Below, piece after piece: positions 1 to 59,772 of a stretch of 59,772 nucleotides of DNA. Every line of letters starts with the position of its first letter. Position 1 is the stretch's first letter. This DNA comes from Thiohalomonas denitrificans (GTDB taxonomy: Bacteria; Pseudomonadota; Gammaproteobacteria; Thiohalomonadales; Thiohalomonadaceae), in assembly GCF_016841685.1 (NCBI RefSeq), contig NZ_JAENYR010000016.1:1-59772 (forward strand). Reading direction: 5' to 3'. The notes beneath the pieces are model-generated. The model searched no databases. It was not told the origin of the DNA and worked only from the letters and a program-made list of their open reading frames with translations. Position numbers and translations under genes: made by a program.

Positions 1-240
1 TCGCTGGGGCTCCTCGCAATGACGGCTGAACGTTCGTCACCGATTCGGGGCCGCATGCGGCGGGTACGGCTCGCAATGACGGCTGAAGGTTCGTCATTGA
101 TTCGGGCCTGCGCAGCAGGGGGTACGGCTCGCAATGACGGCTGAACGTTCATCACCGATTCGGGGCCGCGTGCGGCGAGTACGGCTCGCAATGACAGCTA
201 AATGTTCCCCAGTCGATTCGGTGTGCGGAGAGGGCTCGCA
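1..240. repeat. 57-bp tandem repeat, about four copies
   Basis: A unit beginning CTCGCAATGACGGCTGAACG recurs at about 13, 70, 128 and 185, giving a period of 57-58 bp. Each copy carries GATTCGGGGCCGC followed by a variable spacer and GGTACGG. Copies differ by a few substitutions. An inverted copy lies at the other end of the window (59640-59711). Bases 241-386 show no gene or obvious structure. This is a dispersed intergenic repeat; no coding role is suggested, and short frames across it are not credible. Confidence 0.85.
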
Positions 241-386
241 ACCAAAAAGCCGCGCTTATCGTGAAATTAGCTGGTCAAACGAGGCTGTCCACCACCGGAA
301 GGAAAGGCAGAGCATTGACCGGCATCCGTTCCGAATCGTTGCCGCACAATAGAGGATCCGGCAGGCGCACACCAAGCGCTACGGGG

Positions 387-1967
387 TCATTCGGCCGTTG
401 CGAGGATCGCGCGCGCGTCGGCACTGAGCGGGATCAAATCGCTGCTGCTGACCTGGCCGATTCGGTGATACCCCATTGCTTGCAGATACATTCCGAGAAT
501 CGCCTGTGTGCCCTGGAAGAAATTCGCCACCCGCCGGGCGCCGGTATCCAAGTCAATCCGTCCGCGCAGCACGGGGTCCTGAGTAGCGAGGCCCGTGGGG
601 CAGTGTCCACTATCGCATGCGCGGTAGTACTCACACCCCAAGGCAAACAGGGCGGCGGTGGCCAGCGCGCAGGCATCAGCCCCCAAGGCCTTCGCCTTGA
701 TGATGTCAGCCGGTGTGCGGATACCTCCGGTGGCGATGAGGGATACGCCTTTTCCCGGATGGCTGCGATTGTGCACATCGACCATTCGCCGCGCGAGCGG
801 TAATGCCTGCACCAGAGGCATGCCGAACTGATCGCGGACCGCCACCGGTGCCGCCCCGGTTCCGCCGCCGAAACCGTCGAGCGTGATGAAGTCGGGCGAT
901 AGCGAGAGCGCCGCGGACATATCGGCTTCGATGTCGCCGGCGACCAGCTTGATACCAATCGGCTTATCGGGGAAAAGCGAGCGGAGGTGGTCCACGCGTG
1001 CCTCGAAGGCGGCCAGGTCGGGCAGGTCGGGGAAGCGGCCCGGAGAGTGCGCAGGCTGCCCGGGCTGGATCCCGCGAACCCTGGCGATCTCATCGGAGAC
1101 CTTGTTGGCCGGGAGTTCGCCACCCAGGCCCGGCTTGGCGGACTGGCCCAATTTGAATTCGAACCCGTCCGCCAGAGCGCAATTTTCTTCGTTCCAGCCG
1201 AAGTATCCGCTCGCCATCTCCAGCAGGTAGAGCCCGGCAGCTTCGCGCTCCGCGGGCAGCATGCCGCCCTCCCCCGAGCCGATCAGCGTACCGGCACGCC
1301 GTGCACCTGTCGCCAGCGCGATCTTGGCTTCCCGGGAGAGGGCTCCGAAGGACATGTGCGAGACGAAGGCGGGCAGCGCGATTTCGAGCGGTTTGTCCGC
1401 TCCCGCGCCGATGACTACCGTAGTATCGATCGGCTCGTCCGATAGCCGCGGCAGATGGTGGAGCTGTGCGGGGCGAAGATGGAAATGGTCGAAACCGGGG
1501 AATGGTGAAAGATCGGTGGCCTCTGAACCCATGGCCTCAACGGCCGGGCCCTTGCCCTTTGCCAGCTTGCGGATTTCCGCCTTGCCGCGGGTATCGTCCG
1601 ACCAGCGGCGCCAGCGCGCCTGATAACCTTCGAAGGTGGAAGCAGGCAGCGGTGGCACAGCTTCCGCATCCACCAGCACACGCCCCTCTTCGAGGCGGAC
1701 GGGGAAAACCGAAATCCGGTCGCCGGGGTTATAGGGCGAGATCCCGGTCTCGAGATCGAAGTTCCAGCCGTGCAACGGACAGACCGCATCGCCGTCTTGC
1801 ACCGAACCTTGCGACAACTGCCCCTCCCGGTGCGGACAGCGGTCATCCAGGGCGTGGACGGTGTGGCCCTGGAGGAACAGTGCCAGAGGTCTGCCGTTGA
1901 CCCAAACCTCATGTCCCTTATGCTCCTCGAGTTCGTCGAGATCACACACCCGTTGCCAGTTCGCCAT
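387..1967 (-). CDS. Rieske ferredoxin domain fused to glutamate-synthase-like FMN domain
   Basis: A 526-residue two-domain protein. Residues about 1-105 are a Rieske [2Fe-2S] domain: CPH and CPLH supply the Cys/His ligand pairs. Residues about 170-510 match the FMN-binding alpha-subunit domain of glutamate synthase: MSFGALS, GSGEGGM, a GFGGGTGAAP phosphate-binding loop, ATGGIRTPADI, and a C-x5-C-x4-C run ending CPTGLATQ that fits a 3Fe-4S cluster. There is no glutaminase or NAD(P)H domain, so it resembles the stand-alone archaeal-type GltB relatives, with the Rieske domain as likely electron entry (inference). The frame stays open upstream to 2045, but the ATG at 1967 is chosen because homology begins at once (MANWQRV). 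It is followed at a distance by the kinase gene on the same strand. The substrate is unknown. Confidence 0.85.
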   Translation of the reverse strand: MANWQRVCDLDELEEHKGHEVWVNGRPLALFLQGHTVHALDDRCPHREGQLSQGSVQDGDAVCPLHGWNFDLETGISPYNPGDRISVFPVRLEEGRVLVDAEAVPPLPASTFEGYQARWRRWSDDTRGKAEIRKLAKGKGPAVEAMGSEATDLSPFPGFDHFHLRPAQLHHLPRLSDEPIDTTVVIGAGADKPLEIALPAFVSHMSFGALSREAKIALATGARRAGTLIGSGEGGMLPAEREAAGLYLLEMASGYFGWNEENCALADGFEFKLGQSAKPGLGGELPANKVSDEIARVRGIQPGQPAHSPGRFPDLPDLAAFEARVDHLRSLFPDKPIGIKLVAGDIEADMSAALSLSPDFITLDGFGGGTGAAPVAVRDQFGMPLVQALPLARRMVDVHNRSHPGKGVSLIATGGIRTPADIIKAKALGADACALATAALFALGCEYYRACDSGHCPTGLATQDPVLRGRIDLDTGARRVANFFQGTQAILGMYLQAMGYHRIGQVSSSDLIPLSADARAILATAE

Positions 1968-2091
1968 GAAAATAAACACCCTTACAAAGTAGACAACCGT
2001 TCCGCGCAATCTAACAGCTTCCGGCAGCGAGCGTCGAATCAGCACTGCGCTATCGGTTCACTGGCTCAAAATGGCATTCAGCATCCGCTTC

Positions 2092-3288
2092 CTACTGCCT
2101 GGGCCAGGTGAAACGAAAGGTGGTGCCGCGTTGCGCAGGGCTGGACTCTACACTGATGCTGCCGCCGCGGCTGGCGACCAGCTTGCGTACCAGGCCGAGC
2201 CCCATACCGCTACTAATGCCATTTCCCTGATCGAAAGAACGAAACATGTCGAAGATCCCCTCCTGCTGCGCAGGGGGGATCCCCGGACCGTCGTCGGTGA
2301 TAGTGAATTCAAAGAAATCACCCTGTTCCTGCGCGTCGATTCGAATCCGGCCGTTGTCCCTGTCGTGGTGCTGAATGGCATTGCCGATGAGGTTAACCAG
2401 CGTCTGACGCAAGGGGAGGCGCTCGGTCTCCAGGGTGGGCACGGCTTCGCCGATTTCGATTCGAAACCCGCTGGCGGCAGCGCCCACTTCGGAAGAGATC
2501 TCGCGTATCAGTGCAGCAACGTCAATCAGCTCGGTTCCGGCCTCCGGATTATCAGCTTTGGAGAAAGCCAGTACGCGGTTGATCAGGTCATCCGCCTGCC
2601 GGGCACGATCGCGCAGCATACGCAGATACCTCCGCGCTTCGGGATCCAGGTTTTTGCCGTAGTCCTCTTCCACCACCATGGCCAGATTGGACATGGCACG
2701 TAGCGGCGCTTTCAAATCGTGGGAGAGCATATGGGAGAAACTGCGCAGCTCGTTATTGACGTGAGCCAATTGCCGCGCCCGATGCTGCAGCGCAGCTCGA
2801 CTGTGAGCCAAGGCATTTTCCGTACGTTTGCGATCGGAGATGTCGAGCAGCATCGTGCGACACCTTTCCTGGGAACGGCTACTGTGTTCCGGTACGCTTT
2901 CCAGCAACGCATCGAAATCGCTGTAATCCTTCCTTCGCAGGCGCAATTCCGTAGCCCCAAAGTGGCCGGAATCCAATACCTGACGAAGATGACGAAAGAA
3001 GACCGATGAGTCTCCCGGGGCGACATGAGGCGCCAACGGCTGTCCAATCAGGTGTTCACGATCGACACCGAGCATGGCGGCGGCGGTGAGGTTGATCTCC
3101 AAAACCTGCCCGAGCCGGTCCAGGGTGAGATAGCCGACCGGGGCATAATCGTAGAGGTCCGCGTAACGCTCGCGGGTCTCCTCCAGAACCTGCTGAACTT
3201 CGCGTAGCTCACGATTCTGCGCCTCCAGCAGCTCCCATTGTGAGAGACTCCCGTTGCTTTCGCCCTGATTTTCCTGATTGCGTTTCAT
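2092..3288 (-). CDS. PAS-domain sensor histidine kinase
   Basis: A 398-residue soluble kinase without membrane segments. A short coiled N-terminus precedes one PAS domain (about residues 40-160, starting YAPVGYLTLD and ending DISDRKR), then a HisKA dimerisation helix with the phospho-accepting His in SHMLSHDLKAP, and a HATPase_c domain with N-box NLIGNAIQHH, G1 DDGPGIP and G2 GMGLGL. The ATG at 3288 is preferred over an in-frame TTG at 3330, which would overlap the upstream gene. The gene lies just downstream of the CheB-CheR-PAS gene on the same strand and is probably co-transcribed. No partner response regulator is adjacent. Confidence 0.88.
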   Translation of the reverse strand: MKRNQENQGESNGSLSQWELLEAQNRELREVQQVLEETRERYADLYDYAPVGYLTLDRLGQVLEINLTAAAMLGVDREHLIGQPLAPHVAPGDSSVFFRHLRQVLDSGHFGATELRLRRKDYSDFDALLESVPEHSSRSQERCRTMLLDISDRKRTENALAHSRAALQHRARQLAHVNNELRSFSHMLSHDLKAPLRAMSNLAMVVEEDYGKNLDPEARRYLRMLRDRARQADDLINRVLAFSKADNPEAGTELIDVAALIREISSEVGAAASGFRIEIGEAVPTLETERLPLRQTLVNLIGNAIQHHDRDNGRIRIDAQEQGDFFEFTITDDGPGIPPAQQEGIFDMFRSFDQGNGISSGMGLGLVRKLVASRGGSISVESSPAQRGTTFRFTWPRQ

Positions 3289-3316
3289 GGTTCCATAGGC
3301 CGGGGGTGCGTCCCGA

Positions 3317-6196
3317 CTATTCCGGATCAAGGCCGACGACCGGTTCGGCGGTAATCACGGCGGCGGGAGTGTCGCTGTCACTCCGTAGCGGCGAAAGGGT
3401 CAAGTCCACGGTGTGGCGGTCCCCGTGACGAGTGAGATGACAAAGACGGAGCTGCTGATCCTCCGATTCGAGCCCGGCGCGTGCGAGGGCGTCGCGCAGT
3501 GCTCTCTGAGCATCGTTTACGAATAATTCGAAGATGCTCATGTCCATCGCCTCCCGTTCGGTATACCCATAGAGCCGCTCGGCGGCACGGTTCCAGCTGA
3601 CGATGCGCCCATCCAACTCGACGACTGCGATGGCATCACTGGTCTCGTGCACCATGCCCGCGCGGCGGCAGGCAGTGGTCACGTCCTTGAGATGAGTAAT
3701 GTCGACATAAGCCAGTACGGCCCCGTCGATGCGGTTGTCCTGTGTCTTGTATGGCCGTATTTTGATGTAATAGAGCCGTCCACTGTCGTCTTCGGCCTCG
3801 CGGGTGGCCGGGGTAAGGGTGTCCATTACCCGATGCGCCAGCTTCTCCAGGTCGGGCACCGCCACTTTGGCCCGGATGTCGCTGATTGGCCGGCCGATAT
3901 CGCTGGGAATAAGATTGAGCACATCCTCGGCCATGGGCGTGAAGTAACGGATGCGCAGGTCGCTGGTGAGCATCACTACCGGAATACTGACGCAGGTCAA
4001 CAGGTTCTGCAGATCAGCATTGAGCTGGCCCAGCTCACGGTTGCGCGCCTCCAGCTCCTGATTCACAGTGGCTAGCTCTTCATTGGTGGATTGCAGCTCC
4101 TCACGACTGGTTTCCACCTCCTCGTTGTTGCTCTGCAATTCCTCATTGCTGGAGAGAACCTCCTCATTGGCGATGCGCAATTGCTCATTGACCTGCTCCT
4201 GGTCATCGATGATCGATTGCAGGTATTCGCGAGTCTCAGCCAGTTCGTGCTCCAGCTCGGCCACTCGGGCACCGACAGCGCCGCTCTGAGTGACTGGCCG
4301 ATGTTGCATCAGCACAGGCTCGAACACCACCAGGTAATAGGCCGGAACCCCCGCGGGCGCCTCCAGCGGCCGCACGGCCAGATTGACCCATTCGCCGCCA
4401 CCCTCGTTGTGGAGCGAGATATGCTCCTTGCGGGCGGCCTGGCCGGTCTTGATCGCCTGATTGAGCAAGCTGCGCAGGGGAATAACCAGATCCCCCTTTA
4501 CCAATTTCAATAGATTCAGACTGGCAGCGCCGGGGGCGGGTTGCAGGTAATGGCCGGCACGACGGCCGCGAAAGTGACAGACTTGTCCGGTCTCGGTGAC
4601 GACCACCGCCGGCGGTGCGAAGTAGTCGAGCAAGCAACGGTCCGCCGCCTGTTCCGGACTCCAAGAGGTGCGTGCCGCAGGTGCGGGAGCGGTCTGTGGT
4701 CTTTCCAGAGCCGCCGTATTGCCGAGCGCGCGGCTGTCGTAATGGACCCGGGTCGTCACCGCCTTCTTGCGATAGATCTTATTCCGGGTGTCAACGGCCG
4801 AGAACAGATCCGCCGCGCGTCCGGTGCTTTCCGAATGGCCCAGGAGCAGGAAGCGGTCGTGGTTCAGTGCGTAATGGACCACTTGCAGTGCGCGCTTCTG
4901 CCAAGCCGGCTGAAGATAGATCAGGAGATTGCGGCAGCAAACCAGATCAATGTGTGAAAAGGGCGGATCGCGCAACAGATTATGCACAGCGAAGACACAC
5001 AGGTTGCGCAGCGGCTTTATCACCTCATAGCCTTCCGGGCTATGGACAAAGAAACGCTGCAACTGGCTTCTGGAGAGCTTCTCCACCGCCTGTTCGGAAT
5101 AGACGGCACGCCGGGCCTGCTCGATAACCCCGGCGTCCAGGTCGCTGGCGAAGATCTGGATGGAAACCCGGTCGGCTTGATCGCCGAGGAATTCCAGCAG
5201 ACTGATCAGCACCGAATAGACCTCCTCGCCACTGGAGCAGGCGGGAACCCAGATACGTACCGGGGCGTTTACCGGTCGTCCCTGAATCAGGGCCGGGAAG
5301 ACCTTTTCCTGCAACGCCTTGAAGCTCTCCGGCTCGCGGAAAAACTCGGTCACATTAATGAGAATGTCCCGGAACAGGGCATCCACCTCCGCCGGTTCCC
5401 GTTTGAGGAGAGCAACATAATCCGGCAACCGATCACAATGCTTCGACACCATATGTCGCCGGACCCGACGCCAGATGGTGGCTTCCTTGTAGCCGGAAAG
5501 GTCGTGACCGGTACGGCGCCGAAGGAGCTCGAAGAGATCATCCAGCTCCTCGCCTTCAATCTCCTTGAAACTCGGCTCCTTGAGCGTTCGCAGGTACGGG
5601 TGACGAGCGAGGCGGGCCAGCTCGGTGGCGATCTCGGCCGGGGGTAATACCCCATCGACTCCCACGCTTGCGGCGTTCTGCGGCATGCCCGGCTGGGTGG
5701 CGGACTGGGCATCCTGAGCAAAGGTAAGACCGCCGGCATTGCGGATGGCCTGGAGGCCGACGGCACCGTCGTGACCGGCTCCCGAAAGGATAACACCGAT
5801 GGCGACACTGCCCCGATCCCGGGCCAGGGAACGGAAGAATCGATCGATGCGATCCGGCGAGATTTGCTGCTCTTCCGGCTGCACATGAAGTCGGCCCTTT
5901 GAGAGACTCACGTTGCAACCGGGCGGGACTGTATAGATATGATTGGGTTCGATCTCGAGGCCGTCAGTTGCCTCCTGCACCGGCATGTCGGAGTGGTCCT
6001 GCAGCAACTCCGAAAGAATACTCCGGTGCCCCGGAGCCAGGTGCTGAACCAGCACGAATGCCATACCGGTATCGTCAGGCAGGGCCCCCAACAGTTCGCC
6101 GTAAGCGCCCAAACCGCCGGCGGACGCACCGATCCCGACTACCGGGATGTCAGCGCTGCTTTCGTCGGAGCCCACGTCTTCAGTTTCTCTATTCAT
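3317..6196 (-). CDS. CheB-CheR-PAS fusion protein (methylesterase/methyltransferase sensor)
   Basis: A 959-residue protein. Residues about 15-205 are a CheB methylesterase domain with the catalytic triad visible as Ser in GIGASAGG, His in VQHLAPGH and Asp in SGAGHDG. Residues about 215-480 are CheR, with SAM-binding VPACSSGEEVYS and NVTEFFRE. A PAS-like segment follows (about 530-640), then a Glu/Gln/Asn-rich coiled coil (about 645-725, repeated ELQS/NEEL), then two PAS domains (about 726-955). There is no receiver domain at the N-terminus and no kinase domain at the C-terminus. The histidine kinase directly downstream may supply the output (inference). No che operon or chemoreceptor lies in the window, so the methylated target is unknown. 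Confidence 0.92.
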   Translation of the reverse strand: MNRETEDVGSDESSADIPVVGIGASAGGLGAYGELLGALPDDTGMAFVLVQHLAPGHRSILSELLQDHSDMPVQEATDGLEIEPNHIYTVPPGCNVSLSKGRLHVQPEEQQISPDRIDRFFRSLARDRGSVAIGVILSGAGHDGAVGLQAIRNAGGLTFAQDAQSATQPGMPQNAASVGVDGVLPPAEIATELARLARHPYLRTLKEPSFKEIEGEELDDLFELLRRRTGHDLSGYKEATIWRRVRRHMVSKHCDRLPDYVALLKREPAEVDALFRDILINVTEFFREPESFKALQEKVFPALIQGRPVNAPVRIWVPACSSGEEVYSVLISLLEFLGDQADRVSIQIFASDLDAGVIEQARRAVYSEQAVEKLSRSQLQRFFVHSPEGYEVIKPLRNLCVFAVHNLLRDPPFSHIDLVCCRNLLIYLQPAWQKRALQVVHYALNHDRFLLLGHSESTGRAADLFSAVDTRNKIYRKKAVTTRVHYDSRALGNTAALERPQTAPAPAARTSWSPEQAADRCLLDYFAPPAVVVTETGQVCHFRGRRAGHYLQPAPGAASLNLLKLVKGDLVIPLRSLLNQAIKTGQAARKEHISLHNEGGGEWVNLAVRPLEAPAGVPAYYLVVFEPVLMQHRPVTQSGAVGARVAELEHELAETREYLQSIIDDQEQVNEQLRIANEEVLSSNEELQSNNEEVETSREELQSTNEELATVNQELEARNRELGQLNADLQNLLTCVSIPVVMLTSDLRIRYFTPMAEDVLNLIPSDIGRPISDIRAKVAVPDLEKLAHRVMDTLTPATREAEDDSGRLYYIKIRPYKTQDNRIDGAVLAYVDITHLKDVTTACRRAGMVHETSDAIAVVELDGRIVSWNRAAERLYGYTEREAMDMSIFELFVNDAQRALRDALARAGLESEDQQLRLCHLTRHGDRHTVDLTLSPLRSDSDTPAAVITAEPVVGLDPE

Positions 6197-6270
6197 CTCC
6201 CCGCGTCATCCGAGCCAGTGCCAAATCACCACCCTCCGCAGGCGACCGCATATTTTGAAGCGAACGGTGC

Positions 6271-6404
6271 AAGCCCTTGATATCGGGTCGACAGCCCTAC
6301 GACGGCATGGACGGGAGGTAGAGCAACGCATGGAGCAGCTGCCGAGGGATGCGGCCGTCGAACGTACAGGGACTCATTCACAAACACCCCGATATCAAGG
6401 ACTT
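6271..6404. repeat. Inverted repeat, possible short non-autonomous element
   Basis: AAGCCCTTGATATCGGGT at 6271-6288 is matched in inverse by CCCCGATATCAAGGACTT at 6387-6404, 16 of 18 positions, enclosing about 98 bp. A related half, GCAAGTCCTTGATA, occurs at 46530-46543. This is the main feature of the 450-bp stretch 6197-6647, which otherwise holds only the cold-shock gene terminator. No gene is visible in it. Confidence 0.5.
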
Positions 6405-6529
6405 ATATCGCTCGCCAGCATGGAAGGTTAGTATGCGCTACCCTGGAAGGCGAGCGGGCGAGATTTGATCACGACCGTATGAGAATAAAAACCCCATACA
6501 GAATAAGTTTAATACGAAACTCCGTCCAC

Positions 6530-6586
6530 AAAAAAACGGGCCGAGCCCCGGATCCTCCACAATCGGAGGGCGGGGCATCGGCCCGT
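6530..6586 (-). terminator. Rho-independent terminator of the cold-shock gene
   Basis: Read on the minus strand, a stem ACGGGCCGATGCCCCG pairs with CGGGGCTCGGCCCGT around a loop that can itself pair (CCTCCGAT/GTGGAGG), and ends in a run of seven T. It lies about 60 bp downstream of the cold-shock stop codon. Confidence 0.88.
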
Positions 6587-6647
6587 CCTTATTGGCGAGC
6601 TCGAACGCGCCTTCTGGCGCGTTTCGGCTCAGCCGGTCAGCAACGCT

Positions 6648-6851
6648 TTACTGAGGGGTAACGTTGCTGGCCTGGGGACCCTTGGGACCATTTTCCAGGG
6701 TGAAGCTTACGGGCTGACCTTCGGCGAGGGTTTTAAAGCCGGAGCCCTGGATTGCACTGAAGTGAACGAAAACGTCTGCGCCGCCATCATCCTGAGAGAT
6801 GAAGCCAAAGCCTTTGGATTCGTTAAACCACTTCACGGTACCTGTAGACAT
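6648..6851 (-). CDS. Cold-shock domain protein (CspA family)
   Basis: A 67-residue single cold-shock domain, the normal length for the family. RNP1 (KGFGFI) and RNP2 (VFVHF) are both intact, and the N-terminus [14 protein letters not shown] is typical. Such proteins bind single-stranded nucleic acid and act as RNA chaperones. AAAGG lies about 11 nt before the ATG. The roughly 240-bp AT-richer stretch upstream (6852-7093) is long enough to hold a cold-responsive leader, but no leader element could be recognised with confidence. A strong terminator follows the gene. Confidence 0.95.
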
Positions 6852-7093
6852 AATAATCTTTACCTTTGAAAATCAAATATATAGAGGGTTGTGCGTACAG
6901 GTAATGAAGAGGCGATTCGAGGAGTATCTCTGAGGCACTGCTGAAATTACCAATAACAATATCTGTAGCAAGCCAAACTATAGGCTGATTTCCGAGGGAA
7001 TGCCAGAACTATTTTCAGGCTGCACTCACTCACCCCCTGTCCGGCCGCAAATCATAACCGGGGCCGCACCTCCATGTGCCTGATTTATGTTCC

Positions 7094-7618
7094 CTATTCG
7101 ACCTTTATGTAGGCGAATTCTTCCGATTGTAGCTCAGCGATCCGCACGACCCCGGAAGGGACCGCTTCGACCGGCTCATAGAGCTGATCTTCAGCGACTC
7201 CGGCCTGGCGGCGGGTAATGCTGCATAACTCCAGCTTCACTCCCCGGTCGCTCAAGGAGAGCAGTCGGCCCCTGATGCTCTCCCGACGCTCCGCCAGTTC
7301 GGCATCCTCGGCGAAGGGGGTGTCGGCCAGCTTGTCGTCGGTGAGAAAGCGGATACCGTGGGCGACGAACACAATGCGCAGGTCATAATCGACCAGTTCG
7401 TTCTGGTAGTGGTTCACCATGTTGTTGATGCTGGTCAGCATGGCGCTGAAACGGCGCGGGTCGGCAAAGTCGGCGTGGTAAACGACCTTGACCACATCAT
7501 CGGAGAAATCCGCAGCATTCGTCCGCCCGGAAACCCAGCTCGTTGCGAGCACAAGGAGCGACACAGCCGCCAATAACCCGCCGCGTCCGAGAGCCGTGCC
7601 GGTCGGGATCACTTTCAT
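7094..7618 (-). CDS. Secreted DsrE/DsrF-like protein
   Basis: A 174-residue protein with an N-terminal signal peptide: basic MKVIPTGTALGRGG, hydrophobic LLAAVSLLVLATSWVSG, likely cleavage near TNAA. The mature part begins KVVYHADFADPRRFSAMLTS and contains NNMVNHYQ and DLRIVFVAHGIRFL, typical of periplasmic DsrE-family proteins. One Cys is visible (KLELCSITRRQ), at the position where DsrE-like proteins often carry a reactive Cys. A strong AGGAGG lies 6 nt before the ATG. The gene stands alone. A role in periplasmic sulfur handling fits the family and the other sulfur-related genes here, but is inferred. Confidence 0.8.
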   Translation of the reverse strand: MKVIPTGTALGRGGLLAAVSLLVLATSWVSGRTNAADFSDDVVKVVYHADFADPRRFSAMLTSINNMVNHYQNELVDYDLRIVFVAHGIRFLTDDKLADTPFAEDAELAERRESIRGRLLSLSDRGVKLELCSITRRQAGVAEDQLYEPVEAVPSGVVRIAELQSEEFAYIKVE

Positions 7619-7858
7619 AACGCCTCCTGTAGATGACCGATCATCGATGCACTACTATTTCGTGCCGGGCGCCCTTGCTCGCACGAAGACTGAAAAAATG
7701 ACGGTATCAGGATGCGGCCCGGGACTCTAACAAGATAGCCGAAACGACCGGCAAGGACATCCCCTCTTCCGGCCCGATACGGTCGGTTGGCTCGCCGGCC
7801 AGCCGGAAAGCGCCAACTCGGCTAACATGAGAATCATGCAAGGAATTCAGGAGTGACC

Positions 7859-9010
7859 ATGGAAGTCGGAAAGCCCGTTCTGGTTGTTTTTGCCGTTCTC
7901 TTTTTGGCCGTGGGGTGCCTAGGTGGCGGCGGGGCCGCTGTTGATAACGACGGGAATACAGGCTCCACTGACGGCGCGCACTCGGTCACGATGACAGTGG
8001 TAGCCGATGGGCTGGAGAATCCCTGGGCACTCGCCTTTCTGACCGGCGGCGATATTCTGGTGACGGAGCGCCCGGGCCGGTTGCGGCTCATTCAAGACGG
8101 CAATCTGGTCGAGGAGCCGGTCACCGGGCTGCCGGAGGTGTGGGTTGGCGGGCAGGGGGGACTCCTCGATATCGAGCCGCATCCCGACTTCGCGAATAAC
8201 CGGCTCATTTATTTCTCCTATAGCGCAGGAACAGCTTCGGAACAGACCACCCGGGTGGCTCGGGCCCGGTACGAAAACGGTGGTCTGTCGGAGTTACTGA
8301 TGGTCTTCGAGGCGGAACCCTACCGGGACAGCAGCAAACACTTCGGTTCGCGCCTCGCTTTCGATAGCCACAATTTCCTTTATATCAGCCTGGGAGAAAG
8401 AGGTGAGCGTGACCAGGCCCAGGACCGGCTCGACCACGTCGGCTCGATCATCCGCATCCATGACGATGGACGGGTACCGACCGACAACCCCTTCCTCTCT
8501 GCACCGGACGCCCGCTCCGAACTGTTCAGTATCGGCCACCGTAATCCCCAGGGGCTCGCCCGGAACCCGTTCAGTGGCGATATTTGGAGCCATGAGCACG
8601 GACCGCAAGGTGGTGACGAAGTCAATCTCATCCGTGCCGGTCTCAACTACGGCTGGCCCGAGATCACCCATGGCACGAATTACGACGGCACCCCCATTGG
8701 TCCGACCCAACAGGAAGGAATGGAACAGCCGCTTTACTACTGGGTTCCAACCTCGATCGCACCATCGGGCATGACGTTCTACACCGGGAATCGATTCTCC
8801 GCCTGGCAAGGGGATCTCTTCCTCGGAGCACTCGCCGGACGTGCACTGGTACGCCTGCAAGTAGCGGGGAACGAAATCACCGGGGAAGAGCGGCTACTGG
8901 AGAGCGAACAGATGCGAATACGGGATGTGGCCGAGGGACCGAACGGCTATCTATGGATTGTGACCGACCATAATCCGGGACAGCTGATACGCCTGGAACC
9001 GTCGGAGTAG
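7859..9010 (+). CDS. PQQ-dependent aldose sugar dehydrogenase, lipoprotein
   Basis: A 383-residue beta-propeller enzyme of the soluble glucose/aldose dehydrogenase family (YliI type). Motifs include GLENPWALAFL, LVTERPGRLRLI, GGQGGLLDIEPHPDF, FSIGHRNPQGLARNP and HEHGPQGGDEVN, the last two being the PQQ/Ca2+-binding signatures. The N-terminus is a signal peptide ending at a lipobox-like LAVGC, so it is probably anchored to a membrane facing the periplasm. The ATG at 7859 is chosen because CAGGAG sits 6 nt before it; the in-frame GTG at 7853 abuts that site. It would oxidise aldoses and pass electrons to the respiratory chain. It is transcribed convergently with the VF530 gene. Confidence 0.93.
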   Translation: MEVGKPVLVVFAVLFLAVGCLGGGGAAVDNDGNTGSTDGAHSVTMTVVADGLENPWALAFLTGGDILVTERPGRLRLIQDGNLVEEPVTGLPEVWVGGQGGLLDIEPHPDFANNRLIYFSYSAGTASEQTTRVARARYENGGLSELLMVFEAEPYRDSSKHFGSRLAFDSHNFLYISLGERGERDQAQDRLDHVGSIIRIHDDGRVPTDNPFLSAPDARSELFSIGHRNPQGLARNPFSGDIWSHEHGPQGGDEVNLIRAGLNYGWPEITHGTNYDGTPIGPTQQEGMEQPLYYWVPTSIAPSGMTFYTGNRFSAWQGDLFLGALAGRALVRLQVAGNEITGEERLLESEQMRIRDVAEGPNGYLWIVTDHNPGQLIRLEPSE

Positions 9011-9030
9011 CAGCCCGGTTCATCCCGGCT

Positions 9031-9246
9031 TTACCGAGTACGGAGATAGAGCTTTTCGACCTTTTCCCTGGCCCAGGGTGTACGGCGCAGAAATTTCAGA
9101 CTGGAGGCGATACTTGGGTCGTTGGTGAAGCATTTAATCTTTATGCGTCGACCCAACTCTTCCCACCCGTACTCCTCCACAAGTCGGGTAAGCATCATCT
9201 CAAGCGTCACACCGTGCAACGGGTCGCGGTTACTCCCCTCACTCAT
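9031..9246 (-). CDS. VF530-family (DUF2132) DNA-binding protein
   Basis: A 71-residue protein matching the VF530 family along its length: [52 protein letters not shown]. Members are small helical proteins annotated as DNA-binding; cellular role not established. The ATG at 9246 overlaps the last codons of the upstream RRM gene by 8 nt, suggesting translational coupling. A longer upstream reading would run through the glycine-rich end of that gene and is not supported. Confidence 0.9.
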
Positions 9247-9520
9247 CGCCGCCACCACCGCCCGCGCCGTCCATTTCCGGTTTAATCTCAACCTTTTTTA
9301 CCCGAATCGGGTGACCGGCCAGCATGGTGCCGTTGAGGTTCTTCATCGCGGCCTTGGCCTCACCGGACCTGGGCATCTCCACGAAACCAAAGCCTTTCGA
9401 GCTATTGGTCTCTTTGTCCATGACCAGTGAACAGGACTGCACACTTCCGTAGGCCTCGAACAGCTCCCTGAGCTCTTTCTCTGTGGTGGTTCGGGCGAGG
9501 TTGCGAATCAAGAGTTTCAT
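9239..9520 (-). CDS. RRM-type RNA-binding protein
   Basis: A 93-residue protein made of one RNA recognition motif. RNP2 is KLLIRNL at the start and RNP1 is KGFGFVEM; the C-terminus is a glycine run followed by acidic residues. This is the bacterial/cyanobacterial-type small RRM protein, likely binding single-stranded RNA. The ATG at 9520 is chosen because GGAGAA lies 8 nt before it and RRM homology begins there. It overlaps the VF530 gene, forming a two-gene unit. Confidence 0.92.
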
Positions 9521-9741
9521 GTACCAAATTCTCCGATTGGGAAAGCGGGGCGAGCCGTGAGACCCGGCTGGCATTTAGCCATCAGCAGCCGTTTAGCTTA
9601 ACCGAACCGGCCCGCAAATACCGGCTAGCGCATTACCGCCATCCATGGCGGCATGCTTCGCTCTAACTCCTCCATCCATGGAGTCGTGCGGCCAAGCCTG
9701 ATTGGCCTCGTGACGGTCGCTATTCTCGGACAAGTTCCTAG

Positions 9742-10143
9742 CAGGCTCACTACTGGTGTCCGATCAACAAAAAGACCTTCGAGTCGTTGATCCGCCCCAA
9801 TATCCACGTGTTGGGCAACGCCTCCGTCTCTGCCGGCATGCCCAAATCCGGCTATAGCGCCAATGTGCAGGCCAAGGTCTGCGCAAGGACCATATCGGAC
9901 ATGCTCAACAATCGGGACCCGGGTGATCCTTCCTACATGAACACCTGCTACAGCATCGTTCGCAAGGATTACGGGATATCGGTCTCCGTGGTTTACTCCT
10001 TTGATGAAACCAACAACCAAATCGTCAAGGTGAAGGGCGCTGGCGGGCTCACCCCCTCCGACGCCAGCGATGAAGCCCTGGCCCGGGAATCCAGGTACGC
10101 CCACGGCTGGTTCCACAACATCACCAATGATATGTACAGCTGA
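9742..10143 (+). pseudogene. C-terminal remnant of flavocytochrome c sulfide dehydrogenase (FccB)
   Basis: The frame reads WCPINKKTFESLIRPNIHVL then GNASVSAGMPKSGYSANVQA, and continues KVCARTISDML, MNTCYSIVRKDYGISVSVVY, YAHGWFHNITNDMYS. This is the conserved C-terminal third of the FAD subunit of sulfide:cytochrome c reductase. A stop lies at 9739-9741 and no upstream FccB sequence is recognisable, so roughly the first 70% is gone. A short stretch before the stop may be the frame-shifted continuation. No fccA-type cytochrome is nearby. An intact terminator follows. The remnant implies an ancestor able to oxidise sulfide; another copy may exist elsewhere. Confidence 0.85.
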
Positions 10144-10163
10144 TTCCAACCTGCCAAAACCGA

Positions 10164-10196
10164 AAAGAAACGGGGCCTGCAGGCCCCGTTTCTTTT
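10164..10196 (+). terminator. Bidirectional terminator behind the fccB remnant
   Basis: A near-perfect palindrome AAACGGGGCC-TGCA-GGCCCCGTTT is flanked by A-rich sequence on the left and TCTTTT on the right, so it can stop transcription both ways. It starts about 20 bp after the remnant's stop codon. Confidence 0.88.
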
Positions 10197-10302
10197 CCCG
10201 CATCCGACCCCCCCCGCACGACGGCGAAGCGGCAAATGCACGGGACTGAACTACTATCGGGAAAAGAGATAGCGTTGATTGCAGCCATGGAGGGTCTCCA
10301 CC

Positions 10303-10605
10303 ATGCACAAGACACTGGACGATTTCAAAAACCACTTTCCGGATGCTTGGGCAGCCTACGAAAATCTACGGAACACCTGTGATCACGACGGGCCACTCGA
10401 TAAGAAGACGGTCGAATTGATCAAGGTGGGGATTGCCGCAGCACAAGAACATGAGGGCAGTCTGGTGTCCCATGTATCACAGGCGCAAAAAGCAGGCGCA
10501 AGTCCCGAGGAGATCTATCACGCGGTGCTGCAAGCGACCGGGATTGCCGGCTTTACCGTCACCCTGCACGGGATGCGTACCGCAAAGACCTACATCGAAC
10601 AGTGA
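10303..10605 (+). CDS. Carboxymuconolactone decarboxylase/AhpD-like small protein
   Basis: A 100-residue helical protein of the CMD family: PLDKKTVELIKVGIAAA, HEGSLVSHVSQAQKAGAS, PEEIYHAVLQATGIAGF. The CxxC pair of true AhpD peroxidase reductases is absent: the corresponding stretch reads EGSLVSH, keeping only the His. Peroxide reduction through a dithiol is therefore unlikely and the activity is open. The ATG at 10303 has GGAGGG about 8 nt upstream. No co-transcribed partner is evident. Confidence 0.85.
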   Translation: MHKTLDDFKNHFPDAWAAYENLRNTCDHDGPLDKKTVELIKVGIAAAQEHEGSLVSHVSQAQKAGASPEEIYHAVLQATGIAGFTVTLHGMRTAKTYIEQ

Positions 10606-10633
10606 ACCAGCTGGCGGCGAGCGGGTTCGGGTT

Positions 10634-10740
10634 GCCGGGAACATCGACCCGCTGGCGACCATCGTCTCGGAAGCGCTGCAGTTGACTGCAGCCCCCGAGG
10701 TGCCGTTCACATGAAGCGGCCCTCCGGTTCCGTTCGAAGG
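10634..10740 (+). pseudogene. Fragment of an AIR-synthase-like gene
   Basis: The translation NIDPLATIVSEALQLTAAP resembles NIDPLATIASGALLVTTPP in the intact AIR-synthase-like gene (DNA 13687-13743), and the DNA that follows (ATGAAGCGGCCCTCC versus ATAAAAGCGGCCCTCC) also aligns. The frame is interrupted by a TGA. This looks like a decayed partial copy lying about 3 kb upstream of the intact gene. Confidence 0.7.
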
Positions 10741-10789
10741 AGGTCTCCTGTTCCAGAACGGCGCGGCTGAGCACCGACCCCTCCTCCCT

Positions 10790-11152
10790 CTATTCGGCCG
10801 GTTCGATGGTCGACTCTTCAACGAGTGTGGGATAGAAGTAGCCCATACCGAAATCGATATCGAGCTTAACCGTACCGGTGGCGCGCACCCGATCGCCGAC
10901 GTCTGCGGTCTGTTGGCTGGTAAAGATCAACGGATCGGCATCACCCGACTCGTCCACATCCTGAATATGGACGAAGTTGCGGTTCATGATGCCATTATTC
11001 GCCTTGACCACCTCCCCTATGACAGAGATCTGCTCGCCGCCCAAGTCCGCGCGGTTGGCATGTACATCGGCTACCGACAGGGTTTCGGCCGGCGCGGCCG
11101 AAGAGAAGAAGAGTGCTGCAAAAGCAAGCGCAGAACACGGCATCGATTTCAT
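10790..11152 (-). CDS. Periplasmic OB-fold protein
   Basis: A 120-residue secreted protein. Residues 1-22 are a signal peptide (MKSMPCSALAFAALFFSSAA, cleavage near APA-ETL). The mature part contains VIGEVVKANNGIMNRNFVHI, then QDVDESGDADPLIFTSQQ and VGDRVRATGTVKLDIDFGMG, a pattern seen in small periplasmic OB-fold proteins. The ATG at 11152 is chosen over ATGs further upstream because CGAGGA lies about 8 nt before it and it starts a good signal peptide. Function unknown. It is convergent with the CMD gene and fragment. Confidence 0.75.
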   Translation of the reverse strand: MKSMPCSALAFAALFFSSAAPAETLSVADVHANRADLGGEQISVIGEVVKANNGIMNRNFVHIQDVDESGDADPLIFTSQQTADVGDRVRATGTVKLDIDFGMGYFYPTLVEESTIEPAE

Positions 11153-11418
11153 AGGCATATCCTCGTTGGTGAACCCCCGTTCTACCACACCGACGCAGTG
11201 AGAAAAACTTGCCGCTGAAGATTAGACGATGTCTGGAACGGCAGGGCCGGGTGATACCGCCGGAGTTTCGGCCATGAGGTGACCTTGAGCGAGGTTACAG
11301 GGTGGTACCAGGGAACTTACCGCTCTGGACGAAAGCCTGGTGCAACAAGGAACCAGAACGAAGATGAGTCAAATAGATTGACTATTCTGAACGAAGAAGG
11401 AATCTGGGAGGGACCGCA

Positions 11419-12744
11419 ATGGCTAAACGCATCGTAATCTGTTGTGACGGGACCTGGAATGACGAAGAAGACAACACCAATGTTTTCCGAGTCAACGAAT
11501 TAATCCCCGAGAGCGTAACCGATGGAACGGAACAGGTGGTGCGTTACGACAGAGGAGTGGGAACGGGCTTCGGAGAGCTCATGCGGGGAGGAATTGGTGG
11601 TTACGGGCTTTCGGCCAAGATCCTGGAAGCCTATGAATTCCTGGTTCGGAACTACGAAGAGGGTGATGAAGTCTTTCTCTTAGGATTCAGCCGCGGTGCA
11701 TTCACCGTTCGCAGCCTATGCGGCTTTCTGGGTGCGGTAGACGTACTCGCGCCGAGTGAGATTGGCCTTATTGACGAGGCCTATGAGTTCTATCGCCACA
11801 AGGCCTACGATCGCAGCCGTTCGACTTTCGCATCGAAACTGCGCGACATCCCCCGGCGCCGGTTCTGCGCCAAATTCCTTGGAGTCTACGACACGGTGGG
11901 TTCGCTCGGCATTCCGATTCCCACCTTCGCCCGCATCCTGCCGGACCGGCTGGTAGACTTTCATGACACGAATTTGGGCGACAATGTCGAGAACGCCTGC
12001 CATGCCATGGCCATTGATGAACGCCGAGGTCCATTCAAGGCAACCTACTGGACGGATGCCCCCGGGTGGGCCCGGCACGCCGACGATTCAGTTGTGCGTC
12101 AGACCGTCTGTCAGGTGTGGTTCCCTGGAGTGCACGCTGACGTTGGCGGCGGATACAAAACGCGGGATCTTTCAGACATAGCCTTACGCTGGCTTTTGCG
12201 ACAGGCTGAGGGAAATGGACTGAAAGTCGACTGGGATGCGTTCGACTCGAGTGCTCGCCCCAATCCTCTCGGAAAACTACACGATTCGATGACCGGGCTC
12301 TGGAAGATGATTCACCACCTCTCATGGTCAGTCGATCCCTACGTGCGTCCCATTGGACCAACTCAGCGCCAGCAGCGTGGTGAGCCGTGGTCGGTGGTCA
12401 CCGAACGGATTCACGAGTCCGTCTTTGAACGGTTGCAGGCCCTTGGAGAAGCGTACGCGCCCCCGAACCTCGTGCTGAACGGCAAAATCCGAACGGATCT
12501 CCGTTCGGTGGACCGCTTCATCGAACGCAAATATCCACGGTGTGAAGCCCATGAGGAAGCCCAAATCGGTGAGGCCCGCTGCACAGTTATTGATTGGTCG
12601 AACGCTGGAGTGCGCTTGTCTGTAGACGCCCGAATGAAGGTCGGAGCTTCTGTGCTGATCGAGACCCAGCAAGGAAATCATCCCGGCTGGATAGTATGGA
12701 GCCGTGGCAATCAGGCTGGTGTGGCGTTCGAGGAGGCGGCGTGA
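11419..12744 (+). CDS. DUF2235 alpha/beta hydrolase with C-terminal PilZ-like domain
   Basis: A 441-residue protein. Residues about 1-280 are DUF2235: RIVICCDGTWNDEEDNTNVF near the start, GVGTG, and the nucleophile elbow GFSRGAFTVR; FLGVYDTVGSLG and WFPGVHADVGGGY supply the likely Asp and His. This family includes the Tle1-type phospholipase effectors of type VI secretion. The last ~60 residues (CTVIDWSNAGVRLSV, then GWIVWSRGNQAGVAF) look like a PilZ-type domain, which in other proteins can bind cyclic-di-GMP. GGGAGGGA lies 5 nt before the ATG. No secretion-system gene or immunity protein is adjacent, so an intracellular role is as likely. Confidence 0.85.
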   Translation: MAKRIVICCDGTWNDEEDNTNVFRVNELIPESVTDGTEQVVRYDRGVGTGFGELMRGGIGGYGLSAKILEAYEFLVRNYEEGDEVFLLGFSRGAFTVRSLCGFLGAVDVLAPSEIGLIDEAYEFYRHKAYDRSRSTFASKLRDIPRRRFCAKFLGVYDTVGSLGIPIPTFARILPDRLVDFHDTNLGDNVENACHAMAIDERRGPFKATYWTDAPGWARHADDSVVRQTVCQVWFPGVHADVGGGYKTRDLSDIALRWLLRQAEGNGLKVDWDAFDSSARPNPLGKLHDSMTGLWKMIHHLSWSVDPYVRPIGPTQRQQRGEPWSVVTERIHESVFERLQALGEAYAPPNLVLNGKIRTDLRSVDRFIERKYPRCEAHEEAQIGEARCTVIDWSNAGVRLSVDARMKVGASVLIETQQGNHPGWIVWSRGNQAGVAFEEAA

Positions 12745-12901
12745 TGACAGCCACTGGTCCGGCATGGAGTCCTGGCTTCGTTGCAGGCAGCCAGCGCTAC
12801 GGCGGAGCCTCTGAGATAGCGGGGACCAAATAAGGGAAGGAGAGTCAATGTTCTGCTTCCCCGGTTGACGGTGCGGCATTCGACCAGCCATCTTCAGTGC
12901 T

Positions 12902-13921
12902 ATGCCCTTCTCGATTGGAAAACTGCGCCACGAAGTCCTCGCCGAGCTACTGGAAAAGATCCCGCTCGACGATCCCGCGATTGTGGTCGGGCCGGGGATC
13001 GGCATGGACTGTGCCGTTTTACGCTTCGGCAACCGGCTTCTGGTTGCGAAGTCCGATCCGGTTACCTTCGTGAGCGATGAACTCGGCCATTACCTGGTTT
13101 CAGTCAATGCCAACGACATCGCGACTACCGGCGCCCGTCCCCGCTGGCTTCTCGTCACTCTTCTGCTGCCCGAGCAGAAGACGGACCATGCCCTTGCCAG
13201 TGGTCTCATGGATCAGATAAACCGCTCCTGCCGGGAACTCGGCATTGCCCTGGTAGGCGGGCATACGGAGATTACCTGGGGGCTCAACCGACCCATTGCC
13301 GTTGGCGCAATGCTGGGGGAGGTTGACGAGGGGCAGCTGATTACGCCCCGCGGGGCTCGCCCCGGCGATCGGATTCTGCTGACCAAGGGCGTCCCTATTG
13401 AGGGTACGGCGATTATAGGTCGGGAGTTGGCAGCGGAGCTGACAGCAAGGCTCGATAGCAAAGCCGCCGCCGCTGCCAGGGCCTTCCTGCATGATCCCGG
13501 AATCAGCGTAGTGGCAGACGCCCGAATTGCCACCGCTGCCGGACGGGTCACGGCCATGCACGATCCCACCGAAGGGGGTCTTGTCATCGCTCTGTGGGAA
13601 CTTGCCGTGGCCAGCGGCCGCCACCTTGCCGTCGATCCGACAGCGGTTCCGGTTCCGGAATTATCGCGGCAAATCTGCAGCAGCATGAATATCGACCCGC
13701 TGGCGACCATCGCCTCGGGAGCACTGCTGGTAACCACGCCCCCCGACGATGCCACCCGCATAAAAGCGGCCCTCCTGTCGGAGAAGATCATCTGCGCAGA
13801 CATCGGTGAAGTGGGCGAAGGACCGGCCGGCCTGGAGCGGCTCACCAAAAATGGCCCTGAATCCTGGCCGTTGCCGGAGCGCGACGAATTGACCCGCCTG
13901 TTTGAAAATCGGGATGGCTAG
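12902..13921 (+). CDS. AIR-synthase-related protein (HypE/PurM/ThiL superfamily)
   Basis: A 339-residue protein of the ATP-dependent AIR-synthase fold. Visible motifs are PGIGMDCAVLRFGN, AKSDPVTFV, VSVNANDIATTGARPRWLL (Mg/ATP-binding) and, in the C-terminal half, AMHDPTEGGLVIALWELA. The C-terminal Cys motif used by HypE for carbamoyl transfer is not present, so it is a HypE-like relative of unassigned substrate, not a hydrogenase maturation factor. No hyp genes are nearby. No clear ribosome-binding site precedes the ATG, so the start is less certain. A decayed partial copy lies at 10634-10740. Confidence 0.85.
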   Translation: MPFSIGKLRHEVLAELLEKIPLDDPAIVVGPGIGMDCAVLRFGNRLLVAKSDPVTFVSDELGHYLVSVNANDIATTGARPRWLLVTLLLPEQKTDHALASGLMDQINRSCRELGIALVGGHTEITWGLNRPIAVGAMLGEVDEGQLITPRGARPGDRILLTKGVPIEGTAIIGRELAAELTARLDSKAAAAARAFLHDPGISVVADARIATAAGRVTAMHDPTEGGLVIALWELAVASGRHLAVDPTAVPVPELSRQICSSMNIDPLATIASGALLVTTPPDDATRIKAALLSEKIICADIGEVGEGPAGLERLTKNGPESWPLPERDELTRLFENRDG

Positions 13922-14021
13922 GAGCCTGCTAGCGGTTACCCGGACGGGCGCTCCACCCGCCGGAATGTTCGGCACTGCCAAGCCGCTGCTACCTGCTTTG
14001 ACGCCTCAACCGGTGTCGGGG

Positions 14022-14411
14022 CTACAACTCCGAAGTGCACACCTGCACATCTTTTAAAGTGGAAGCAACCTCCACACAACGCTTAAGGTTCCTATAGTCC
14101 GTCACCGTGCTCTCATAAACACCCACAAGTTCGTTATATCGGTTGGTCAACTCGTTCTGTTTGTCGAGTAGACCTTCATATTCATTGGCCAAATCATCCA
14201 ATTCTGATTTGCAGACGAATCCTTCCTGGCTGCACTCAAAACGATCGAAGCAAACGGCATTGTCACCGACAATCTTGTCGCCATAACCAAGACAGACCAT
14301 CTTCTGGCTGTCAGGGCACGACAATCCGGCTCCGTATGCAGATGCGCTGAACGAGATCATAAAACCGATGAACGACACTAATCGTTTCGATGCGCAAACA
14401 GATTGAATCAT
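14022..14411 (-). CDS. Small secreted Cys-containing protein, unknown
   Basis: A 129-residue protein not matched to a family. Residues 1-28 form a signal peptide (ending SASAYGA). The next ~45 residues carry six cysteines (CPDSQKMVCLGYG, AVCFDRFECSQ, FVCKS) that could pair as disulfides. Residues about 70-112 form a predicted coiled coil (LANEYEGLLDKQNELTNRYN), with two further cysteines near the end. AGGAAA lies a few bases before the ATG. Base composition is lower in GC than its neighbours, hinting at a different origin. Confidence 0.6.
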   Translation of the reverse strand: MIQSVCASKRLVSFIGFMISFSASAYGAGLSCPDSQKMVCLGYGDKIVGDNAVCFDRFECSQEGFVCKSELDDLANEYEGLLDKQNELTNRYNELVGVYESTVTDYRNLKRCVEVASTLKDVQVCTSEL

Positions 14412-14485
14412 TTTCCTGGTACCTGGTTGGATTTATTGACTTTATCCGGGCCTCCAAAAAACCGGCAAAGTGTTTTCATTTTCGT

Positions 14486-14621
14486 GTAACTGCTCACTCC
14501 CCCGTCATTCCCGCGGAGGCGGGAATCCAGAGAGCGGCGGCATGGCTCAAAATGGATCCCCGCCTGCGCGAGGATGATGAATCTCCTATGCCGCGCATGA
14601 TCAACCGGGGCGAGCAGTTAC
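14486..14621. mobile_element. 136-bp MITE-like element, copy 1
   Basis: Terminal inverted repeats GTAACTGCTC (14486-14495) and GAGCAGTTAC (14612-14621) enclose two inner halves, CCCGCGGAGGCGGG and ATCCCCGCCTGCGCGAGGAT, that can fold back. A second copy of almost the same length is at 28030-28166. No coding capacity; it would depend on a transposase supplied elsewhere. Confidence 0.75.
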
Positions 14622-14942
14622 GTTTTCTTTTCCTAACCAGGACAATGTGCAATTCGTTGCGAACTATCCGTGACAGCATCGACGAAAAACCAAAGCGGTT
14701 AATGTGGCATATATGAAGTGCTACTGAGCGCAGCATCCGAGTGTGATTCGAATCACGCATTCACAACGAGAGAGAAAATATCGGGACAAAAAAGACGACC
14801 AGTGCACGATACCCCGCATCTGCAATGTTCAACACAAATCGCCTCCTCATAGGCCGGCCCGCCACTAAAGGCGGTCCCCAACCCCTCTCCTTGGAACCGT
14901 GGAACAAAACATACAGCGCACTTCGATGCACCATTTTCCAAT
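14622..14942. other. Non-coding stretch between element and ATPase gene
   Basis: No credible gene. A perfect 14-bp palindrome GTGATTCGAATCAC lies at 14743-14756 and could be a regulator site. No clear terminator was found for the ATPase gene that ends at 14943. Confidence 0.4.
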
Positions 14943-17657
14943 CTACAGAACCTGGCGTTCGCGATGTCGGAAAAAGGTTTTCTCAATCTCCACCAGGATG
15001 AGCAGCACCACTCCGAAGGCCAGGATGCGGCCCCACTCGGCCCAGCCGAGCGCAGCGGTACCGAACAGAAACTGAAACGGCGGGGCATAGGTGAACAAGC
15101 CCTGCAGAATCACCAGCACACCCACGGCTATGAGTACTGCGCGGCTGCCCAGGATTCCGGCGCGGTTGAGCACGGGCTCCAGGATGTAGCGGCTATTGAA
15201 GAGATAGAAAACCTCTCCCATGACCAGGGTATTGATGGCCACCGTCCGAGCAATGTCCGCATCCGCTCCCCGCCACTCCATCCACAAGAAGTGGCCGAAG
15301 GTGCCCACCACCAGCAGCGCCGAGACAAATGCCACCCGCCAGATCAGGAAACCCGCAGCAGCTATCCTCCCGGGCGGACGCGGCGGGCGCTGCATCACTC
15401 CGGGCTCCGTGGGCTCGAAGGCCAACGCCAGCCCCAGCGTTACGGCAGTGACCATATTCACCCACAGCACCTGGGCGGGGGTGAGAGGCAGGGTGAGGCC
15501 GAGCAGAATGGCGGCCATAATGGTTAAGCCCTCGCCGCCATTGGTGGGCAGCAGGAATAATATGGCCTTGCGCAGGTTGTCGTATACCGTGCGGCCTTCC
15601 TCCACCGCGTGGGCGATGGAGGCGAAGTTGTCGTCGGCCAGCACCATCTCGGCGGCCTCTTTGGAAGCCTCGGTGCCCTTGATGCCCATGGCCATGCCCA
15701 CATCGGCACGTTTCAGCGCCGGGGCATCATTGACGCCGTCACCGGTCATGGCCACCACATGCCCGTTGGCCTGGATGGCCTTGACCAGCCGCAACTTGTG
15801 TTCCGGAGTGGCGCGGGCGAACACGTCCAGATTGCGTACGATTTTCTCCATCTCTTCGTCGGAGATCGATTCCAGCTCATGACCGGCCATCACGCCACCC
15901 TCGGTGCGGATGCCGAGATCATTGGCGATGGCCCGGGCGGTGACCGCGTGATCACCGGTAATCATCTTCACCACGATGCCCGCCTGCTGGCACTGCCTGA
16001 CTGCCTCGATAGCCTCGGTACGGGGCGGATCGATGATGCCGCAGAGCGCCACCATGGTGAGTCCGCCGCCCTCCACGTCGGTGAACTCCAGCGTAGTCTT
16101 TCCCGGGTCGACGTCCTTGGACGCCAACGCCAGGAGCCGTTGGCCGCGTGCGGCGATTTCGTCCATCCACCTTTCCCAGCGCCGGGGGTCGATCTGCCGG
16201 TCACCATCCGGTGTTCGTTCCGTGCCGCACAACGCCAGCACCCGCTCCGGTGCCCCCTTGAAGTACAGGATGCTCTGATTACCCTCGTAGTGGTGGTGGT
16301 GGAGTGTGGCCATGAACTTATAGGAAGAGTCGAAAGGGATCACATCGTCACGCGGATAGCGCTCGTTGATTTCCGTGTGGTTCAGGCCGCCCTTGAGGGC
16401 CGCCGTGACCAGTGCACCCTCCGTGGGGTCGCCTTCCATTACCCACTCGCCGTCCCGCTGATAAAGCTCGGAGTCGTTGCACAGCAGGATCCCGCGCAGG
16501 GCCTCCCAGAGCACCGGGTGGTCGGCGGGGTCCACGTCCTGACCATTGCGGCTGAAGCCACCGCGGGGCTCGTAACCTACCCCGCCGAGCTCGAATGTAT
16601 CCTCGGCGGTGACCAGTAATTTCACGGTCATCTCGTTGCGGGTCAGGGTGCCCGTCTTGTCGGAGCAGATGGTCGTGACCGATCCGAGAGTCTCCACGGC
16701 CGGCAGGCGGCGGATGATGGCGTTGCGCCCCGCCATACGCTGGACGCCGATGGCCAGCGTGATGGTCATGATTGCGGGCAGGCCCTCCGGGATGGCGGCC
16801 ACCGCCAGGCTGACAGCCGCCAGAAAGGTCTCCACGACGTCGTAGTCGCGCACCCAGAAGCCGAAGGCGAAGGTAAAGGCAGCTAGCGCGATGATGACCA
16901 CCGACAGCCAGCGCCCGAACACGGCGATGTCGTGCAGCAGCGGCGTGGTGAGCGTTTCCACCTCGCCCAGCATGGTAGAGATGCGCCCGATCTGGGTGTC
17001 GGCCCCGGTCGCGACCACCACACCGCGGCCCTGACCGAAGGCCACCAGTGTGCCGGAGAAGGCCATGCTGAATCGGTCGCCCAGGTCCGCATCTTCGCCC
17101 ACCGGATCGGTCTGCTTGTCCACGGCCACCGACTCTCCGGTGAGTATCGCCTCGTCGATGCGCAGGTTATGGATGCGGATCAAGCGCAAATCGCCCGGCA
17201 CCTTGTCGCCCGCCTGCAGGAAAACGATGTCGCCCGGCACCAGCTCCTCGGCCGGAATGGTGCGACGCTGTCCATCACGCAGCACCTGCGCCTTGGGAGA
17301 GAGCATGTCGCGTATGGCATCCAGGGCGCTTTCCGCCTTGCCCTCCTGGATGAAGCCGATAATGGCGTTGATGAGCACCACACCCAGGATCACGCCGGTA
17401 TCCACCCAGTGCTGAAGGTACGCGGTGCCGATGGCGGCAACAATGAGGATGTAGATGAGTACGTTGTGGAACTGAAGCAGAAAACGCTTGAACGGTCCAG
17501 TCCGCTCCGGAGGCGGGAGGCGGTTGGGGCCGAAGCGCTCCAAACGCTCCTTCACCTGATCTGCGCCGAGTCCATTCGTCGAGACATCGAGGATGCCCAG
17601 GACATCGTCCGCCGCCAGACTGTACCACTGCGTATCCGGATGTTGCATGTCGGTCAT
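14943..17657 (-). CDS. P-type cation-transporting ATPase (P2 class)
   Basis: A 904-residue pump. In order: N-terminal cation-ATPase domain (GLGADQVKERLERFGPNRLP), actuator domain with LTGESV, M4 with AAIPEGLPA, phosphorylation site CSDKTGTLTRNE, nucleotide-binding domain with KGAPERVL, hinge TGDGVNDAPALKRADVG, and C-terminal helices. It belongs with SERCA/Na,K-type pumps. The M6 motif reads WVNMVTAVTLG, where calcium pumps have an Asp after the Thr, so calcium is not assured; another cation is possible. The ATG at 17657 has AGGA 9 nt upstream; a longer reading to 17708 lacks support. Divergent from the AI-2E family gene. Confidence 0.93.
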   Translation of the reverse strand: MTDMQHPDTQWYSLAADDVLGILDVSTNGLGADQVKERLERFGPNRLPPPERTGPFKRFLLQFHNVLIYILIVAAIGTAYLQHWVDTGVILGVVLINAIIGFIQEGKAESALDAIRDMLSPKAQVLRDGQRRTIPAEELVPGDIVFLQAGDKVPGDLRLIRIHNLRIDEAILTGESVAVDKQTDPVGEDADLGDRFSMAFSGTLVAFGQGRGVVVATGADTQIGRISTMLGEVETLTTPLLHDIAVFGRWLSVVIIALAAFTFAFGFWVRDYDVVETFLAAVSLAVAAIPEGLPAIMTITLAIGVQRMAGRNAIIRRLPAVETLGSVTTICSDKTGTLTRNEMTVKLLVTAEDTFELGGVGYEPRGGFSRNGQDVDPADHPVLWEALRGILLCNDSELYQRDGEWVMEGDPTEGALVTAALKGGLNHTEINERYPRDDVIPFDSSYKFMATLHHHHYEGNQSILYFKGAPERVLALCGTERTPDGDRQIDPRRWERWMDEIAARGQRLLALASKDVDPGKTTLEFTDVEGGGLTMVALCGIIDPPRTEAIEAVRQCQQAGIVVKMITGDHAVTARAIANDLGIRTEGGVMAGHELESISDEEMEKIVRNLDVFARATPEHKLRLVKAIQANGHVVAMTGDGVNDAPALKRADVGMAMGIKGTEASKEAAEMVLADDNFASIAHAVEEGRTVYDNLRKAILFLLPTNGGEGLTIMAAILLGLTLPLTPAQVLWVNMVTAVTLGLALAFEPTEPGVMQRPPRPPGRIAAAGFLIWRVAFVSALLVVGTFGHFLWMEWRGADADIARTVAINTLVMGEVFYLFNSRYILEPVLNRAGILGSRAVLIAVGVLVILQGLFTYAPPFQFLFGTAALGWAEWGRILAFGVVLLILVEIEKTFFRHRERQVL

Positions 17658-17916
17658 CAAGGGTGTCCTATAAGGATCGTTTTGAGCTCGACGACGACAA
17701 TTCGCCAAGTAAAATCACAGTATACGTCCCCGGTCGGAGACAGGCGGGCCCGGTGTTTTCCTTCGGACTCCATCGGTCGCGGAAAACCCGGGAGGCTGTC
17801 CACCAAACCATGGTAGGCCTACACTTTAGGCTTGAATAACGGAACTTTCGTTCACAGAGCCAGAGCGTCGTCTCGCGGCAGACAGACGAACGAACGGGAA
17901 CCAACTCGGAGTCGAT

Positions 17917-18972
17917 ATGGATTCTTCCGCGAGGGAGCGGCTGCTCGCTACCGCTCTTTGGACACTCATCGCCTTTGCAGTTGGTTACCTTCTGGTGGCA
18001 GCGCAGGCGCTTATCATCCCTTTCATTGTCGCCATTTTCGTCTGGTACCTGCTGAATGCGCTCGCAATCTCATTCGGCTCTATCAGCGTGGCCGGGGTCC
18101 AGGCGCCTCGCTGGCTGCAGTTCGTGCTTGCCGGCTTGGCTCTTCTCGTCGCCACCAACCTGGTGATTGGCATCATCGCCGCCAGCGTCGGTGAATTGAT
18201 CGACGCTGCACCGATCTATCAGGAGAATTTGCGAAGCCTTATCGAAAGACTGCAGCAACGGTTCGGATGGGCCGGTCAGCCGGGAGCTTCGCAGTTGTTG
18301 GGCGAGTTTGATCTGGGCAGGCTGATCCGCAGGATCGCTGCCGGATTCGGCAGCCTGATCGGCAATCTCGGTTTGATCGCGGTCTACCTTCTCTTTCTCT
18401 TCCTCGAGCAGCGCTACTTCGGAGCGAAGCTGGCTGCAGTGCTGCGCACCGAGGAGCGCCAGCACCGCGCACGCCGCCTTCTCCTTGAACTCGACCGCGA
18501 CGTGCGCACCTACCTGGGAGTCAAGACCCTGGTAAGCGCTCTGACAAGCCTCGCCTCGTGGGCACTCATGCACTGGGTGGGTTTGGATTTCGCCGCCTTC
18601 TGGGCACTGCTGATCTTTGTGCTCAACTTCATCCCCAACGTCGGGTCCCTGGTCGCCACGGCCCTGCCCACCCTATTGGCGCTGCTCCAGTTTGCCTCCC
18701 TAGCGCCCTTTCTGATCCTGCTGTTCGGCATCGGCAGTATCCAGATGCTGGTTGGTAACGTGCTCGAGCCGCAAATCATGGGCAGATCGCTGAACATGAG
18801 CCCTTTGGTAATCATCCTTTCGCTGGTTATGTGGGGCTTCATGTGGGGAATCGCCGGAATGTTCCTGGCCCTGCCGATCACCATGATCGCCATGATGATC
18901 TTTTACAACTTCGAGAACACCCGCTGGATTGCCCTGCTGATGTCGCGAGACGGACAACTGCGCAAAGGCTGA
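17917..18972 (+). CDS. AI-2E family transporter (PerM/UPF0118)
   Basis: A 351-residue integral membrane protein with two N-terminal helices (LIAFAVGYLLVAA, LIIPFIVAIFVWYLL), a central extramembrane stretch with helices, and a C-terminal membrane block containing FVLNFIPNVGSLVATALPTL and MWGFMWGIAGMFLALPITM. The first of these is the hallmark of the family. Some members export autoinducer-2, others act as Na+/H+ antiporters, so the substrate cannot be given. GGAG lies 7 nt before the ATG. Its divergence from the cation ATPase leaves a 258-bp shared control region (17658-17916). Confidence 0.9.
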   Translation: MDSSARERLLATALWTLIAFAVGYLLVAAQALIIPFIVAIFVWYLLNALAISFGSISVAGVQAPRWLQFVLAGLALLVATNLVIGIIAASVGELIDAAPIYQENLRSLIERLQQRFGWAGQPGASQLLGEFDLGRLIRRIAAGFGSLIGNLGLIAVYLLFLFLEQRYFGAKLAAVLRTEERQHRARRLLLELDRDVRTYLGVKTLVSALTSLASWALMHWVGLDFAAFWALLIFVLNFIPNVGSLVATALPTLLALLQFASLAPFLILLFGIGSIQMLVGNVLEPQIMGRSLNMSPLVIILSLVMWGFMWGIAGMFLALPITMIAMMIFYNFENTRWIALLMSRDGQLRKG

Positions 18973-19151
18973 CAATGTTACGGCGGGAGGACCGGGGCCT
19001 ACGATGCGGAGAGGACCGATACCTGCACCATTGGGTATTTGCGTGCCTTTGGTGATCACAGTCCGCCCCTGCTGTTACCGGTGCATGGTAGAATTCTCGG
19101 CCTTCCTGTCTTTTTTCCTTGCACAAGGCCCAATCCCGGAGCAACAAATCG

Positions 19152-19733
19152 ATGAATACTGAACAGGCGCTGCAAGAACGCAGCGAGTCCAAATGCGAGC
19201 TGTGCGGTTCGACCGATGCTCTCGGCCATTATGACGTGCCGCCCGACTCAGATGGCAGTGCCGATCAGTCGGTGCTCGTCTGCAACGCCTGTCGTGAACA
19301 GATCGAGGATCCGACGAAAGTCGAAGTGAACCACTGGCGCTGCCTGAATGAGAGCATGTGGAGTCAAGTGCCGGCGGTGCAGGTGATGGCGTGGCGGATG
19401 CTCACCCGCCTTGCTGCGGAGGGTTGGCCGCAAGAGCTGCTGGATATGCTCTATCTGGACGACGAAACGCTGGCTTGGGCGAAGGCGAACGGTGACGGAG
19501 AGAACACTGAAGAGGGGGTCGTGCACCGCGACAGTAACGGCGCGAAGCTCGCAGCCGGCGATACGGTCACCATCATCAAGGACCTCGACGTGAAGGGGAC
19601 CAGCCTTACCGCCAAGCGGGGCACCGCAGTGCGTAGAATCTCACTGGTGCCGCACAAACCGGAACAGATCGAGGGGCGGGTCGAAGGGCAGCAAATTGTC
19701 ATCCTTACCAAATTCGTAAAAAAGGCAAACTGA
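19152..19733 (+). CDS. phnA: PhnA/YjdM family zinc-ribbon protein
   Basis: A 193-residue protein. The N-terminal zinc ribbon has two CxxC pairs (CELCGS and CNACRE), followed by NHWRCLNESMWSQVPAVQVM and, near the C-terminus, the family's DSNGAKLAAGDTVTIIKDLD and VKGTSLTAKRGTAVR. The name comes from position in the E. coli phosphonate operon; the protein is not needed for phosphonate breakdown and its role is unclear. The ATG at 19152 is chosen because homology starts there; GGAG lies about 10 nt upstream. It stands alone. Confidence 0.9.
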   Translation: MNTEQALQERSESKCELCGSTDALGHYDVPPDSDGSADQSVLVCNACREQIEDPTKVEVNHWRCLNESMWSQVPAVQVMAWRMLTRLAAEGWPQELLDMLYLDDETLAWAKANGDGENTEEGVVHRDSNGAKLAAGDTVTIIKDLDVKGTSLTAKRGTAVRRISLVPHKPEQIEGRVEGQQIVILTKFVKKAN

Positions 19734-20016
19734 GGCCCGGCAAACAGATGGTGAGCCACCAGGGACTGGTTTCTCCCGGAGGAATTGGGAGATGCAATCA
19801 ACAATAGGAATGAGATTGCCTTCCGGCTAAGACACTGCAGAGAACCAGCGACCAATGAATGAATGCCCTGGAGTTCGGAGGGAAAACAGGACGGATGGCC
19901 GCCGGGTAGGATCTGCGATGAGCAACGGAAATCTGCGCCGATCCGGGAGCGCCTAGCTCCCTGACTATAATTGCGGCAAATACGGTAATATTCCATTTAC
20001 ATTTAGGAATGGAATT

Positions 20017-23000
20017 GTGCAAAAGGAAGGGCGGACGCTCCCGATCTCGATGGCCGTCGTGTTCCTGAGCCTGGTGGGCTTCGCCGTGGTTCAGGAATAC
20101 CCGTTCGCATCCAAGCGGCCACAAGAAGGGCAACAGCCCGCGGAACCCACCCTCGAGATTGTCGAAGTCTCGGCCCGCCTCTGGCAGGACCCGTTCGCCG
20201 CAGTTGCCCGGCATCTGCAAAAGGAAGCATCGCCTCAAGGCATGGATAAAGCGCGTCACCCGGAAAGCGGAGAGCCCTCCGCAGTGCAGACCTTTGGTAT
20301 GGATTCTCCTTCCAATCCCCAAACAGAACATCATTCTGTCACGCGCCTTCACGAGGAGATACACACTCACCTGAAACAGGCCGAATCACTGACCGTTCTC
20401 TGCGGAATGCTGTTCGGCGCACCTTACGCCGAAGAGGCGGAGCTGCGCCGGTGGTGGCGCTATGCGATTGTATCGGCACTGGGTAAATCGGGTTACGTTC
20501 CCGAGAGCGGTGATAGCATCAAGTTCTTCCGTCCCCCTCAAGAACCATCCGCACCGCCTTTGCCGCCGGCGCCCTATGAATGGTTTGTGCCCACCCGGAG
20601 TACGACCGGAGAAGACCCGGTACTTCTGCTTTGGCTCAACGACGATGCCATATCCGCGGATCGCCGCCCACTACGCCGCCTGACGAGACTCCTGTCCGGG
20701 GTTGTGGATACGACGACAAACCGGCAGTTCGACATCAGGGTTATCGGCCCGGCCGGCACCACCACGCTGTCGCACATGGCTCGTGAGGTCCTCAGATTGG
20801 CCCACCCACCCATCGAACCTGAGGGAGACAAAGGGCGACCAAAGCGGCACTTGGCCATCTCCACGCAGAGCGCTGCTGCCGACGACCGGAGCTCACCGGG
20901 CGATGGCGTATCGGACGGCAGCTCCATCACACAATACAAGGACGCGTTGAAAGGACTGGGAGGATTGACATTCCTCACGGCTACGGCAACAGCTGACGAC
21001 TGCCTGATTCTTAATCGGGCGCTCGGTTGCGGTCAGTCGATCAACGATGTATTCGGCAAATTCGGAGAAGATGACGCGGGAAACCCCCTGCTACGGTTCA
21101 CACGCACCATCCCCACCGACACTGACTTGGCGCGCAAGCTCGCACGCGAACTCGAGCTTCGAGGCGCCCTCCGGGTTTCGAAGCCTTCAAACATTGTGCT
21201 GATATCGGAGTGGGACACGCACTACGGCCGCGCTCTGCCCGACGTCATGGAGCGGCAGTTCAAGGCGCGGGCACGGTATGTCAGGATTGATCGTTTCAAC
21301 TATCTGAGAGGACTGGACGGCCAGTTACCCGGCAATGACATCAGCGATGACAAAAACCCGTCCGAGAACGCCGAGGATGACGAAGGGTTTGAGCAGGAGC
21401 GCGCCGCCGGGGTCTCCCGCTATGATTACTTGCGCCGACTGGTCGCCGCCATCCAGCGCCTGAATGATCTCGCACCGAGTGACAATCGGGTACGGGCGAT
21501 CGGGATCCTCGGCAGCGATCTCTATGATAAACAGCTTATCCTGCAGGCCCTCAGTCCCGTATTCACGGATGTCCAATTCTTCACGACTGATCTCGATGCG
21601 CGACTACTGCACGCGGCGGATTTCTCCTGGAACAGGAACCTGCTTGTCGCCTCCGGATATGGGCTCGAGCTGGCCCGCGAATACCAAGGCGGCGCTCCGC
21701 CATTTCGCAGCGGCTACCAAACCGCCGTTTATCTATCGGGCCTTCTGGCGTTTGGCGGCGGGATAGAACCTCCCTCCGTCTGTCCCTCTCCCCGAATCTT
21801 TGAAGTCGGCAGAAGCGGAGCGTTCGATCTCAGCGCTTCCCCCGCCCCGAAGCCTTGTCCCGCCGGAGCTTCAATTGGGGCAGCCGCCTCCGTGCACCCG
21901 AATCCGCCCGACTTCTTTCCCTCGACCGAAAAATGGCTGGAAGCACTCTTTTTCCTCATCGCCGGGGTCTATTTTGTTTACTACACCTCATCTTCCGTGA
22001 AAGACACGCTCCACGCGATGACGGAAAACCGGTCTCCCTGGAAAGTGGGGCTGTTATGGATAACAGGCGTTACGATTGCCACTTACCTGGTTGTCCATTT
22101 TGTGGGTGGGGCACTCGAAAACGAGCCATTTTCGCTTACCGACGGCGTCAGCGTGTGGCCCAGCATTTTGCTGCTGCTAACGGCAATTGCGCTTTCCATA
22201 ACACTCATCTACTTTGCCGTGCAAAACCTTTGGCTTTCCTCACAAAGGCTTGACGCGCGGCTTTCTTTTGGCGCAACCGGCAACAAGAGCCCGAGCCGGC
22301 ATTCACTATGGTCTTACATCCAATGGATTATTGATGCGCTGCGACAGATTTTTCAAAGGAGGCGCACACCTCGGGAACCTCACGCCACCGGCGACACGGG
22401 TGCGGGACAGGCAAGCGACAGCTTGGCGTCATTCGACAGGGCATTCATCTATCCTTGGCGAAGAAACAGGGACAGCGATAATCCATGCGGGGAAAACATC
22501 TGGGCAGAATATACCTTCCGCGGCCGCCCTGGTTTACGCTTCTTTCGAATTTCGATCCCGTTTCTGGCCTATTCGGCCGTCGTCTTCCGGATTCTCTCCA
22601 CCAGCGACTACCAGATACCTGTCCGCGGTGCCCTGGCCTCCGTCTACGCGGAATCAATAAGCCTTGCTGCCTTTTTACTCATGAGCCTTCTGACGTTTCT
22701 AGTGGTCGACGCCGCCCGTCTGTGTCGCCGTTTCACCCAACTCCTGTGCCGACCCCGGGTCACCTGGAGCACCGATTCCAAGGAGAAATTCAAGGACACG
22801 GCGGGAGAAACCATACCGCATGACGAATGGGTATCGCTTATCATTGTCTCCGAGCGCGCGAACAGAGTCGCCCGCCTCATCGTCTATCCCTTCTTTGTCC
22901 TTCTGCTCCTCATCGTTTCGAGGCTCTCCTATTTCGATAATTGGGACACGCCGCTCGGGATCATCCTCATCTACCTGACACTCGCCACATACGCCTTCGT

Positions 23001-23256
23001 GAGCGTGTTCATTTTGCACCGTGCGACAGAGCAAGCGCGTCGATCGGCTATCGATTCTCTCGAGGACAAAATGATAACGGCCTATCACAACAACCAACAG
23101 GCCGATGAGTACCGCATCGTTATCGATCGAATAAAAGGGCTACGTGAGGGCGCATTCCGGCCACTGGCCGAACAGCCCGTGATCCAGGCCCTGCTCCTCC
23201 CCTTCGGCGGCGGCGCCGGTCTGATCCTTCTTGACTATTTGGATTGGCTTCGCTGA
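20017..23256 (+). CDS. Large membrane protein of unknown function
   Basis: A 1079-residue protein I could not place in a family. A hydrophobic N-terminal helix (about residues 10-28) precedes a large soluble, probably periplasmic region of about 600 residues. Its patterns IVLISEWDTHYGRALPDVM and AIGILGSDLYDKQLILQAL recall Rossmann-like or type I periplasmic-binding folds (inference). Then come about eight hydrophobic segments (near 640-660, 677-697, 715-738, 842-860, 881-900, 953-972, 979-1002, 1055-1075) with cytoplasmic loops between. The start is a GTG after AGGAATGGAA; an ATG at 20050 is an alternative. It is monocistronic, between phnA and the BCCT gene. Confidence 0.7.
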   Translation: MQKEGRTLPISMAVVFLSLVGFAVVQEYPFASKRPQEGQQPAEPTLEIVEVSARLWQDPFAAVARHLQKEASPQGMDKARHPESGEPSAVQTFGMDSPSNPQTEHHSVTRLHEEIHTHLKQAESLTVLCGMLFGAPYAEEAELRRWWRYAIVSALGKSGYVPESGDSIKFFRPPQEPSAPPLPPAPYEWFVPTRSTTGEDPVLLLWLNDDAISADRRPLRRLTRLLSGVVDTTTNRQFDIRVIGPAGTTTLSHMAREVLRLAHPPIEPEGDKGRPKRHLAISTQSAAADDRSSPGDGVSDGSSITQYKDALKGLGGLTFLTATATADDCLILNRALGCGQSINDVFGKFGEDDAGNPLLRFTRTIPTDTDLARKLARELELRGALRVSKPSNIVLISEWDTHYGRALPDVMERQFKARARYVRIDRFNYLRGLDGQLPGNDISDDKNPSENAEDDEGFEQERAAGVSRYDYLRRLVAAIQRLNDLAPSDNRVRAIGILGSDLYDKQLILQALSPVFTDVQFFTTDLDARLLHAADFSWNRNLLVASGYGLELAREYQGGAPPFRSGYQTAVYLSGLLAFGGGIEPPSVCPSPRIFEVGRSGAFDLSASPAPKPCPAGASIGAAASVHPNPPDFFPSTEKWLEALFFLIAGVYFVYYTSSSVKDTLHAMTENRSPWKVGLLWITGVTIATYLVVHFVGGALENEPFSLTDGVSVWPSILLLLTAIALSITLIYFAVQNLWLSSQRLDARLSFGATGNKSPSRHSLWSYIQWIIDALRQIFQRRRTPREPHATGDTGAGQASDSLASFDRAFIYPWRRNRDSDNPCGENIWAEYTFRGRPGLRFFRISIPFLAYSAVVFRILSTSDYQIPVRGALASVYAESISLAAFLLMSLLTFLVVDAARLCRRFTQLLCRPRVTWSTDSKEKFKDTAGETIPHDEWVSLIIVSERANRVARLIVYPFFVLLLLIVSRLSYFDNWDTPLGIILIYLTLATYAFVSVFILHRATEQARRSAIDSLEDKMITAYHNNQQADEYRIVIDRIKGLREGAFRPLAEQPVIQALLLPFGGGAGLILLDYLDWLR

Positions 23257-23647
23257 TCGTTCCGGTGAGACGCTTGCCGTTACTTCATGCTCCACACACC
23301 GCGTTCCTGATTGGACGGCCAGGAGACCGAAAGTGGTTGGCGGCAATAACCACCTGCTGCGGGAAGCGACGATGGTCTATCGGGATATGATGCCTGGATA
23401 GTAAACGAAATCGTCCGTCCACCGACCTTGGTCGATTGGTCGCCCCTGAGCCCGGACGAACAGTTCCATTTGCTGCGAGCCTGCTTGGCAGTTCGTTTCT
23501 TACTTTCCGTTACTGTCTGTTACTCCTTGCCAGTTGATTAGCAAACACTCATTCAGCTAACGTGTGCCCAATCCGATTTGGCCCCAGATAGTAACCTTTC
23601 TTTCCCGAATCCCGGCATCTTCTCCAAAAAGAACAGAGAGATGAATA
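23257..23647. other. Non-coding stretch before the BCCT gene
   Basis: About 390 bp with no convincing frame on either strand. It presumably carries the promoter of the BCCT transporter. I see no clear terminator, repeat or mobile-element end in it. Confidence 0.4.
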
Positions 23648-25372
23648 ATGCTCTACCAATCCCAATCCGGTCCGCTCAAGGGGATGAACCCTCGGGTTAC
23701 CATCATTGCCACTTCGACCATGGTGTTTGCCCTTATCGCCGGGGTCTTCCATACCGAGCGTACCGCAGCGGTCATCAGCAGTGTGCGCGCCACGCTAGAC
23801 CCGATGCTTGGGTGGTATTACCCCCTGCTGGTGGCCTTTTTGCTGTTTTTTATGTTGTGGCTGGGGACGGGCCGCTACAAGAACGTGCGGCTGGGTCATG
23901 ATCGGGAGTTGCCGGAGTTTACCTTCTTTTCCTGGATTACCATGCTGTTCGCGGCCGGCACCGGCATCGGGATCATCTTCTGGGCGGTGGCCCAGCCGAT
24001 TCTTCAATTTCAGTCGAACCCGTTCAGCGGCGAGAGCACAGCGGCAGAAGTGGCGACCATCGCGATGCGCCTCTCCTTTTTTCATTGGGGCCTCCATGCC
24101 TGGGCCATTTTCTCATTCGTCGCCATGGTACTCGCCTACTTTGCCTACCGGCATGATCTGCCCCTGACCATCCGCTCGGCGCTCTACCCGTTCCTCGGTG
24201 ATCGTATCTACGGACCGATTGGCGACGCCGTAGATACCCTGGCCGTATTCGGTACCGTGTTCGGCATCGCCACCACCCTGGGTCTGGGGGTGCAACAGAT
24301 GAATGCAGGTCTGGGTTTCGTGTTCGGGTTGCAGTCTTCAGTGGAACTGCAGCTTGCCATCGTCGGTGGACTGATGCTCATTGCTACCATTTCAGTGGTT
24401 TCCGGTGTCCATCGGGGAGTGCGCATGCTGTCCGTTGCGAACTTCTGGATCAGTCTGGGCGTGGCGCTATTTGTGCTGTTCTTCGGACCTACCCAGTACC
24501 TGATCAGCTCGACCATTCAGGCCACCGGGGATTACCTCCAGAACCTTCTGAGCATGGCCTTCTACACCCACGCGAATCATAATAGCGATTGGCAGGCGGA
24601 TTGGACCATTTTCTTCTGGGGCTGGACCCTGGCCTGGTCTCCGTTTGTAGGCATGTTTATCGCCCGCATCTCCCGCGGCCGCACCCTGCGGGAGTTTGTC
24701 ATGGGGGTGCTGCTCGTCCCAACCCTGATCAGTATCGTCTGGATCGGACTGCTCGGCGGCACCGCCTTGCATCAGGAGCTGTTTGGCTCGGGTGGCGTGG
24801 TCGAAGCGGTCAACCGGGACGTTACCTCGGCCCTTTTCGTGACTATCGAAAAGATGGAGCTCGGAACCCTGGGCATTTTCGTCAGCGCGGTGGTGAATAT
24901 TCTGATCGGTACCTACCTGGTCACGTCGGCTAATGCCGGCACTCTCGTGGTCACTACCATCCTCGCCGGCGGCGATCCGGAACCGCCGACCGCGCATCGT
25001 ATCGTCTGGGGGATAGTCCTGACGCTACTGACCGGCGCATTACTGCTTGCCGGTGGACTGGAAATCCTTCAATCAGCCGTCATTACCGCTGCCCTGCCGT
25101 TTTCGGTGGTCATTATCCTCATGATCCTGGGAACCCTTCGAGCCCTCGAAGCCGAGGCCTTCGCCCCGCTGCCGGGCGTGCGCTCCGAGACACCACACGA
25201 GCTCTGGATCGTGCCCGCGGAAGCCGGCGAAGAGGCATTGGCCTACGCGATCAAACAACCGGGCCCCGCCCAGCCCGGGGAGGGAGAACAGGCTTCGACG
25301 ACTTCGGAGGACGAAACCGTTCCGGCAAAACAACGGGCGAAACCGGCTCTTGAAGACCAATCGATAGCCTAG
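23648..25372 (+). CDS. BCCT family osmolyte transporter
   Basis: A 574-residue transporter with about 12 hydrophobic segments. Family motifs: GTGIGIIFWAVAQP (Gly-rich segment), FFHWGLHAWAIFSFVAM, and TIFFWGWTLAWSPFVGMFIA followed by RISRGRTLREF. These transporters import betaine, choline, carnitine or ectoine, usually driven by Na+ or H+. The aromatic residues of the WGLHAW and WGWTLAWSPF motifs are all present. A charged cytoplasmic tail of about 70 residues follows the last helix, as in osmoregulated members. GAGAGA lies just upstream of the ATG. No choline oxidation genes are adjacent, so direct osmolyte uptake is the likely job. Confidence 0.94.
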   Translation: MLYQSQSGPLKGMNPRVTIIATSTMVFALIAGVFHTERTAAVISSVRATLDPMLGWYYPLLVAFLLFFMLWLGTGRYKNVRLGHDRELPEFTFFSWITMLFAAGTGIGIIFWAVAQPILQFQSNPFSGESTAAEVATIAMRLSFFHWGLHAWAIFSFVAMVLAYFAYRHDLPLTIRSALYPFLGDRIYGPIGDAVDTLAVFGTVFGIATTLGLGVQQMNAGLGFVFGLQSSVELQLAIVGGLMLIATISVVSGVHRGVRMLSVANFWISLGVALFVLFFGPTQYLISSTIQATGDYLQNLLSMAFYTHANHNSDWQADWTIFFWGWTLAWSPFVGMFIARISRGRTLREFVMGVLLVPTLISIVWIGLLGGTALHQELFGSGGVVEAVNRDVTSALFVTIEKMELGTLGIFVSAVVNILIGTYLVTSANAGTLVVTTILAGGDPEPPTAHRIVWGIVLTLLTGALLLAGGLEILQSAVITAALPFSVVIILMILGTLRALEAEAFAPLPGVRSETPHELWIVPAEAGEEALAYAIKQPGPAQPGEGEQASTTSEDETVPAKQRAKPALEDQSIA

Positions 25373-25390
25373 GAGCCTGTCACACGTCTA

Positions 25391-25696
25391 ATGGCGCCTT
25401 TAGCGAGGCGAGAAGCGGCAAGATGCAAGGCACTTGCCGGCAAAATCCTGCTGCTCAGTCCCGCCTTCGTCAGGAACGTGGAATGGACAGGCAACGATTT
25501 CGAGCCGATGCCCGGGTTTGAACATCCCGAAATCTATCGGGCACTGGATGGCTGGGGCCATGGTGCGATCACCGGCAAAATCCGCGAAGCCTGTGAGAGG
25601 CTGATTGCGGCACTCGGCGAAGAACGGGCCCTACGCCTGGCTACCGACTTGCGCGTGACGAGCCCGAAGGACTGGATTAATAGAAGTGCCCTTTAG
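25391..25696 (+). CDS. Hypothetical protein, doubtful
   Basis: A 101-residue frame. The first ~25 residues (RREAARCKALAGK) look like translated intergenic repeat; the rest (VEWTGNDFEPMPGFEHPEIY and RALDGWGHGAITGKIREACE) looks protein-like. A GTG near 25478 preceded by AGGAAC is a plausible shorter start. The end, SPKDWINRSAL, has a DNA match (GGATTAATAGAAGTGCC) at 40811-40827, where only that tail survives. I do not recognise the family. It may be a fragment of a larger gene. Confidence 0.3.
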   Translation: MAPLARREAARCKALAGKILLLSPAFVRNVEWTGNDFEPMPGFEHPEIYRALDGWGHGAITGKIREACERLIAALGEERALRLATDLRVTSPKDWINRSAL

Positions 25697-25893
25697 GGCC
25701 GGGACCAGGAATTCAATCAACTCTCACCCTTTATCGAACTCTGACCCTGTATCGGGCGGGATATGGAGTGGCCGAGGTTGGGTGTCAAAGGAGGAATAGT
25801 CCCCCGATACTGCACCGGGGAATTATCGCCGTACTCTGTTTTGGTCGCGATAGTAATCTGCGGTTCTGATTATTTGGCGAAGCCAATTTTTCG

Positions 25894-26601
25894 CTATCTG
25901 AGGTCATCGATATATTTTGTGATATCGACAGGCTCCAAATTTGCATTCCAGCTTGCGGCACCGTGATCTGAAATGCGTTTTTCCCATTTTTTAATGCGTG
26001 AGCGGAAGACTTGTGGGTCGGTATTGTCTTCGCTCAATTTTATTACATTCATCGCAGCGATATTAATGTTTTCAAATTCATTCTTGTCGAAACTGCGCTT
26101 GATACCTGGCTTGAGTTCCTCTTTCATGTCGCTGAAGATAAAAATAATCTGAGTGCCCGCCATTGTGGTCTCGAGACGACCTTTGCATAGCATCATCGCG
26201 CCACTGATGTCTGTGTATCTGGCACTGGTCTGTTCCTTCTCAAACTTGTCAAGAACCTGCGCAAACTCAATCCTCTGCTGGTTGGCTTGCGAAGGCCGGT
26301 AATTAAGCTTCAGCTGCCCCTTTATGTTCTTTTCATCGTAACTGCTGCTGTCAATGGCAATAAGAAAAAGGCTGTCGCCGGGTAATAATTTCGGCAATAT
26401 TCCCGCCTGGATGATCTTGACTATCTTTTTCTTTTCCTTCACATAAGTGCCGGAAGTGTCGGCGAGCGCGCATATTGCTGTCTCATATTGCTTGTTATCT
26501 GAACATGAAGAAAGCAATAGTGCTGAAGCCGCGGCAAAAAGAGTAAGAAGTATTATCCTGAAAGACACTGTGTTGACACCCTGCATAGAATTCAAATTCA
26601 T
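25894..26601 (-). CDS. VWA-like lipoprotein
   Basis: A 235-residue protein with signal peptide and lipobox LLSSC, so probably lipid-anchored in the cell envelope. The mature part has the layout of a von Willebrand A domain: ICALADTSGTYV (MIDAS-like D-x-S-G), LFLIAIDSSSYDEK, TDISGAMMLC and GTQIIFIFSDMKEEL. The MIDAS is not perfectly canonical (DTSGT). The ATG overlaps the stop of the upstream membrane-protein gene (ATGA), so the two are translationally coupled. Both are lower in GC than the chromosomal background, hinting at transfer. Function unknown. Confidence 0.75.
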   Translation of the reverse strand: MNLNSMQGVNTVSFRIILLTLFAAASALLLSSCSDNKQYETAICALADTSGTYVKEKKKIVKIIQAGILPKLLPGDSLFLIAIDSSSYDEKNIKGQLKLNYRPSQANQQRIEFAQVLDKFEKEQTSARYTDISGAMMLCKGRLETTMAGTQIIFIFSDMKEELKPGIKRSFDKNEFENINIAAMNVIKLSEDNTDPQVFRSRIKKWEKRISDHGAASWNANLEPVDITKYIDDLR

Positions 26602-27989
26602 GACTTGCGTTTGATAAGATTGCCGATCTGTGTCGGGATAATGATGTAGGCATCATATAGATGAGTAACGGCTTTCATGATGGTGTTGATCAAGTGGCCC
26701 AACATGCCAATTAAATATCCCAGCAGAGTCGTAAGCAAAATCAGCAGTTTACTAAAAACGTGTTGGCTGGTTTCGATCAGCATCTCAAGGGGAACCGCGA
26801 CCATCGCAAGGATCCACGGCAATACGAATCCCAAAGTGGCCTGCCCGATAACGGTGATTTGAGAATTGTCGGTGTTGGTGGTCGTAATCTCTTTGTTGGC
26901 TAATGCCTGTGTTGTTGCCGCGTTCGTTTCGGCTATATGCTCGCGTAACACAGCAAGTGCTGCCTCAACCGATGCGAGGAAGAATAAACCTAACAGCGAT
27001 GCGTATAAAAGAATACGTCGTTTGCCGAGGGTCATCCCGGCTATCTGAGGAAAAATACCCGTTATGCCCAGCGCCTCCATCAAGAAAATCCCAAGCACGA
27101 CTTCCAGTGTAACGATTACCAAGGCAGAAACGTCGGAAACTTGTAGTCCAAGAACGCGCGTACCCGCTGGAACGAGCTCCGACATGGGTAATGCTATGAG
27201 TTGGAAGTTAATGAAAGCGCCGAATCCAGCGACGACAATCACCAGCATTGAGAAAATAAATAACTTCATCGCCTTGGAGGAGAGCATATCGATGGAGTCA
27301 GCCCCTCCATTTCTAACGCTGTCATACTCCTGCATATATTTTTCGATCTTGCCGGTTGTTTCGAGAACCAGCGAGATCTTGGAGTTTACGACGTTCATTA
27401 CTTTCAGAACCTTATTCCATGTCGGAGATAAGGAACTGAGTATTTTGTGTCTTTTGGCGGCGGTTTTGCGCATTTCGGCCAGAGCTGTCTTTTCACCGTC
27501 GATAGCGGATTTATGCAGCTCCTTAAGCATTTTCTCTATGACCCTGTCTCCAGAGCCCGCCCCTTTAATCCGCGCAATGGATTCGACGGCATCGGTCCAG
27601 CCGGGAGCTTCAGGGACAACCTGACCACACTCCTTGAAATCGGCATCGATGTTGGCAACACTTTCATCGAGTTTGAGATGTAGCGCAGGATAATCGGCGA
27701 GATGTTTGGTGTAACTGGCCTCCATGCGTCTGAATTCCTGGGCAATCTTTTGCTCACAGTCAGCGATGCTCGATTCGAGTAAAACTTTCTTGTTCTTCTC
27801 CCGCATCTTCGCAACAACCGATTTTATCCAGTCCGAGGTTTTGGTCAGTCCACCGGCAATGCCCTCATTGAGGCTGTCGAGAGCCGCATGCAGCGGAGTG
27901 CGAGCCAAATAGAGGAATATCATGCTCGCAATGATCAGTACTGTGATCGAGAGAACCGGCATTTCAGGCCAAAAGTAAAGACTACTCAT
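26598..27989 (-). CDS. Multi-pass membrane protein coupled to VWA-like lipoprotein
   Basis: A 463-residue protein of no family I recognise. One N-terminal helix (VLSITVLIIASMIFLYLA) precedes about 200 residues of charged, mostly helical soluble region (MREKNKKVLLESSIADCEQK), then helices near 245-265, 288-310, 325-345, 382-405 and a last pair near 412-435. The soluble helical part followed by a membrane bundle suggests a scaffold or channel-like role (inference only). AGGAG lies 7 nt before the ATG. A MITE-like element sits 40 bp upstream, inside what should be the promoter region. It is followed without a gap by the lipoprotein gene. Confidence 0.75.
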   Translation of the reverse strand: MSSLYFWPEMPVLSITVLIIASMIFLYLARTPLHAALDSLNEGIAGGLTKTSDWIKSVVAKMREKNKKVLLESSIADCEQKIAQEFRRMEASYTKHLADYPALHLKLDESVANIDADFKECGQVVPEAPGWTDAVESIARIKGAGSGDRVIEKMLKELHKSAIDGEKTALAEMRKTAAKRHKILSSLSPTWNKVLKVMNVVNSKISLVLETTGKIEKYMQEYDSVRNGGADSIDMLSSKAMKLFIFSMLVIVVAGFGAFINFQLIALPMSELVPAGTRVLGLQVSDVSALVIVTLEVVLGIFLMEALGITGIFPQIAGMTLGKRRILLYASLLGLFFLASVEAALAVLREHIAETNAATTQALANKEITTTNTDNSQITVIGQATLGFVLPWILAMVAVPLEMLIETSQHVFSKLLILLTTLLGYLIGMLGHLINTIMKAVTHLYDAYIIIPTQIGNLIKRKS

Positions 27990-28029
27990 CTGTTGCTCCT
28001 AGAGTTCTTTTTTCGATTCTTTCTATTTC

Positions 28030-28166
28030 TGTGACTACTCGCCCCCCTCCGCCATTCCCGCGAAGGCGGGAATCCAGGGGCGGCATAATGGATCCCCGCC
28101 TTCGCGGGGATGACGGATGCTCTGTATCGTGCAGGGTCTCGAGAGTGGACCTGGACGAGTAGTTAC
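28030..28166. mobile_element. 137-bp MITE-like element, copy 2
   Basis: Ends GTGACTACTCG (28030-28040) and CGAGTAGTTAC (28156-28166) are inverted. The interior repeats the layout of copy 1 at 14486-14621: CCCGCGAAGGCGGGAATCC facing GGATCCCCGCCTTCGCGGGG, here as a near-perfect inner stem. It lies directly upstream of the membrane/lipoprotein operon. Confidence 0.75.
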
Positions 28167-28379
28167 CTATTTCTACAAATTGATTGCTCTTCCCCAAAAC
28201 CCGAGATCAACAATTTGTGCTTATTATTCAATGAGTTAGCCAATTTTGGCTCGTTATGCTTTTTAGTTGGGTAGTCTATCGCGATAACTAACAAAAATTA
28301 TGTGACGAAGTGCAAAATTAAGGGATCGGAGTATCGATCAGACGGAGAGGAACGCTTTGAACCTTATCAGCGGCATGGT

Positions 28380-28640
28380 ACGCGGTCACCGACAGCAAAG
28401 ACGAGAAGCGCAGGCGCAATGGATCGGCCAAGGTGGCCGTGCGCGAACCCCGCGCGAGAGCAAGCTCACCGGCAAGGGCTTTGAAGTGCCTACCATCGTC
28501 TGCCTTCAGGACCACGCGATAAAGGACTGCTGGTGTTTGGCGCCAGTGCCCCGAAAGCCTCGGCCGCAGAGATCAAGCGGTGCTACGGAAAACGCTGGAG
28601 TATCGAGACCTAACTTCCGCGACATGCGGGATTCGCACCC
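28380..28640 (+). pseudogene. Remnant of an IS4-type transposase
   Basis: The frame reads GLLVFGASAPKASAAEIKRC then YGKRWSIET, stops, and resumes in another frame as NFRDMRDS. The YGKRWSIE...FRD sequence is the conserved C-terminal region of IS4-family transposases. At least one frameshift and one stop interrupt it, and no inverted repeats could be found. The rest of the gap 28167-28737 shows nothing else. Confidence 0.7.
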
Positions 28641-28737
28641 GCTGGGTTGCTAAAGAAGGTTTCCGCCTATGAAGTCATTCCGTCGGTTCCCTCCGTCTAC
28701 AGGCTTGCTTGGCGCAAACCCCATCTATCGTCTGTCT

Positions 28738-28995
28738 CTATTCCCTGTCCAGCGCTGCAAATGCCTTCATGAGCTGTGTGGCCTCTACTTCAGGGCTTAC
28801 ACCGCAAGCTTTACATATCCAATAGAACTCGACGATGTCGATGCGCCTTTCTCCCAACTCATACTTGGACACAAAGGAGTGCTCCTTGCCCAGTCGGCGG
28901 CATAGCTCCCTTTGAGTCAGTCCGGCCCGTTCCCGGATCTGCCTGAGTGTTTCGCTTAGCAGTCGGCCCTGGGCGCTATGTATGGTCTTGCGCAT
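28738..28995 (-). CDS. XRE-family helix-turn-helix regulator
   Basis: An 85-residue one-domain regulator. The HTH spans about residues 15-70: LRQIRERAGLTQRELCRRLG, then FVSKYELGERRIDIVEFYWI. ATGGGGAC lies just before the ATG. Two palindromes of the form TCCCC-AT-GGGG lie immediately upstream and are likely its own operator, so negative autoregulation is the simplest reading. The divergent gene is a receiver-domain protein starting at 29160, which could share the control region. Target genes beyond these are unknown. Confidence 0.88.
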   Translation of the reverse strand: MRKTIHSAQGRLLSETLRQIRERAGLTQRELCRRLGKEHSFVSKYELGERRIDIVEFYWICKACGVSPEVEATQLMKAFAALDRE

Positions 28996-29040
28996 GTCCC
29001 CATAATCGGGGCATTATTAGGCTGTCCCCAAAATAGGGAC
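28996..29040. promoter_or_regulatory. Paired palindromic operator-like sites
   Basis: TCCCCATAATCGGGG (28997-29011) and GTCCCCAAAATAGGGAC (29024-29040) are two imperfect palindromes sharing TCCCC-A-AAT. Their centres are about 28 bp apart, close to the ATG of the XRE gene. The spacing suits two regulator dimers on nearly the same face of DNA. Confidence 0.65.
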
Positions 29041-29159
29041 GCTCTTTCGATGAGTGTAGTAGGAGAACCTCCGTTTCAGTGGCGGCCCGCAATCTCTTCT
29101 GGCTCGCGACCGCGAAACCGGCAGGCACCGCTACTGCACTGAGACGGTTTACCACCTAC

Positions 29160-29564
29160 ATGGATACGGATATGAGGCTACTGGTCGCCGAAGATGAAGA
29201 TATTCTTCAAGCCCTGTATGGCTTATTACTGCAACGGTGGGGATATCAGTACGATCTCGCTACGAACGGTGCTGAAGCCGTCGCATATGCCCGACTAAGG
29301 GGGCACGAATACGATCTTTGCATCATGGATGTGCACATGCCGAAGCTGGACGGTTTGGAGGCCACAAGGATCATCCGGCAAGAGGCCGGTGACTTCCCAA
29401 TCCTGGGCCACTCGAACGACGAAAGCCTTGAGCAAAAATGCGTGGAATCGGGGATGGACGGGTTCCTTCCGAAATCATGCGACCCGGAACGACTCCGTTC
29501 CGCCATCGAGGCCCTGACGTCAGACTCCATTGCGGTCAAGCGAAGAGGAACGGGCGCGGATTGA
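29160..29564 (+). CDS. Single-domain response regulator (CheY-like receiver)
   Basis: A 134-residue receiver domain without output domain. The acidic pocket is AEDED, the phospho-acceptor Asp is in CIMDVHMPKLDG, and the Lys is in GFLPKSCD; the Thr/Ser switch position reads GHSND. The tail (SIAVKRRGTGAD) is basic. The start is placed at the ATG of MDTDMRLLVAEDED because homology begins there; no clear ribosome-binding site is visible and ATG 29172 is possible. No kinase is adjacent. The last 46 codons belong to a 176-bp direct repeat whose second copy lies at 33067. Confidence 0.82.
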   Translation: MDTDMRLLVAEDEDILQALYGLLLQRWGYQYDLATNGAEAVAYARLRGHEYDLCIMDVHMPKLDGLEATRIIRQEAGDFPILGHSNDESLEQKCVESGMDGFLPKSCDPERLRSAIEALTSDSIAVKRRGTGAD

Positions 29565-29603
29565 TCGATCAATGATCACCAGTGCACGATGAAAGACCTG
29601 ACC
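29428..29603 (+). repeat. 176-bp direct repeat, left copy
   Basis: Covers the end of the receiver gene and the first codons of the ThiE-like remnant (MKDLT). The copy at 33067-33242 is the same length and about 90% identical by eye. Together they flank the restriction-modification genes. Confidence 0.85.
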
Positions 29604-29891
29604 TGCTCGCCCGAACCCTACCTGCTCGTTATCTCCGGCCACACCCTGAAAGCGCTCCGGAAAGGCGAAGCCCTCGGCGCCAGCTTTGCGGTGCTCTCGC
29701 CCATCAAATACACCAAGGCACACCCTGATATCCTGATATCGAACCTCTGGGGTGGGACGGATTAGATAATCGCCGCTCAGCTCAAGATACCCCTCTATGC
29801 CCTCGGCGGCATCAGCACGGACAACGAGCAAGAGGCGATCAAAAGAAGCGCGAACGGCGTGGCAGGGAACAGGGGATACTGGAAGGCCTAA
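29589..29891 (+). pseudogene. Remnant of a Nudix/ThiE-type thiamine phosphate synthase
   Basis: The reading LKALRKGEALGASFAVLSPI, KYTKAHPD, then KIPLYALGGISTDNEQEAIK and GVAGNRGYW matches the C-terminal part of the MutT-linked thiamine-phosphate synthase fold (ADFALLSPV...PVYALGG...G). An in-frame TAG at about 29763 splits it, and the N-terminal part is missing. It begins inside the direct repeat. It is probably dead. Confidence 0.65.
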
Positions 29892-29998
29892 CGATAAGTT
29901 TGGAGCAGTTGGAAGATTAATCGACTACGACCTAATTATTCTGTGCCTTCTGCGCTTTTGGGGGCAAAAATTTATTGCGACAAGATGCCGTGGTTGTA

Positions 29999-31099
29999 CT
30001 ACAGGCCCTTTAGTCCGCCAGTCGCATTCTGCTCACCCCGGAAGATCAATAGGTGGTTCGGTTCAGAAGCGAACCAGACGAACGAATGCCACGCCAGATT
30101 GTCTACGGTCTTCTTAAAGGCCGGTGTACTTCGATCCGCATAAGCAGTCACGAAAGCGACCTGGTCCCGCGGGAAACCGGCCGCATCGGTAAGTTTGAGA
30201 AGGGCTTTCTGGCGCCGATCTGAAATTGGACCGTCAGTGGCGACCACCTCGACAAAAATGATCAATGGCTCATCTTCTCCGAGGTCTGCCAGAATCATAT
30301 CCGGTAGATTCTTATCCGGCTCAATGGTGAGACCAATTTTTGCGGCGAGAGCATCGTCGCGACTAACAACCTTGTTTCCGCTTTCGCTCAGCCACAGGAC
30401 GACGGGTTCAATCAGAAAACGACGTGAAAACTCTTCGATGACTGCTTGCGAGATCACCGAGCTCGGGCCGGGCGCGAGTCGACGGGTCTCGCCATTGGGG
30501 AAAGTAACCACGACGCCGTCCTTGGAAGCGGCAGCGCCGCTCTGCTGAATGGCGATGCGGGCCAGCGCACCCCTGGAAAGATTGGCCTTTCGCCAAGTTT
30601 CGATCGCCAACTCGAGCTCATCACTCTTCAGGCCCGGCTCGAAAAGTGCGGCAAAACTCGGTGTCAGCGCATACCTCGGCTTACTCGACGTGGTTGGAAG
30701 ATCGGTTCGCAGATGAACGGCCCCCGTCGCCACCAGTCCCTCACGCAAGGTCTCATCGCGGATCGGCTCACGGGTATTGTCCGCATACCAGCGATGTCCC
30801 GGAGTGTGAAACCCGGGTTTCAGAGCCTCTTTGGCATAGGCAAGCCGCGATCCCGGATCACCCTTTTTCGCCTGCTCGTCAGTCATGCGGTAGACGTGCT
30901 TCGGAGCGAGAAAGCGACCGCTACCCTCAACGGCGCCGATGTAGAGCATCGTGAAAATGGTGCTGGCCGCCAGTTCACGGATACAGTAGTTCCGGTTGGG
31001 CGTGCCGTCCGGAAAGATCAAAGGCAGGCGCTCGGCAATTTCCTCCCTCGTGACATAGCCGGGGAGCTCTCTAACTTCCTTCATCGGGGGTGAATCCAT
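29999..31099 (-). CDS. BsuBI/PstI-type restriction endonuclease
   Basis: A 366-residue enzyme. The C-terminal half carries the BsuBI/PstI signature: RRFLIEPVVLWLSESGNKVV, LPDMILADL, and LIIFVEVVATDGPISDRRQK, in which the Asp, Glu and downstream basic residues form the PD-(D/E)XK-like catalytic core. The N-terminal half is the family's helical DNA-recognition region. Prototypes cut CTGCAG; whether this one does cannot be said. It overlaps the methyltransferase gene upstream by 29 bp, a usual arrangement for such pairs. A second ATG at 31084 is possible. Confidence 0.9.
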   Translation of the reverse strand: MDSPPMKEVRELPGYVTREEIAERLPLIFPDGTPNRNYCIRELAASTIFTMLYIGAVEGSGRFLAPKHVYRMTDEQAKKGDPGSRLAYAKEALKPGFHTPGHRWYADNTREPIRDETLREGLVATGAVHLRTDLPTTSSKPRYALTPSFAALFEPGLKSDELELAIETWRKANLSRGALARIAIQQSGAAASKDGVVVTFPNGETRRLAPGPSSVISQAVIEEFSRRFLIEPVVLWLSESGNKVVSRDDALAAKIGLTIEPDKNLPDMILADLGEDEPLIIFVEVVATDGPISDRRQKALLKLTDAAGFPRDQVAFVTAYADRSTPAFKKTVDNLAWHSFVWFASEPNHLLIFRGEQNATGGLKGL

Positions 31100-32909
31100 A
31101 GAGCCGGGCGCATTCTTTTTCTATCCGTTGCTGTGGTGCCCCTGCCCGGACGAGTGCAGCGAGCGGCTTCATCGCATCGGGGGCCGGAAGCGGCAGTGCC
31201 TCCAGTTCGTAGGCGGAAACGGCCACGCTGCCGCTCAGGCAGCGGAATACGGCATCAACGGTACCGCTGTTCAGAAAAGCGGTCAAAACCTTCGGGCTGA
31301 CCTTCGGGCGCTTCATCGTGGTCCGAATCATGTTGAGGTGATTCTCCACCACGGCACCGCCGTGTTCCCGCAGGAAGCCGGCAGGCAGTTCGGCGGCAAC
31401 CAGCCGACGACGCTGCTCCTTTGCCGTGGTCCGCTGGAGCAATACGCAAGGGGCGTCGATGACCAGCCAGCCGTCACGCGCCGTCACCGCGAAATAGGGC
31501 AGGTGGTTCCGCTTCTCCGCCCTGAAGACGAACCGTCCCTCGCCAGTAACCGCCTCGGCCCAGATGAGCGGAAACCGCCCGTCTCCCGGAGCATTACGAA
31601 GCTGCTTCTTGTGACGGTTCCAGACCAAGGGTCCGGTACTGACCTTGTAACCCCAGTCCGCCAGCCGATGCTGCATTGCGAAGGCCTGCCGAATGAGGTC
31701 CCCCTGTGCTGCGGTGCGTGGCACCAGCCACGGGCCGGAGGCATCTGCGGGCAAGGAAAAGTCCCCGGCACGGTGCACGTGGAGGCGCCGGTTCTCCCCC
31801 GCGGTAAGCTTGTATGCGGCGGCACTGCGCCGCTCTCCATCCATCCGGTAACAGGCAAGCAGGGTCTCCTGCAGGACGTCCTCGAACACTCCCTTGCGGG
31901 CGTCGATAAAGTCAAAGCTGACGGGCGGAGCTTCGGCCGCGAGCGTCCGGCGCAGGTTCTTGAAGTAGCCGCCGGCAAGAAAAGAGGTGGGGCTCACGTA
32001 GGCGATTACTCCACCATCCTTGACCTGGCCCAAGGCAATGTCGGTAAAAAGGCCGTAGAGATTGGCATGGCCGTACAGTGTGCGGCGAAACCGCCGACGC
32101 CGCTCTTCACTCAGGCTTATCCGACCGTACGGGGGATTGCCGACCACCAGGTCGAAACGCTTATCGGGGAGCTCCCGGGCAAGGGTATCGCACACGGTGA
32201 CCAGACTCTGTAGCCGCCGACCGGCACGGCGCGTATAGGGCAGCAGGACCGCATCCACGGCCACTTGCGACAACCAGGCCGCGAACGGATCAATTTCATA
32301 GCCGTGTAGCCGCGCGCCGATGTTCTGCAACAGGATTGCCGGCGCACAGTCACCCAGGGCGTTGACCATGCGCTGCGCCACCGGCGCAAGGAAGGCTCCG
32401 CCTCCGCAGGCGGGATCGAGCACGCGGCAGGTTCGCCAATCCACACCTGCTGAGCCCGCCTGATGCAGCAGGCGCTCCGTAAGCTCGGGCGGGGTGTAGT
32501 AGACGCCATGGGCCGATCGCCACGCTGGCGGCAGCATGACATTGTACAGGAGGCCTATCTGGTGAACCGCACACTCAGCATCAAGTTCGCCGGCAGCCTT
32601 GCCGAGATTCTCTGCCAGGACCGATGCCGAGTCGGCCAGTGGCGCCAGTTCCACGACCCCATGTATCGACCGGAACTTCTCCGTCCCGCCAATTTCCTGC
32701 CAGTACGCGGCTACAACTTGCGCACAGAAGCCTCGCGCAATCGCAAGCCGTGCGTCGGCCTCTTCCTCTGCCGCCGACAGCGCACGCGCCATTATCCGGC
32801 CCGAAGCCAGCGCCTCCCTCGCCAGTGCCGGGCCAGGAGAAAACAGGTTGTGCTCGTTCAGGAGATCTGCCATCAGCCGCGCCATTGGGAGTCGCCTCTC
32901 CTTGGTCAT
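31071..32909 (-). CDS. N6-adenine DNA methyltransferase, partner of the endonuclease
   Basis: A 612-residue enzyme. SAM-binding motif I is VLDPACGGGAF and catalytic motif IV is NPPYG; VYYTPPELTERLLHQ precedes motif I, as in gamma-type N6-adenine enzymes. The long C-terminal part (about residues 330-600) is the target-recognition region, larger than in M.PstI (about 500 residues). It should protect the host at the site cut by the adjoining endonuclease. The ATG at 32909 is taken; ATG 32885 has AAGGAGAGG upstream and may be the true start. Confidence 0.9.
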   Translation of the reverse strand: MTKERRLPMARLMADLLNEHNLFSPGPALAREALASGRIMARALSAAEEEADARLAIARGFCAQVVAAYWQEIGGTEKFRSIHGVVELAPLADSASVLAENLGKAAGELDAECAVHQIGLLYNVMLPPAWRSAHGVYYTPPELTERLLHQAGSAGVDWRTCRVLDPACGGGAFLAPVAQRMVNALGDCAPAILLQNIGARLHGYEIDPFAAWLSQVAVDAVLLPYTRRAGRRLQSLVTVCDTLARELPDKRFDLVVGNPPYGRISLSEERRRRFRRTLYGHANLYGLFTDIALGQVKDGGVIAYVSPTSFLAGGYFKNLRRTLAAEAPPVSFDFIDARKGVFEDVLQETLLACYRMDGERRSAAAYKLTAGENRRLHVHRAGDFSLPADASGPWLVPRTAAQGDLIRQAFAMQHRLADWGYKVSTGPLVWNRHKKQLRNAPGDGRFPLIWAEAVTGEGRFVFRAEKRNHLPYFAVTARDGWLVIDAPCVLLQRTTAKEQRRRLVAAELPAGFLREHGGAVVENHLNMIRTTMKRPKVSPKVLTAFLNSGTVDAVFRCLSGSVAVSAYELEALPLPAPDAMKPLAALVRAGAPQQRIEKECARLYGFTPDEGS

Positions 32910-33066
32910 CTGCTATACCGGTGATCATAAATACACCAGTTAAGCCTGCACCGCAACGGCGATGCAGGAGGGGATCTAACCACGTGTATGGATTGTGCCG
33001 GTTTACAGCCTTTGGGGCCAGGCGGCGGGATTGGATATTGTTGCTCTGACCCTAATGATTCCGATG

Positions 33067-33242
33067 TTGAGCAAAAATGCCTGGAATCGGGGATGGATGG
33101 CTTCCTTCCGAAATCATGCGACCCGAATCGACTCCATTCGGCCATCGAGGCCCTAACGTCAGACTCGATTATGGCCAAACGGAGAGGAACGGGCGCGGAT
33201 TGATCGATCAACGATCACCAATGCACGATGAAAGACCTGACC
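33067..33242 (+). repeat. 176-bp direct repeat, right copy, with receiver-gene tail
   Basis: Encodes EQKCLESGMDGFLPKSCDPN followed by RLHSAIEALTSDSI, the C-terminal end of the receiver protein, then a stop and the MKDLT start of the ThiE-like remnant. Upstream of it the receiver sequence is not recognisable. Most differences from the left copy are silent or conservative, so both were probably once coding. Confidence 0.85.
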
Positions 33243-33310
33243 CTCTTGCCTGCTAGGGCGAGCGAGGCTCCAGCCTCCCTGAGAGAGGCTGTCTGGAAGG
33301 GAGCGGGCTC

Positions 33311-33747
33311 TCAGATCAGGTGTTCGCTAACTTCGCCACGCTCCTTTTTGGTGATTGCGGCGTGCACCGGTCGCAGTTCGGCCACCACCAGGAGCATTCC
33401 CGTGCGGCACACCGGGCAGCGTTCCTGGGGGACGCGCCCGGGCACCGGGTCCGCCGCTTTGGGTGTCGAAAGGGGCACTTGGACGGCAAGTACGCTCCGG
33501 ATTTGGCGCAGCCGCTCGCGCCGGCAGCCGTTGGCCAGGAAGCCGAAGTGACGCACCCGCATCAGCCCCTTCGGCAGAATATGCAGGAGAAAGCGATGCA
33601 CAAACTCGTGGCCTCCAGGCGCAGCATCTTCTGCCATTCACCATCCCGGTAGTCCTGTAGCGAAAGCTCACCCGTGCTCATCAAGCGCTTGCAGGCGATG
33701 GGGGTGATCGCGATCCGTTGGGTGTAGCGGTGCTGATATGTACTCAA
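33311..33747 (-). pseudogene. IS91-type transposase remnant, frame-shifted
   Basis: Reading on the minus strand, STYQHRYTQRIAITP and LQDYRDGEWQKMLRL run in one frame, and EFVHRFLLHILPKGLMRVRH then FGFLANGCRRERL continue in another, with the switch near 33605-33620. This is the C-terminal Y2-transposase region of IS91 elements. The catalytic N-terminal region is missing. Confidence 0.8.
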
Positions 33748-33779
33748 TCCGATTGAAGCAGGGTTAGCAAAGCCTGTTG

Positions 33780-34023
33780 GCGATTAGATCAGACGCAGGG
33801 TTTGCATGGCTTATTGGCGACAGTGGCGCAAACCGCGCACCAAAGTCAGGAATCTGCTGAAACTCGGCGTACCCATTCAGTCCGCGGTCGCGTGCGGCAT
33901 CACCAGCAAAGGCCCATGTCGTAGCTCCAAGACACCGGGGATACAGCAGGCAATGCCTATTTGAAATCTCAGGGACTCTACGCGCTGCGGGATGGATGGA
34001 TCAAGCTGCACTATCCTGAGTAA
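33780..34023 (+). pseudogene. C-terminal fragment of a group II intron reverse transcriptase
   Basis: The translation IRRRVCMAYWRQWRKPRTKV then RNLLKLGVPIQSAVACGITS matches the group II intron maturase C-terminus (thumb/X region). The protein resumes in a second frame as YLKSQGLYALRDGWIKLHYP and ends at TAA 34021. An internal stop and a frameshift make it non-functional, and the reverse-transcriptase domain is absent. The intron 3' end follows at once. Confidence 0.85.
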
Positions 34024-34093
34024 AACGTCCTGTGCGGCCCCGCATGCAGGGTGTCGTGGGGAGGGAGGGTTAGAGACCCTCCCTTACCCGATT
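34024..34093 (+). mobile_element. 3' end of a group II intron (domains V/VI)
   Basis: CCTGTGCGGCCCCGCATGCA, then GGGAGGGAGGGTTAGAGACC and CTCCCTTACCCGATT, has the layout of the 3' end of bacterial class C introns. The strand is opposite to the cassette genes on its right, the orientation described for class C introns that target attC sites. Only the 3' part of the intron remains. Confidence 0.75.
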
Positions 34094-34127
34094 AACTAAT
34101 ACGTTCCAGCATGTTGATGCCGTTCCG

Positions 34128-34421
34128 CTAGTTTCCATCTCTTCCCTTCGAAGCACCTATTTCTTTCACGCTGCGTCTTAATGAAATGGGCATAAACAGC
34201 GCCAAGACCACCAAGGGAAACAAGAAAACCGCTATGACTTTTAAAACCAAACTTCTTTTCGCGAAGAGATAGATCGCGAATTCAATGTAAAGGAAAATCA
34301 AGCCGATCGTGATAGCCAACTCGACCGCTTGCCTGATACCCCACACATGTGCGGCAGCGCCAAATGCCGTCATGACCAGAATTATTCCTATATAAGCCTC
34401 TGTTCTGCCTTGCTTGCTCAT
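34128..34421 (-). CDS. Integron cassette: small membrane protein
   Basis: A 97-residue protein with three hydrophobic helices (IGIILVMTAFGAAAHVWGI, AITIGLIFLYIEFAIYLFA, VIAVFLFPLVVLALFMPIS) and a basic C-terminus. Family not recognised. The ATG lies only 5 bp after the attC of the neighbouring cassette (34427), and there is no ribosome-binding site, both common in cassettes. Its own attC should lie below 34127 and appears to be interrupted by the intron end. Lower GC than the chromosome. Confidence 0.65.
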   Translation of the reverse strand: MSKQGRTEAYIGIILVMTAFGAAAHVWGIRQAVELAITIGLIFLYIEFAIYLFAKRSLVLKVIAVFLFPLVVLALFMPISLRRSVKEIGASKGRDGN

Positions 34422-34426
34422 TCAAA

Positions 34427-34495
34427 GGCTAACGGCAAAGCTGAGGGGCCGAGGAAAGCGCGTAGCGCTTTCCGAGGTCCCTCTCAAGGTTGGGC
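34427..34495 (-). other. attC recombination site A
   Basis: In cassette orientation it starts GCCCAAC and ends GTTAGCC, with an inner stem GGAAAGCGC-TAC-GCGCTTTCC and outer complementary parts (GAGGGACCTC/GGCCCCTC). It lies 7 bp after the stop of the 166-residue gene. Length 69 bp, within the known attC range. Confidence 0.8.
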
Positions 34496-34501
34496 GCAAG
34501 C

Positions 34502-35002
34502 TCACTTCTTTGCGTGCGCATTGGCGCAAATTTCTTCCCTCATCTTTTCGTCTTCGGCCACTGCGGTCTGGTAGGTGTTTAGGAGTTCGTCAATCCATCC
34601 CTTCGTCCGGTCGAGTTCGATGATTTGCTTTTCTAGCGCACTAACCGAGAGGGAACCGAAAGCGGCCTGCGTGTTCGGAACCATACCTGCAAGCTCGGTA
34701 GCACGCTTAAGGTCTCGCTCGTACTGTTCCTGGAACCGCTGCATTAGCCCAGAATGCAACATTCCTCGCGCATTCAGTACAGCCTTTCGCGATTGCAGCG
34801 CCCTCGGCAATAGATCAACCAAGCTGACTGCCGCGACATGCGCGGCGTTCCTCAATTTATCCAGTTCCAAGCGGCGGTCCGCTTCCCTGACCTCCCTTGA
34901 ATGTCGATATGCCACGAATCCCATGATGGAGCCGGCGACCCCGGTGAGTGCCCCGATGATTCCGGTCCACATTCCAACATAGGCGATAGTATTCGAATTC
35001 AA
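34502..35002 (-). CDS. Integron cassette: protein with N-terminal helix and coiled regions
   Basis: A 166-residue protein, family not recognised. One N-terminal membrane helix (VGMWTGIIGALTGVAGSIMG) is followed by a charged helical domain (HSREVREADRRLELDKLRNA, and AEDEKMREEICANAHAKK at the end), so most of the protein probably sits in the cytoplasm. The start is TTG, supported by a perfect AGGAGG 6 nt upstream; no ATG is near. Flanked by attC sites A and B. Confidence 0.7.
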   Translation of the reverse strand: MNSNTIAYVGMWTGIIGALTGVAGSIMGFVAYRHSREVREADRRLELDKLRNAAHVAAVSLVDLLPRALQSRKAVLNARGMLHSGLMQRFQEQYERDLKRATELAGMVPNTQAAFGSLSVSALEKQIIELDRTKGWIDELLNTYQTAVAEDEKMREEICANAHAKK

Positions 35003-35024
35003 TCACCACCTCCTGCCGAACTGC

Positions 35025-35072
35025 GCCCAACGTCGCGTTCACCGGCTTGTCCGGTGCAATGCATGGTTATAT
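35025..35072 (-). other. attC recombination site B
   Basis: In cassette orientation it begins near ATATAAC and ends GTTGGGC, with a central stem CACCGG-ACAAG-CCGGTG. It directly follows the stop of the P-loop gene. At 48 bp it is short. The core is nearly the same as site C. Confidence 0.7.
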
Positions 35073-35074
35073 TT

Positions 35075-35581
35075 TTACTTACCACTTGCACCCAACTCAA
35101 CCTTTATCTTATCAACAAGATCATCAAGCTTTGTAGCCTTACTGAGCACAATACCTTTTTGTTGCTCCATCGATTTTAAAATAGATGGCCTTGTAAGCGA
35201 GGGGAACAACCAAATCAGTTTAGTTAAACTAAGGATGATTCGAATTTCCGGGCAGTTTGATGGAAGTTCTGGACGAGATTTAAACAAGTACGGCAAGTTA
35301 CGCTTCAGGCAACGGAGGAAACAAATGTGCCTTGGTGTATCAAGAAAGACTATGAACTCTGCGTTATCTCGAACTGTTTTTGACACTCCCTCAATGACCC
35401 AGTTGTCTTGGATGACCCATTGTTGCTCACCAGCCGCTCTCTCTACTTTTGAAGCAGCAATCCATCCCTCTTTCCAAACTACACTATCTAAACTCGCTAC
35501 CGGTATAGCTAGAGCTTGGCCTAGTTTTTTGGCCAGCGTCGTTTTGCCAGAACCAGCATTACCTGTGATATGTAGTCTCAT
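35075..35581 (-). CDS. Integron cassette: P-loop NTPase/kinase-like protein
   Basis: A 168-residue protein with Walker A GNAGSGKTTLAKKLG at the very N-terminus, then LDSVVWKEGW, WVIQDNWVIEGV and FIVFLDTPRHICFLRCLKRN, the layout of the adenylate-kinase-like 'topology modulation' (FlaR-like) family. It would bind and hydrolyse a nucleotide or phosphorylate a small molecule; the substrate is unknown. Such genes are known as integron cassettes. GAGGAA lies just before the ATG. Sites B and C flank it. Confidence 0.82.
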   Translation of the reverse strand: MRLHITGNAGSGKTTLAKKLGQALAIPVASLDSVVWKEGWIAASKVERAAGEQQWVIQDNWVIEGVSKTVRDNAEFIVFLDTPRHICFLRCLKRNLPYLFKSRPELPSNCPEIRIILSLTKLIWLFPSLTRPSILKSMEQQKGIVLSKATKLDDLVDKIKVELGASGK

Positions 35582-35593
35582 ATTTCCTCAATA

Positions 35594-35641
35594 ATATAAC
35601 GCCGCGCTCACCGGCTTGTCCGGTGCACCGCTTGGTTAGGC
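35594..35641 (-). other. attC recombination site C
   Basis: In cassette orientation it starts GCCTAAC (a perfect RYYYAAC) and ends GTTATAT, with the stem CACCGG-ACAAG-CCGGTG, as in site B. The cassette's gene ends at 35758, leaving a 116-bp non-coding tail before this site. Confidence 0.75.
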
Positions 35642-35757
35642 ATCTTTATTTTCAACATTGTTCTTGCGTTCCAAAATTGATGCTATATTGCCTAGTTGCT
35701 TGCCAATCGCATCCAGGCTCTTATTCGTTTTCAAAAATATTGTATTATTTCGTCCCT

Positions 35758-36267
35758 TCATTGCTCGGCTAAGTCATACGCAGGGCTATTGCCCGCATGC
35801 ATCTTCGCCATGTACTTAACATCAAGTACTGATACATCCTTGCCGTTCTTTTTTCTGCGCAAGGGGGTCATATAGTTATACGTGATTTCAACAGGAACTT
35901 CGTCACCAATTTCCGAAAGCAAGCCCCCGTACTGCCCAGCTTGATACCTCAGTGCTTTCCCTGGCGCCAATATCGGAATTTTTATATTCAAGAAGCTTGA
36001 CCTATCTATGTCGCTCGGTCCGTTAATCCCCCAGCAGTTAATAGGGATAGGATTCGAGAAAGTTACATCTCTAGCTGTGCCACCGTCATGGTTACATATG
36101 ACAAGGTCTATCACTGAGCCAACATCATTACTTGGTTCATAATGTGCGATTACGTTTGGTTTTGACTGCCGATAAACTGCTAGATACGCAACAGCGACCG
36201 CAAGAAAGGTAGCTATGGGGCTGATTATGTAAAATAGAATCTGAAAGTTTGTTGGATCAGTTAGCAT
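35758..36267 (-). CDS. Integron cassette: membrane-anchored protein, unknown
   Basis: A 169-residue protein with one N-terminal membrane helix (FQILFYIISPIATFLAVAVA), then a beta-rich domain (NVIAHYEPSNDVGSVIDLVI and CNHDGGTARDVTFSNP) that resembles the immunoglobulin-like domains attached to single-helix proteins found in cassettes and prophages. The C-terminus is hydrophilic. Family not recognised. No strong ribosome-binding site. Lower GC than the chromosome. Bounded by attC sites C and D. Confidence 0.65.
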   Translation of the reverse strand: MLTDPTNFQILFYIISPIATFLAVAVAYLAVYRQSKPNVIAHYEPSNDVGSVIDLVICNHDGGTARDVTFSNPIPINCWGINGPSDIDRSSFLNIKIPILAPGKALRYQAGQYGGLLSEIGDEVPVEITYNYMTPLRRKKNGKDVSVLDVKYMAKMHAGNSPAYDLAEQ

Positions 36268-36295
36268 ATTAGTACGTCCACGTATTATCCTTGAT

Positions 36296-36379
36296 GCCTA
36301 ACGCCCGCAACACGCGCGGCTTTGCAGTGAAGGCGAAGCCGCAACGAAAAAGACGTCGCTGTGCCTGCGATTGTTAAGC
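36296..36379 (-). other. attC recombination site D
   Basis: In cassette orientation it starts GCTTAAC and ends GTTAGGC, both exact matches to RYYYAAC and GTTRRRY, with inner complementary parts (GTTGCGGCTTCGCC and GCAAAGCCGCGC). Length 84 bp. The clearest attC in the array. Confidence 0.85.
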
Positions 36380-36429
36380 ATTCATTGCGTCACAGTGGGC
36401 GAAAAATACTTCGTCATTGGCAATCTTGC

Positions 36430-36576
36430 CTAATCATACTGGTGCTCGATATATCCGATACCAAAGAGTGTCACCACCAGTAAAGCAGATGCTAGGATTC
36501 TGAAACAAAACAACCTGAACTTGTTTGCCCAATCATGTCTAGCCTCAAGCTTCAACTCCTTTTCTTTGAGCGCCAC
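36430..36576 (-). CDS. Possible small membrane protein or frame-shifted tail
   Basis: A 48-residue frame from a GTG: VALKEKELKLEARHDWANKF then RLFCFRILASALLVVTLFGI, one membrane helix, ending HQYD. The frame stays open upstream, overlapping the 89-residue gene in a different frame (LLNQVSSFLESISGLKLRR), so this may be the natural C-terminus of that protein, separated by a frameshift near 36640. No start signal decides between the two readings. Confidence 0.4.
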   Translation of the reverse strand: MALKEKELKLEARHDWANKFRLFCFRILASALLVVTLFGIGYIEHQYD

Positions 36577-36617
36577 CCCTTTCGCGACTCTTCGGAGTTT
36601 AAGTCCTGAAATGCTCT

Positions 36618-36887
36618 CTAGAAACGAAGAAACTTGATTAAGGAGTTTTCAAGGTCGTCTTTCAGTACAAAAAAATCTTCGGGCTCATCAGCATCAATAG
36701 CCTTATCTTTCAGTTCTTCCAAAGCCGCAAGATCAAGTTCCTCTAGCCTTTTCTCAAAATCTTCTCGCACTTCCGCCCTTGTGCGATTATCAGGAACACG
36801 TATTTGAGGAGGTTCATAGCCTCCCACACTGTCCGAAAGTGCTTGTAAATTTTGCATGATACTCGAAGGATCGAACCGTCCAGCCAT
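36618..36887 (-). CDS. Integron cassette: small acidic protein, unknown
   Basis: An 89-residue hydrophilic, acidic, mainly helical protein (REDFEKRLEELDLAALEELK). Family not recognised. AAAGGG lies 8 nt before the ATG. It is the last cassette gene on this side; its attC is site D. The downstream frame described at 36430-36576 may be its continuation. An inverted repeat lies upstream at 36919-36963. Confidence 0.6.
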   Translation of the reverse strand: MAGRFDPSSIMQNLQALSDSVGGYEPPQIRVPDNRTRAEVREDFEKRLEELDLAALEELKDKAIDADEPEDFFVLKDDLENSLIKFLRF

Positions 36888-36918
36888 ATCGAAACCCTTT
36901 CTTTCGCTTAACCGTGGT

Positions 36919-36963
36919 TTATACAGAATACGTAATTTGTCATGTTATACCGATTCTGTATAA
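36919..36963. promoter_or_regulatory. 11-bp inverted repeat upstream of the last cassette gene
   Basis: TTATACAGAAT (36919-36929) and ATTCTGTATAA (36953-36963) are a perfect inverted pair 23 bp apart in an AT-rich stretch. It may be an operator or the end of a lost element; no integrase gene is near to suggest an attI site. Confidence 0.4.
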
Positions 36964-37044
36964 CACCGTGAAAAACCGAAAACCGTCTGAGCACTGCTAC
37001 ATAGGCCAAGTGGGCTTGTTGTAAGTGGCGCGATCGGCGTCTGT

Positions 37045-37977
37045 TCAGGTTTGGTCGCTTTCGGCTGCATGTCGCAATCCTGCTATCTTGTTTTCACAGA
37101 CTTCCGCCGTCAGTTCCTTCAAATCCTCAACCCGTTTGGCGATGGCGCTCAGTTCTTCGTCGGTGATGGCGTACCGCTTGCTGTAGCGGGCGTCGACGTA
37201 GGCGCGGCGGAGGAGGTCGAAGAGACGTTTGTTTTGGTCGGTGTCTTTGGGGAAGACATCGGTGAAGCGGGGGTCGAAGCCGGCGGCCTGGTTGATCAGG
37301 TTCTGGAGGTCGTGCTCCTTGGGGCGGTAGCCGGTCTGGACGAGGAGGAGACAGGTGATGTAGCGCTCGGCCGATTGGTGCAGCTGGAATGCGGCGATCT
37401 TGAGGCGCCCACGGGACTGGTAGAACCCTACACCCTCAAAGAATCCATCGGCGCTATCCATCCACTCCTCGAAATACTCCTCCGCATGTCGCAATCGCGT
37501 TTTTGGCGGCAACTCCTTTGGCGGCCGTGCCAGCTTGTAGCGGCCGGAGTCATAGAGCAGGTACCCCTCTTTGAGGATGTCCATGAAGAAGTAGCGCCGT
37601 TCGGAGAGCATCTGGTTGACGTGGTGGATGGTGTGGACGATGTAGTTGACGCGGGTGCCGTCTGCTCGCGGCTCCAGGGCGTCTTTGAGGTCGTTGTCGT
37701 AGGCGACGTTGCGTTCGCTCTTTTTGTCCGCGGTGACGATGAGGATGTCGAAGTCGGAGTGGTATTCGTAGGTGATGTGGTCCTCTTCGTAGCGGTCTTC
37801 GACCCAGTCGCCGCGGGCGTGGGAGCCGAAGAGGATGATCATCTCGATATCGTGGCGCTCGCGGATGGCGGCGACGATTGCATTCAGCTCGTCGAGCTTG
37901 GAGGCGGGTAGGTGTTTGGGCCGTTTTTTCATTTTGTACCAGGCCGGCGGGCCGGCGGTTTCCATGATTGCGCTCAT
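37045..37977 (-). CDS. Nucleotidyltransferase-HEPN fusion protein
   Basis: A 310-residue protein. The N-terminal nucleotidyltransferase has ILFGSHARGDW (the GSxxxGD motif) and the catalytic DFDILIV (DxD). The C-terminal half is a HEPN domain: RHAEEYFEEWMDSADGF, AAFQLHQSAERYITCLLLVQ, then GYRPKEHDLQNL. Separate nucleotidyltransferase and HEPN proteins often form toxin-antitoxin pairs (MntA-HepT); here both are in one chain. The ATG at 37977 overlaps the stop of the 75-residue gene upstream (ATGA), so the two are coupled; a longer start would re-read that gene. The RxxxxH ribonuclease motif is not clear in the HEPN part. Confidence 0.85.
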   Translation of the reverse strand: MSAIMETAGPPAWYKMKKRPKHLPASKLDELNAIVAAIRERHDIEMIILFGSHARGDWVEDRYEEDHITYEYHSDFDILIVTADKKSERNVAYDNDLKDALEPRADGTRVNYIVHTIHHVNQMLSERRYFFMDILKEGYLLYDSGRYKLARPPKELPPKTRLRHAEEYFEEWMDSADGFFEGVGFYQSRGRLKIAAFQLHQSAERYITCLLLVQTGYRPKEHDLQNLINQAAGFDPRFTDVFPKDTDQNKRLFDLLRRAYVDARYSKRYAITDEELSAIAKRVEDLKELTAEVCENKIAGLRHAAESDQT

Positions 37978-38201
37978 GCCCGGTCCTCCCTGTCGAAGAA
38001 CTTCGAGTTGATGTCGCGGACACAGGCTTCGAGGCAATCCAAATCCTGTTCCAGCCGGCTGGCCAGGTCCTGGAGGACATGGGCACAGGCGGCCCGGTCC
38101 ACATCCTGGAGGTCGGTGGACGGCAACAGCAAGTCGGCGAGCAGGCGCACTTGCGACGCAGCCAGGAGGAGCTCCTCCCTGGCGTTTTTGTGTTCTTCCA
38201 T
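37974..38201 (-). CDS. Small helical protein coupled to the NT-HEPN gene
   Basis: A 75-residue, mostly helical, acidic protein (NAREELLLAASQVRLLADLL, then CAHVLQDLASRLEQDLDCLE) with three cysteines. Family not recognised. AGGAGA lies 6 nt before the ATG. Overlap with the NT-HEPN gene suggests the two are made together, perhaps as partners in one complex (inference). The stretch 38202-38480 upstream has no gene. Confidence 0.65.
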   Translation of the reverse strand: MEEHKNAREELLLAASQVRLLADLLLPSTDLQDVDRAACAHVLQDLASRLEQDLDCLEACVRDINSKFFDREDRA

Positions 38202-38480
38202 AGTGTTCTCCTGATAGTTCTTCCGTGTGTCCCCGGGGCAATCCTTCTGGGGCACGATGAGCTATCAGGTGCGGCGGGTTTGTTTCCCTGGTGCCCGGGT
38301 GTTAGGCGCAGAGGGTTTTCTATTACGCCCTCACTCGGACCGACTTCACCGGGTGCTTCGGCCGCCTGAATCGGGTTTATCGTAATCGATGGGTGGGGCA
38401 AGCACAAACAGCGGCCTCGATGTCGGATCGAACGCACATCGATGTTGATGTGCGGAGTAGTGCGCGGGAGAGGGTGTTAC

Positions 38481-38817
38481 TCAGGATCGGCTATTCCGAA
38501 GTAGCTCCTCTAGTGGCGCAACAATGGAAGGCAAGTCATTCTGCACTATCTCCCAGATAGTCTTCGGATCGGCACCGAAGTATTCGTGGGCGAGCAAATC
38601 GCGCAGGGTCCGCATTTCTTTCCACGGAATGCCGGCCGCCGACGCTTGGATTTTTCCCGGAACGTGGTTGGCTGCTTCACCGATGATCTCAAGGTTACGG
38701 ATCACCGCGTCCAGAACCATTTCATTATTGTTGAAGCTTTCGAAATCCAGCCCTTCCGTGAGCGCTGTATCTTGGCGATGCTCTGCAAGATGTCGCGGAT
38801 ACGAAAATCCCACTCCC
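38481..38817 (-). pseudogene. HepT-like (DUF86) gene, frame-shifted and cut by a MITE
   Basis: The C-terminal part reads AVIRNLEIIGEAANHVPGKI, PWKEMRTLRDLLAHEYFGAD, then PKTIWEIVQNDLP, the core of HepT/DUF86 proteins, with the Rx4-6H motif in RDLLAHEYFG. Upstream the true N-terminus (FRIRDILQSIAKIQR) lies in another frame, joined near 38750 by an apparent 1-bp deletion. The 5' end stops at the MITE-like element at 38818, so the start codon is lost. The usual MntA partner is absent. Confidence 0.75.
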
Positions 38818-39028
38818 AGCAGCCTGTCGGACTTAGGTGCCCGTAGCGAGAAAGGTGGGAGAGTGAGACCAGATTTACCCGATTTCGAGGCGAATTGTTG
38901 CTCTACGCAACGAGAAATCGGGGAAATCTGGGCCGCTCTTCCATCGGCGCATGCCTACAGGGATGTAGACATTAGACAACGCAGGAGCATGTTGTCGAGT
39001 AGGAGCATCCTAAGTCCGACAGGCTGCT
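38818..39028. mobile_element. 211-bp MITE-like element with perfect 20-bp ends
   Basis: AGCAGCCTGTCGGACTTAGG (38818-38837) and its exact inverse (39009-39028) bound the element. Inside is a second inverted pair (CCGATTTCGAGGCG / GAGAAATCGGGG near 38880-38935). It carries no transposase, so an autonomous relative elsewhere would be needed to move it. It interrupts the HepT gene on its left. Confidence 0.85.
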
Positions 39029-39111
39029 AGAGAGCGGATCGCGCGGCCGTTGCCGCCGCTCTCACCCGTTCCGGTGCGGTGCCACCAGTGAGGGGGTGGA
39101 TGAGCCTCAGA
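39027..39111 (-). pseudogene. C-terminal scrap of an argininosuccinate lyase-like gene
   Basis: The frame LTGGTAPERVRAAATAARSA resembles the intact ArgH end ([20 protein letters not shown]), including the conserved GGTAP. Its stop lies across the MITE border. Only about 25 codons are recognisable. The rest of the gap 39112-39351 shows nothing clear. Confidence 0.45.
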
Positions 39112-39351
39112 CCTGCGAACAGCGCTCGCGGAGTTCGGCTTGCCGCGCCGGAATTATCCAAGAACACCCTTCTGCGCATGCCTTCTCGACTTTTGGCCGA
39201 AGTCGCATCGATCTGAGGCGGCAATGCCTGTTATGGCAATTGTGGGATTTCCTTCGTCTTCTTACGATGGGTGTCCACGTAAGCCGTCGTCAAATTAAGA
39301 TCTATCATGTTTTTTGATCCCCTGTCAGGTTGGCTATCCCTTGTAGCTTTT

Positions 39352-39777
39352 TCATTCAGCACCCCCAGGTTTCCGGTTCGTGATCGCGGCGGCGAAATCA
39401 TTCAATACCTGGATCGTCTCCGTTGCATAGTGCTCCGACAGTTTCTCTTGTAATACCTTGAGGTCACGGTGCGCAACCGTAAGCTTACTCTCCCCTAGTG
39501 CGGTTATCTGGATGAGAAACGAGCGACGGTCCACTGGGTGCTCTTCCGTAGAGAGGATTTTGGCGCGGACGAGCTCGTTTACCATCACACTCGCCGACGC
39601 ACGGGTAATTTTCAGGTACTTGCTGATCTGCGTGACGGTCGGCTCAGGGGCGCTTTCCAGAAATGTCAGCAAACGAAACTGAGATACCTTCAGCCCGGAA
39701 TACATAAGTGATATAGCGGTGTTCCGCTCTAATTGCTGCGCGGCATGGATTAGCGCAACGACATCCAGCTGTTCCAT
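39352..39777 (-). CDS. MarR-family regulator
   Basis: A 141-residue winged-helix regulator. The HTH is in EPTVTQISKYLKITRASASV, followed by MVNELVRAKILS and the wing HPVDRRSFLIQIT, in which DRR is the conserved wing-tip motif. The ATG at 39777 is chosen over a TTG one codon earlier. The gene is divergent from dsrE2 with a 193-bp intergenic region containing a palindrome suited to a MarR dimer, so it probably controls dsrE2 and itself. There is no Cys that would suggest redox sensing; the signal is unknown. Confidence 0.88.
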   Translation of the reverse strand: MEQLDVVALIHAAQQLERNTAISLMYSGLKVSQFRLLTFLESAPEPTVTQISKYLKITRASASVMVNELVRAKILSTEEHPVDRRSFLIQITALGESKLTVAHRDLKVLQEKLSEHYATETIQVLNDFAAAITNRKPGGAE

Positions 39778-39798
39778 CAATGGGGTTCTCTGCGCTCG

Positions 39799-39819
39799 TT
39801 TGTTAAGGCAACTAACAAA
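39799..39819. promoter_or_regulatory. Candidate MarR operator
   Basis: TTTGTTA, seven bases, then TAACAAA: perfect 7-bp arms, 22 bp before the MarR start codon and in the region shared with dsrE2. Size and symmetry match known MarR-family operators. Confidence 0.65.
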
Positions 39820-39970
39820 ATATTTCTATTTGTCACCAGCCCACGTGAAGGTTTAACTGATCTGCACGAGGAAAAGACTATAGGGAATCTCGGCTGGCAG
39901 AACAACGCTAATGGTCTACACGTCCCGTGGCTGATTCCGCGCACTAAACACAAGTAGAGGAACAAAGGAT

Positions 39971-40540
39971 ATGACGGCAAGCACCACACCACACGCAGAA
40001 CAGAAAACGGATATGGAGATACGGGTTTCAGCACTCGAATCTGAGCTAAAGGCACTGAAATCCCGGGTACCCGAAGATCGGGTCTCAATCATTCTTCTAT
40101 CGGATAGCTTCGACAAGGCCATGGCCGCGTTTATGATGGCTAATGGCGCTACGGCCATGGGCATGGAAGTTTCTATGTTCTTCACCTTTTGGGGGTGTAG
40201 CGTGATCAAGAAGGGCCGCAAATTGAAGGGGAAAAAGTTTTCGCACAAGCTCATCAACACCATGCTTCCTGGCAGCAGTCGCGATCTGGCCCCGTCGAAG
40301 ATGGCATACGGGCGGCTCGGGCGGCGGTTTTTCAACTACATGATGAAGGGGGAAATGGCTTCACTGGAGGAACAGATAGAAATCGCCAAGGAGTCCGGCG
40401 TTCATTTCCAAATCTGCGCACCATCACTGGGCTTGATGGGATTCGAAGAAGATGAATGGGTCGTTCCCGTAGATGTCTGTGGCGTCGCAGCCATGTATGG
40501 CGCTGCTCTCAATGCCCGCACCGCCTACTTCATCTCGTAA
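39971..40540 (+). CDS. DsrE2-like (DsrE/DsrF/DrsH family) sulfur-carrier-related protein
   Basis: A 189-residue cytoplasmic or membrane-associated protein. MANGATAMGMEVSMFFTFWG, the LINTMLPGSSRDLAPSK stretch and SGVHFQICAPSLGLMGF mark the DsrE2 family; CAPSLG holds the conserved Cys (elsewhere CTMSMD) thought to carry sulfur. In sulfur oxidisers dsrE2 normally sits with rhodanese and tusA; here it is alone with a MarR regulator. AAAGGAT lies just upstream of the ATG. A coiled N-terminus (residues 12-35) precedes the domain. Confidence 0.88.
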   Translation: MTASTTPHAEQKTDMEIRVSALESELKALKSRVPEDRVSIILLSDSFDKAMAAFMMANGATAMGMEVSMFFTFWGCSVIKKGRKLKGKKFSHKLINTMLPGSSRDLAPSKMAYGRLGRRFFNYMMKGEMASLEEQIEIAKESGVHFQICAPSLGLMGFEEDEWVVPVDVCGVAAMYGAALNARTAYFIS

Positions 40541-40561
40541 TCCAACGTGCAGCCACTATGC

Positions 40562-40602
40562 CGAAACGGTTCCGTCTGGCAAGTCAGACGAAGCCGTTTC
40601 CC
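40562..40602 (+). terminator. Stem-loop after dsrE2
   Basis: GAAACGGTTCCGTCTG (40563-40578) pairs with CAGACGAAGCCGTTTC (40585-40600), 14 of 16 positions. No T-run follows, so termination strength is doubtful. The rest of 40603-40839 has no gene; GGATTAATAGAAGTGCC at 40811-40827 repeats the tail of the 25391 frame. Confidence 0.45.
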
Positions 40603-40839
40603 GCGAAACGAAGGCTTGGCCATTATGAGAATATCGCGGTGACATTTACTTGATGAAGCCATTCCCCGGATGGAGTTCCCTGTCACTAACTGTGCTTGAT
40701 GTGTGTGTGGAATCCAGACCCATTCTTCTCAATGTCTTTGGCGCCAAATGCACGTGACGGGACGTGAATTGGCGCCTTGCCAAAAAAAACGGCCCCGAGT
40801 CCGAAGGGTTGGATTAATAGAAGTGCCGCATGCCGAAGT

Positions 40840-41589
40840 CTACTCAAACCGCCCGATTCGAAGAGTCAGCGGCCAGCAGACGCGGCGAAGTTTGGACGGG
40901 TCACCCCAGGCGTCCTCCAGCACTCTTCGGATCTCTTCGACTGCATCACGGCGGGTCGCCTCGGTGAAGCGATTGGTGGCCGACCAGCTGTTGAGGTAGC
41001 CCAACAGACGCGCCAAATCCCAGTGCGCCTCCATTGAATAGCCAAGCGGCTCAATTTCACGGAACGGAAACGGCAGCCCGCGATAGCCGTTTTCGACAAA
41101 ACGCCGTTCCAGTGGCCAGTATGGCTCCAGCACATGACTGTATAACCGATCAATCACCGCATCTACAGCCTCATCCACGCTCAGAAGGTTATAACACCAA
41201 ACGGCAATGACACCGCCCGGTGCCAGAACCCGACGCACCTCAGTGTAAAAGCGATCGACATCAAACCAATGCAGTGCCTGCGCCACCGTGACCAAATCCA
41301 CCGATCCCTTTTCCAATCCGCTCCGTTCTGCAGGGGCAACCCGGTAGACCACCTTTGAGATCGGTTCCGCAGCAGCGAGCTGTTCCGCACTGGCGTCTGT
41401 CGCAACCACCGATTCAAAGTGCGCCGCGAGTCCGAGGGCGGCCTGCCCGGAACCCGTTGCACAGTCCCACGCCTTTCGATGCGAAGGCGCCAGATCCGCC
41501 AGGTACTCGAACAGTGCTGCCGGGTAACCAGGTCGATAACGGGCATAGTTCCCTGCCAGAGCGGAAAAGTGGTCACGAAAGGCTGTCAT
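40840..41589 (-). CDS. Class I SAM-dependent methyltransferase
   Basis: A 249-residue methyltransferase. It starts FRDHFSALAGNYARYRPGYP, typical of a subgroup acting on small molecules; motif I is WDCATGSGQAALGLA, then VVATDASAEQL, APAERSGLEKGSVDLVTVAQ and ALHWFDVDRFYTEVRRVLAP. The substrate cannot be told. The frame continues upstream in phase into a ParE-like toxin remnant (to 41724 and beyond), but homology starts at the ATG at 41589. No clear ribosome-binding site, so an N-terminally extended fused protein cannot be excluded. Confidence 0.85.
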   Translation of the reverse strand: MTAFRDHFSALAGNYARYRPGYPAALFEYLADLAPSHRKAWDCATGSGQAALGLAAHFESVVATDASAEQLAAAEPISKVVYRVAPAERSGLEKGSVDLVTVAQALHWFDVDRFYTEVRRVLAPGGVIAVWCYNLLSVDEAVDAVIDRLYSHVLEPYWPLERRFVENGYRGLPFPFREIEPLGYSMEAHWDLARLLGYLNSWSATNRFTEATRRDAVEEIRRVLEDAWGDPSKLRRVCWPLTLRIGRFE

Positions 41590-41619
41590 CGATCGTTTCG
41601 TCCATCTCTTGGGCGGACC

Positions 41620-41835
41620 ATCACGTAAAAAATAAATGGCATAGGGGAAACGGCGCGACAGGGCCCGGCGCACAGAACCGAAAACCTTTGTATAGAGTTC
41701 GGGCTGCTCCTCAATGGAGATCATTACCCGATCGAGTTCCCCAATAAAAACGCGCCCAAGGCTCTCCTTTTGGCGTGCATACCACTCGAAAGCGGTGCGG
41801 ATATCGGCCTACTCCTCCTTGCGTAAAATCAGCAC
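41620..41835 (-). pseudogene. ParE/RelE-type toxin remnant
   Basis: From a GTG: VLILRKEE, a TAG stop, then ADIRTAFEWYARQKESLGRV, FIGELDRVMISIEEQPELYT and VRRALSRRFPYAIYFLRDG. This is the ParE/RelE plasmid-stabilisation toxin pattern, lacking its last residues. The stop at codon 9 inactivates it. Its sequence runs in frame into the methyltransferase gene. Confidence 0.78.
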
Positions 41836-41838
41836 GGG

Positions 41839-42054
41839 TCAGTCCCTTAGAACCCTTTCCCGAACCTCTTGCCATGGCGTCCCCTGCGACGGATCAGCGT
41901 GATAACTCGAGTCTCTTTTCCAGTTCATCTTTGTGCCACTCGGGGACAGCCACCGCCTCGGGTAGTTCGGCGATAGAGTCCCAAAGGTCTTCAACGAGCT
42001 GGATGCGCTGGTCGAGGGGTATTCGGCTATGTCCGAGGCGGATAGTTTTTCCAT
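41839..42054 (-). pseudogene. Addiction-module antitoxin remnant
   Basis: Pieces in two frames: MEKLSASDIAE, then IPLDQRIQLVEDLWDSIAEL followed by PEWHKDELEKRLELSR, then HADPSQGTPWQEVRERVL. Together they match the short antitoxin family (TIGR02574-type) found before ParE-like toxins. Two frameshifts break it. It lies in the right place, directly upstream of the toxin remnant. Confidence 0.78.
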
Positions 42055-42106
42055 GATCACTCTCCGGAGCGTTTGCCCTCGTCCCTGCTAATCGTCTCAA
42101 GTGAGA

Positions 42107-43498
<1,392 letters not shown>

Positions 43499-43550
43499 TG
43501 CGGGACATAACCGGTCGGGGAATGGAATGGGGGGAGTATAACACTGAAGG

Positions 43551-43730
43551 GCTAGTGGCTAATGGCTAGTGGCTAGTGGCTAGTGGCGAGTGGCGAGGGA
43601 TGAGGGATGAGGGATGAGAAATGAGGGATGAGAAATGAGAGTTGCCTCTCACCCTTTCACTCCTCGCCCCTCGCCCCTCGCCACTCGCCCCTCGCCACTC
43701 GCCACTAGCCACTAGCTAGCCACTAGCCAG
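43551..43730. repeat. Heptanucleotide repeat forming a large inverted repeat
   Basis: The left arm has repeated TAGTGGC, GAGTGGC and then GATGAGG units (43551-43635); the right arm has CTCGCCC, CTCGCCA and CTAGCCA units (43661-43728), the complement in reverse order. The units are seven bases long with drift. The arms could form a long imperfect hairpin. It fills most of the argH-algZ intergenic region. Confidence 0.88.
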
Positions 43731-43770
43731 GGTTACCTGAGGACTTTGTCGTGGTTATGATGCAGTTTGA

Positions 43771-44835
43771 ATGCAGAGACTAGCGAATATGGCGAGCGAA
43801 GCGACGGACAGCGATCAACGGGGAGGTTTCCTGCCGGACTTTTGTGCCCTGCCGATGGTGTTTGGGGTGGTGGTGCTGTCGGAGCTGTTTGCCATTGTTC
43901 TGGTACTGGCGGGCAGTCAGCCGGAACGGATATGGGATGATTTGGCGCTGAGTTCGCTGTTCATGCAGTGGGCGGGACTGTCCGGGGCGGTGCTGCTTTG
44001 TGTTTTGCGCAAGCCGCTCAGCCGTTTGGGGGATATCGGTGCGGGGACGGCAAGCTACCTGCTGTTGGTCGTGCTGGTGCTTCTGCTCAGTGAGGGGGCC
44101 TATCACCTGCTGCTGGATGGGCTGCCCGGTGAACCGGAGGGACACTTTCAGTTTGTCGCCCGCAATCTGGCCGTCGGCGCCATCGTCGCGGGGATCATCC
44201 TGCGCTATTTCTATATCCGCCATCAGTGGCGGCTGCAGGTGGAGGCGAAGTCGGAGGCGCGGCTTCAGGCGCTGCAGGCGCGCATCCGACCGCATTTCCT
44301 GTTCAATAGCCTGAATACCGCCGCCAGTCTGACCCATAAACATCCGGAGCTTGCCGAACAGGCGCTGGAGGATCTGGCTGACCTGTTCCGCGCGAGCCTG
44401 AGCGACAGTCGAACCCTGGTGCCGTTTGCGGACGAGCTGTCACTGACCCGCGCTTATCTGGCCATCGAACAGCTGCGGCTTGGCCACCGGCTCAGGATCA
44501 AATGGGATGTGGATGCCATTCCCGATCACTGGGCAATACCACCGCTGGTCCTGCAGCCGCTGGTGGAAAACGCCGTCTATCACGGGATAGAGCCCCTTGC
44601 CAGCGGCGGGACGATACGCATTAATGGCCGCCGATCCGGCCGATTTATCGATATCGAAGTGGTCAATCCGGAAATGGAAAACGGGACGCCCCGCACCGGC
44701 GGCAACCGGATGGCCATCGATAACATCCGTCAGCGTCTTGCCGGCCGCTATGGACCCGAAAGTGAGCTGGTGGTGGAGCGAAAAGGCGACGAGTACCGGG
44801 CGCGGCTGCGCATTCCGGAAAGGAGTGAGGATTGA
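43771..44835 (+). CDS. algZ: LytS-type sensor histidine kinase, AlgZ/FimS-like
   Basis: A 354-residue membrane kinase with about four N-terminal helices (FGVVVLSELFAIVLVLAG, AGLSGAVLLCVLR, ASYLLLVVLVLLLSEGAYHL, LAVGAIVAGIILRYFYI). The His_kinase domain begins LQALQARIRPHFLFNSLNTA, with the His in PHFLFN; the ATPase N-box is LQPLVENAVYHGIEPL. It lies before algR and the hem cluster, as in pseudomonads. The start could also be ATG 43789. The overlap with algR (TGATG) indicates coupling. Confidence 0.88.
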   Translation: MQRLANMASEATDSDQRGGFLPDFCALPMVFGVVVLSELFAIVLVLAGSQPERIWDDLALSSLFMQWAGLSGAVLLCVLRKPLSRLGDIGAGTASYLLLVVLVLLLSEGAYHLLLDGLPGEPEGHFQFVARNLAVGAIVAGIILRYFYIRHQWRLQVEAKSEARLQALQARIRPHFLFNSLNTAASLTHKHPELAEQALEDLADLFRASLSDSRTLVPFADELSLTRAYLAIEQLRLGHRLRIKWDVDAIPDHWAIPPLVLQPLVENAVYHGIEPLASGGTIRINGRRSGRFIDIEVVNPEMENGTPRTGGNRMAIDNIRQRLAGRYGPESELVVERKGDEYRARLRIPERSED

Positions 44836-45542
44836 TGAAGGTGTTGATTGTAGATGATGAGGCCCCTGCACGCTCCCGGCTGCGGCGACTGCTGGAGGGA
44901 CTTGATGCGGAGGTGATCGGCGAAGCGGCCGATGGTGAGGCCGCGCTCAAGGCGGCAGCCGAGGGCAGACCGGACGTTGTACTGCTCGATATCCGCATGC
45001 CGGGTGTGGATGGGTTGGATGCCGCACACCGGATGGCCGAACTCGATTCCCCGCCGGCGGTGATATTCACCACCGCCTTTGAACAGCATGCCCTGGAAGC
45101 CTTCAACCTGGAGGCGATAGATTACCTTCTGAAACCCGTCCGACGCGAGCGCCTGGAGCGGGCCTTGGCGCGGGTGGTCCAGCGCCTGCCGGGCGAAACG
45201 GAAAAACCCGACTCCCTGCGCATCCAACAAAGAGGGGGCGTACGCCTGCTGCCGCTGGCGGCCATCATCTATTTTCAGGCCGACAGCAAGTATGTGACCG
45301 TTTACTACGAGGGGGGCGGCGAGGCACTACTGGAGCAGTCCTTGAGGATCCTCGCGCAGCAATTCGGTGAGGGGCTGGTTCGCATCCACCGCAATGCACT
45401 GGTAGTACGTGAGCGATTGCTGGGCATGGAGCGGGTCGGTGGCGGTTACCGCGCGATTTTGGCAGGCACTGCCGAACGGCCCGAAATCAGCCGGCGACAC
45501 GCCAGCGAGGTGAAGGCGCTGCTGGAGGCTGTATCCATTTGA
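44835..45542 (+). CDS. algR: LytTR response regulator, AlgR-like
   Basis: A 235-residue regulator. The receiver domain has VDDEAPARSRLRRLL, the phospho-acceptor Asp in VLLDIRMPGVDGL and Lys in IDYLLKPVRRERL. Residues about 135-233 are the LytTR DNA-binding domain (IYFQADSKYVTVYY, GEGLVRIHRNALVVRERLLG). ATG 44835 is chosen because GGAGTGAGG is well placed; the TTG 3 bp earlier is not needed. The relative in Pseudomonas controls alginate, pili and virulence genes; targets here are unknown. Confidence 0.92.
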   Translation: MKVLIVDDEAPARSRLRRLLEGLDAEVIGEAADGEAALKAAAEGRPDVVLLDIRMPGVDGLDAAHRMAELDSPPAVIFTTAFEQHALEAFNLEAIDYLLKPVRRERLERALARVVQRLPGETEKPDSLRIQQRGGVRLLPLAAIIYFQADSKYVTVYYEGGGEALLEQSLRILAQQFGEGLVRIHRNALVVRERLLGMERVGGGYRAILAGTAERPEISRRHASEVKALLEAVSI

Positions 45543-45876
45543 ATTCCCGGTTTATTCACACCCGCCGACGTAGCACCGAACGGGGCAAAGTCAAGCTGAA
45601 CCTGGTTAGGTGCAACCTCTCTCGTGAACGTTTAAGTGTCTGATTTATAATGCCATATTCCGAATGGTTAAAAATTACCCAATCTAAATCGAAGCGCGAG
45701 GTGGTGCGGCGTTGAAGCACATTTCCTCAAACCATCCACAAAGTTATCCACAGCTTTTGTGGACAACCGGGAAAAGCGCGCAGAGGCAGGGACTTAGGAC
45801 CTCAAGCGAGAAATCACGTAAAGAGTTTATGGTAACTCGGCCTACGGCAAACCAGCGCGGGGACTCAGTCCAGATT
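45543..45876. other. Non-coding region with DnaA-box-like cluster
   Basis: Holds TTATCCACA (45744-45752, an exact DnaA box), TGTGGACAA (45758-45766, inverse, one mismatch) and CCATCCACA (45732-45740, two mismatches) within 35 bp, next to an AT-rich stretch (45640-45700). It separates algR from the thioredoxin-like gene, which points the other way. No gene is visible. Confidence 0.55.
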
Positions 45877-46392
45877 TTAATCCGGAAACTCGATGGCGGC
45901 GGCGCGGACGGTTTTCTCCCGGAGCTGATCAAGCGCGGTCTTGATGCGGCGATCGATGTAGTCACCATAAAAATCGGGCGTGGTCAGGCCGACCATGTTT
46001 TCCGCCAGCTGCCGTCCATCGCTATCCACATAGACCAGGGTCGGCGTTACCCGCACCTCATAACGCCCGGCGAAATCAGAAACGGAAACGGAAGTACCGT
46101 CAAAGTCGGTAATGCGGCGAAGGTTCTCCAGATCGACACGGCGAATGATCACCTTTTCCGTGTAATCGCCGCTAATCAGCATCGGCTCGAGGAAATCCTC
46201 CTCAACGCGCGTGCAGTAATAGCAATGCTCCGCATAGAACATCATCAGCAGCGGGACGTTACGCTCCCGCGCCAGTTTCCCCTCAGCCTGCAGATCACTG
46301 GTGACCGGAACGGTTACTCCGGCAAATATCGGCATCGCGGCCATCAAAGCGGTAAGCAGCAGTGCCCGCGATAGCAGTCCCTTCATCTCCAT
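45877..46392 (-). CDS. Periplasmic thioredoxin-like protein
   Basis: A 171-residue secreted protein. Signal peptide MKGLLSRALLLTALMAAMPI ending near FAG. The redox motif is CYYC in FYAEHCYYCTRVEEDFL; VTPTLVYVDSDGR supplies the cis-Pro. This is the SoxW-like/thioredoxin_2 type, able to reduce or transfer thiols in the periplasm; a link to sulfur oxidation is a guess. GGAGGAGGGG precedes the ATG; the start could be 46392 or 46386. Confidence 0.85.
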   Translation of the reverse strand: MEMKGLLSRALLLTALMAAMPIFAGVTVPVTSDLQAEGKLARERNVPLLMMFYAEHCYYCTRVEEDFLEPMLISGDYTEKVIIRRVDLENLRRITDFDGTSVSVSDFAGRYEVRVTPTLVYVDSDGRQLAENMVGLTTPDFYGDYIDRRIKTALDQLREKTVRAAAIEFPD

Positions 46393-46707
46393 CCCCTCCT
46401 CCAGGGTGGTCTACACGGTTCAGGATAGACGGCCGGACACAAGCCGGGCAACAGGCATTCGGGCGACTGCGTACCTGGAAGCGAGGGCAAGAGGGTGCGT
46501 TTACCCTGGGCGTTCGACATAGTTTGAAGCAAGTCCTTGATACCCCCCGGCTGTGGAGAGATCCTTGTCCGCTCGACGACACGCAGACCATGGCTCGCCT
46601 GTACTCGGGCAGATAATCGGGCGTTAGCCCCCTCAGGCCGGGACCGTGTATGATTGGACGATACCATTTTCGCGGCCCTGTGCCGCCATCAATTGCCACG
46701 AAGCCTA
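46393..46707. other. Control region before hemC
   Basis: 315 bp between divergent genes, without a credible frame. It must hold the hem promoter. GCAAGTCCTTGATA at 46530-46543 echoes the inverted repeat at 6271-6404. No clear terminator or operator could be picked out. Confidence 0.4.
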
Positions 46708-47643
46708 ATGTCCAGAACGATTCGTATTGCAACCCGCAAAAGCCAGCTTGCCCTGTGGCAGGCGGAATTCGTCGCCAGTGCCCTCAAGCACGCCCACCCG
46801 GATCTCGAGGTGGAGCTCGTCACCATGGAGTCCAAGGGCGACAAGATCCTCGATGTGCCGCTCGCCAAGGTCGGGGGCAAGGGGCTGTTCATCAAGGAGC
46901 TGGAGGACGGCATCCTGCGCGGTGATGCCGACATCGCCGTGCATTCGATGAAAGACGTACCGGTGGAGGAGGAGATCCCCGAGGGACTTCACGTACCGGT
47001 GGTCTGCATCCGGGAGGACCCCCGCGATGCCTTCGTCTCCAACCATCATGACGGTTTCGAGACACTGCCCGAAGGTGCCATTGTGGGCACATCGAGCCTG
47101 CGCCGGCAGTCGCAGATCATGGCGCTTCGCCCGGATCTGCAGGTGAAATTCCTGCGCGGCAACGTCAATACCCGACTGGCCAAACTGGACAATGGTGACT
47201 ATGACGCCATCATTCTGGCGGCCGCGGGACTGAAACGCCTCCGGTTCGAAGACCGTATCACCCAGCTGCTGGATACCAGCGTCAGTCTGCCTGCGGTCGG
47301 ACAGGGGGCGGTGGGCATCGAATGCCGCAGCGATGATCCTGCGATGAATGAACTGATTGCTGTCCTCGATCACCGGGAAACCCATATCCGGGTGACCGCC
47401 GAGCGTGCCATGAGCCGCCGGCTTGAGGGGGGTTGCCAAGTGCCGCTGGCGGGCTACGCCGAGCTGGAACACGGCGTGATCGTCCTGCGCGGACTGGTCG
47501 CCCGTCCCGACGGTAGCGAAGTGGTGCGGGGCAGCATCAGCGGCCGTCCGGAGGATGCCGAGGAGTTGGGCAGGGTGCTCGCCGAAGACCTGCTCTCCCG
47601 CGGCGCCGGTGAAATCCTCAAAGAGGTCTATGCAGAAGGGTGA
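46708..47643 (+). CDS. hemC: Hydroxymethylbilane synthase (porphobilinogen deaminase)
   Basis: A 311-residue cytoplasmic enzyme that joins four porphobilinogens into hydroxymethylbilane for heme and siroheme. Typical stretches: [52 protein letters not shown] (with the catalytic Asp at [13 protein letters not shown]), [13 protein letters not shown], and the dipyrromethane-cofactor Cys in [14 protein letters not shown]. The ATG at 46708 fits the family start; 46654 would add 18 non-conserved residues. First gene of the hemC-D-X-Y unit. Confidence 0.97.
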
Positions 47644-48394
47644 GTTGAAAGGGTTGCGGGTGCTGGTAACGCGCCCGGCTCATCAGGCGGAGAACCTTTG
47701 CCGTCTGATTGCGGCAGCCGGGGGCGAGCCGGTCGCCTATCCGACCCTGGCGATTACCGCTCCCCGTGACCCGGAGGCGGCGCGGCAGGCATTGGCTCGG
47801 GTTTCGACCTACGACATCGTTGTTTTTATCAGCCCCAATGCGGCCACCTTCGCCTTCGAACTGCTGAAAAAACCTCTTCCGCAAGGGCCTACCGTAGCGA
47901 CCGTAGGCAAGGGCACCGCGGCGCAACTGGAACGACTCGGCCGAGTAGCGGACCTGATAGCGGAGGGCGGCGACAGCGAGGCCCTGCTCGCCATGCCGCA
48001 ACTGGATGATGTGAGCGGTTGCCGAGTCTTGATCATCAGAGGTGAACAGGGTCGCGAACGGCTCGCCGACGGGCTCCGCAGGCGCGGTGCCGCCGTGGAC
48101 TATGCCAACGTCTATCGGCGCTCGATGCCCGAAACGATGCCGGACATCGACCCGACAGCGGTCGATGTGGTAACCGCCACCAGTTTCGAGGCGCTGGCCA
48201 ATCTGGAGCGACTGATTGGGATCGAACGGAACGAAACACTGCATGTACTGCCTCTGGCCGTTTTCCATCCGCGCATTGCCGAAAAGGCGCGTGATTCCGG
48301 TTTCCGCGGCCCCCTTGTGGTGGCCCGGGAACCGGGTGACGAAGCCCTGGTGGCTGCTATTGCAGCCTGGGCGCAAACCAACCTCCAGGATTAA
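47630..48394 (+). CDS. hemD: Uroporphyrinogen-III synthase
   Basis: A 254-residue enzyme closing hydroxymethylbilane to uroporphyrinogen III. It starts [20 protein letters not shown], with [43 protein letters not shown] and [18 protein letters not shown] following in the expected order. The family is weakly conserved, but the position after hemC and the N-terminal motif are decisive. The start ATG overlaps the end of hemC by 14 bp, with AAGAGG before it. Confidence 0.93.
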
Positions 48395-48400
48395 GACCCG

Positions 48401-49666
48401 ATGAGTGAAAAGAGCGGGCAGGACCAAACCGAACAAAAAGCGCCGACCAAACGACCCGACCGCAAACGACCCGGTACCCGGCAGGAAGCGAAAGCTTCCG
48501 GTAAGTCGGCACCGAAGCGAAGCGGACCCGGTGCCAGACAGGACGCGAGCCCTTCCGACCAACCGAAGCCAAAACGGGGCGGAGGCGGTGCTCTTTTTCT
48601 GGCATTGCTGGCGCTGCTTGTGGCCATCGGAGCCGGGGCAGGTAACTGGTACCTCTGGCAGCAACAGCAAGACACTACCGCTCGGGTGGTGGCCACCAAC
48701 AGCGACTTGCACGATTCCATCTCCGAACTGGAGGCAGGCATCGACCGTCGTATTCGGCAGCAGTCCAAGGAGATCACCGAGGCCGCACGCAAGGGCGATC
48801 TGCAACTCGAAGCCCGCACCCGCGAGCTTCAGCAGGCCATCGTCGAGGTGCGCTCCCGTCTGGGCCAGGATCGTACCGGCTGGACCGTGTCCGAAGTCGA
48901 ACACCTGCTGCGCATTGCCAACCACCGACTGCGCCTGGCACGTGATGTGCAGGGCGCAGAGGTAGCGCTCAGAGAGGCGGAGCAACGGCTAATCGCCTTG
49001 GGGGACCCCGCTTTCCTGCCGGTGCGAGAGGCGATCTCCAAAGAGATGCAGGCACTACGCAATATCGGCGGTGCCGATTGGAAGAATGCGGCGATCCGGC
49101 TGACCGGTCTTATCGACACGGTGGACGCTCTGCCTGTTGCGGGTCCCTATCAGACCGAACAGCGGGGCACGTCAGGGATCGAAGAGCCGCCCCGGGCGCC
49201 TGAAAACGTCTCGAACTGGAAAGAGTTCCTGGAAGCCGTGTGGAGGGATATCCGCTCGTTGGTGGCCATCCGCCAGCACGAAGAAGCCGGTGCCCCGATT
49301 CCACTGCTTGCTCCGCAAGAGCGCTATTTCCTGCACCAGAACCTGCGACTGAAACTGGAAACCGCGCGCTTGGCACTAGTCGAGGGTAATCCGAAAATCT
49401 ACCGATCAAGCCTGGCCGAGGCGGGAGAGTGGCTGAACCGCTACTTTGCCGGAGAAGCCGCCGCTACGCGCGGGGCACTGGAGACCCTGAAAGAGGTGCA
49501 AGGCATCGAGGTCAGCCCCGAACTGCCGGAAATCAGCGAATCGCTGCGAGTCTTGAAGCGCGTCCGAGCGCACCTGACCGAAGAAAAGCGAGAGACCGCT
49601 TCCGAACAGACGCCTGCCACGACCCCGGAGTCCGAGCCCAATGAACGGGAGGAGGCTACGCCATGA
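48401..49666 (+). CDS. hemX: HemX-like membrane protein
   Basis: A 421-residue protein with a Lys/Pro/Arg-rich cytoplasmic N-terminus (about 60 residues), one membrane helix (ALFLALLALLVAIGAGAGNW), and a long helical, partly coiled-coil periplasmic part (IRQQSKEITEAARKGDLQLE) including WTVSEVEHLLRIANHRLRLA, the best conserved HemX block. It is sometimes labelled uroporphyrinogen methyltransferase but has no SAM-binding motif. It probably helps heme-pathway enzymes assemble at the membrane. It starts 6 bp after hemD and overlaps hemY. Confidence 0.92.
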   Translation: MSEKSGQDQTEQKAPTKRPDRKRPGTRQEAKASGKSAPKRSGPGARQDASPSDQPKPKRGGGGALFLALLALLVAIGAGAGNWYLWQQQQDTTARVVATNSDLHDSISELEAGIDRRIRQQSKEITEAARKGDLQLEARTRELQQAIVEVRSRLGQDRTGWTVSEVEHLLRIANHRLRLARDVQGAEVALREAEQRLIALGDPAFLPVREAISKEMQALRNIGGADWKNAAIRLTGLIDTVDALPVAGPYQTEQRGTSGIEEPPRAPENVSNWKEFLEAVWRDIRSLVAIRQHEEAGAPIPLLAPQERYFLHQNLRLKLETARLALVEGNPKIYRSSLAEAGEWLNRYFAGEAAATRGALETLKEVQGIEVSPELPEISESLRVLKRVRAHLTEEKRETASEQTPATTPESEPNEREEATP

Positions 49667-50901
49667 AGTTCCTCCTGATAGCGCTGCTGGTTCTGGTAGG
49701 CGTGGTGGGACTGGCACTCCTGGTCCAGGAGGACTCCGGTTATGTCTTGCTCTCCTGGGGTGAATGGACCGTCGAATCCAGTCTCAGCCTGCTGTTGATC
49801 GTCATCACTCTGACTTTCGTCGCGCTTCACTTGTTGGTGCGGCTGCTCGTCAACGGTTGGCGGATTCCCGGGCGTATGGCCCATTGGCGCCGGGAGCAGA
49901 GGCTGCGAAAGGCCCGTCGCAGTACGCAGCGCGGCCTGCTGGCCCTCGCCGAATGCGACTGGAAGCGTGGGGAACGTTATCTGATCCGCAATGGCGCCGA
50001 CAGCGAAATCCCGCTGATCAATTACCTCGGCGCGGCGCGCGCGGCACAGAAGCAGGGTGCCGACGAACGCAGGGACAGGTACCTGGCCCAGGCCCATCAG
50101 AGCATGCCGGAAGCTGAGCTGGCGGTGGGGTTCACGCAGGCCGAGGTCCAACTCTCCCATGGACAGACCGAGCACGCCCTGGCGACGCTCATGCACTTGC
50201 GTTCCATCGCACCCAAGCACGGTTATGTGCTCAACCTGCTGCGTCGCCTTTACGAACAGCTGGGGAGCTGGAAGGATCTGCTGGAACTGCTTCCGGAACT
50301 GCGCCGGCAGAAAGTACTGGAGCCCGAGGCGATAGACACCCTGGAGCGCAAGGCCCATGCGAAGCTTCTGCGCCGGCCGGGCCAGAGCGCCTCTTCGCTG
50401 CGGGAGATCTGGGAGCGGGTGCCCCGCGGACAACGAAATGGTGAACTGCTGCGTCTCTATGTGGAGGAACTGCTTCGGGTCGGCGAAAACCAGGATGCGG
50501 AGAAGCTGCTGGTTGGCGGCATTCGCCAGATCTGGGATCCGGAGCTGGTTCGGCTCTACGGGTTGGTTCAGTCAGACGATCCGGGTCGGCAGCTCTCGGT
50601 CGCCGAGTCCTGGCTTGCGGATCACGACCGTCAACCCGACCTCCTCCTTAGCCTCGGCCGTATCGCCGTCCGCGCCGATCTTTGGGGCAAGGCGCGCGCC
50701 TACCTGGAGGCGAGCCTCGGCGCCGCCCCCCGGGCAGAGACCTATTGCGAGCTGGGACATCTGCTGGCGCGACTCGGCGAGGGAGAGAAATCCCGGGAAT
50801 GCTTCCGAAAAGGGCTCGAACAAGCCACCGGCAGCGCCTGCGCCGCCTCCTCGGGAGGGGAAAAACTGCCTGTGCCGAACCTGGCGAAAGCTACCGGCTG
50901 A
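49663..50901 (+). CDS. hemY: HemY-like TPR membrane protein
   Basis: A 412-residue protein with two N-terminal helices (LLIALLVLVGVVGLALLVQ and LLLIVITLTFVALHLLVRLL) and the family motif DSGYVLLSWGEWTVESSLSL between them, then TPR-like helical repeats to the C-terminus (LLALAECDWKRGERYLIRNG, GHLLARLGEGEKSRECFRKG). It is unrelated to protoporphyrinogen oxidase HemY of Gram-positives. Its role in heme synthesis is supportive. ATG overlaps the hemX stop (ATGA). Last gene of the unit. Confidence 0.94.
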   Translation: MKFLLIALLVLVGVVGLALLVQEDSGYVLLSWGEWTVESSLSLLLIVITLTFVALHLLVRLLVNGWRIPGRMAHWRREQRLRKARRSTQRGLLALAECDWKRGERYLIRNGADSEIPLINYLGAARAAQKQGADERRDRYLAQAHQSMPEAELAVGFTQAEVQLSHGQTEHALATLMHLRSIAPKHGYVLNLLRRLYEQLGSWKDLLELLPELRRQKVLEPEAIDTLERKAHAKLLRRPGQSASSLREIWERVPRGQRNGELLRLYVEELLRVGENQDAEKLLVGGIRQIWDPELVRLYGLVQSDDPGRQLSVAESWLADHDRQPDLLLSLGRIAVRADLWGKARAYLEASLGAAPRAETYCELGHLLARLGEGEKSRECFRKGLEQATGSACAASSGGEKLPVPNLAKATG

Positions 50902-50961
50902 CTTCCCGGTCCCCTTCCCTTCACCCTTTCCGAGAGAGGGCCGGGGTAACGGGATATCCGA

Positions 50962-51960
50962 TCAGTCCTTGGCCCATTCAAAGGCATCGCCAAAGCAGTG
51001 ATCGGCCTGCAGTCCCTTCTCCCCCAAACTATCTCGTGCGGTGTAGACCATATCGGGATGGCCACAGGCATACATTTCGAAGCCGCTCAGGTCGTCGAAG
51101 TCGGCGGCGGCAGCGTTCTGCACATAGCCGGTGCGCCCTTTCCAATCGTCACCGGGGCGCGAAAGGACGGGCCGGTAATGGACATTCTCGTGCTCGGCAT
51201 CCCAGCGCCTGGCCAGCTCGTCGAGGTAGAGTTCATCGATCGATCGCGCGCCCCAGTAGAGATAGATGGGCCGGGTGCAGCCCTCGGCCAGGGCGTGTTC
51301 GATAATTCCCTTCACCGGGCCGAAACCGGTACCCGTGACAAGCATCAAAATGGGGCGATCCGAATCTTCGCGCAGGAAAAAGCTGCCGTGCGGGCCCTCG
51401 ATACGGATGATGTCGCCCTCCTTCATCTCGGAGAAGGCGCGTTCGGTGAAACGACCGCCCTCGACATGGCGGATGTGGAACTCCAGCAGGTCATCCTGGT
51501 GTGGTGCATTGGCGAGGGAGAAGGAGCGCTTCCGACCATCCTCCATAATGAACTGCACATATTGACCGGCGAGAAATTGCATGCGGCTCTCTTCCGGGAG
51601 CTTCAGCCATAAGCGCATGACTTCGCCAATCCGCTCCAGGCGGCTGACCTTTGCCGGGTATTGCTTGACCGGTATCTCTTCTGAAGCGGCAATTTCATGC
51701 ACCTCGACCGCCACATCACCTTCCGGCTTGGCGATGCAGAACAGCGCATAGCCCTCTTCCTGCTCTTCACCGGTAATGGCCATCGGCTCATCGTCATATC
51801 GGACTTCGCCCCGCCTCACTTTGCCCTTGCAGGCCCCGCAGGCACCGTTACGGCAACCGTAGGGAAAGGCATATCCGCTACGCAGCGCCGCATCAAGAAT
51901 GCTCTCATCATCTTCGGTGTTGAAGGCGTGGCCGCTCGGTTGAACTTCGACTCTACTCAT
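50962..51960 (-). CDS. 2Fe-2S ferredoxin-NAD(P)H reductase (glucoseen-reductase type)
   Basis: A 332-residue electron-transfer protein in three modules: a plant-type ferredoxin domain with YGCRNGACGACKGKV and FCIA supplying four Cys, an FAD domain with RKRSFSLANAP, and an NAD(P)H domain with VTGTGFGPVKGIIEHAL and YACGHPDMV. It is often annotated as CDP-6-deoxy-delta-3,4-glucoseen reductase; relatives also serve oxygenases, and no sugar-nucleotide genes are here, so the partner is unknown. AAAGGA lies 7 nt before the ATG. A nested hairpin element lies upstream. Confidence 0.92.
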   Translation of the reverse strand: MSRVEVQPSGHAFNTEDDESILDAALRSGYAFPYGCRNGACGACKGKVRRGEVRYDDEPMAITGEEQEEGYALFCIAKPEGDVAVEVHEIAASEEIPVKQYPAKVSRLERIGEVMRLWLKLPEESRMQFLAGQYVQFIMEDGRKRSFSLANAPHQDDLLEFHIRHVEGGRFTERAFSEMKEGDIIRIEGPHGSFFLREDSDRPILMLVTGTGFGPVKGIIEHALAEGCTRPIYLYWGARSIDELYLDELARRWDAEHENVHYRPVLSRPGDDWKGRTGYVQNAAAADFDDLSGFEMYACGHPDMVYTARDSLGEKGLQADHCFGDAFEWAKD

Positions 51961-51994
51961 GGGTGGTCCTTTGATCGCATTCAGTCAGCAAAAC

Positions 51995-52087
51995 TAACCC
52001 GAATGTTCACCCAAGGGCGCCACGAACACAAAGATAATGACTATTATCGGAGGCCGTGGCGCCGGAGGCGCTGAACAATTCGGGTTA
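51995..52087. repeat. 93-bp nested inverted-repeat element
   Basis: The outer arms are TAACCCGAATGTTCA and TGAACAATTCGGGTTA; the middle arms GGCGCCACG and CGTGGCGCC; the inner arms GATAAT and ATTATC. It could fold into one long hairpin. It sits between divergent genes and may be a short palindromic mobile element or a structural signal. Confidence 0.75.
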
Positions 52088-52110
52088 AAATAGTCAGGTA
52101 TTAGACTAGT

Positions 52111-53013
52111 TTGCCACATTCGGGTGCTGTTTTGGATAGAGTCTTTATTATCGGTTTTGGCGATGTCGGGCGCCGCGTGGCCGCAACGTATCGAAGTTCA
52201 GGCACTGTCGTCAGTGGCCTGACCCGTCATCCGGAGTCGGCCGACAGCGATCGGGCGGGGGTTCGAATGGTGCTTGGCGACCTGGATCGAGCCGCTACGC
52301 TGGAGGAACTGCCGACCGCCGGTTCGCTGGTGTACTACTTCGCACCGCCACCGCCCGAGGGAATTAGTGACCCGCGCATGGCGGCCTTCCTTGAAGCAGC
52401 TTCGCAAGCCCCTCCGATGCGCGTGGTCTACATCAGCACCAGCGGCATCTATGGCGATCGTGCCGGCGCCCGGGTGGATGAAACGGCCGAACCGCATCCC
52501 GAAACCGATCGAGCACGACGCCGTCTGGATGCCGAAAACCGGCTACGGGGCTGGGGCCGGCAACAGCAGGTCCCGGTGGTGATCCTGCGGGTAGGCGGGA
52601 TCTATGGCCCGAGGCGGCTACCGGTTACGCGGCTGCGCAAGAGGTTGCCGGTGTTGCGGGAATCGGAATGTGGTTACACCAGCCGTATCCACGTGGAAGA
52701 TCTGGTCGCCGCCTGCCGCGCCGCCGCCGAACGTGGCCAGGCGGATACCATCTACAACGTTAGCGATGGACACCCCGGTACCATGACCGGCTACTTCAAG
52801 GCAGTGGCGACAAGGCTGGGTCTGCCGGCGCCTCCCGAAGTGTCGATGGCCGAAGCGGAAGACCGGCTCAGTGCGGCGATGCTCTCCTATCTGACCGAAT
52901 CGCGCCGCCTGGACAACCGTCGCTTGACGGAAGAGCTGGGCGTCAGACTGCGCTACCCCGACCTGGAGAGCGGGCTGGCAGCCATCGACCCCGCCCGGGA
53001 ACTGGCCTCCTGA
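52111..53013 (+). CDS. NAD(P)-dependent epimerase-like (extended SDR) protein
   Basis: A 300-residue protein of the YeeZ-like SDR group: dinucleotide-binding VFIIGFGDVGRRVAATYRSS, then VVYISTSGIYGDRAGARVDE, LRVGGIYGPRR, and HVEDLVAACRAAAERGQADT. The classical YxxxK is not obvious. Substrate unknown. The start is a TTG at 52111 or 52132; neither has a good ribosome-binding site. A stem CCTGAAGG-TCGG-CCTTCAGG covers the stop codon (53009-53028) and may act in termination, though no T-run follows. Confidence 0.85.
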   Translation: MPHSGAVLDRVFIIGFGDVGRRVAATYRSSGTVVSGLTRHPESADSDRAGVRMVLGDLDRAATLEELPTAGSLVYYFAPPPPEGISDPRMAAFLEAASQAPPMRVVYISTSGIYGDRAGARVDETAEPHPETDRARRRLDAENRLRGWGRQQQVPVVILRVGGIYGPRRLPVTRLRKRLPVLRESECGYTSRIHVEDLVAACRAAAERGQADTIYNVSDGHPGTMTGYFKAVATRLGLPAPPEVSMAEAEDRLSAAMLSYLTESRRLDNRRLTEELGVRLRYPDLESGLAAIDPARELAS

Positions 53014-53071
53014 AGGTCGGCCTTCAGGCCATCACGATACTCAATGCCGGACCATGACATTGCGGAAACAG

Positions 53072-53100
53072 TTGACAGCCAAACTATCGATAATTAGACT
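53072..53100 (+). promoter_or_regulatory. Sigma-70-type promoter
   Basis: TTGACA at 53072-53077 (exact -35), 17 bases, then TAGACT at 53095-53100 (-10, four of six). It points at a stretch with no gene that ends at a strong terminator, so it probably drives the small RNA. Confidence 0.7.
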
Positions 53101-53106
53101 CATTCT

Positions 53107-53268
53107 TAATCCTGATGCGTCGGCTCGGGATTTAAGAGCAGCCGGCGGATTATGGGGACGACCGTGGTACGGCGGTCCGTCCCGGGGACTGAAAACCGTC
53201 CCTGTACGGTGCACCACTTGCTGAGTACTACCCCCTTTACGGCAGCTCACCCGCTGCCGTTTTTTTTT
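53107..53268 (+). ncRNA. Candidate small RNA of about 160 nt
   Basis: Defined by the promoter at 53072-53100 and the terminator at 53239-53268; the 5' end near 53107 is an estimate. No credible frame lies between. Inner pairings include GGACGACCG with CGGTCCGTCC (around 53156-53182). Several GGA triplets (near 53128, 53147, 53155, 53185) recall CsrA/RsmA-binding RNAs, but they are fewer than in typical CsrB types. The family is not recognised. The rest of 53269-53516 shows nothing. Confidence 0.5.
53239..53268 (+). terminator. Rho-independent terminator
   Basis: ACGGCAGC, loop TCACCC, GCTGCCGT, then a run of nine T. A very strong terminator shape. There is no protein gene just upstream on this strand. 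Confidence 0.93.
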
Positions 53269-53516
53269 GCCTTCGAAACATCGCCCGGAACCGTAACACG
53301 GAGCACCGACCGCGCCCGGCTGCTCACCCCCGGATCACTCCAGTCTGACTGTCGTGCCGGCCTGAAGTCCGACCTGCAGGGGCCAATTCCCGGCCGGGCA
53401 GGATCACTGCACACCGGGGAGGGCCCATGGGAAGTCCGGGAGTGGGTAGGGAAGTATGCACTTTCCATCCTGTTTTCCCGTGAATGTCGTTTGGAAGAAA
53501 CGCAGTAGCGTACCGC

Positions 53517-55817
53517 TCAACCCGAGTGGACGCAGTTGCGGCCCGCGTGCTTGGCGGCATAGAGAGCGTCGTCCCCCCGTTTCAGCAGGGCATCGGCGCC
53601 TTCGCGGGGTTGATACTCGGCGATTCCGAAGCTGGCCGTGATGGACCCGACCGGTGGGAACGGCGCCCGCTCCAGTTCGGCCCGCAGTTTCTCTGCCAGG
53701 GTCCTGCCACTATCGAGCTGCGTTTCGGGGGTAAGGATGACGAATTCCTCGCCACCCCAGCGCGCAAGGACGTCGGCCGAGCGCACTGCGTTTTGCAGGC
53801 ATGAGGCAACATGCTTGAGGGCCCGGTCGCCCACTTCGTGGCCGTGAGTATCGTTGACCGACTTGAAATGGTCGATGTCCAGCAGTATCAGCGTCACTGG
53901 ACACTCATAGCGGTCTGCGCGGTCCAGCTCGCGCTCCAGGTGTTCCGTGAAGCGGTGCCGGTTGAACAGCCCGGTGAGGAAATCGTGACAGGCACGGCGC
54001 TCCAGCTCTGCCTCCAGCGATTTGCGGTCGCTGATGTCCATTCCCACACCGACGATGGCGGCCCGTGTGTGCTCGGGCTCGTCTATCGGCATGGCATTGA
54101 TGATGTAAGGAATCTCCCGTCCCGTAGCGGTCTGCAGTTTTACCTCAATGGAAACCCCCGCGGCCCTGGCGGCGGTGAACGTCTCAACAAAGGCCTCGAA
54201 GTCGCTCTCGGCCGCCAGGTCGGTCAACCGCATCTGTGCCAGGGTCTCGGAGGTGTACCCCAGTTCCCGCTCGAGATTGATATTCCAACGCAGCAGCCGC
54301 CCCGAGAAATCCAGAAGAAAAAAGACTTCCGGAAGGCTGTTGATCACCGCATTGGCAAACTGTTTTTCCCGCACCGCGATCTGCCCGGCTGCGGTTTCCG
54401 CCTCCTTTCGATCGCTGATGTCGCGGCAGATGGTAGCGAGAAAAGCGGGTTCCCCCCGCTCATCCCGCGGAGCCAGAATCACCTGGGAAACCGGCAGGTC
54501 GCGGCTTTGGGTACGGATAACGCCTTCGGACTGCCAGATACCGTCCCGCAACGCCGTCGGGATACCTTCCTGCCGGATCCGTTCAGAGGCCTCACCGGAA
54601 AAAAGGCTGCAGGAGGCGCTGTTGCTAATGCCGCAGCGATCCAGAAGCGCCCGCGCCGTACTGTTGAAATAGCTGGGGGCAGCGTCGACATCACCGATAC
54701 AGACGTAGTCGGGACTGGCCTCGACCACGGCCGCCAAGCGCTGACGCTCCTGATCGGCGTATTCGCGCTCGATGATACCCGCCAACGTATCGGAAACGGC
54801 ACGGACAAAGGCCGCTTCGGCATCGTTTTGCACATGGCCGGCGGAAACATAGAGGTTGAGGACGCCGAGCACGCCTTTGCTGGAGAGGATTGGCTGGCAA
54901 TAATGGCCATGATCGACGATGCCATCGAGACAAGCCGGGGGATCGTCACCCAGCTGCGGGCGGAAAACAGCGGCACCCTGCGCTGCGGCCTGGCCGCAAT
55001 GGCAGTGCCCGAACGGAATACTGCCACATAGACGCTGCTGCTGGGGGTTCAGGTGACGCTGTATCACCAGGCGCAGCTCCCTGCCCCTGGTCAGAAAAAT
55101 GGCTCCCCCCTTTTCGAACCGGAGCCAGGAGACCTCGAACAGGATATCCAGAACCTTGTCCAGCTTTTCGATCAGGGAGACCGGACGCAGGCCCAGGCTC
55201 AGAATCCGGCTGAGGGCCTCCTGTGCCTCTTTTTCCTTGCGCAGCGCCCTCTCCGCATTCTGGTGATTCTTTTCCAGGCGAAGGAAGTAGATGCCCGCCG
55301 ACAGCTTGTCCGCGAGCTCACCGAGCGCTTCGGCTTCCTGTTGATCGAAGGTATCAGTCCGGGAGGCATGGATGACGAGAGCGCCGTAGATCTCTTTGTT
55401 CCAGCGCAAGGGCAGGGAGATGCAGGCGTGATAATCTCCGGATTCAGCTTCGTCGCGCCAGGGTGCGAAGGATTCGCTATCGAGGGTACTGCGGACAATG
55501 ACTGTTTTGCCGGTGCGGATCGCGGTACTTGTGGGGCCGGCTCCCCTGAGCGAAGAGCCCCGCCCGGCGCACACCTCATCCAGATAGCCGGCTTCATATC
55601 CTGCGTACGCCATCGCTTGCAGGAGCTGAACCGTCCCGTCCTCGCCAGGGTAGGCAACCCATGCGAAAAGGTATGCGCTCTGACGTACCGTGACATCGCA
55701 TATGCCCTGGAGCAAATCCGCCTCGCAGCGGGCCGAAGTCAGTACTCCAGTCGCAGCACGGACTGTTGCCAGTGCCCGATTCATCCGGGATCCCACTCCC
55801 CTGCTATCTCCATCCAC
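53517..55817 (-). CDS. GAF-GAF-PAS-PAS-GGDEF diguanylate cyclase
   Basis: A 766-residue soluble signalling protein. Order: GAF (about residues 15-185), GAF (about 215-355, with GHCHCGQAA, a Cys/His-rich loop), PAS (about 370-480), PAS (about 490-600), GGDEF (about 605-765). The active-site motif is GGEEF, and RSAD five residues before it matches the inhibitory I-site RxxD, so it should make cyclic-di-GMP with product feedback. No EAL domain. The frame opens at a GTG at 55817; ATG 55784 (MNRALATV) is an alternative. The DUF2235-PilZ protein could be a receptor (speculation). Confidence 0.92.
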   Translation of the reverse strand: MDGDSRGVGSRMNRALATVRAATGVLTSARCEADLLQGICDVTVRQSAYLFAWVAYPGEDGTVQLLQAMAYAGYEAGYLDEVCAGRGSSLRGAGPTSTAIRTGKTVIVRSTLDSESFAPWRDEAESGDYHACISLPLRWNKEIYGALVIHASRTDTFDQQEAEALGELADKLSAGIYFLRLEKNHQNAERALRKEKEAQEALSRILSLGLRPVSLIEKLDKVLDILFEVSWLRFEKGGAIFLTRGRELRLVIQRHLNPQQQRLCGSIPFGHCHCGQAAAQGAAVFRPQLGDDPPACLDGIVDHGHYCQPILSSKGVLGVLNLYVSAGHVQNDAEAAFVRAVSDTLAGIIEREYADQERQRLAAVVEASPDYVCIGDVDAAPSYFNSTARALLDRCGISNSASCSLFSGEASERIRQEGIPTALRDGIWQSEGVIRTQSRDLPVSQVILAPRDERGEPAFLATICRDISDRKEAETAAGQIAVREKQFANAVINSLPEVFFLLDFSGRLLRWNINLERELGYTSETLAQMRLTDLAAESDFEAFVETFTAARAAGVSIEVKLQTATGREIPYIINAMPIDEPEHTRAAIVGVGMDISDRKSLEAELERRACHDFLTGLFNRHRFTEHLERELDRADRYECPVTLILLDIDHFKSVNDTHGHEVGDRALKHVASCLQNAVRSADVLARWGGEEFVILTPETQLDSGRTLAEKLRAELERAPFPPVGSITASFGIAEYQPREGADALLKRGDDALYAAKHAGRNCVHSG

Positions 55818-55952
55818 AATCCTTTATCCGCCTGTTCCTTATGACCTGCTCCGGTTTTCTCCCAGCCCGGGGTGCAGGAACGAGTATAGCGTGAATCAGT
55901 TCACATTCCGGCAATTCACCCGGATTAATCGGTTCGTGTGGGCCGGAAGCCG

Positions 55953-56564
55953 TTAATCCGCCTTCTGCGTGCGCTCCAGCCCCGTCCATGAGAGCTGGAC
56001 GACCTCGGGCAGCAGACGCTCCAGGGCACGGTTGGCAGCCACGACTCCACCATACGCATTATCCGTCGGCGCCGGTTCGAAGGTCCGCAATGTACGGGTG
56101 ACAATGATCTCTCTACTGGCCATATCGATGACGACGGCGCGTAGCGCGATTTCGAGCCGACTGATGTCGCCGCTGAAGTCGTGGATCAGATAAAGCAGCC
56201 GCGTCTGCAAACGCCGATCGGCCCGCAGCCGTTGAGAACCGTCCACGACCGCACTGAACACACCCCCACCCTCCAGTGCCTCGACCAACAGCGACTGCAG
56301 CATTTTCGGTGGCGGTGCGGCCCATTCGTTGAACGCAAAATAAGCCAGTTCGAAAGGCTGTTCCCGATACGCTATGCCCGTGCTGGCAAATCCGGGATTG
56401 GCAACCGGTGTTGCCACCTCGATCACCGGACCATCGGCCTCCAGTGAGTGCGCTCCAGACTCTACCGTTAGCGTGTAGGTCATGGTGGGTGGAGTGCGAG
56501 TCGGCACACTGCAGCCGGTCAGCAGCAGGGCGAGGAGCATGGGTATGGTGGCGTGGCGGGTCAT
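55953..56564 (-). CDS. ABC-type transport auxiliary lipoprotein (PqiC-like)
   Basis: A 203-residue lipoprotein with lipobox LLTGC after a short signal peptide. The mature part carries the family pattern GIAYREQPFELAYFAFNEWA, then MLQSLLVEALEGGGVFSAVV and a beta-rich end. It probably sits in the outer membrane as partner of the MCE protein. Its ATG overlaps the MCE stop (ATGA). Last gene of the operon. Confidence 0.88.
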   Translation of the reverse strand: MTRHATIPMLLALLLTGCSVPTRTPPTMTYTLTVESGAHSLEADGPVIEVATPVANPGFASTGIAYREQPFELAYFAFNEWAAPPPKMLQSLLVEALEGGGVFSAVVDGSQRLRADRRLQTRLLYLIHDFSGDISRLEIALRAVVIDMASREIIVTRTLRTFEPAPTDNAYGGVVAANRALERLLPEVVQLSWTGLERTQKAD

Positions 56565-57484
56565 GGTCTCTCTCCGGGCCCGGGCGTACGCTCCCGACCG
56601 AACAGCAGCATGTTGGGACTCCGTTCGAGTCGCTCAGTGAAGCTGCTCAGGGTCTCGGTGAAAGACGAAAGGTCTCCCAACAGGCGTTCGGCACGGGGAG
56701 CGAGGTCGGCCTGCAGACTGTCGGTAGTTTCGCCGACCCCCGAGGCAGCCTGATCGATAGTCTGCATGGCCTGCCGGGCACCATCCATTGCCCGTCGGGT
56801 TTCGGCCAGCAGGGATGGTAGAGCCTGGTTCGCGCGCGCCGTGAACTGCTCCGCATGAGAGAGCGTTCGCCCCAGGGTTCGGCTCTGTTCCGCGAGCTGG
56901 CCCGTCACGGTATTCAGGTTGGAGAGCGTACGGTCGACCGCCTGAAGATTGTCGTCACTGAGCAGCGCGGCCGTTCGCTCGGTGATTCCCGCCAGATGGG
57001 ACGAAGCGATATTGAGCTGCTTCATCAGCTCCGGCAGAAGCTCCTCGAGGCTCGCAGTCAGCGAGGCCCGGGTGGGGATCACCGGATAGGGAAGGTCATC
57101 GGGAGTGCGGGCAAGCGACGGACTCCGGGGACTGCCTCCGGTCAGGTTGACGAACTTCAATCCGGTTACGTAACTCTGGTATTCGATCAGGGCGCGGGTA
57201 TCCTCCTTCACGGGCGTGCCCTGTACGACCTCCAGTAGCAGCCGCACCCGCTGCGGGTCCTGCGGGTCCAGGCTGATGTCCGCCACCCGACCTACACTGA
57301 CGCCGTGATAGCTGACCGGTGCGCCGACGTTCAGCCCGTCGACCGACTCTGAGGTAAAGGCAAGATAGCGGCGCATCTCCGGCTGAATGCCGCCCGCTGC
57401 AAACCACAGGGTGGAGATGACAATGCCGCCGCCCAGCAAGATGACAAACAGTCCCACCAGTGCATAGTTCACCCGGGGTTCCAT
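56561..57484 (-). CDS. MCE (MlaD-type) lipid transport protein
   Basis: A 307-residue protein with one N-terminal helix (VGLFVILLGGGIVISTLWFA), then the MCE domain (YLAFTSESVDGLNVGAPVSY, HGVSVGRVADISLDPQDPQR, GLKFVNLTGG) and a long helical C-terminus (LSNLNTVTGQLAEQSRTLGR). Family members form hexameric rings that carry lipids between membranes. The extended helical tail may build a tunnel-like bundle. It overlaps the ATPase gene by 16 bp and the lipoprotein by 4. Confidence 0.92.
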   Translation of the reverse strand: MEPRVNYALVGLFVILLGGGIVISTLWFAAGGIQPEMRRYLAFTSESVDGLNVGAPVSYHGVSVGRVADISLDPQDPQRVRLLLEVVQGTPVKEDTRALIEYQSYVTGLKFVNLTGGSPRSPSLARTPDDLPYPVIPTRASLTASLEELLPELMKQLNIASSHLAGITERTAALLSDDNLQAVDRTLSNLNTVTGQLAEQSRTLGRTLSHAEQFTARANQALPSLLAETRRAMDGARQAMQTIDQAASGVGETTDSLQADLAPRAERLLGDLSSFTETLSSFTERLERSPNMLLFGRERTPGPGERP

Positions 57485-58239
57485 GCGGCCTCCCTGGCGC
57501 CACGACCCCGGTTACCCTGGAAATAGGCCTTAACCAGGGGGTGCCCGCTCCCACTTATCTGCTTCATGGTCCCGCCTGCCAGAATCCGCCGCTCCCCCAG
57601 GAAGATGGCCCGATCCGCAGCCCGCCAGAGCGTATCCAGATCGTGGGTAATCATCACCACGGTAAGACCCAGGGAGTCGCGGAGCTGTAAAATGAGGTCG
57701 TCCAATGCATCGGCGCTTGCCGGATCCAGTCCGGCCGTCGGTTCATCGAGAAACAGCAGTTCCGGATCCAGTGCCAGGGCACGGGCCAGGGCCGCTCGCT
57801 TCAGCATACCGCCACTCAACTGGGCCGGAAGCTTACGTCCGTTCTCCGATGCCAGGCCCACCAGGGCAAGCTTCAGACAGCCGAGTTCGTGGCGAAGCCC
57901 GGGCGACAGCGTGGTATGTTCGATGATGGGAGTCTCCACGTTCTGTTGAACAGTCAGGCTGCTGAACAGGGCGCCATGCTGAAACAGAACCCCGGTTCGT
58001 TGTCGCAGACCGTTTTTTTCTACCTGCCGCGGCGTTTCACCGAAGACCTTGATGGTCCCGGCAGTCGGTTCCTGCAGCAGCAGGGCCTCCCGCAGCAGCA
58101 CCGTCTTGCCCGAGCCGCTGCCACCCACAATGGCGAAGATTTCCCCCCGCCGGACCTCGAAGTTGAGATCTTCGTGGATACATTCGCGACCAAAGCAGGT
58201 ATGCAGATTGCGCACCTCCAGGATGTTTTCGTTCATCAT
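57469..58239 (-). CDS. ABC transporter ATPase (MlaF-type)
   Basis: A 256-residue ATPase: Walker A GGSGSGKTVLLREAL, Q-loop LFQHGALFSSLT (as in MlaF), signature LSGGMLKRAALARAL, Walker B LLFLDEPTAGLDP, H-loop MITHDLDTLWRAA. It powers the lipid transport complex. The ATG at 58239 is chosen because homology starts at NILEVRNLHTCFG; the frame is open to 58362 but would overlap the permease gene. No clear ribosome-binding site. Confidence 0.94.
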   Translation of the reverse strand: MMNENILEVRNLHTCFGRECIHEDLNFEVRRGEIFAIVGGSGSGKTVLLREALLLQEPTAGTIKVFGETPRQVEKNGLRQRTGVLFQHGALFSSLTVQQNVETPIIEHTTLSPGLRHELGCLKLALVGLASENGRKLPAQLSGGMLKRAALARALALDPELLFLDEPTAGLDPASADALDDLILQLRDSLGLTVVMITHDLDTLWRAADRAIFLGERRILAGGTMKQISGSGHPLVKAYFQGNRGRGAREAAWNPG

Positions 58240-58321
58240 CGCAAAAACCGGCCGACGTGGTGGCGGGAGACCCGTAACATCCGTTTCTTCGCGTTCCCTG
58301 CCTGCTTGCGGTAAACCGTCA

Positions 58322-59455
58322 CTATATTCCGAACCAGCTGAAAAGCACCGAGAACGCCGCATCGGCGACGATTACCAGAAAGATAGACTGAACAACGCTG
58401 AGAGTGGTCTGGCGGCCGACACTGTCGGCCGCTCCGGTGACCCGAAAACCCTGAAAACAGCCTACAGCGGCGATGATCATCGCGAACACTGGCGCCTTGA
58501 TGAGGCCCAGCACAAAAGAGGCCATGGAAATGGCCTCGGGGATGCGATCGAGAAACGATTGAAAGCTGATATCGAGCAGCGACTTGGCCATCAGCATGGC
58601 GCCGAAAATCCCGGTCACGTCGGCCAGCAGCGTCAGCAGCGGCAGAGTGATCATGAGCCCCAGAATCCGCGGCAGCACCAGCAAATCGAACGGGGGAATG
58701 CCAATCGTGCGTAGCGCATCCAGCTCCTCGGTGACCTTCATGGTGCCGATTTCGGCGGTGTAGGCAGCACCCGTGCGTCCCGCAACAATAACCGCAGTCA
58801 TCAAGGAGGCCAGCTCCCGGAAAATGGTGAGTGCAGTGAGGTCGACGATATAGATATTGGCGCCATAGATCCGCAGCTGCACGCTGCCCTGGTAGGCCAG
58901 CGTGACCCCCAGAAGAAAAGACAACAGGGCCACGATCGGCACCGCACGGACACCCGCTTCCTCCACTTCCGTCAGGATGAGCGGCAGGCGCAGGCGCCAT
59001 GGTCGAATCAGGTGATTAAAGAGGACGGAGGCGGACTCCCCAATGAAAGCAAGCAGTGCGTTGGCCACGTTCAGATGGTCGTGGCTGGCCCGGCCGACCT
59101 GCTCCAGCATGCCCTGACGTCTCGGCGGCTCCACCGGGCGGATGTCGGATTGCCGGGACTGCACCAGTTCGAACAGTGTCCGCCGATGCCCCTCCAGGTT
59201 TTCGAGCCGCCACTCCCTTTGCTGACTTTCCAGCACCCCGATCAACTTTCCCAACAGCCAGGCGCCGGCGGTATCCAGCGCCCGCAATTCGCCGGCATCG
59301 ATAGTCACCGCCCGGCCCGGCCACCAGCCGGGCGAAGGCATTGGTTCATCGAGGGAACCAATGGCGGTGGTTATCCAGTAACCAGTCAGGCGCACGCGCG
59401 GGTAATCTGCCTCAAAAACCAGCCCGGCACTCTTTGGCGGTAATCGTGCGGTCAT
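58322..59455 (-). CDS. MlaE-type permease with N-terminal STAS domain
   Basis: A 377-residue protein. Residues about 1-105 are a STAS-like domain (VTIDAGELRALDTAGAWLLG), normally a separate protein MlaB in E. coli. The rest is the MlaE permease: VPIVALLSFLLGVTLAYQGS, ELASLMTAVIVAGRTGAAYT, AEIGTMKVTEELDALRTIGI, and a series of helices to the end. First gene of the operon that runs permease, ATPase, MCE protein, lipoprotein. Confidence 0.94.
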   Translation of the reverse strand: MTARLPPKSAGLVFEADYPRVRLTGYWITTAIGSLDEPMPSPGWWPGRAVTIDAGELRALDTAGAWLLGKLIGVLESQQREWRLENLEGHRRTLFELVQSRQSDIRPVEPPRRQGMLEQVGRASHDHLNVANALLAFIGESASVLFNHLIRPWRLRLPLILTEVEEAGVRAVPIVALLSFLLGVTLAYQGSVQLRIYGANIYIVDLTALTIFRELASLMTAVIVAGRTGAAYTAEIGTMKVTEELDALRTIGIPPFDLLVLPRILGLMITLPLLTLLADVTGIFGAMLMAKSLLDISFQSFLDRIPEAISMASFVLGLIKAPVFAMIIAAVGCFQGFRVTGAADSVGRQTTLSVVQSIFLVIVADAAFSVLFSWFGI

Positions 59456-59479
59456 GGACCGGCCCGGCTATTCAATGCA

Positions 59480-59772
59480 GGCGCCGAACTGGTAACCACG
59501 GGGTACGCGGGGACCACGGGGTAAAACGGGTTGTCCGGGTTCTTTCTCCCCCTTGTGCTCCGTGTGCTCCGTGGTTCGGAATTCAAGCGGTGACCGTTGA
59601 GTTCTTCATGAGCAACCTCCTGGAGACCTGCCCCGCCGCTTTCATTGCGAGCCGTACCCGCCGCTACGCGGCCCCGAATCGGTGACGAACATTCAGCCGT
59701 CATTGCGAGGAGCCCCGGCGACGCGGCAATCTGGGGTTTTGGGAGCAGGAGATTACTTCGTCGCCGGGGCTC
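59480..59772. repeat. Dispersed repeats at the window end
   Basis: At 59495-59577 copies of ACCACGGGG and inverse CCGTGGTT/CTCCGTGTGCTCCGTGG face each other. From 59640 to 59711 lies an inverted copy of the 57-bp unit found at 1-240 (TCATTGCGAGCCGTACCCGC, then CGGCCCCGAATCGGTGACGA). No gene is visible. Confidence 0.75.

Follow-up and report, generated by a model that had tools for sequence, protein, structure and literature searches.

The window, which is the whole stretch of 59,772 nucleotides analysed here, is contig C48 of a draft assembly of Thiohalomonas denitrificans. It contains a cassette array on the minus strand, listed here from its head to its end:

37045-37983, minus strand: nucleotidyltransferase-HEPN gene (Pfam match), upstream of the head element
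36907-36974, minus strand: attI-like head element, conserved over ~60 bp, GTT core at 36912-36910
36302-36911, minus strand: cassette 1, ORF 36618-36887 plus an out-of-frame tail to 36430; R′ GTTAAGC and R′′ GCTTAAC complementary
36296-36379, minus strand: attC of cassette 1, GCTTAAC..GTTAGGC; 72% identical to one attC of contig C20 (89 columns)
35600-36301, minus strand: cassette 2, ORF 35758-36267 plus an out-of-frame tail to 35636; no assigned function
35594-35641, minus strand: attC of cassette 2, GCCTAAC..GTTATAT; attC model R1 15.3 bits, E 0.19
35031-35599, minus strand: cassette 3, gene 35075-35581, P-loop kinase-like; R′ and R′′ complementary
35025-35072, minus strand: attC of cassette 3, ATATAAC..GTTGGGC; missed by attC model R1
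34433-35030, minus strand: cassette 4, gene 34502-35002, no assigned function; R′ and R′′ complementary
34427-34495, minus strand: attC of cassette 4, GCCCAAC..GTTAGCC; fold z -4.2; attC model R1 15.6 bits, E 0.16
34093-34432, minus strand: cassette 5, incomplete, gene 34128-34421, no assigned function
34023-34092, plus strand: 3′ end of a group II intron, antisense to the cassettes, closing the array after cassette 5
33311-33637, minus strand: remnant of an IS91-type (Y2) transposase, adjoining the array (PF04986, 31 residues)

The first-pass annotation had read this region as an integrase-less cassette array (CALIN). Its description of the layout is right, although it overlooked the head element and the group II intron remnant. 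The four attC-like sites were borne out at the positions it gave them, on the minus strand, and all four are bounded by ends of the RYYYAAC/GTTRRRY type, although GTTATAT, ATATAAC and GTTAGCC deviate from the strict consensus. The sites had also been placed directly 3′ of gene stops, which does not hold throughout: frameshifts seem to affect two of the five genes, whose ORFs stop 117 and 239 bp away from the attC, and no recognisable attC follows the stop of the fifth gene, nor was a complementary R′′ seen for this cassette on reading the sequence.

The array is best recognized by its chain of R′ and R′′ boxes. In each of cassettes 1-4 the R′′ is complementary to its own R′ at 7/7 bases. A strict chain search linked three cassettes, and the fourth link was missed only because GTTAGCC is off the search pattern. 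In 200 random second-order Markov sequences of window length, searched on one strand, no chain was longer than 1 when arm pairing was demanded, or longer than 2 when it was not. The four-cassette box chain is beyond chance. Between 34.0 and 37.1 kb, a plain scan for paired-arm sites returned three, where random sequences averaged 0.43 (maximum 3); with stricter arms it returned two, where they averaged 0.04 (maximum 1). When the sites are folded as DNA, 34429-34495 clearly beats its shuffles (the z given above), while the other three sites reach only -0.7 to -1.4, which makes folding energies alone insufficient as proof of attC sites. In a covariance search of the 59.8 kb, our own attC model (R1, built from 14 sites that all lie outside the window) matched two of the four sites, weakly, at the scores listed, and missed the other two. 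In a whole-genome search the same model returned no site on the window contig at E 1. The only match in an Rfam search of the window at gathering level was a cspA thermoregulator.

The cargo is largely unassigned. The product of cassette 1 has no family match and no assigned function, and no homologue was found that supports a frameshift into its tail. The protein of cassette 2 is 68.5% identical to a Catenovulum protein, and its out-of-frame tail matches residues 176-220 of that homologue. The genes of both cassettes look frameshifted from their reading frames, and the draft assembly may have created these frameshifts. The cassette 3 gene matches AAA_18 and PRK08118, both under the curated cut-offs. 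Cassette 4 is homologous to a cassette on contig C157 (567-1110; 87% DNA identity over 544 bp). At the far end, the intron remnant scores 30.7 bits against RF00029 (E 0.0026), which is under the gathering threshold of 40, and it shares 88% identity with the intron end that follows the C20 array and that does reach the threshold. In excerpts of the account of group IIC-attC introns (PMC7923331), an intron end likewise lies antisense to the cassettes at a CALIN end; the window array differs in keeping only the intron 3′ end, at no recognisable attC.

The head element scores 60 bits with our head element model (R3) and is common to the window contig, C157, C156 and a contig of another genome, G001:C2. 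Each of these copies ends at GTT and is then followed by a different cassette. C157 and C156 are contigs of the T. denitrificans genome; on its contig C57 a diverged copy heads another array, and the element recurs in a same-genus genome. The nucleotidyltransferase-HEPN segment is also repeated, on C157 and C83. We rejected the reading of the head as a mere flank of this duplicated segment, since C156 and G001:C2 carry the element alone, and its reading as a gene-less mini-cassette (GTTATAC..GTATAAC), since copies in G014 are without those boxes. The attI regions of C12 and C20 gave no match to the element. No divergent intI was found in cis of the window head element, and a look for sigma-70-like promoters at this head gave none.

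In other Gammaproteobacteria the element occurs at the expected attI position, beside a divergent ~465-aa integrase. A first pattern scan of genome contigs found nothing; a looser one found 8 places in 4 MAGs, and a scan of viral contigs found 0. At one of the eight, L108, a 463-aa protein above the TIGR02249 cut-off is divergent from the element. The attC model R1 found attC in only two of the eight loci and none in L108 itself. At 40 further loci, none of them in the training of the two models, 44 attC matches of at least 20 bits lie downstream on the strand of the element, with 0 upstream and 0 on the opposite strand. A divergent integrase or its remnant is present at 9/40 loci, with the alignment starting 137-218 bp upstream of the element. 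Against this, 24/40 loci have no attC match of 20 bits, some of them being short of downstream sequence. With its place at the array start, its end at the G/TT core and the one-sided placing of attC matches in other genomes, the head element is very probably an attI.

As the first-pass annotation had stated, the window has no integrase, and the whole contig has no PF00589 or NF011946 match. Elsewhere in the genome there are a near-complete but frameshifted IntI on C12 and an IntI fragment on C20. The C12 IntI is the only near-complete integron integrase found in the genome; it is accompanied by cassettes and an attI region of its own, the latter unlike the head element. G009 and G015 carry intact integrases of the C12 type, 75-76% identical. 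In the tree the C12 IntI falls inside a 100/100 clade without any element-linked integrase, while the element-linked integrases form an unresolved fan outside that clade; they are not grouped as one clade. No long (~465 aa) integrase was found in this assembly, although the draft assembly may hide one.

The CALIN label fits because the array has at least two attC sites and no integron integrase, as the term is defined in the excerpted source (PMC9024848). CALINs and complete integrons are about equally common in RefSeq (2961 vs 2760). The window array is like other CALINs in its four attC sites, single orientation, unassigned cargo and lack of a nearby integrase, whereas its conserved attI-like start is not demanded by the definition. 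We consider it likely, from the sequence comparisons, that this is an array without an integrase gene in cis that has kept its attI. A long (~465 aa) integrase would once have added cassettes at the GTT of the window attI, and the newest cassettes would lie nearest the head. The array would since have been eroding, as two genes look frameshifted and the last attC appears lost at the group II intron, and for cassettes to move again, a trans-acting integrase would have to work on the folded attC sites. We think that the array is now mostly static because the only integron integrase found, that of C12, is frameshifted, of another clade and with an unrelated attI.

An alternative is that one integrase elsewhere in the genome has built and reshuffled orphan arrays in trans at attI sites dispersed as ~60-bp units. 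Five genomes (G257, G352, G067, G385 and G387) combine a long integrase and its linked element with more copies elsewhere, and the orphan arrays of G257 carry 10, 9 and 4 attC matches of at least 20 bits within 5-5.5 kb. Several pairs of copies within one genome match for ~45-75 bp left of the core and then diverge, and cassette 4 is shared by two arrays of its own genome. However, the one integrase found in that genome carries a frameshift and belongs to a kind not linked to the element, G001 and G237 carry the element with no integrase match, and ongoing cassette exchange was not seen. Copied integrons that lost their integrase also account for part of the pattern: a long-integrase fragment lies just upstream of the head in G014:C181, as expected if arrays of this type shed their integrase, and fragments are kept in G067:C6 and G067:C56. 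We regard dispersed docking sites as an unlikely account of the window array. That an integrase inserted the cassettes at a non-classical chromosomal site, an attG with coincidental copies around the genome, is less probable still; such insertions are mentioned as reported in excerpts of two studies (PMC12444791, PMC12901181), but an attG is neither attI nor attC, and the head here is one of a family of integrase-linked elements, conserved across genera, beside integrases in attI position. That the array is an artefact of assembly, part of the C12 integron that repeats caused to be split or misplaced, hardly deserves credence: C12, C156 and C157 of this draft genome do end in one identical 49-bp stretch, part of an attC, and draft assemblies inflate CALIN counts (PMC9024848, in excerpt), but the array is embedded, with flanking genes, in 59.8 kb of sequence, and the attI region and cassettes of C12 are its own and differ.

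Beyond the retained attI preferred for the window, long-integrase integrons could be multi-locus systems, with a ~60-bp attI spreading as a discrete unit and many attI-headed arrays around the genome served, now or in the past, by one integrase, a tentative idea that we hold to be less likely than not. If it were true, some CALINs would be no random debris but satellite arrays, each equipped with a docking site. We came across no account of the wider pattern of attI-headed CALINs at several loci in our literature searches. One attI-headed CALIN is in print, in the Shewanella prophage M16-3 (PMC9892861); in the excerpted description it also starts with attI, its integrase lies elsewhere in the same element, and it is a single case with a Shewanella-type attI, whereas here an unrelated attI family occurs at several loci in many genomes. 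The fixed-locus CALINs of Xanthomonas (PMC12444791), compared by description only, are alike in that the genus has several integrase-less arrays at set chromosomal loci away from intI; a shared head site is not mentioned in the excerpts. An attI family at CALIN heads offers a handle on the origin of an array, the integrase that built it and its capacity for new cassettes, and the head element model gives a means to find and sort integrase-less arrays.

Relatives were compared at order level and at family level, which gave the same 20 genomes. Two observations concern individual copies. G003:C6 was at first taken for a palindrome only, but R3 scores 34 bits there on the opposite strand. In G121, the copies at C13, C42 and C54 finish with GATAA, not GTT, the copy at C17 is similar, and identical bases follow in all of them; these copies were left out as heads, yet are included in the 40 loci.

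On the minus strand of the window, which is contig C48 in a 160-contig draft genome totalling 3.79 Mb, four attC-like sites and five cassette-sized genes are present where the first-pass annotation had placed them, and its reading of the array as a CALIN is borne out by these sites together with a chain of R′ and R″ boxes. Since the two boxes make up a single site once a cassette is circular, those of a true cassette are expected to be complementary, and in each of cassettes 1–4, counted from the head, the opening R′ box is exactly complementary to the closing R″ box:

36912 to 34093, minus strand: array span, five cassette-sized genes and four attC-like sites
Cassette 1: R′/R″ GTTAAGC/GCTTAAC
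Cassette 2: R′/R″ GTTAGGC/GCCTAAC
Cassette 3: R′/R″ GTTATAT/ATATAAC
Cassette 4: R′/R″ GTTGGGC/GCCCAAC
34023–34092, plus strand: group II intron 3′ end (30.7 bits, under the gathering score of 40)

Among 200 random sequences the longest chain of linked cassettes was one with arm pairing and two without it, whereas the strict search found three in the window; the fourth link is genuine, though it departs from the strict search pattern. Support for the window attC sites from a plain site scan, from folding and from an attC covariance model of our own is weak in each case, and across the whole genome at E up to 1 this model placed nothing on C48.

The segment upstream of the array has a copy on contig C157 whose match begins within the cassette 1 R′ box; the cassettes after it differ from those of the window. 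In a 70-base search of 42 genomes, strong matches to the head element were found on C48, C157 and C156 and in G001, a genome of the same genus; in all of these the element ends at GTT and a different cassette follows. At a ribonucleotide reductase locus, our genome (C87) retains only the left part of the element and G001 has it whole. A model built from four copies (R2), run on 20 genomes of the family, added two copies in another genus (G014) and diverged or weak ones on C3 of G001 and C6 of G003, the former being the form that heads an array on our C57. A pattern scan of an 84,980-species collection gave eight places in four MAGs, three of them in a MAG whose contigs match G014. A nucleotidyltransferase-HEPN segment at 36909–38385 of the window recurs on C157 (93%) and C83 (96%), and two small genes of similar look, judged by eye, lie upstream of the C156 head.

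One pattern-scan locus, L108 (JADFPU010000078.1), encodes a 463-aa protein scoring 465.6 bits against TIGR02249, the integron-integrase model with a cut-off of 265; it is divergent from the element, which occupies the attI position. None of the seven remaining loci (4.8–8 kb each) matched short-type integrases, but one of them (G014:C181) carries a long-integrase fragment immediately upstream of the head; the attC model matches two of the eight. Element-linked integrases that are intact in their locus measure 463–480 aa by first methionine (8/8), and 15 of 18 other integrases compared measure 294–358 aa, with G019 and G055 long and the G009 start (404) uncertain. The G019 locus has a weak element match of 15.7 bits. 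In the tree, our C12 integrase falls in a supported clade (100/100) containing no element-linked integrase, and the element-linked integrases are otherwise unresolved. As seen in L108 (504–1895), element-linked integrases carry about 150 additional N-terminal residues ahead of the usual SAM domain.

At E 0.001, a further model, R3, built from 14 copies, matches 35 of the 369 Gammaproteobacteria genomes searched, our own among them. We fetched 40 places from 28 genomes, none of them in the training set of R3 or the attC model; our own genome was omitted, as were matches to one site repeated on the reverse strand, some places at contig edges and many with weaker scores. All 44 attC matches of at least 20 bits lay downstream on the element strand (119,981 bases searched), with none upstream (93,257 bases) and none on the opposite strand. 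At least one such match was present at 16 of the 40 loci. A divergent integrase or remnant, with alignments starting 137–218 bp upstream of the element, was present at nine, and eight have attC matches downstream and no integrase match in about 2.5 kb upstream (L143, L144, L147, L157, L158, L169, L170 and L173; L169 has a weak 28% integrase match downstream). The remaining loci show less, downstream sequence being short in many. In several within-genome pairs, the copies are alike for about 45–75 bp left of the core and unrelated beyond, exceptions being G339 and G349 (longer match), our C48/C157 (repeated segment) and the diverged copies C57, G001:C3, G014:L105 and G067:C6. Four G121 copies (L145, L146, L151 and L165) end in GATAA rather than GTT, each followed by the same GC-rich sequence.

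A long-integrase search of 14 genomes at E 1e-15 matched 12, with only short stretches in G349 and G374 and no match in G001 or G237. A long integrase and a linked element, together with additional element copies elsewhere, occur in five genomes (G257, G352, G067, G385 and G387); G121 likewise has the linked pair, its other copies lacking the GTT core. A third copy in G257 (C1) also has attC matches downstream. In G100, the long-type integrase is on a contig that ends there and the headed array on a separate contig.

The element comprises three half-sites (ATTCCGTATAA-like, one inverted) plus GTT, which look like the integrase-binding array of known attI sites; these are described as having L and R boxes, with two additional repeats in attI1 (PMC8946536). 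Judged from sequence, cutting would occur at G/TT and cassettes would enter at the GTT, the newest being closest to the head. A consensus promoter scan at the head found none. The same source states that attI and integrase co-evolve and that non-cognate pairs are generally inefficient (PMC8946536), so the C12 integrase should load the window head poorly. The attC sites could nevertheless be substrates for it: of six phage CALIN attC sites, five were used by IntI1 (PMC9892861). That source also gives the one published attI-headed CALIN found, in Shewanella prophage M16-3, which the window array resembles in having a probable attI at its head (PMC9892861). Multi-locus CALINs are known in Xanthomonas (PMC12444791) and Shewanella, and the literature searched, which included few subscription papers and some only in excerpt, held no account of orphan arrays in different genera that share an attI family at their heads.

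The group II intron 3′ end cuts the distal end of the window array and is followed by an IS91-type transposase remnant. It is 88% identical to an intron end on C20 that exceeds the gathering score (40.9 bits) and is likewise antisense at its array's end. Group IIC-attC introns are known to insert antisense into attC sites (PMC7923331); unlike these, the C12 intron (L001, 6700–8670; D1–D4 and domain V matches) lies in cassette-sense orientation directly after an attC.

At the thresholds applied, the genes of cassettes 1, 2, 4 and 5 had no match in Pfam, NCBIfam or PADLOC, and the cassette 3 product is P-loop kinase-like with scores under curated cut-offs. The cassette 2 protein is 68.5% identical to a plasmid protein of Catenovulum adriaticum, whose gene has same-strand attC-like matches upstream (20.4, 16.3 and 13.7 bits in the attC model). 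That 220-aa protein spans the cassette 2 ORF and then its other-frame tail (57.8% over 45 residues); therefore, on this alignment, the cassette 2 gene is read as frameshifted, whether by mutation or assembly error. Cassette 1 has a similar frameshifted look by frame reading, with the same two possible causes, and no homologue in the plasmid collection searched.

Beyond C48, an integron integrase is encoded on C12, where it lies in two overlapping frames and contains a stop; this contig also has an attI region, cassettes and a group II intron. An integrase fragment and three cassettes occur on C20, and C101 matches C12 both in intron sequence and in the sequence downstream of the integrase. The attC model found 23 places on 11 contigs at E up to 1, five being its training sites, and an identical 49-bp stretch, part of an attC, ends C12, C156 and C157. 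Taken together, these contents, attC places and contig ends give the genome roughly twelve array fragments and a single broken integrase. The C20 integron is flanked on either side by the C-terminal portion of a desaturase-like gene (L026, 1142–2041 and 6846–7604), and the right end of C20 duplicates integrase-downstream sequence, repeats hinting at tandem duplication. Cassettes on C157 (L042, 1175–3570) encode SIR2-like and TIR-like proteins (PADLOC, weak), a possible defence cargo. In the window, a BsuBI/PstI-type restriction endonuclease and methyltransferase (29079–33203) lie between a response-regulator gene and a seemingly truncated copy of it, and a cspA thermoregulator RNA at 6598–6989 scores over the Rfam gathering score.
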